A DNA stretch of 11,900 nucleotides, from positions 12,224-24,123 of the forward strand of contig QCWE01000004.1 in NCBI GenBank assembly GCA_003149555.1, in the 5' to 3' direction. A program made the translations under genes and the position numbers. Numbering within the stretch: the stretch's first letter is position 1; each line of letters starts with the position of its first letter. The notes under the pieces were generated by a model. It worked only from the letters and a program-made list of their open reading frames with translations, was not told where the DNA came from and did no database searches. Shown here in pieces: positions 1 to 11,900 of this stretch. Origin of the DNA: Candidatus Aquiluna sp. XM-24bin5. GTDB taxonomy: Bacteria > Actinomycetota > Actinomycetia > Actinomycetales > Microbacteriaceae.

Positions 1-204
1 GATACGGGCCGTATAGACAGGTGTAGTCGTCGCGACATATGCAAAACCGATTGCAGCCCCAACCACCAGGCCAATCAGCAACAACTTCCACTGACGGCGG
101 GCAACGGAAAAGATCTTCATCAAATCAATTTCGTCGTCTCGAGCACCGTCTTGATGTGACACGTAGGCTGGTAAGTCAGAGATGCCGTAATTTGGGTGCT
201 GCAT
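1..204 (-). CDS. Wzz-type polysaccharide co-polymerase, N-terminal 68 residues (runs off left edge)
   Basis: The minus strand reads without a stop from the ATG at 204-202 to base 1, giving exactly 68 codons. Residues 1-38 are polar and cytoplasmic in character; about residues 39-60 form a hydrophobic membrane segment (WKLLLIGLVVGAAIGFAY), followed by TTTPVYTARI. The order 'DLMKIFSVARRQWK', membrane helix, then 'PVYTA' is the typical start of the Wzz/chain-length-determinant domain found in exopolysaccharide co-polymerases and tyrosine autokinases (ExoP/GumC/Wzc types). Such proteins sit in the inner membrane and set chain length during Wzy-dependent polymer export. Whether the missing part includes a BY-kinase domain cannot be seen. 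There is no strong Shine-Dalgarno upstream. The secreted repeat protein gene lies upstream on the same strand, about 125 nt away, so the two may be co-transcribed. Confidence 0.8.
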   Translation of the reverse strand, partial: MQHPNYGISDLPAYVSHQDGARDDEIDLMKIFSVARRQWKLLLIGLVVGAAIGFAYVATTTPVYTARI

Positions 205-249
205 AAAACTTAGCTATCCGTCATTCTAAGCGAGGCAATCTTTGTTACG

Positions 250-302
250 TTACGCCAAACACCCCCAACCACAAGTTGGCTGAGGGTGTTGGAACGGCGT
301 AA
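250..302. other. Long interrupted stem-loop between the repeat-protein gene and the Wzz gene
   Basis: Three nested arms pair in order: TTACGCC (250-256) with GGCGTAA (296-302), AACACCC (258-264) with GGGTGTT (284-290), and CCAAC (265-269) with GTTGG (275-279). This is 19 bp of pairing interrupted by small internal loops. No T-tract follows on either side, so it is not a textbook intrinsic terminator. It could act as an mRNA 3'-end stabiliser, an attenuating structure, or a cruciform between the two genes. Confidence 0.6.
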
Positions 303-329
303 TCAGACACAATAAGTTGAGGGCTATCT

Positions 330-1373
330 TCAGTTTGTGGGGCTCTGCGCAGTCGTGCTCCCCCCGCCACCAGAAGATGTGCTTCCGGTGGGTGTCGAGG
401 TTGAACCAGATGCTGTACCTCCAGTTCCCGTTTCTGCTGTGCCACTTTCAGTTGCGGCTGTTCCGGCAGACGTTGCATCTCCCTCTCCAATGGGAGCCGT
501 TTCCTCCGCAGGTGGCGCAGTCTCTTCTTGGACAACTGGCTCTGTTGGGGTTTCCGCAGTTTCAGATGACTGGCCACTGGCTTCGGAAAAAGACTGGCTC
601 AAACCTGGCACAGTCGTATTTTGCGATACTGCAGTTGAAATTGCTGTGCTCAGCTCAGAGCCTTCTGGAAGTTGACTCGCTGCATCTGCGAGGCCGTTCG
701 CAAGCGCAGTTACTTGACTTTCAGTAAGCGAGGCTGATCCTACAGCTTGAATAGCGCTTGTAACCTGATCTGGCGTTGCCACTTGCGCCACCGAACTGAC
801 AATAGATTGCCGACCAGATGCAAAGGAAGCGCTAACAATCGCGGCCTGTAGGGACGGGTTGGCAGCCGACGATGTCATTGCCTGTTGTAAGCCTCTGGCA
901 AGCGCAGCCTCTTGGCTCGCTGAGAGCGCTGTGGAGGAAACATTCTGAATGGCCGCGGATACGACGTCCGGCGAAGCTGACTGCGCCACGGTGCTAACAA
1001 CAGCATCTGAACCAGATGAAAGTGCGGCTGCCACAACGGCCTGCTGGACTGCGGGGTCGGTGGTGCTTGCAACTGCCTGGCTCAATCCTTGCGATAAAGC
1101 ATTGACCTGATCAGAGGTTAGGCCACCTGCAACAGCCGCATTGGCCAAAGCTGAAAGTTGGCTGGCAGTCGCATCCAAAGTTGCCTGTGCGATCAATGCC
1201 ACCAACGTCTGATCGTTCGTGTCGGCAAGCGCTAAAAAACCGGCGGGGTCTTCTAGAAGCAGGCTAAGCTGTGCACTGTTTGCACCCTGTGCAGCACCCA
1301 AACCCGGTAGGCTCATCGATATCAAGAGAGCGCCAACGGCGCATGATTTCTTAAAATAATTAGCCAAACTCAT
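330..1373 (-). CDS. Secreted Ala/Ser-rich repeat protein of an exopolysaccharide locus
   Basis: This 347-residue protein is not one I recognise by name. The ATG at 1373-1371 is preceded by GGAGG with a 6-nt spacer; an in-frame TTG two codons earlier abuts the GGAGG and cannot be the start. Residues 1-29 are a signal peptide (KK, hydrophobic core, GLGAAQ), so export is expected. Residues 85-148, 149-214 and 215-252 are degenerate repeats of about 65 residues, each with 'LT.SQ..AL..GL..A' and, in the first two, 'S.VAQ.A.PD.V.SAIQ'. Residues 265-347 are low-complexity Ser/Thr/Gly/Glu/Pro, like a linker or wall-exposed tail. The mature protein has no cysteine. The Wzz gene follows on the same strand, suggesting a matrix or surface-export role; this is inference from position only. 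Confidence 0.75.
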   Translation of the reverse strand: MSLANYFKKSCAVGALLISMSLPGLGAAQGANSAQLSLLLEDPAGFLALADTNDQTLVALIAQATLDATASQLSALANAAVAGGLTSDQVNALSQGLSQAVASTTDPAVQQAVVAAALSSGSDAVVSTVAQSASPDVVSAAIQNVSSTALSASQEAALARGLQQAMTSSAANPSLQAAIVSASFASGRQSIVSSVAQVATPDQVTSAIQAVGSASLTESQVTALANGLADAASQLPEGSELSTAISTAVSQNTTVPGLSQSFSEASGQSSETAETPTEPVVQEETAPPAEETAPIGEGDATSAGTAATESGTAETGTGGTASGSTSTPTGSTSSGGGGSTTAQSPTN

Positions 1374-1379
1374 GTTCAA

Positions 1380-1384
1380 CCTCC
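1380..1384 (-). promoter_or_regulatory. Shine-Dalgarno GGAGG that fixes the repeat-protein start
   Basis: GGAGG reads on the minus strand, followed by six bases and then ATG at 1373-1371. The spacing rules out the upstream TTG at 1379 as start. Confidence 0.75.
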
Positions 1385-1385
1385 G

Positions 1386-2008
1386 TAATTTTTCGAATAT
1401 TTAGCAGGTTTAGACCTGATTTAGAATGCCGGCCATCACGATACTCTAGACTTTTTAGACGCTACGGGTGTGTAACACCGCTCCTGGTCAAATCTGATGA
1501 CGTTCGCCAACCGCAGCACGATGACTTCAAAAATATTGGAACCAGTATTGTAAGAATTTGAAAATTACAGACTTGATATCAGGAAAACCTAAGCTTTTTG
1601 AGAGGCAAAGGTATCTTCCCAAGATCTTCGCACCTTCTTCCACGATGCAGACTTACGCTCATGATATAATTAGTCTGTCACGACCAAGGGGCAATAGGAA
1701 CACTTTTCAAAGGAAGAACTCATCTGTCAGACAGCGCAGCGGCCATCTGTGTATGCGGCTGCAAAGATTAATACTTCAATCCCGATACGGATAGTTTTCA
1801 ATCCTTGGATTTAGGTGTCTTTGGTCGTAGCTTGATTTCCCTGAGTATGGATTAAAACTGCTCACATTCATACAGTTTTGCAACGTTCGATTGCCATGTT
1901 TTCTCTGTTGTGTGCCAAACAATGAATGGCGACAGGCCAAGTTGTTCAGCGACACAAAAAAACAGATGAATTCAAGAGTTTCAGGATATTACAATTTATC
2001 AGAACCTA
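1386..2008. other. Intergenic stretch without a supportable gene; short operator-like palindromes
   Basis: No reading frame here has a convincing start with a ribosome binding site or recognisable protein sequence. The part upstream of the repeat-protein gene contains two short inverted repeats in its presumed 5' leader: CAGGT-TTAG-ACCTG at 1405-1418 and GGTGT-GTA-ACACC at 1467-1479. Either could be an operator. I could not pick a convincing -35/-10 pair. The 1500-2008 part is AT-rich and looks decayed; I see no tRNA or transposase relic in it. Confidence 0.4.
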
Positions 2009-2863
2009 TCAAGTCTGCTCGCGGCTTGCTTCGTAGACAACATATGTGTCTTTCCCCGCTTGCTTGGCTTTATAAGTTGCTTCATCAGCACGTTTCATAG
2101 TTTTATCAAGATCTAGCGTATACTCCGCGATACCCATTGAGACAGTAATCGGCAGGTCAGAAATGGGTTCAAGGCGAATTCCATCAAGGAGCCGCTCTGC
2201 GGTCGTTACTGCTGCCTCAAAGCCTCCAGGAACCATTATTACGAACTCCTCGCCGCCAAGACGGGCAAATATATCCCGTTCCCTCATGGTACTATTGATG
2301 CGTTCAGCCAAACCTTTCAGAACCAGGTCACCTTTGTCATGACCATAAGTATCATTAATAGATTTAAAGTTATCAATATCAAAATGCAGCATAAAACCCG
2401 TAGAAAAACTATTCATTCGGCGCATGAAGCCGCGACGATTTAATATACCTGTGAGTGCGTCTCGCTCGGCTTCATCTTGAAAGGTTTCAAGTTTTACAGT
2501 TGTTGACGCCAACCATTTATTTACATTTCTGATCAAAAAACCAATTTCATCAGAACGTGTTTCAGACATGTGCGCAACAGGCTCGTTACGATCAAACGCT
2601 TTAATATTACGAATAATAGTAAAAATTGGAGATAGCAGTTTATTAATTGCATAAAGTGTAACTAATGTTCCAGCCAGGGTCGCTGAAAGAATAAGAAAAA
2701 ATATATTCCACGGACGGCTTGCACCACCATCCACTGAACCAAGCTCAAAATTTAGTACGTATATTGTAAAAGCCAAAAGTGGAATATGTGTGCCTAAAAA
2801 AGCAACAAACAGAATTTTATATGCGAATGATTTAGGAAAAATTCGATTGAGTGCAGCTTCCAT
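2009..2863 (-). CDS. Membrane diguanylate cyclase with HAMP-like linker and GGEEF domain
   Basis: This 284-residue protein makes cyclic di-GMP from two GTP at the inner membrane. Counting from the chosen start, two hydrophobic segments lie at about 17-38 and 52-74, separated by only a short periplasmic loop. A HAMP-like linker follows (about 75-125), with 'ISPIFTIIRNI' style residues and SDEIG. The GGDEF domain starts at 'DALTGILNRRGF' (about 135-146), has DIDNFKSINDTYGH (about 162-175) and the active-site GGEEF at 203-207. RERD at 194-197 is a product-inhibition I-site. All catalytic elements are present. The ATG at 2863-2861 has GGAGG five bases upstream; the in-frame ATG four codons earlier contains that ribosome site and is less likely. 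The gene is AT-rich compared with its neighbours. The exopolysaccharide genes downstream are plausible targets of its product. Confidence 0.9.
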   Translation of the reverse strand: MEAALNRIFPKSFAYKILFVAFLGTHIPLLAFTIYVLNFELGSVDGGASRPWNIFFLILSATLAGTLVTLYAINKLLSPIFTIIRNIKAFDRNEPVAHMSETRSDEIGFLIRNVNKWLASTTVKLETFQDEAERDALTGILNRRGFMRRMNSFSTGFMLHFDIDNFKSINDTYGHDKGDLVLKGLAERINSTMRERDIFARLGGEEFVIMVPGGFEAAVTTAERLLDGIRLEPISDLPITVSMGIAEYTLDLDKTMKRADEATYKAKQAGKDTYVVYEASREQT

Positions 2864-2868
2864 ACAAG

Positions 2869-2873
2869 CCTCC
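2869..2873 (-). promoter_or_regulatory. Shine-Dalgarno GGAGG selecting the second ATG of the cyclase
   Basis: GGAGG on the minus strand ends five bases before the ATG at 2863-2861. It lies inside the alternative first codons (ATG at 2875), which have no ribosome site of their own. Confidence 0.65.
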
Positions 2874-2902
2874 ATATGTCACGAGTGGTCTAACGGGCGT
2901 TT

Positions 2903-2956
2903 TTACGTTTTGTTTAGCTTGATAAGTAAATTTATATTTTCCAACTTTGGAGACAA
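2903..2956 (-). CDS. Possible 17-residue leader peptide upstream of the diguanylate cyclase
   Basis: A nine-base perfect match to the anti-Shine-Dalgarno, AGGAGGTGA (2961-2969, minus strand), is followed after four bases by TTG and an open frame of 17 codons ending in TAA. The peptide would read MSPKLENINLLIKLNKT. It ends 39 bases before the cyclase start and begins 29 bases after the stop of the upstream gene. The ribosome site is the strongest in the window and otherwise has no gene to serve. A translated leader that couples to or attenuates the cyclase is possible. The alternative is a remnant of a lost gene that left its ribosome site behind. Confidence 0.3.
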   Translation of the reverse strand: MSPKLENINLLIKLNKT

Positions 2957-2985
2957 GACTTCACCTCCTGTGAGCTACTATATGA

Positions 2986-3396
2986 TCAGCGCTCACTGTA
3001 AGGGGGCACCGGATCATTAATCTTACTGCGCGTAAATATCGACGGCCGTGATTTGGACTGAGCTACATCGGCAGGATTACCCCAAACCGATACATACACC
3101 GACGCGCGCCCGCTGCGACTAAGATGGGCAGGTTCAACCTCAATAATGCGCACACGGAAGTCCGCTTTGCGCTCGAGGGCAGGCAGCAGAATTTCTGTTG
3201 CCCTTGCGCCCAACGTGCCCAGCAACACAACTCGCGGCTTTCCAAGCCCAAAGGGCAGTCGCGAGGGCCTTTCAACAAACACAGAGACGGTAGTGTCAGA
3301 GTTCATGGACAACAATGCTCGATCACCAGGCGAGACGCCTATCGATACAGGATTGAGGTCCAAAGCGATCGCCGCTTTGTGGATGATAGGTTGCAT
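2986..3396 (-). CDS. Hypothetical protein, 136 residues, unrecognised
   Basis: The ATG at 3396-3394 has GAGG four bases upstream. The protein has no signal peptide and no membrane segment. The sequence has balanced, protein-like composition, with a probable beta-rich core (DTTVSVFVERPSRLPFG, RVVLLGTLGARATEILLPAL, FRVRIIEVEPAHL, ASVYVSVWG) and a polar tail. I do not recognise the family. It lies between another small gene upstream and the diguanylate cyclase downstream on the same strand, so it may be part of one transcript from about 4360 to 2009. The coding sequence is more GC-rich than the cyclase that follows. Confidence 0.6.
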   Translation of the reverse strand: MQPIIHKAAIALDLNPVSIGVSPGDRALLSMNSDTTVSVFVERPSRLPFGLGKPRVVLLGTLGARATEILLPALERKADFRVRIIEVEPAHLSRSGRASVYVSVWGNPADVAQSKSRPSIFTRSKINDPVPPYSER

Positions 3397-3409
3397 GCTG
3401 CCTCACAGT

Positions 3410-3481
3410 CCTCAGTTGGTCTGAGGTTGGAATCAATATACCTGAGTGCAGCTGCTCAGGGGACTCCTGATTTGCTCAGGA
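3410..3481. repeat. Cluster of three CTCAGG/CCTGAG hairpins between two small genes
   Basis: Three perfect six-base inverted repeats built from the same core lie in 72 bases: CCTCAG/CTGAGG at 3410-3426, CCTGAG/CTCAGG at 3441-3460, and TCCTGA/TCAGGA at 3465-3481. The last one includes the stop codon of the upstream gene. Arms of different hairpins can also pair with each other, so alternative folds are possible. There is no T-tract. Possible roles are a 3'-end stabiliser, an attenuator, or a multi-site operator. Confidence 0.6.
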
Positions 3482-3718
3482 TGCAAAATCTACATCGATA
3501 TTGCGGGCTTTGAGCGCTGCCAAGACGCCACCCAGTACATTGCGGGCATTGATCCCCTCTTTCAGAGCCGAGTTGATATCGTCATCTGTGGCGCTCGCAT
3601 CACGAATGTCTAGGACGACACGCTTACCAGTGCGAGCATCATAGACCACTTGCCTGCGCCCGCCAATAATTGACCGCAGGCCGACGAATTCAGCTCCATT
3701 TCGCGCATGAAAAGACAT
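3476..3718 (-). CDS. Hypothetical small protein, 80 residues, unrecognised
   Basis: The ATG at 3718-3716 is preceded by AAGGTG with a five-base spacer, a good ribosome site. The protein is soluble, with an N-terminal beta-like part (GLRSIIGGRRQVVYDARTGK) and an acidic-to-helical C-terminal part (DDDINSALKEGINARNVLG). I do not recognise a family. It is followed on the same strand by another unrecognised gene and preceded by the peptidoglycan-binding protein gene, with 169 bases between them. The tail of that gap holds a small palindrome, CGCG-TTTA-CGCG, at about 3857-3868. Confidence 0.6.
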   Translation of the reverse strand: MSFHARNGAEFVGLRSIIGGRRQVVYDARTGKRVVLDIRDASATDDDINSALKEGINARNVLGGVLAALKARNIDVDFAS

Positions 3719-3887
3719 GGGAACACCTTAGCAGTTGGAAAGCATATCCTACTCAAAACCGTTCAAATTCATAGACTTGTGGCGCATTCTTACATGCCGC
3801 TGTGCTCAAACAGACACATTTCACAAGCCAGATATACAATCGCACACTAGATTTTGCGCGTTTACGCGAAATACTTACAATATACCG

Positions 3888-4361
3888 CTACAGACATTTG
3901 CCGTTCACTGGCCCTGCCAAGGCCTCCGCTGTTCTTGGCCCATATACCCCATCTGCTGTTAAGCCGTAGGCAGATTGAAATTGTTTAAGCGCCGCACGCG
4001 TTGCAGGGCCCTCTTCACCGTCAGCGAAATCTTCGGGAAGAGATGTACAATGGCGCTGGAGTTGCATCTGATATTGCAGAACACCAAAGTGCTTATCGCT
4101 ATCGCGACAGCCGTTCTCGTTCTCTCCAGCTAACCCACACATTGGTCGCGTTATACGCGACAAAGAGACCGCCGTTGGCTGACTCTGCTCCCGGTACAAC
4201 GCGCTTTCCGTAACAGTTTCTGCAACAGAAGACCTAGAACTATCCATCGCAGGTGGATAGGCCTGAGCGGGGTGTTTATGCACGAGTATAGCCAACGATA
4301 TCATTGACACTGTCTTAATAGCCAGGGCTGATGGTAGCACGGAAACCAGAGCAAGTAGCAT
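3888..4361 (-). CDS. Exported peptidoglycan-binding domain protein
   Basis: This 157-residue protein probably binds cell-wall peptidoglycan in the periplasm. A hydrophobic N-terminus (MLLALVSVLPSALAIK, then MISLAILV) gives a signal peptide or anchor. Residues about 97-151 form a PG_binding_1 (PGBD) repeat: 'LQ..L', then GEEGPATRAALKQFQ, then GLTADGVYGPRTAEAL, the family's signature of a Gly-Pro-x-Thr turn and a conserved FQ. Four cysteines (C75, C85, C105, C156) fit disulfides after export. No catalytic domain is present, so it is a binding protein or a regulatory partner rather than a lytic enzyme. Two consecutive ATGs are possible; AAAAGG lies three bases before the first and six before the second, so the second is chosen. 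Confidence 0.75.
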   Translation of the reverse strand: MLLALVSVLPSALAIKTVSMISLAILVHKHPAQAYPPAMDSSRSSVAETVTESALYREQSQPTAVSLSRITRPMCGLAGENENGCRDSDKHFGVLQYQMQLQRHCTSLPEDFADGEEGPATRAALKQFQSAYGLTADGVYGPRTAEALAGPVNGKCL

Positions 4362-4571
4362 CATTTACCTTTTCGGTCGTCTTCAAATGATCAGAGTCAT
4401 CGCTATATAGGATTAGTACCTAAAACAGATGGCACCGCCGGTCTAGAATACGAACCTCCCATCTTCGCACACCACACGACACTGGGGGCTTTCGGCAATT
4501 TTAGGGCTGGTGCCGACCGGCGAGATGGATTCTGAACACGGACTCTTTCCCTGTAACGAGTTCATTCATCC
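4362..4571. other. Intergenic stretch; may include the left end of an IS4-type relic
   Basis: I see no gene here. The first 80 bases are the presumed promoter region of the peptidoglycan-binding gene, but no good -35/-10 pair stands out. The sequence from about 4484 (GGGGGCTTTCGGCAA) up to the ATG at 4572 has the layout of an insertion-sequence left end followed by a short leader. This is tentative, because no matching right end is present in the window. Confidence 0.3.
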
Positions 4572-4706
4572 ATGACGCGCTTCGCTCTCACCGATCTACA
4601 GAAGCTACTATCCCCTCATGTTCCACTGGGCAAGTCACGCTTGGAGACCCTGTGCCTGCTTGTGCATCAGACTAGACATACCCGTCACCGCTTAACAAAA
4701 ATGCCC
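4572..4706 (+). pseudogene. IS4-type transposase, 5' fragment (relic)
   Basis: From ATG at 4572 the frame reads MTRFALTDLQKLLSPHVPL and continues SRLETLCLLV. This matches, as I remember it, the conserved N-terminus of a common group of IS4-family transposases (LTDLQ..L.PHVPLSK.RLETL.LLV). After about residue 31 the similarity stops: the expected 'ARTVNLSHLA' segment is replaced by HQTRHTRHRLTK and then unrelated sequence containing a terminator hairpin. No DDE catalytic residues remain. The frame stays open to 4934 by chance, and the part after about 4700 should not be read as protein. It is evidence of an old insertion followed by deletion. Confidence 0.55.
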
Positions 4707-4727
4707 CTGAAATTACTTTCAGGGGCA
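4697..4727 (-). terminator. Strong intrinsic terminator reading leftwards
   Basis: An 11-bp perfect stem, TGCCCCTGAAA (4702-4712) with TTTCAGGGGCA (4717-4727), closes a four-base loop. On the minus strand it is followed directly by TTTTTGTT (4701 downwards). This is a textbook Rho-independent terminator for minus-strand transcription. The only candidate gene upstream is the phage-type gene ending at 5070, about 340 bases away, so it either ends a long 3' untranslated region or belonged to a gene now lost. Confidence 0.85.
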
Positions 4728-5069
4728 GTCAGGGGGACAGAGCGAGCGGTACAAGTCAACTCTGTCGTGAACTCTAATACCAGAGAACAGCGTAAAATCC
4801 AGAGAAACGGGTATGGCCAAGGGGAGAATAAGTTGGGGGCGTCTCTCAACCCTTGGCCGGCGATTCCAAACGGATATCGCGCTGCATACTTGCCGAATTA
4901 TCGACATGTCGGCAACCAACTTTATTACGATTGATGATTTATATCGCCCGAAATCTGCATCTCAAGCAATGTTGTCAGACGCATTCAGTAGCACATATGA
5001 CGGCGCGTGCCCCCAATGAGCCCAAAATGTATACTCCCCCCTTTGGAGAGACAAAAGACGCAGCACCCA
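4728..5069. other. Intergenic stretch with a 9-bp inverted repeat; no supportable gene
   Basis: GGCCAAGGG (4815-4823) and CCCTTGGCC (4850-4858) form a perfect 9-bp inverted repeat around a 26-base loop that contains GAGA and TCTC segments. No T-tract follows. Open frames of 66-89 codons exist on both strands, but none has a good ribosome site or recognisable sequence. The stretch is best read as remnant DNA between the IS4 relic and the phage-type gene. Confidence 0.45.
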
Positions 5070-5549
5070 TTATATATCTGATCTCTGCAGATACATCGCG
5101 ACGTTATCAGCTGGGAATTTGAAACCCCGCCCGTCAGAGACACGTTCTGCACTAACAGGATATTTTGGCCTGTTAGGGTTGATTGCTACAATGCGAAAAA
5201 GTTCATCTCTTGATCGAAAAGTACGACCATAATCCGAGGGCTTCAGTCCAAAGTGAGGCGCGAGCACTTCAAACATAGCCTTGTCGGGAGAGTAGATCGC
5301 GCCGTCCAACTGCGGAATACCAACGCGGAAGCGAATTTCAAAACTATGGTGGAGGTCGATGTCGCTCAAGTCGCCCCCCTCAACCGTCAAGCCATGCGTT
5401 TTGGCCACAGCAAGGCATGCCTTCATCATGTCCCGACGCAGACGGTCACATAGTTCTGGTGTGAGATTGCGCGGCGAGGCAACCTTAGTGCCTGTCTGGA
5501 CTTCAGTCTTCTTCGTGAAGTTCTTTTGTTTGCGCGTATTCTTTTTCAC
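5070..5549 (-). CDS. Phage-type small protein (family of unknown function)
   Basis: This 159-residue protein starts at GTG 5549-5547, with GGAGG four bases upstream; the in-frame TTG at 5573 has no ribosome site. Residues 1-25 are very basic and Lys/Thr-rich (KKNTRKQKNFTKK), probably disordered and nucleic-acid-friendly. The C-terminal half contains 'HFGLKPSDYGRTFRSRDELFRIVAINPNRPKYPVSAE', then 'GFKFPADNV'. I recall a similar pattern (GLK..DLG..F...G..Y.IVGLNPR..KYPI.A....G..YKFPA..V) from small proteins of tailed phages and integrated elements; this is from memory and unchecked. Function is unknown. No other phage gene is present, so it is likely a lone survivor or a moron-type gene. Confidence 0.65.
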   Translation of the reverse strand: MKKNTRKQKNFTKKTEVQTGTKVASPRNLTPELCDRLRRDMMKACLAVAKTHGLTVEGGDLSDIDLHHSFEIRFRVGIPQLDGAIYSPDKAMFEVLAPHFGLKPSDYGRTFRSRDELFRIVAINPNRPKYPVSAERVSDGRGFKFPADNVAMYLQRSDI

Positions 5550-5553
5550 GCCC

Positions 5554-5558
5554 CCTCC
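5554..5558 (-). promoter_or_regulatory. Shine-Dalgarno GGAGG selecting a GTG start
   Basis: GGAGG on the minus strand is followed by GGGC and then GTG at 5549-5547. It places the start eight codons inside the longest open frame, which begins with TTG at 5573. Confidence 0.6.
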
Positions 5559-5573
5559 ATCTCGTGTTACCAA

Positions 5574-5890
5574 ATTTGAAATCCGGAAATCTTCACGAAT
5601 ACTTTATTAATTGAGCTATTTTCATTTGAATATATTAAAAATTCCTGACGCAGGTAGGATTATCTACAGGCCGCATGTCTGAGCCTCGGCCGCTTCTAAT
5701 GTCGTATGCACGATATCTTGCATGAGGGGAATGCGTTTCAAAGCGCGGCCAGATGGCTCAATGCCAGCTTGCGGGGACCATAGAAGCTCCCTCCTCAGAT
5801 GGGAATAGCTCACCTGCCAAGACATGTTCTGATTGCATCCGGATCTGCATGGAGCAACCTTGGTGCGACTGGGACAGGTCGCGTTTGGAT
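5574..5890. other. Divergent intergenic region between the phage-type gene and fic
   Basis: The first 80 bases are very AT-rich and probably hold the promoter of the leftward gene. The rest has no convincing gene. A minus-strand frame at 5664-5825 (53 codons) reads fairly protein-like at its end (LKRIPLMQDIVHTTLEAAEAQ) but has no ribosome site. It could be the tail of a decayed gene. Confidence 0.35.
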
Positions 5891-5896
5891 GTTTCT

Positions 5897-6082
5897 TTTT
5901 TCACATGTTGCGCTCAATAGTACGCATTTTTCGTAGATGTGTTTAAATTTTTCATGAATTTCATTGTTTGTAAGAATTTTTCACAAGATAACGGGATTTG
6001 TTTGTGATGTTCATGGACTGTTAGCGTTTTTCAGGAAGAGCATGGTCGATCAGCAATTTTCAGGACGTGTCAGTGTTTTTCA
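5897..6082 (+). promoter_or_regulatory. TTTTTCA motif array in the fic promoter and first codons
   Basis: Copies of TTTTTCA or one-base variants end at 5903, 5933, 5954, 5983, 6033, 6062 and 6082, with a weaker GTTCA at 6013. The spacings are 30, 21, 29, 30, 20, 29 and 20 bases, all close to multiples of the 10-10.5 bp helical turn. The sites therefore lie on one face of the helix. Two copies fall inside the fic coding sequence. The array could bind a repressor or activator cooperatively, or produce a T-tract bend. Confidence 0.6.
6033..6038 (+). promoter_or_regulatory. Shine-Dalgarno AGGAAG of fic, overlapping a TTTTTCA motif
   Basis: AGGAAG sits just before the ATG at 6042, and its first base is the last base of a TTTTTCA copy. 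A protein bound at that motif would block ribosome access or transcription through the start. Confidence 0.55.
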
Positions 6083-7586
6083 CGAAAGCAGGCTTCCCGA
6101 GCCTGCCTTGCCGGTGGGCTATGCCGCTCTGATCGATGCCTATGGGCTGGCCGTGCCCTTGCCGCGCGTGCTCTGCGCCATTGGGGCACGGCACAAAGTT
6201 TATGAAGAAGGTGGTTGGCGCATCTACACGCCGCGCCATGAACCCAAAGCCACTCTGGAAGGTCATCTGGTCTTTGCCCTCAAATATGAGGGACTTGATC
6301 TGTGTGTTTTAAAGCGCCTGTTTCAGGCGGTTGTAGCGGATGAGATGGCTGAGCTGGTGCGTTCAAAGCCTGCCAGTGCCTATATGCGCCGTCTTTGGTT
6401 TTTATATGAATGGCTTTTGAGTGACGCCCTTGATCTGCCAGATGCCAAATCCGGCACCTATCACGACGTTGTCGATCCCAAGCTGCAATGGGCGGTCAAA
6501 GGTGAGAATTCGACACGTCATCGTGTGCGCAACAACTTGCCCGGCACGCCGGAATTTTGTCCGCTGGTCTTTCGCACCAAGGCGCTGGAGGGTTTTGTTG
6601 GTGCGGCGCTTGATGAACGTGCGCGGGCAGTCATTGGCCGAATTTCTCCGTCGGTTCTGGCCCGCGCCACCGCCTTTCTTTTGCTCAAAGACTCCAAATC
6701 CAGCTATGCCATCGAAGGCGAAGCGCCGCCGCAAGATCGCATCCAACGTTGGGGCAAAGCCATTGGCAAGGCCGGGAAAAACCCCCTCACTCTTGATGAG
6801 TTCCTGCGCCTCCAGCAGATCGTGATTGGCAATGATCGCTTCGTCAAACTCGGCTTGCGCGATGAAGGCGGCTTTGTCGGCACCCATGATCGCGATACCC
6901 GCATGCCGCTTCCCGATCATATCTGCGCCCGTCATGATGATCTGCCCACTCTCATGCAGGGCCTCATCGATTTTGATCACCACTATGCGAACGAGCTAGA
7001 CCCCGTCATTGCGGCCAGCATTCTCGCATTCGGCTTTGTTTACATCCATCCCTTTGAAGACGGGAATGGACGTGTCCATCGCTATCTGATCCATCACGCA
7101 TTAAGCGCGCGCGGCTTTAATCCGCCCGGCATCGTCTTCCCGGTCTCTGCGGTCATTCTAGAGCGGATTGAGGAGTATCGGCGCACGCTTGAAGGCTATT
7201 CTGAACGACTCCTGCCCCTTGTGCGCTGGGAGCCGACCGAGAAGATGAATGTGCATGTCCTAAATGAGACAGGCGATTATTATCGCTATTTCGATGCGAC
7301 GCCGCATGCCGAGTTTTTGTTTGCATGTGTCGAGGCCACCATCGCACATAATCTTCCCGAAGAGGCAGCCTTCCTGGAGCGTTATGATCGTTTCAAGAAC
7401 CAAGTCGAAGCCCTGATCGAGATGCCGGCCTCCACCGTTGATTTGCTGTTTTCTTTTTTAAAGCAAAATGACGGCAAGCTCTCTAAGAGAGCTCGCGACA
7501 AAGAATTTGCAGCCCTCAGCGATGCGGAAACCACCGCCTTTGAAGCTTTGTACCGGGAGATATTTTTGGGCGAGGACGCTGCGTGA
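6042..7586 (+). CDS. fic: Fic-family protein AMP-transferase, class II (self-inhibited)
   Basis: This 514-residue Fic protein probably transfers AMP from ATP to a hydroxyl side chain of a target protein. The ATG at 6042 has AGGAAG upstream; a longer frame from TTG at 5964 would translate the upstream motif array and is rejected. The active-site loop HPFEDGNGRVHR (residues 336-347) matches HxFx(D/E)GNGRxxR completely. SYAIEG at 221-226 is the inhibitory (S/T)xxxE(G/N) motif, and its position N-terminal to the Fic core marks class II. The flap region GGFVGTHDRDTRMP lies at about 277-290. About 190 N-terminal residues ('LPEPALPVGYAALIDAYGLAVPLP' onward) form a family-specific domain seen in other stand-alone Fic proteins, perhaps for target choice. 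No separate antitoxin gene is adjacent. The target is unknown. Confidence 0.9.
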   Translation: MVDQQFSGRVSVFHESRLPEPALPVGYAALIDAYGLAVPLPRVLCAIGARHKVYEEGGWRIYTPRHEPKATLEGHLVFALKYEGLDLCVLKRLFQAVVADEMAELVRSKPASAYMRRLWFLYEWLLSDALDLPDAKSGTYHDVVDPKLQWAVKGENSTRHRVRNNLPGTPEFCPLVFRTKALEGFVGAALDERARAVIGRISPSVLARATAFLLLKDSKSSYAIEGEAPPQDRIQRWGKAIGKAGKNPLTLDEFLRLQQIVIGNDRFVKLGLRDEGGFVGTHDRDTRMPLPDHICARHDDLPTLMQGLIDFDHHYANELDPVIAASILAFGFVYIHPFEDGNGRVHRYLIHHALSARGFNPPGIVFPVSAVILERIEEYRRTLEGYSERLLPLVRWEPTEKMNVHVLNETGDYYRYFDATPHAEFLFACVEATIAHNLPEEAAFLERYDRFKNQVEALIEMPASTVDLLFSFLKQNDGKLSKRARDKEFAALSDAETTAFEALYREIFLGEDAA

Positions 7587-7588
7587 AC

Positions 7589-7614
7589 TACTCCTTCCCC
7601 TTTAGGTGGGAGTA
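7589..7614 (+). terminator. Possible weak terminator hairpin after fic
   Basis: TACTCC (7589-7594) pairs with GGAGTA (7609-7614), three bases after the fic stop codon, with partial inner pairing of CC and GG. Only ATTTA follows, so termination would be weak. Confidence 0.4.
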
Positions 7615-7736
7615 ATTTACCCGCCGCCCTTCAACGGCAACGAGTCATCGGTTGCGGGGCTTTATAGACTGAAGACAAAGATCGTCACCACAAGCGCATA
7701 CACCGGATGAAAATTCATAAACATCGTGCAGCGTTC

Positions 7737-7775
7737 GATCCAGAAGCACCAAAAGCATGCAATCGCTTCTGGATC
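7737..7775. repeat. Perfect 11-bp inverted repeat with 17-base loop
   Basis: GATCCAGAAGC (7737-7747) and GCTTCTGGATC (7765-7775) are perfect reverse complements. No T-tract follows on either strand. A minus-strand frame of 29 codons (7774-7863) ends at this repeat but has no ribosome site. The surrounding 7615-7888 holds no supportable gene. The repeat may be a transposon-end relic or a 3'-end structure. Confidence 0.55.
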
Positions 7776-7888
7776 AGACGGACTTGTTGCGATTAATCAT
7801 AGCTTCGAAAAGGTAAGGTGACAATTCGACAGGCTTGGCACAGATCTCGTTGATCTTAGCCATGTCATCAGGTGGGCACCTCTATAAA

Positions 7889-7972
7889 TTAGAAAATTGG
7901 GCAAATAAGCACCTGGAAGTCGTTGATTTTATTGGCGTGGGAATTCTGACTCCAGAATTAATAGAAATGCCC
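7889..7972. repeat. Left arm of a long imperfect inverted repeat (MITE/REP-like element)
   Basis: The arm starts with TTAGAAAATTGG (7889-7900), continues with GATTTTA near its middle, holds the palindrome AATTCTG-ACTC-CAGAATT (7942-7959) and ends with CAGAATTAATAGAAATGCCC (7953-7972). Each block recurs, inverted and in the same order, in the arm at 8378-8460, with inter-block distances of 52 and 51 bases. Similarity may extend outward by about 15 bases (GTGGGCACC against AGTGCCACC). Confidence 0.7.
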
Positions 7973-8013
7973 AAGTGTCAAAGGAAGCCTTACACGCACC
8001 TCAACGACATGGG

Positions 8014-8151
8014 CTACTCGAAGTTTGGGCTTGGGGAGACTCCTCGCATGGAGGTACCAGACATCAGTCCCATCGCGCTACTACGCACCTTGACGATCGA
8101 CCGTTTGCGAGACGATTTACCGATCGTGGCAGATGATTTTTTGTGACGCAT
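8014..8151 (-). CDS. Possible 45-residue basic protein inside the MITE-like element
   Basis: The ATG at 8151-8149 has AAAGGAG eight bases upstream, a good ribosome site. The peptide begins MRHKKSSATIGKSSRKRSI and is rich in Lys, Arg and Ser. I do not recognise it. A second ATG five bases closer to the ribosome site starts a different short frame. The opposite strand is also open here, so coding status is uncertain; the ribosome site is the main support. Confidence 0.25.
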   Translation of the reverse strand: MRHKKSSATIGKSSRKRSIVKVRSSAMGLMSGTSMRGVSPSPNFE

Positions 8152-8377
8152 GACATGATCTCCTTTCAAAAATATAGGGAAGATTGGGGCTTCTGGAACC
8201 AGAAATATTATCACCCCACGCCAAGGTTGAGGCAGTAAACCTCTGGAAAGGCTGCGCCAAAATGACCGCCTAATAAGCACAGCTCCCACGCCTCTCAATA
8301 GGGCCACATCAAGTTGGCAATGCTCAGCTGAATTTTCAAATGATGTTCACATATATATTGAGTGCTTTCCCGCTAAA

Positions 8378-8460
8378 GGGCATCTCTATTAATTCTGACC
8401 CCAGAATTATCTGCCTAGTAAAATCGATGCCTGTGGGCCTTTATGCTTCCAATTTTCTAA
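8378..8460. repeat. Right arm of the long imperfect inverted repeat
   Basis: Reading inward to outward it holds GGGCATCTCTATTAATTCTG (8378-8397), one mismatch from the reverse complement of 7953-7972. The palindrome AATTCTG-ACCC-CAGAATT follows (8391-8408), then TAAAATC, then CCAATTTTCTAA (8449-8460), the exact reverse complement of 7889-7900. Together the arms enclose 405 bases. The 'TTCTGACCCCAGAA' core resembles, from memory, REP-type palindromes that accompany mobile elements. Confidence 0.7.
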
Positions 8461-8554
8461 AATTGGGTGGCACTTTAAAGAAATAAATCAAAATTTGGTT
8501 CGTTCGTGACTGTAGTTTGATGGAAATTATTGCAATGGAGTCCAACGGTTACCT

Positions 8555-8980
8555 TCAGATGAGGCTTCGATAATTAATTGAACCACGTTCCTCCGCCTTT
8601 TTTTTCATCATCTGCAAAATTGACTCAGCAAGATCTACGTCAGAATTACCCGCTGTGAAAAGATGTTCCGTTTCTCTGTCATCAAACGAGACGTATTCCA
8701 TGTACCATCTGGGAAAGATACGTGCCTCTGGACTATCTTCTGCTAATATCGTAAAGTCACTATGCAGAGAACTACGACGTATACGCTCTAAAACATCATA
8801 TATAACGCCCTCATTTCCCTCAATGTATTGAAAATATGTATCGCCACTACGAACTAGAAATCCAGTAACCCCAAGCCTGCGATTTTCAAGAAGAATACCA
8901 TCCATGAGCTCTGCTTCTATGGGCGAAAAAGGCTTGATATGGGCTTTGCTTTTGTAAATGATACTTCGGAGTTGTGACAT
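8555..8980 (-). CDS. Stand-alone BLUF-domain blue-light receptor
   Basis: This 141-residue protein is a short BLUF photoreceptor that binds FAD and senses blue light. The five key pocket residues of the family are present: Y9 (IIYKS), N33 (ENRRLGVTG), Q51 (YFQYIEG), W92 and M94 (PRWYM). Their spacings (24, 18, 41 and 2) equal those of AppA Y21, N45, Q63, W104 and M106. Residues about 1-100 are the BLUF fold; 101-141 form a helical tail (SDVDLAESILQMMKKKAEE) that could carry the output interface. No enzymatic domain is fused. The start is the ATG at 8980-8978, with GGAG seven bases upstream (8988-8991) inside the last codons of the cyclase gene. The stop of the cyclase and this start are four bases apart, so translation is coupled and the two proteins are probably partners. 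Confidence 0.92.
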   Translation of the reverse strand: MSQLRSIIYKSKAHIKPFSPIEAELMDGILLENRRLGVTGFLVRSGDTYFQYIEGNEGVIYDVLERIRRSSLHSDFTILAEDSPEARIFPRWYMEYVSFDDRETEHLFTAGNSDVDLAESILQMMKKKAEERGSINYRSLI

Positions 8981-8984
8981 TATC

Positions 8985-10172
8985 TTACTCCGTGCCAACA
9001 GATAGATTGGACACTGATGACTTTCTGACTGCGCGTTTTTGACGGTACATCCGCTGATCTGCTAACGAAATTGCCTCGTCAATGTTTAAGAAATCACCGC
9101 AATGCGCAACACCTACACTGATTTCGATTGGTGGGAGATCCAAACTCTCGCTCCCATTTCTCTGCGCGAGAAACTCCTGCGCACGCTGCATAACACCTTC
9201 TGCCTGCTCAGCTGTGGCGTCCAGAAGGATGACGAATTCATCACCACCAACACGCGCAGGACAATCAATGCCACGCGTGATTTTTCTCAGCGCTGAGCCA
9301 ACAATTTGTATTGCTCGATCGCCAACCTGGTGACCATACTGATCGTTAATCTCTTTCAGATTATTTATGTCAGCAATTGCAACGCTGAAGCCTCCATTGA
9401 TTTTACTAAAAGTATTTGTGAGTGCTTCATCAAGTCCCCTACGCGAGGCACATCCGGTTAAAGTATCGATCAAGGTATTGCGGCGTATTTCCTTATAATT
9501 TTTGCGGAAGACAAATAGAATGACAGTCAAAATTGTTAAAGCAACAGAGATGAAAACTGCGAGCCACAGTGTGTTTTCCACAGATCGTAGCGTTTCCGCC
9601 GCGCGTTCGCGTACAGAAACTTTGTACCCGCGTGCATCCTGCAGGACAACACTAATAGACTTTTTCCAGAGTACCTCCGCTTCTTTTGCCAAACCAATGA
9701 GATCATTGAGCTCATCAGAGCCAAGCTCTTCGTGCATATCCACGATATCTGCCATGAGATCGCGATATCTGATCATATCGGCCGGAATTGTAGAATTTTT
9801 TTCATCTTTATGGAAGGCAGAGGCAATATTTGGATCAAGAGCTTGGCTAAGGCGCGAATATACGATATCAAAGTCAGCGCGAATATCGTCTTCCAAAGAC
9901 TTCGGATTAAATTTGGCTTCTTGTGCCAACCTCTGGAACTCAAGAAGTTCGGTTTGAATTTGTGTTGCTGTCCATAATCCTGCGTCTCGATCTGAGCTGA
10001 TGAGATGGTCAATTTCATGTTGAACGGTATTTATGCGTGTTGCAAATGCAATAACCAAAAGGAGGCCAACAAGAAAGGCAAGTGACGCGATCAGCAAACC
10101 TTGATATGTCCGCCAAATTTGATTTAGACGGGACGCTTTTTGCGGTTCAAATGTGTGCGGCACATATTTCAT
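8985..10172 (-). CDS. Membrane diguanylate cyclase with periplasmic sensor domain
   Basis: This 395-residue protein makes cyclic di-GMP from GTP. One membrane helix at about 24-45 and a second at about 203-222 flank a periplasmic region of about 155 residues that is helical in character, like four-helix-bundle sensors. The GGDEF domain runs from DTLTGCASRRG (236-246) through DINNLKEINDQYGH (268-281) to GGDEF at 309-313, with the I-site RGID at 300-303. 'DINN' replaces the usual 'DIDx', leaving the first metal-binding Asp in place. The cyclase should be active and product-inhibited. The ATG at 10172 has no clear Shine-Dalgarno. The BLUF gene follows four bases downstream. The simplest reading is that the BLUF protein modulates this enzyme in response to blue light, while the periplasmic domain reads a second signal. 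Confidence 0.92.
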   Translation of the reverse strand: MKYVPHTFEPQKASRLNQIWRTYQGLLIASLAFLVGLLLVIAFATRINTVQHEIDHLISSDRDAGLWTATQIQTELLEFQRLAQEAKFNPKSLEDDIRADFDIVYSRLSQALDPNIASAFHKDEKNSTIPADMIRYRDLMADIVDMHEELGSDELNDLIGLAKEAEVLWKKSISVVLQDARGYKVSVRERAAETLRSVENTLWLAVFISVALTILTVILFVFRKNYKEIRRNTLIDTLTGCASRRGLDEALTNTFSKINGGFSVAIADINNLKEINDQYGHQVGDRAIQIVGSALRKITRGIDCPARVGGDEFVILLDATAEQAEGVMQRAQEFLAQRNGSESLDLPPIEISVGVAHCGDFLNIDEAISLADQRMYRQKRAVRKSSVSNLSVGTE

Positions 10173-10234
10173 TGCGTATTTGTCGTTGTCATGCAGGAAA
10201 ATGCATAGTTGCTCTGTATAAGAAGCCCCATAGC

Positions 10235-10264
10235 ATAGTATGATTGAATTTATTATTCATACAA
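10235..10264 (-). promoter_or_regulatory. Candidate sigma-70-like promoter of the cyclase-BLUF operon
   Basis: On the minus strand TTGTAT (10264-10259) and TACTAT (10240-10235) are separated by 18 bases, placed about 63 bases before the cyclase ATG. Both hexamers match the consensus at four positions. The surrounding sequence is AT-rich. Confidence 0.3.
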
Positions 10265-10699
10265 TTGCCTCTTGCGCGCGCACAGTTGAGCGATCTTTGT
10301 CACTCCATTGACGTGGCATCAGGCGGCTCGATCACGCGGACTCTTTAAAACGGACGCACCCAGAATAGTGACCGGATTTTGCATACACACACGTATTACC
10401 TCAGCATCTCTCACAGTTGTAGGGCGTTTTGAATGTCTCGGTTTATGCTCCATGGCGATCTGATTTGTTATTTCATGTCCATGAACAGATATAGGGGTCA
10501 CAAATGTGCATACCACATCTTGTTGCGTTGCGCGAGCGAGTGTTGTCTTTGTCGAAGAGGGCAATTTCATACCGGTCGTCAACCGCCCATTTCCGTGTGC
10601 CTGTGAAGTTCGTGAACGACATGGTCAATTTTGAAGCGGAAAACCGGTGTCCTTGCGCCAAAGCTTTAAGGTCGTCGTAGTCATGGCAAGCTTGCTACT
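10265..10699. other. Stretch without a clear gene; possible decayed gene on the minus strand
   Basis: One minus-strand frame (about 10695-10473) reads protein-like, with ALAQGHRFSASKL and then KWAVDDRYEIALFDKD. It has no start codon with a ribosome site and stops after about 73 codons. A neighbouring frame then continues to 10319 (87 codons, TTG start only). This could be the end of a frameshifted gene. I do not recognise either sequence and see no RNA gene here. Confidence 0.25.
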
Positions 10700-10797
10700 G
10701 TGGTCGGTTGGATATGCGAGGCAGATGGACGCCCATCCCAAACCAACACCGAACGAGCAGCACCAGCCATGAAGAAGCCGGTGAACACCAGTTCTTG

Positions 10798-10936
10798 TCT
10801 TCGTGTGCGTCCCTCGGCGTAGGCTTAACGCCGATTGAACGGCTGTGGTTGTGGGCGAACATGCACCAATACGTCACTCGTAATCACTACTCTTCACCCA
10901 GCACAAAAGCAGTTCGTGGATGCGGTCCTGCAGTTC
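10798..10936 (+). pseudogene. IS630-type transposase, decayed C-terminal fragment
   Basis: The plus strand reads LTPIERLWLW (from 10825), then MHQYVTRNHYS; a one-base frameshift near 10890 then brings in HPAQKQFVDAVLQF, ending at 10936. As I remember the family, IS630/DDE_3 transposases end with 'LNPIERLW..MH..VTHN.YY.T...F.DAIL.FF', so the order and spacing fit; the Glu of PIER is the last catalytic DDE residue. Upstream of about 10800 no similarity is visible, so most of the gene is lost. The similarity stops exactly where the IS256 end begins. Confidence 0.6.
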
Positions 10937-11900
10937 GGTCGTGTCGCGAATGCTGTGGAAATTGCCTGGCGGCGCGCTCCGGGCATGTGATGGATCGATG
11001 TTTTAGGCTGCGAGGTCAAGGGGCATGGGTTCGAGGGGCTTAGAGAAGGTTTCCCAGCCATCGACCTTGCGCATCTGGATCTGACCGGAGGCGAGCAACG
11101 CCCATAGCAGCATTGGCACGGTCTCGGCACAGGGCAACACGGTCTGAGTCTTGATGCGGCGGCGGAACTCCTCGTTGAGGCGCTCAATGGCGTTGGTAGT
11201 CCTGGCGGACTTCCATTGCGTTGGATCGAGGCGGGTGAATGTGAAGAGCCGGTCCCCCGCTTCCTCCAGGCTATCGGCGACAGCCCGGCACTTCAGGCGC
11301 CACTTGCGGAGAAATGCCCTGCGCCTTTTCTCGACCTCGACCGCGGTGTCGGCATAGATCATGTCCCGGTAGTCTTCGGTCAGCTCGTCGTGCATGTGCT
11401 TCGGGGCATGGGCCAGAAGGTTACGGTGCTTGTGAACCGTGCAGCGCTGGATCGGCAGCTCCTCTCCCCACAACCCCACGAGCGCAGCCTCCAGCCCCGG
11501 GGCGCCATCAACGATCACGAATTCGGGCCGTTTCATGCCGCGGGCGTCAAGATCGTCGAGGAACTGGCGCCACGCGGCAGTGCTCTCCCCGCCCATATTC
11601 TTGATGGAAAGCAGCACCTTCTGACCGTCGCGGCGCACACCGATGGCGGCCAGCACTGAGATGTTCGTCGCCTTCTTGTCGATGCGGGTCTTGATCACGG
11701 TACCATCGAGAATGAGCCGGACGACGTCCTCATCGGCGAGGCCGCGGGCGCACCACGCATCCCAGTCCGTCTTCACCTTGCGCCAGGTCCGGCTGACCAC
11801 GTCTTTGCTCACAGCGCCCTCAAACAGCCCGAACAGCGCTCGCTTGACGCGCCGGGTGTTGGTGCCGGAGAGATAGACTGCGGCGATCAAGGCTTCGGCC
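10937..11900 (-). mobile_element. IS256-family insertion sequence, 3' part (5' part beyond window)
   Basis: The element contains the transposase gene at 11003-11900. Its 3' end is placed at 10937 because GGTCGTGTCGCGAATGCTG, followed by TGGAAATT, has the look of an IS256-family terminal inverted repeat. The IS630 coding similarity also ends at 10936. The other terminus lies outside the window, so the repeat and the target duplication cannot be confirmed. The element is more GC-rich than everything to its left. Confidence 0.6.
11003..11900 (-). CDS. IS256-family transposase, C-terminal part (N-terminus beyond window)
   Basis: The frame is open from the right edge to TAA at 11005-11003, giving 298 visible codons; the family is usually about 400 residues, so roughly 100 are missing. 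It has the family's DDE residues: Asp in LILDGTVI, Asp in VIVDGAPGL, and Glu in TTNAIERLNEEF. Other hallmarks are RRVKRAL, KDVVSR, QRCTVHKHRN and WALLASGQI. The visible part carries no frameshift or stop, so the copy may be active and recent. An internal TTG at 11890 is not the start: the upstream codons (A-E-A) continue the family sequence. Confidence 0.93.
   Translation of the reverse strand, partial: AEALIAAVYLSGTNTRRVKRALFGLFEGAVSKDVVSRTWRKVKTDWDAWCARGLADEDVVRLILDGTVIKTRIDKKATNISVLAAIGVRRDGQKVLLSIKNMGGESTAAWRQFLDDLDARGMKRPEFVIVDGAPGLEAALVGLWGEELPIQRCTVHKHRNLLAHAPKHMHDELTEDYRDMIYADTAVEVEKRRRAFLRKWRLKCRAVADSLEEAGDRLFTFTRLDPTQWKSARTTNAIERLNEEFRRRIKTQTVLPCAETVPMLLWALLASGQIQMRKVDGWETFSKPLEPMPLDLAA

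Follow-up and report, generated by a model that had tools for sequence, protein, structure and literature searches.

A stand-alone BLUF photoreceptor gene directly behind a membrane diguanylate cyclase gene: a possible light input to c-di-GMP synthesis

Gene content of the locus

The window, that is the whole stretch of 11,900 nucleotides analysed here, carries an intact gene for a membrane diguanylate cyclase and, directly behind it, a complete gene for a stand-alone BLUF protein. The features identified in the two genes are the following:

8985..10172, minus strand: membrane diguanylate cyclase with GGDEF-only output, 395 aa (open reading frame; PF00990, 113.5 bits)
10041..10097, minus strand: cyclase transmembrane helix 1, residues about 26-44 (19-residue hydropathy maximum of 2.93 at residue 26)
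9564..9998, minus strand: cyclase periplasmic helical sensor domain, residues about 59-203, with a WX7E motif at W67-E75 (predicted helices 63-85, 90-112, 129-146 and 152-234; homology to the cyclase adjoining pruR in genome G1235)
9507..9563, minus strand: cyclase transmembrane helix 2 (TM2), residues 204-222, continuing into a short GGDEF linker (hydropathy 2.91 at residue 204; single helix 152-234 in the model)
9021..9473, minus strand: cyclase GGDEF domain, residues 234-384 (Pfam match)
9264-9275, minus strand: RxxD I-site, R300-D303 (sequence)
9234-9248, minus strand: GGDEF motif, residues 309-313 (sequence)
8988..8991, minus strand: Shine-Dalgarno GGAG of the BLUF gene, within the cyclase coding sequence, 7 nt before the BLUF ATG (read from the sequence)
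8555..8980, minus strand: stand-alone BLUF protein, 141 aa (PF04940, 56.7 bits)
8567..8641, minus strand: BLUF C-terminal helix, residues 114-138, candidate docking element (predicted helix, final residues of low confidence)

The cyclase stop codon occupies 8985-8987 and the BLUF ATG 8978-8980 of the same strand, leaving a gap of 4 nt. An earlier note on this DNA had placed the BLUF start four bases past the cyclase stop, with its ribosome site inside the cyclase gene; both can be read in the sequence and the gene-pair observation is confirmed. The automatic ORF caller chose a TTG at 8998 as the BLUF start; we retained the ATG, at which the close homologues P0001-P0003 start. Promoter and terminator scans gave signals at or below shuffle level, and no Rfam element was matched.

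The same note had described a two-helix membrane GGDEF protein with intact GGDEF and I-site motifs, a description borne out by Pfam, by hydropathy and by an alignment of 13 cyclases including that of the window. Two hydrophobic helices flank the periplasmic region, PF00990 is the sole Pfam domain matched, with no EAL domain, and GGDEF (309-313) and RxxD (R300-D303) are intact, with no variation across the alignment. D268, K273, N276 and D285 are likewise invariant, and we take them to be metal and nucleotide residues with roles as in PleD. The single-chain model (pLDDT 80.6, pTM 0.48) predicts a helical periplasmic region and one unbroken helix, 152-234, which passes through TM2 into the GGDEF domain. 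The linker residues R223, Y226, R230 and L234, each present in at least 8 of the nine near cyclases described below, differ in four more distant homologues and are candidates for BLUF contact; a BLUF neighbour was seen or inferred for 5 of the nine, the neighbourhood of the distant homologues was seen for G1235 alone, and the near and distant groups, which descent also separates, differ at 57 positions in all.

The BLUF protein matches PF04940 with 56.7-57.1 bits, above the cut-off of 25. The assembly's other BLUF reaches 99.7 bits against Pfam, and the low score of the window BLUF (57.1 vs 99.7 bits) marks it as a member of a diverged subfamily. The pocket residues Y9, N33, Q51, W92 and M94, picked out earlier, all occur and do not vary among 17 aligned BLUFs (including that of the window) reaching down to 19% identity; AppA and BlrB are among the relatives of known structure. 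The BLUF model (pLDDT 85.6) has Tll0078/TePixD and BlrB as its best PDB fold matches, at E about 1e-11. In the C-terminal helix, D114, A118, M125, A129 and R132 are invariant in 10 of 10 subfamily members; residues 114-138 may serve in docking.

Conservation of the gene pair

A scan of named genomes with the BLUF alignment recovered a single relative, in Alexandriicola marinus LZ-14 (Rhodobacterales, Paracoccaceae); the same scan with the window BLUF sequence alone found nothing. In A. marinus the cyclase gene (L061:4803-5993) is followed after 7 nt by the BLUF gene (6001-6426), the only BLUF match in that genome, whose ribosome site, AGGG, likewise lies inside the cyclase end. Identity between the window and A. 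marinus is 61% for the cyclase and 62% for the BLUF protein. On the 3' side of the A. marinus pair, inspection of the translations by eye shows lipB-like and cytochrome oxidase genes, so that the surroundings of the pair are unlike those in the window. Agreement at codon positions 1, 2 and 3 was 0.745, 0.809 and 0.404 for the BLUF genes and 0.716, 0.817 and 0.406 for the cyclase genes. This places both genes under purifying selection. Near the A. marinus pair, at L061:2390-3520, there is also a sub-threshold match to PF08794 (21.6 vs 28.1 bits).

The cyclase database search scored 7,997 candidates. Among the best 120 of its 1,456 matches, nine lie at 49-99% identity and the next falls to 38%. 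Two BLUF searches gave 16 entries, eleven near full length (43-97%), one incomplete (P0004) and four distant. The entries carry no gene context, and equality in the size of the longest contig was taken as an indirect sign of linkage. By this measure 4 of the nine near cyclases, and none of the other 111 listed cyclases, share the exact size with a BLUF entry (cyclase/BLUF, size):

P0007/P0001, 2434
P0011/P0130, 8674
P0013/P0129, 11573
P0014/P0133, 2405

P0007/P0001 is nearly the window's own pair. Five near cyclases (P0008, P0009, P0010, P0012 and P0015) lack a size-matched partner, as do 12 of the 16 BLUF entries. P0008 is contained in the A. marinus cyclase and P0003 differs from the A. marinus BLUF by one residue, and these two do not match each other either, so that missing size matches say little.

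Distances between the cyclases and between the BLUF proteins were correlated over five pairs, namely the window, A. marinus and three pairings by longest-contig size alone, which is few for a mirror-tree. The correlation was r 0.906, a value reached by the true pairing alone of 120 permutations; it is no proof of contact, because genes inherited together would agree without it. The earlier note had called for a search for conserved GGDEF-BLUF neighbours, and its outcome was positive: the pair recurs in A. marinus amid different flanking genes and, judging from the longest-contig sizes, probably also in further metagenome relatives.

Rarity of BLUF genes beside GGDEF-only cyclases

The combination of a BLUF protein with a GGDEF-only cyclase is rare. 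We surveyed the neighbours of BLUF genes with two home-made profiles (GGDEF and EAL) at E 1e-5 over 1.5 kb on each side, the flank being shorter in four loci at contig ends and longer in A. marinus and five plasmid loci. The set comprised 86 loci (84 distinct, L011/L035 and L021/L057 being the same places) and 14 from the A. marinus order, mostly the best-scoring of each search and not a random sample. With the window and A. marinus left out, an intact GGDEF-only neighbour within 1.5 kb was found at none of the 96 other distinct BLUF loci. Four of these lie beside a GGDEF-EAL gene, one of them on contig C2 of this assembly, and one (L013) beside a partial GGDEF-like protein. This last locus, a BLUF gene followed by the GGDEF-like protein (L013:572-1273 and 1360-1881) in a genome of the filed genus, was considered as a second BLUF/GGDEF pair and rejected, the GGDEF-like protein being partial (42 vs 113 bits) with a motif that is degenerate by eye.

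Among 390 genomes sampled around A. marinus, 66 of which reach E 1e-22, a close BLUF was found in A. marinus itself only; the next best, in G1334, is 32% identical to the window BLUF and lies beside neither a GGDEF nor an EAL gene. Similarly, in 394 genomes around A. marinus, with at most 4 candidates scored in each, A. marinus alone has a BLUF-linked cyclase. The window cyclase was the sole full-length match in 385 genomes of the class, where two other matches, at about 1e-36, cover the GGDEF domain only. Near relatives of the BLUF were limited to the window itself in 100 genomes of the filed genus and 397 of the filed family; a second genome of the window's species lacked any BLUF match, and viral contigs gave no match. 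The plasmid collection holds 27 BLUF records, none above 40% identity, and the neighbours of 5 of them include no cyclase; the A. marinus cyclase found no match among plasmids by blastn.

Among the surveyed loci, L015, L020 and L036 show two BLUF genes in close tandem. At the C2 locus (L029:260-706 and 718-2118) a GGDEF-EAL gene is followed after 11 nt by the assembly's second BLUF gene, a canonical one, in a PapA/PapB-like manner, and three more GGDEF-EAL/BLUF neighbours occur in genomes of the filed family (L049, L053 and L056).

Origin of the window DNA

The assembly consists of one 2.29-Mb contig (C1) and eleven small contigs, and the window lies on C7 (29 kb). The C7 helicase gene has 78.5% DNA identity to Pseudosulfitobacter plasmids, and the 35 records that it matches all belong to Rhodobacterales genera. 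C5 has a replication and mobilisation region with 92% identity to Pseudosulfitobacter plasmids, and part of a C2 transposase is found again on C4, C9 and C10, not on C1. Tetranucleotide correlation is 0.09-0.25 between C7 pieces and C1, 0.72 among C1 pieces and 0.35-0.37 between C7 and A. marinus; as A. marinus correlates equally well with C1 (0.26-0.39), this pattern alone decides little. The scanned pieces yielded no tRNA.

The window is most likely Rhodobacterales plasmid-type DNA, either acquired by the filed genome or contaminating it, and its contig may not belong with the chromosome under which it is filed. The whole set C2-C12 has the appearance of Rhodobacterales plasmid-like DNA unlike C1, from acquired plasmids or contamination. 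This uncertain origin weakens any claim on what else the same cell carries, such as the BLUF/GGDEF-EAL pair of C2 or the PruR homologue of C4 (see below), and leaves the pair itself unaffected.

The periplasmic domain and its likely input

The periplasmic sensor region noted earlier is a predicted helical domain between the two transmembrane helices, and its likely input can now be named from the pruR genes found beside homologues of the cyclase, an association that is new here. According to the sections consulted of a 2026 review, the ligand that PruR binds in the periplasm is a reduced pterin, its target in Agrobacterium is the periplasmic domain of DcpA, and WX7E is the motif of DcpA-type domains (PMC13259868). 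Divergent from the A. marinus cyclase gene lies a gene at L061:3812-4519 whose product matches 7KOS, a crystallised pterin-binding PruR protein, with E 1.9e-18; this product has no Pfam match at 0.01 and was placed via solved structures. In G1235, a PruR homologue (E 3.6e-37 to 7KOS) lies about 90 nt upstream of a distant full-length cyclase homologue, on the same strand, and is 38% identical to the A. marinus protein. Pterin bound to PruR is therefore the likely periplasmic input of the cyclase in these relatives. No BLUF gene was found near the G1235 cyclase in a 16-kb stretch, from which it follows that the cyclase fold does not need BLUF.

In the window's own assembly, a third PruR homologue lies on contig C4 (E 4.2e-19 to 7KOS). 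Its match crosses one TGA, and the copy may be broken or start later. Next to it is the gene of a histidine kinase that has PAS and receiver domains and resembles the kinases of PruR-DTB systems (L074:2502-5207 and 5213-5647). A BLASTP comparison of the window cyclase with this PruR-linked kinase gave a match of 13 residues only (E 0.016), which was not taken as proof. On contig C7, apart from 771 masked bases, tblastn found no pruR, and no pruR remnant was found upstream of the window cyclase. There, about 800 bp hold no recognised gene and are followed by an IS256-type transposase (11003-11899, minus strand); beyond the window the contig is partly masked. When the motif was compared by the review's description, WX7E was present in the window (W67-E75) and A. 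marinus cyclases and absent from P0009, P0012, P0015-P0018 and G1235.

Comparison with known systems

That a sensor may act in trans on a c-di-GMP enzyme is an already known principle. The statement of the earlier note that known links between BLUF and c-di-GMP lie mostly on the phosphodiesterase side holds in a 2022 review, where the BLUF entries in the examined part of Table 1 are without exception phosphodiesterases or their regulators (PMC8846402). The closest parallel in form described there is PapB-PapA of Rhodopseudomonas palustris, in which a short BLUF protein acts in trans on a c-di-GMP enzyme that has its own gene and C-terminal BLUF helices are implicated in the contact (PMC8846402). 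The window resembles it in having a stand-alone BLUF gene 4 nt from the gene of a c-di-GMP enzyme; unlike PapA, this partner has no EAL domain and is an intact membrane GGDEF cyclase, for synthesis and not breakdown. BLUF-EAL fusions such as BlrP1 and BldP, the latter a fused BLUF-EAL protein, also tie BLUF to c-di-GMP turnover, as fused phosphodiesterases.

Small soluble sensors that regulate, or are proposed to regulate, cyclases in trans are represented by H-NOX proteins, which in the consulted part of the 2022 review include a regulator of Dgc1 in Dinoroseobacter shibae (PMC8846402); the H-NOX and cyclase (DgcA) genes of Paracoccus denitrificans overlap (PMC5588039, in part). The window sensor differs in being a flavin BLUF and not a haem NO sensor, and HNOB was not matched. 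PruR-DcpA of Agrobacterium tumefaciens is likewise a membrane c-di-GMP enzyme with a periplasmic domain, and pruR adjoins homologues of the window cyclase in A. marinus and G1235; the window system departs from it by a GGDEF-only cyclase without EAL, an extra BLUF gene and the absence of pruR from the contig. In the consulted text of the 2026 review the words BLUF and photoreceptor are absent. The fold search with the cyclase model ranked 7e6g first, the SiaC-SiaD complex of Pseudomonas aeruginosa, in which a cyclase is bound to an activator protein; unlike the window BLUF, SiaC is not known to be a photoreceptor.

Blue light reaches a cyclase of Erythrobacter flavus via a LOV kinase, not BLUF (PMC12172448, in part), and the consulted part of a 2014 review gives one fused BLUF-GGDEF/EAL protein (PMC4844311). 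A deep-sea BLUF paper contains no c-di-GMP terms (PMC8805636). In the parts of the open-licence literature searched, we found no stand-alone BLUF protein controlling a cyclase.

Proposed mechanism and alternative explanations

The position of the BLUF gene directly behind an intact cyclase gene, in a pair that recurs, suggests that the pair may be a light switch on c-di-GMP synthesis, and we consider it probable that the two genes form a light input in which BLUF acts in trans on the cyclase. The two genes would share an mRNA, and their products would bind each other. Blue light would rearrange the flavin pocket (Y9, Q51, W92/M94) and shift the C-terminal helix 114-138, which would touch the TM2-GGDEF linker (residues about 223-236) or a face of the GGDEF domain. 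Such a contact could alter how the two GGDEF domains of the dimer meet, so that light would set the rate of c-di-GMP synthesis, and the I-site would add product feedback. As to the sign of the response, LOV cyclases are mostly light-activated. Together with the BLUF phosphodiesterases of the 2022 review, which are light-activated in the consulted part of its table (PMC8846402), this makes us lean slightly towards activation of the cyclase by light rather than the opposite.

The periplasmic domain would feed the same TM2 helix from outside. With pterin-loaded PruR as its likely ligand in relatives, one enzyme would combine light with a periplasmic redox or pterin cue. We put forward only tentatively, as somewhat less probable than the light input itself, a two-sided switch in which the cyclase reads PruR-borne reduced pterin on the periplasmic side and blue light, through its dedicated BLUF, on the cytoplasmic side.

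The recurrence of the pair bears on other explanations as well. Chance neighbourhood in a mosaic plasmid might be suspected, the window being mosaic with an IS256-type transposase and low-GC stretches; it is contradicted by the pair and its order being kept in A. marinus, and probably elsewhere, and appears very improbable. Travelling and being expressed together does not by itself make the cyclase the target of BLUF: BLUF could act on a transcription factor, for instance PpsR or Fur, or on another c-di-GMP enzyme, leaving the cyclase to answer its periplasmic input only. BlsA of Acinetobacter acts without c-di-GMP, and the distant G1235 homologue does without BLUF in its 16-kb stretch. For a single-domain BLUF of Congregibacter, PpsR has been proposed as target in the part of the literature consulted (PMC2654016). 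This BLUF subfamily, however, has this cyclase subfamily as its partner both in A. marinus, amid unrelated surroundings, and in the size-matched entries, and we regard a different target as unlikely. The low Pfam score and diverged subfamily of the BLUF would also fit a protein that serves the cyclase as scaffold or stabiliser, constitutively or with a weak response to light, and keeps its flavin for redox or FAD sensing. The five photochemical residues (Y, N, Q, W and M) are nevertheless invariant in the 17 BLUFs even at 19% identity, which leaves such a scaffold with little probability.

If light input to the cyclase is correct, it would supply the missing arm of BLUF control, BLUF proteins touching c-di-GMP through phosphodiesterases only in the consulted part of the 2022 review (PMC8846402). 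It would tie light and pterin sensing together in one enzyme, as a light branch of the PruR-DcpA pathway, and would offer a natural two-part flavin-based tool for raising c-di-GMP by light. Should C2 and C7 come from one cell, the BLUF/GGDEF-EAL pair of C2 might extend the action of light to both arms.

Other genes on the contig

c-di-GMP is a biofilm signal. Elsewhere on C7 lie genes of polysaccharide export, O-antigen ligase-like and Wzz/tyrosine-kinase types (L030:6500-7684, 7762-9216 and 9716-12067), and these polysaccharide genes are a possible output of c-di-GMP control. The window further contains, on this contig with exopolysaccharide genes, a second small diguanylate cyclase with GGEEF and RxxD motifs (2009-2875, minus strand), and a Fic-domain protein of 540 aa (5964-7586, plus strand) with an intact HPFxDGNGR, which we take to be the Fic motif.
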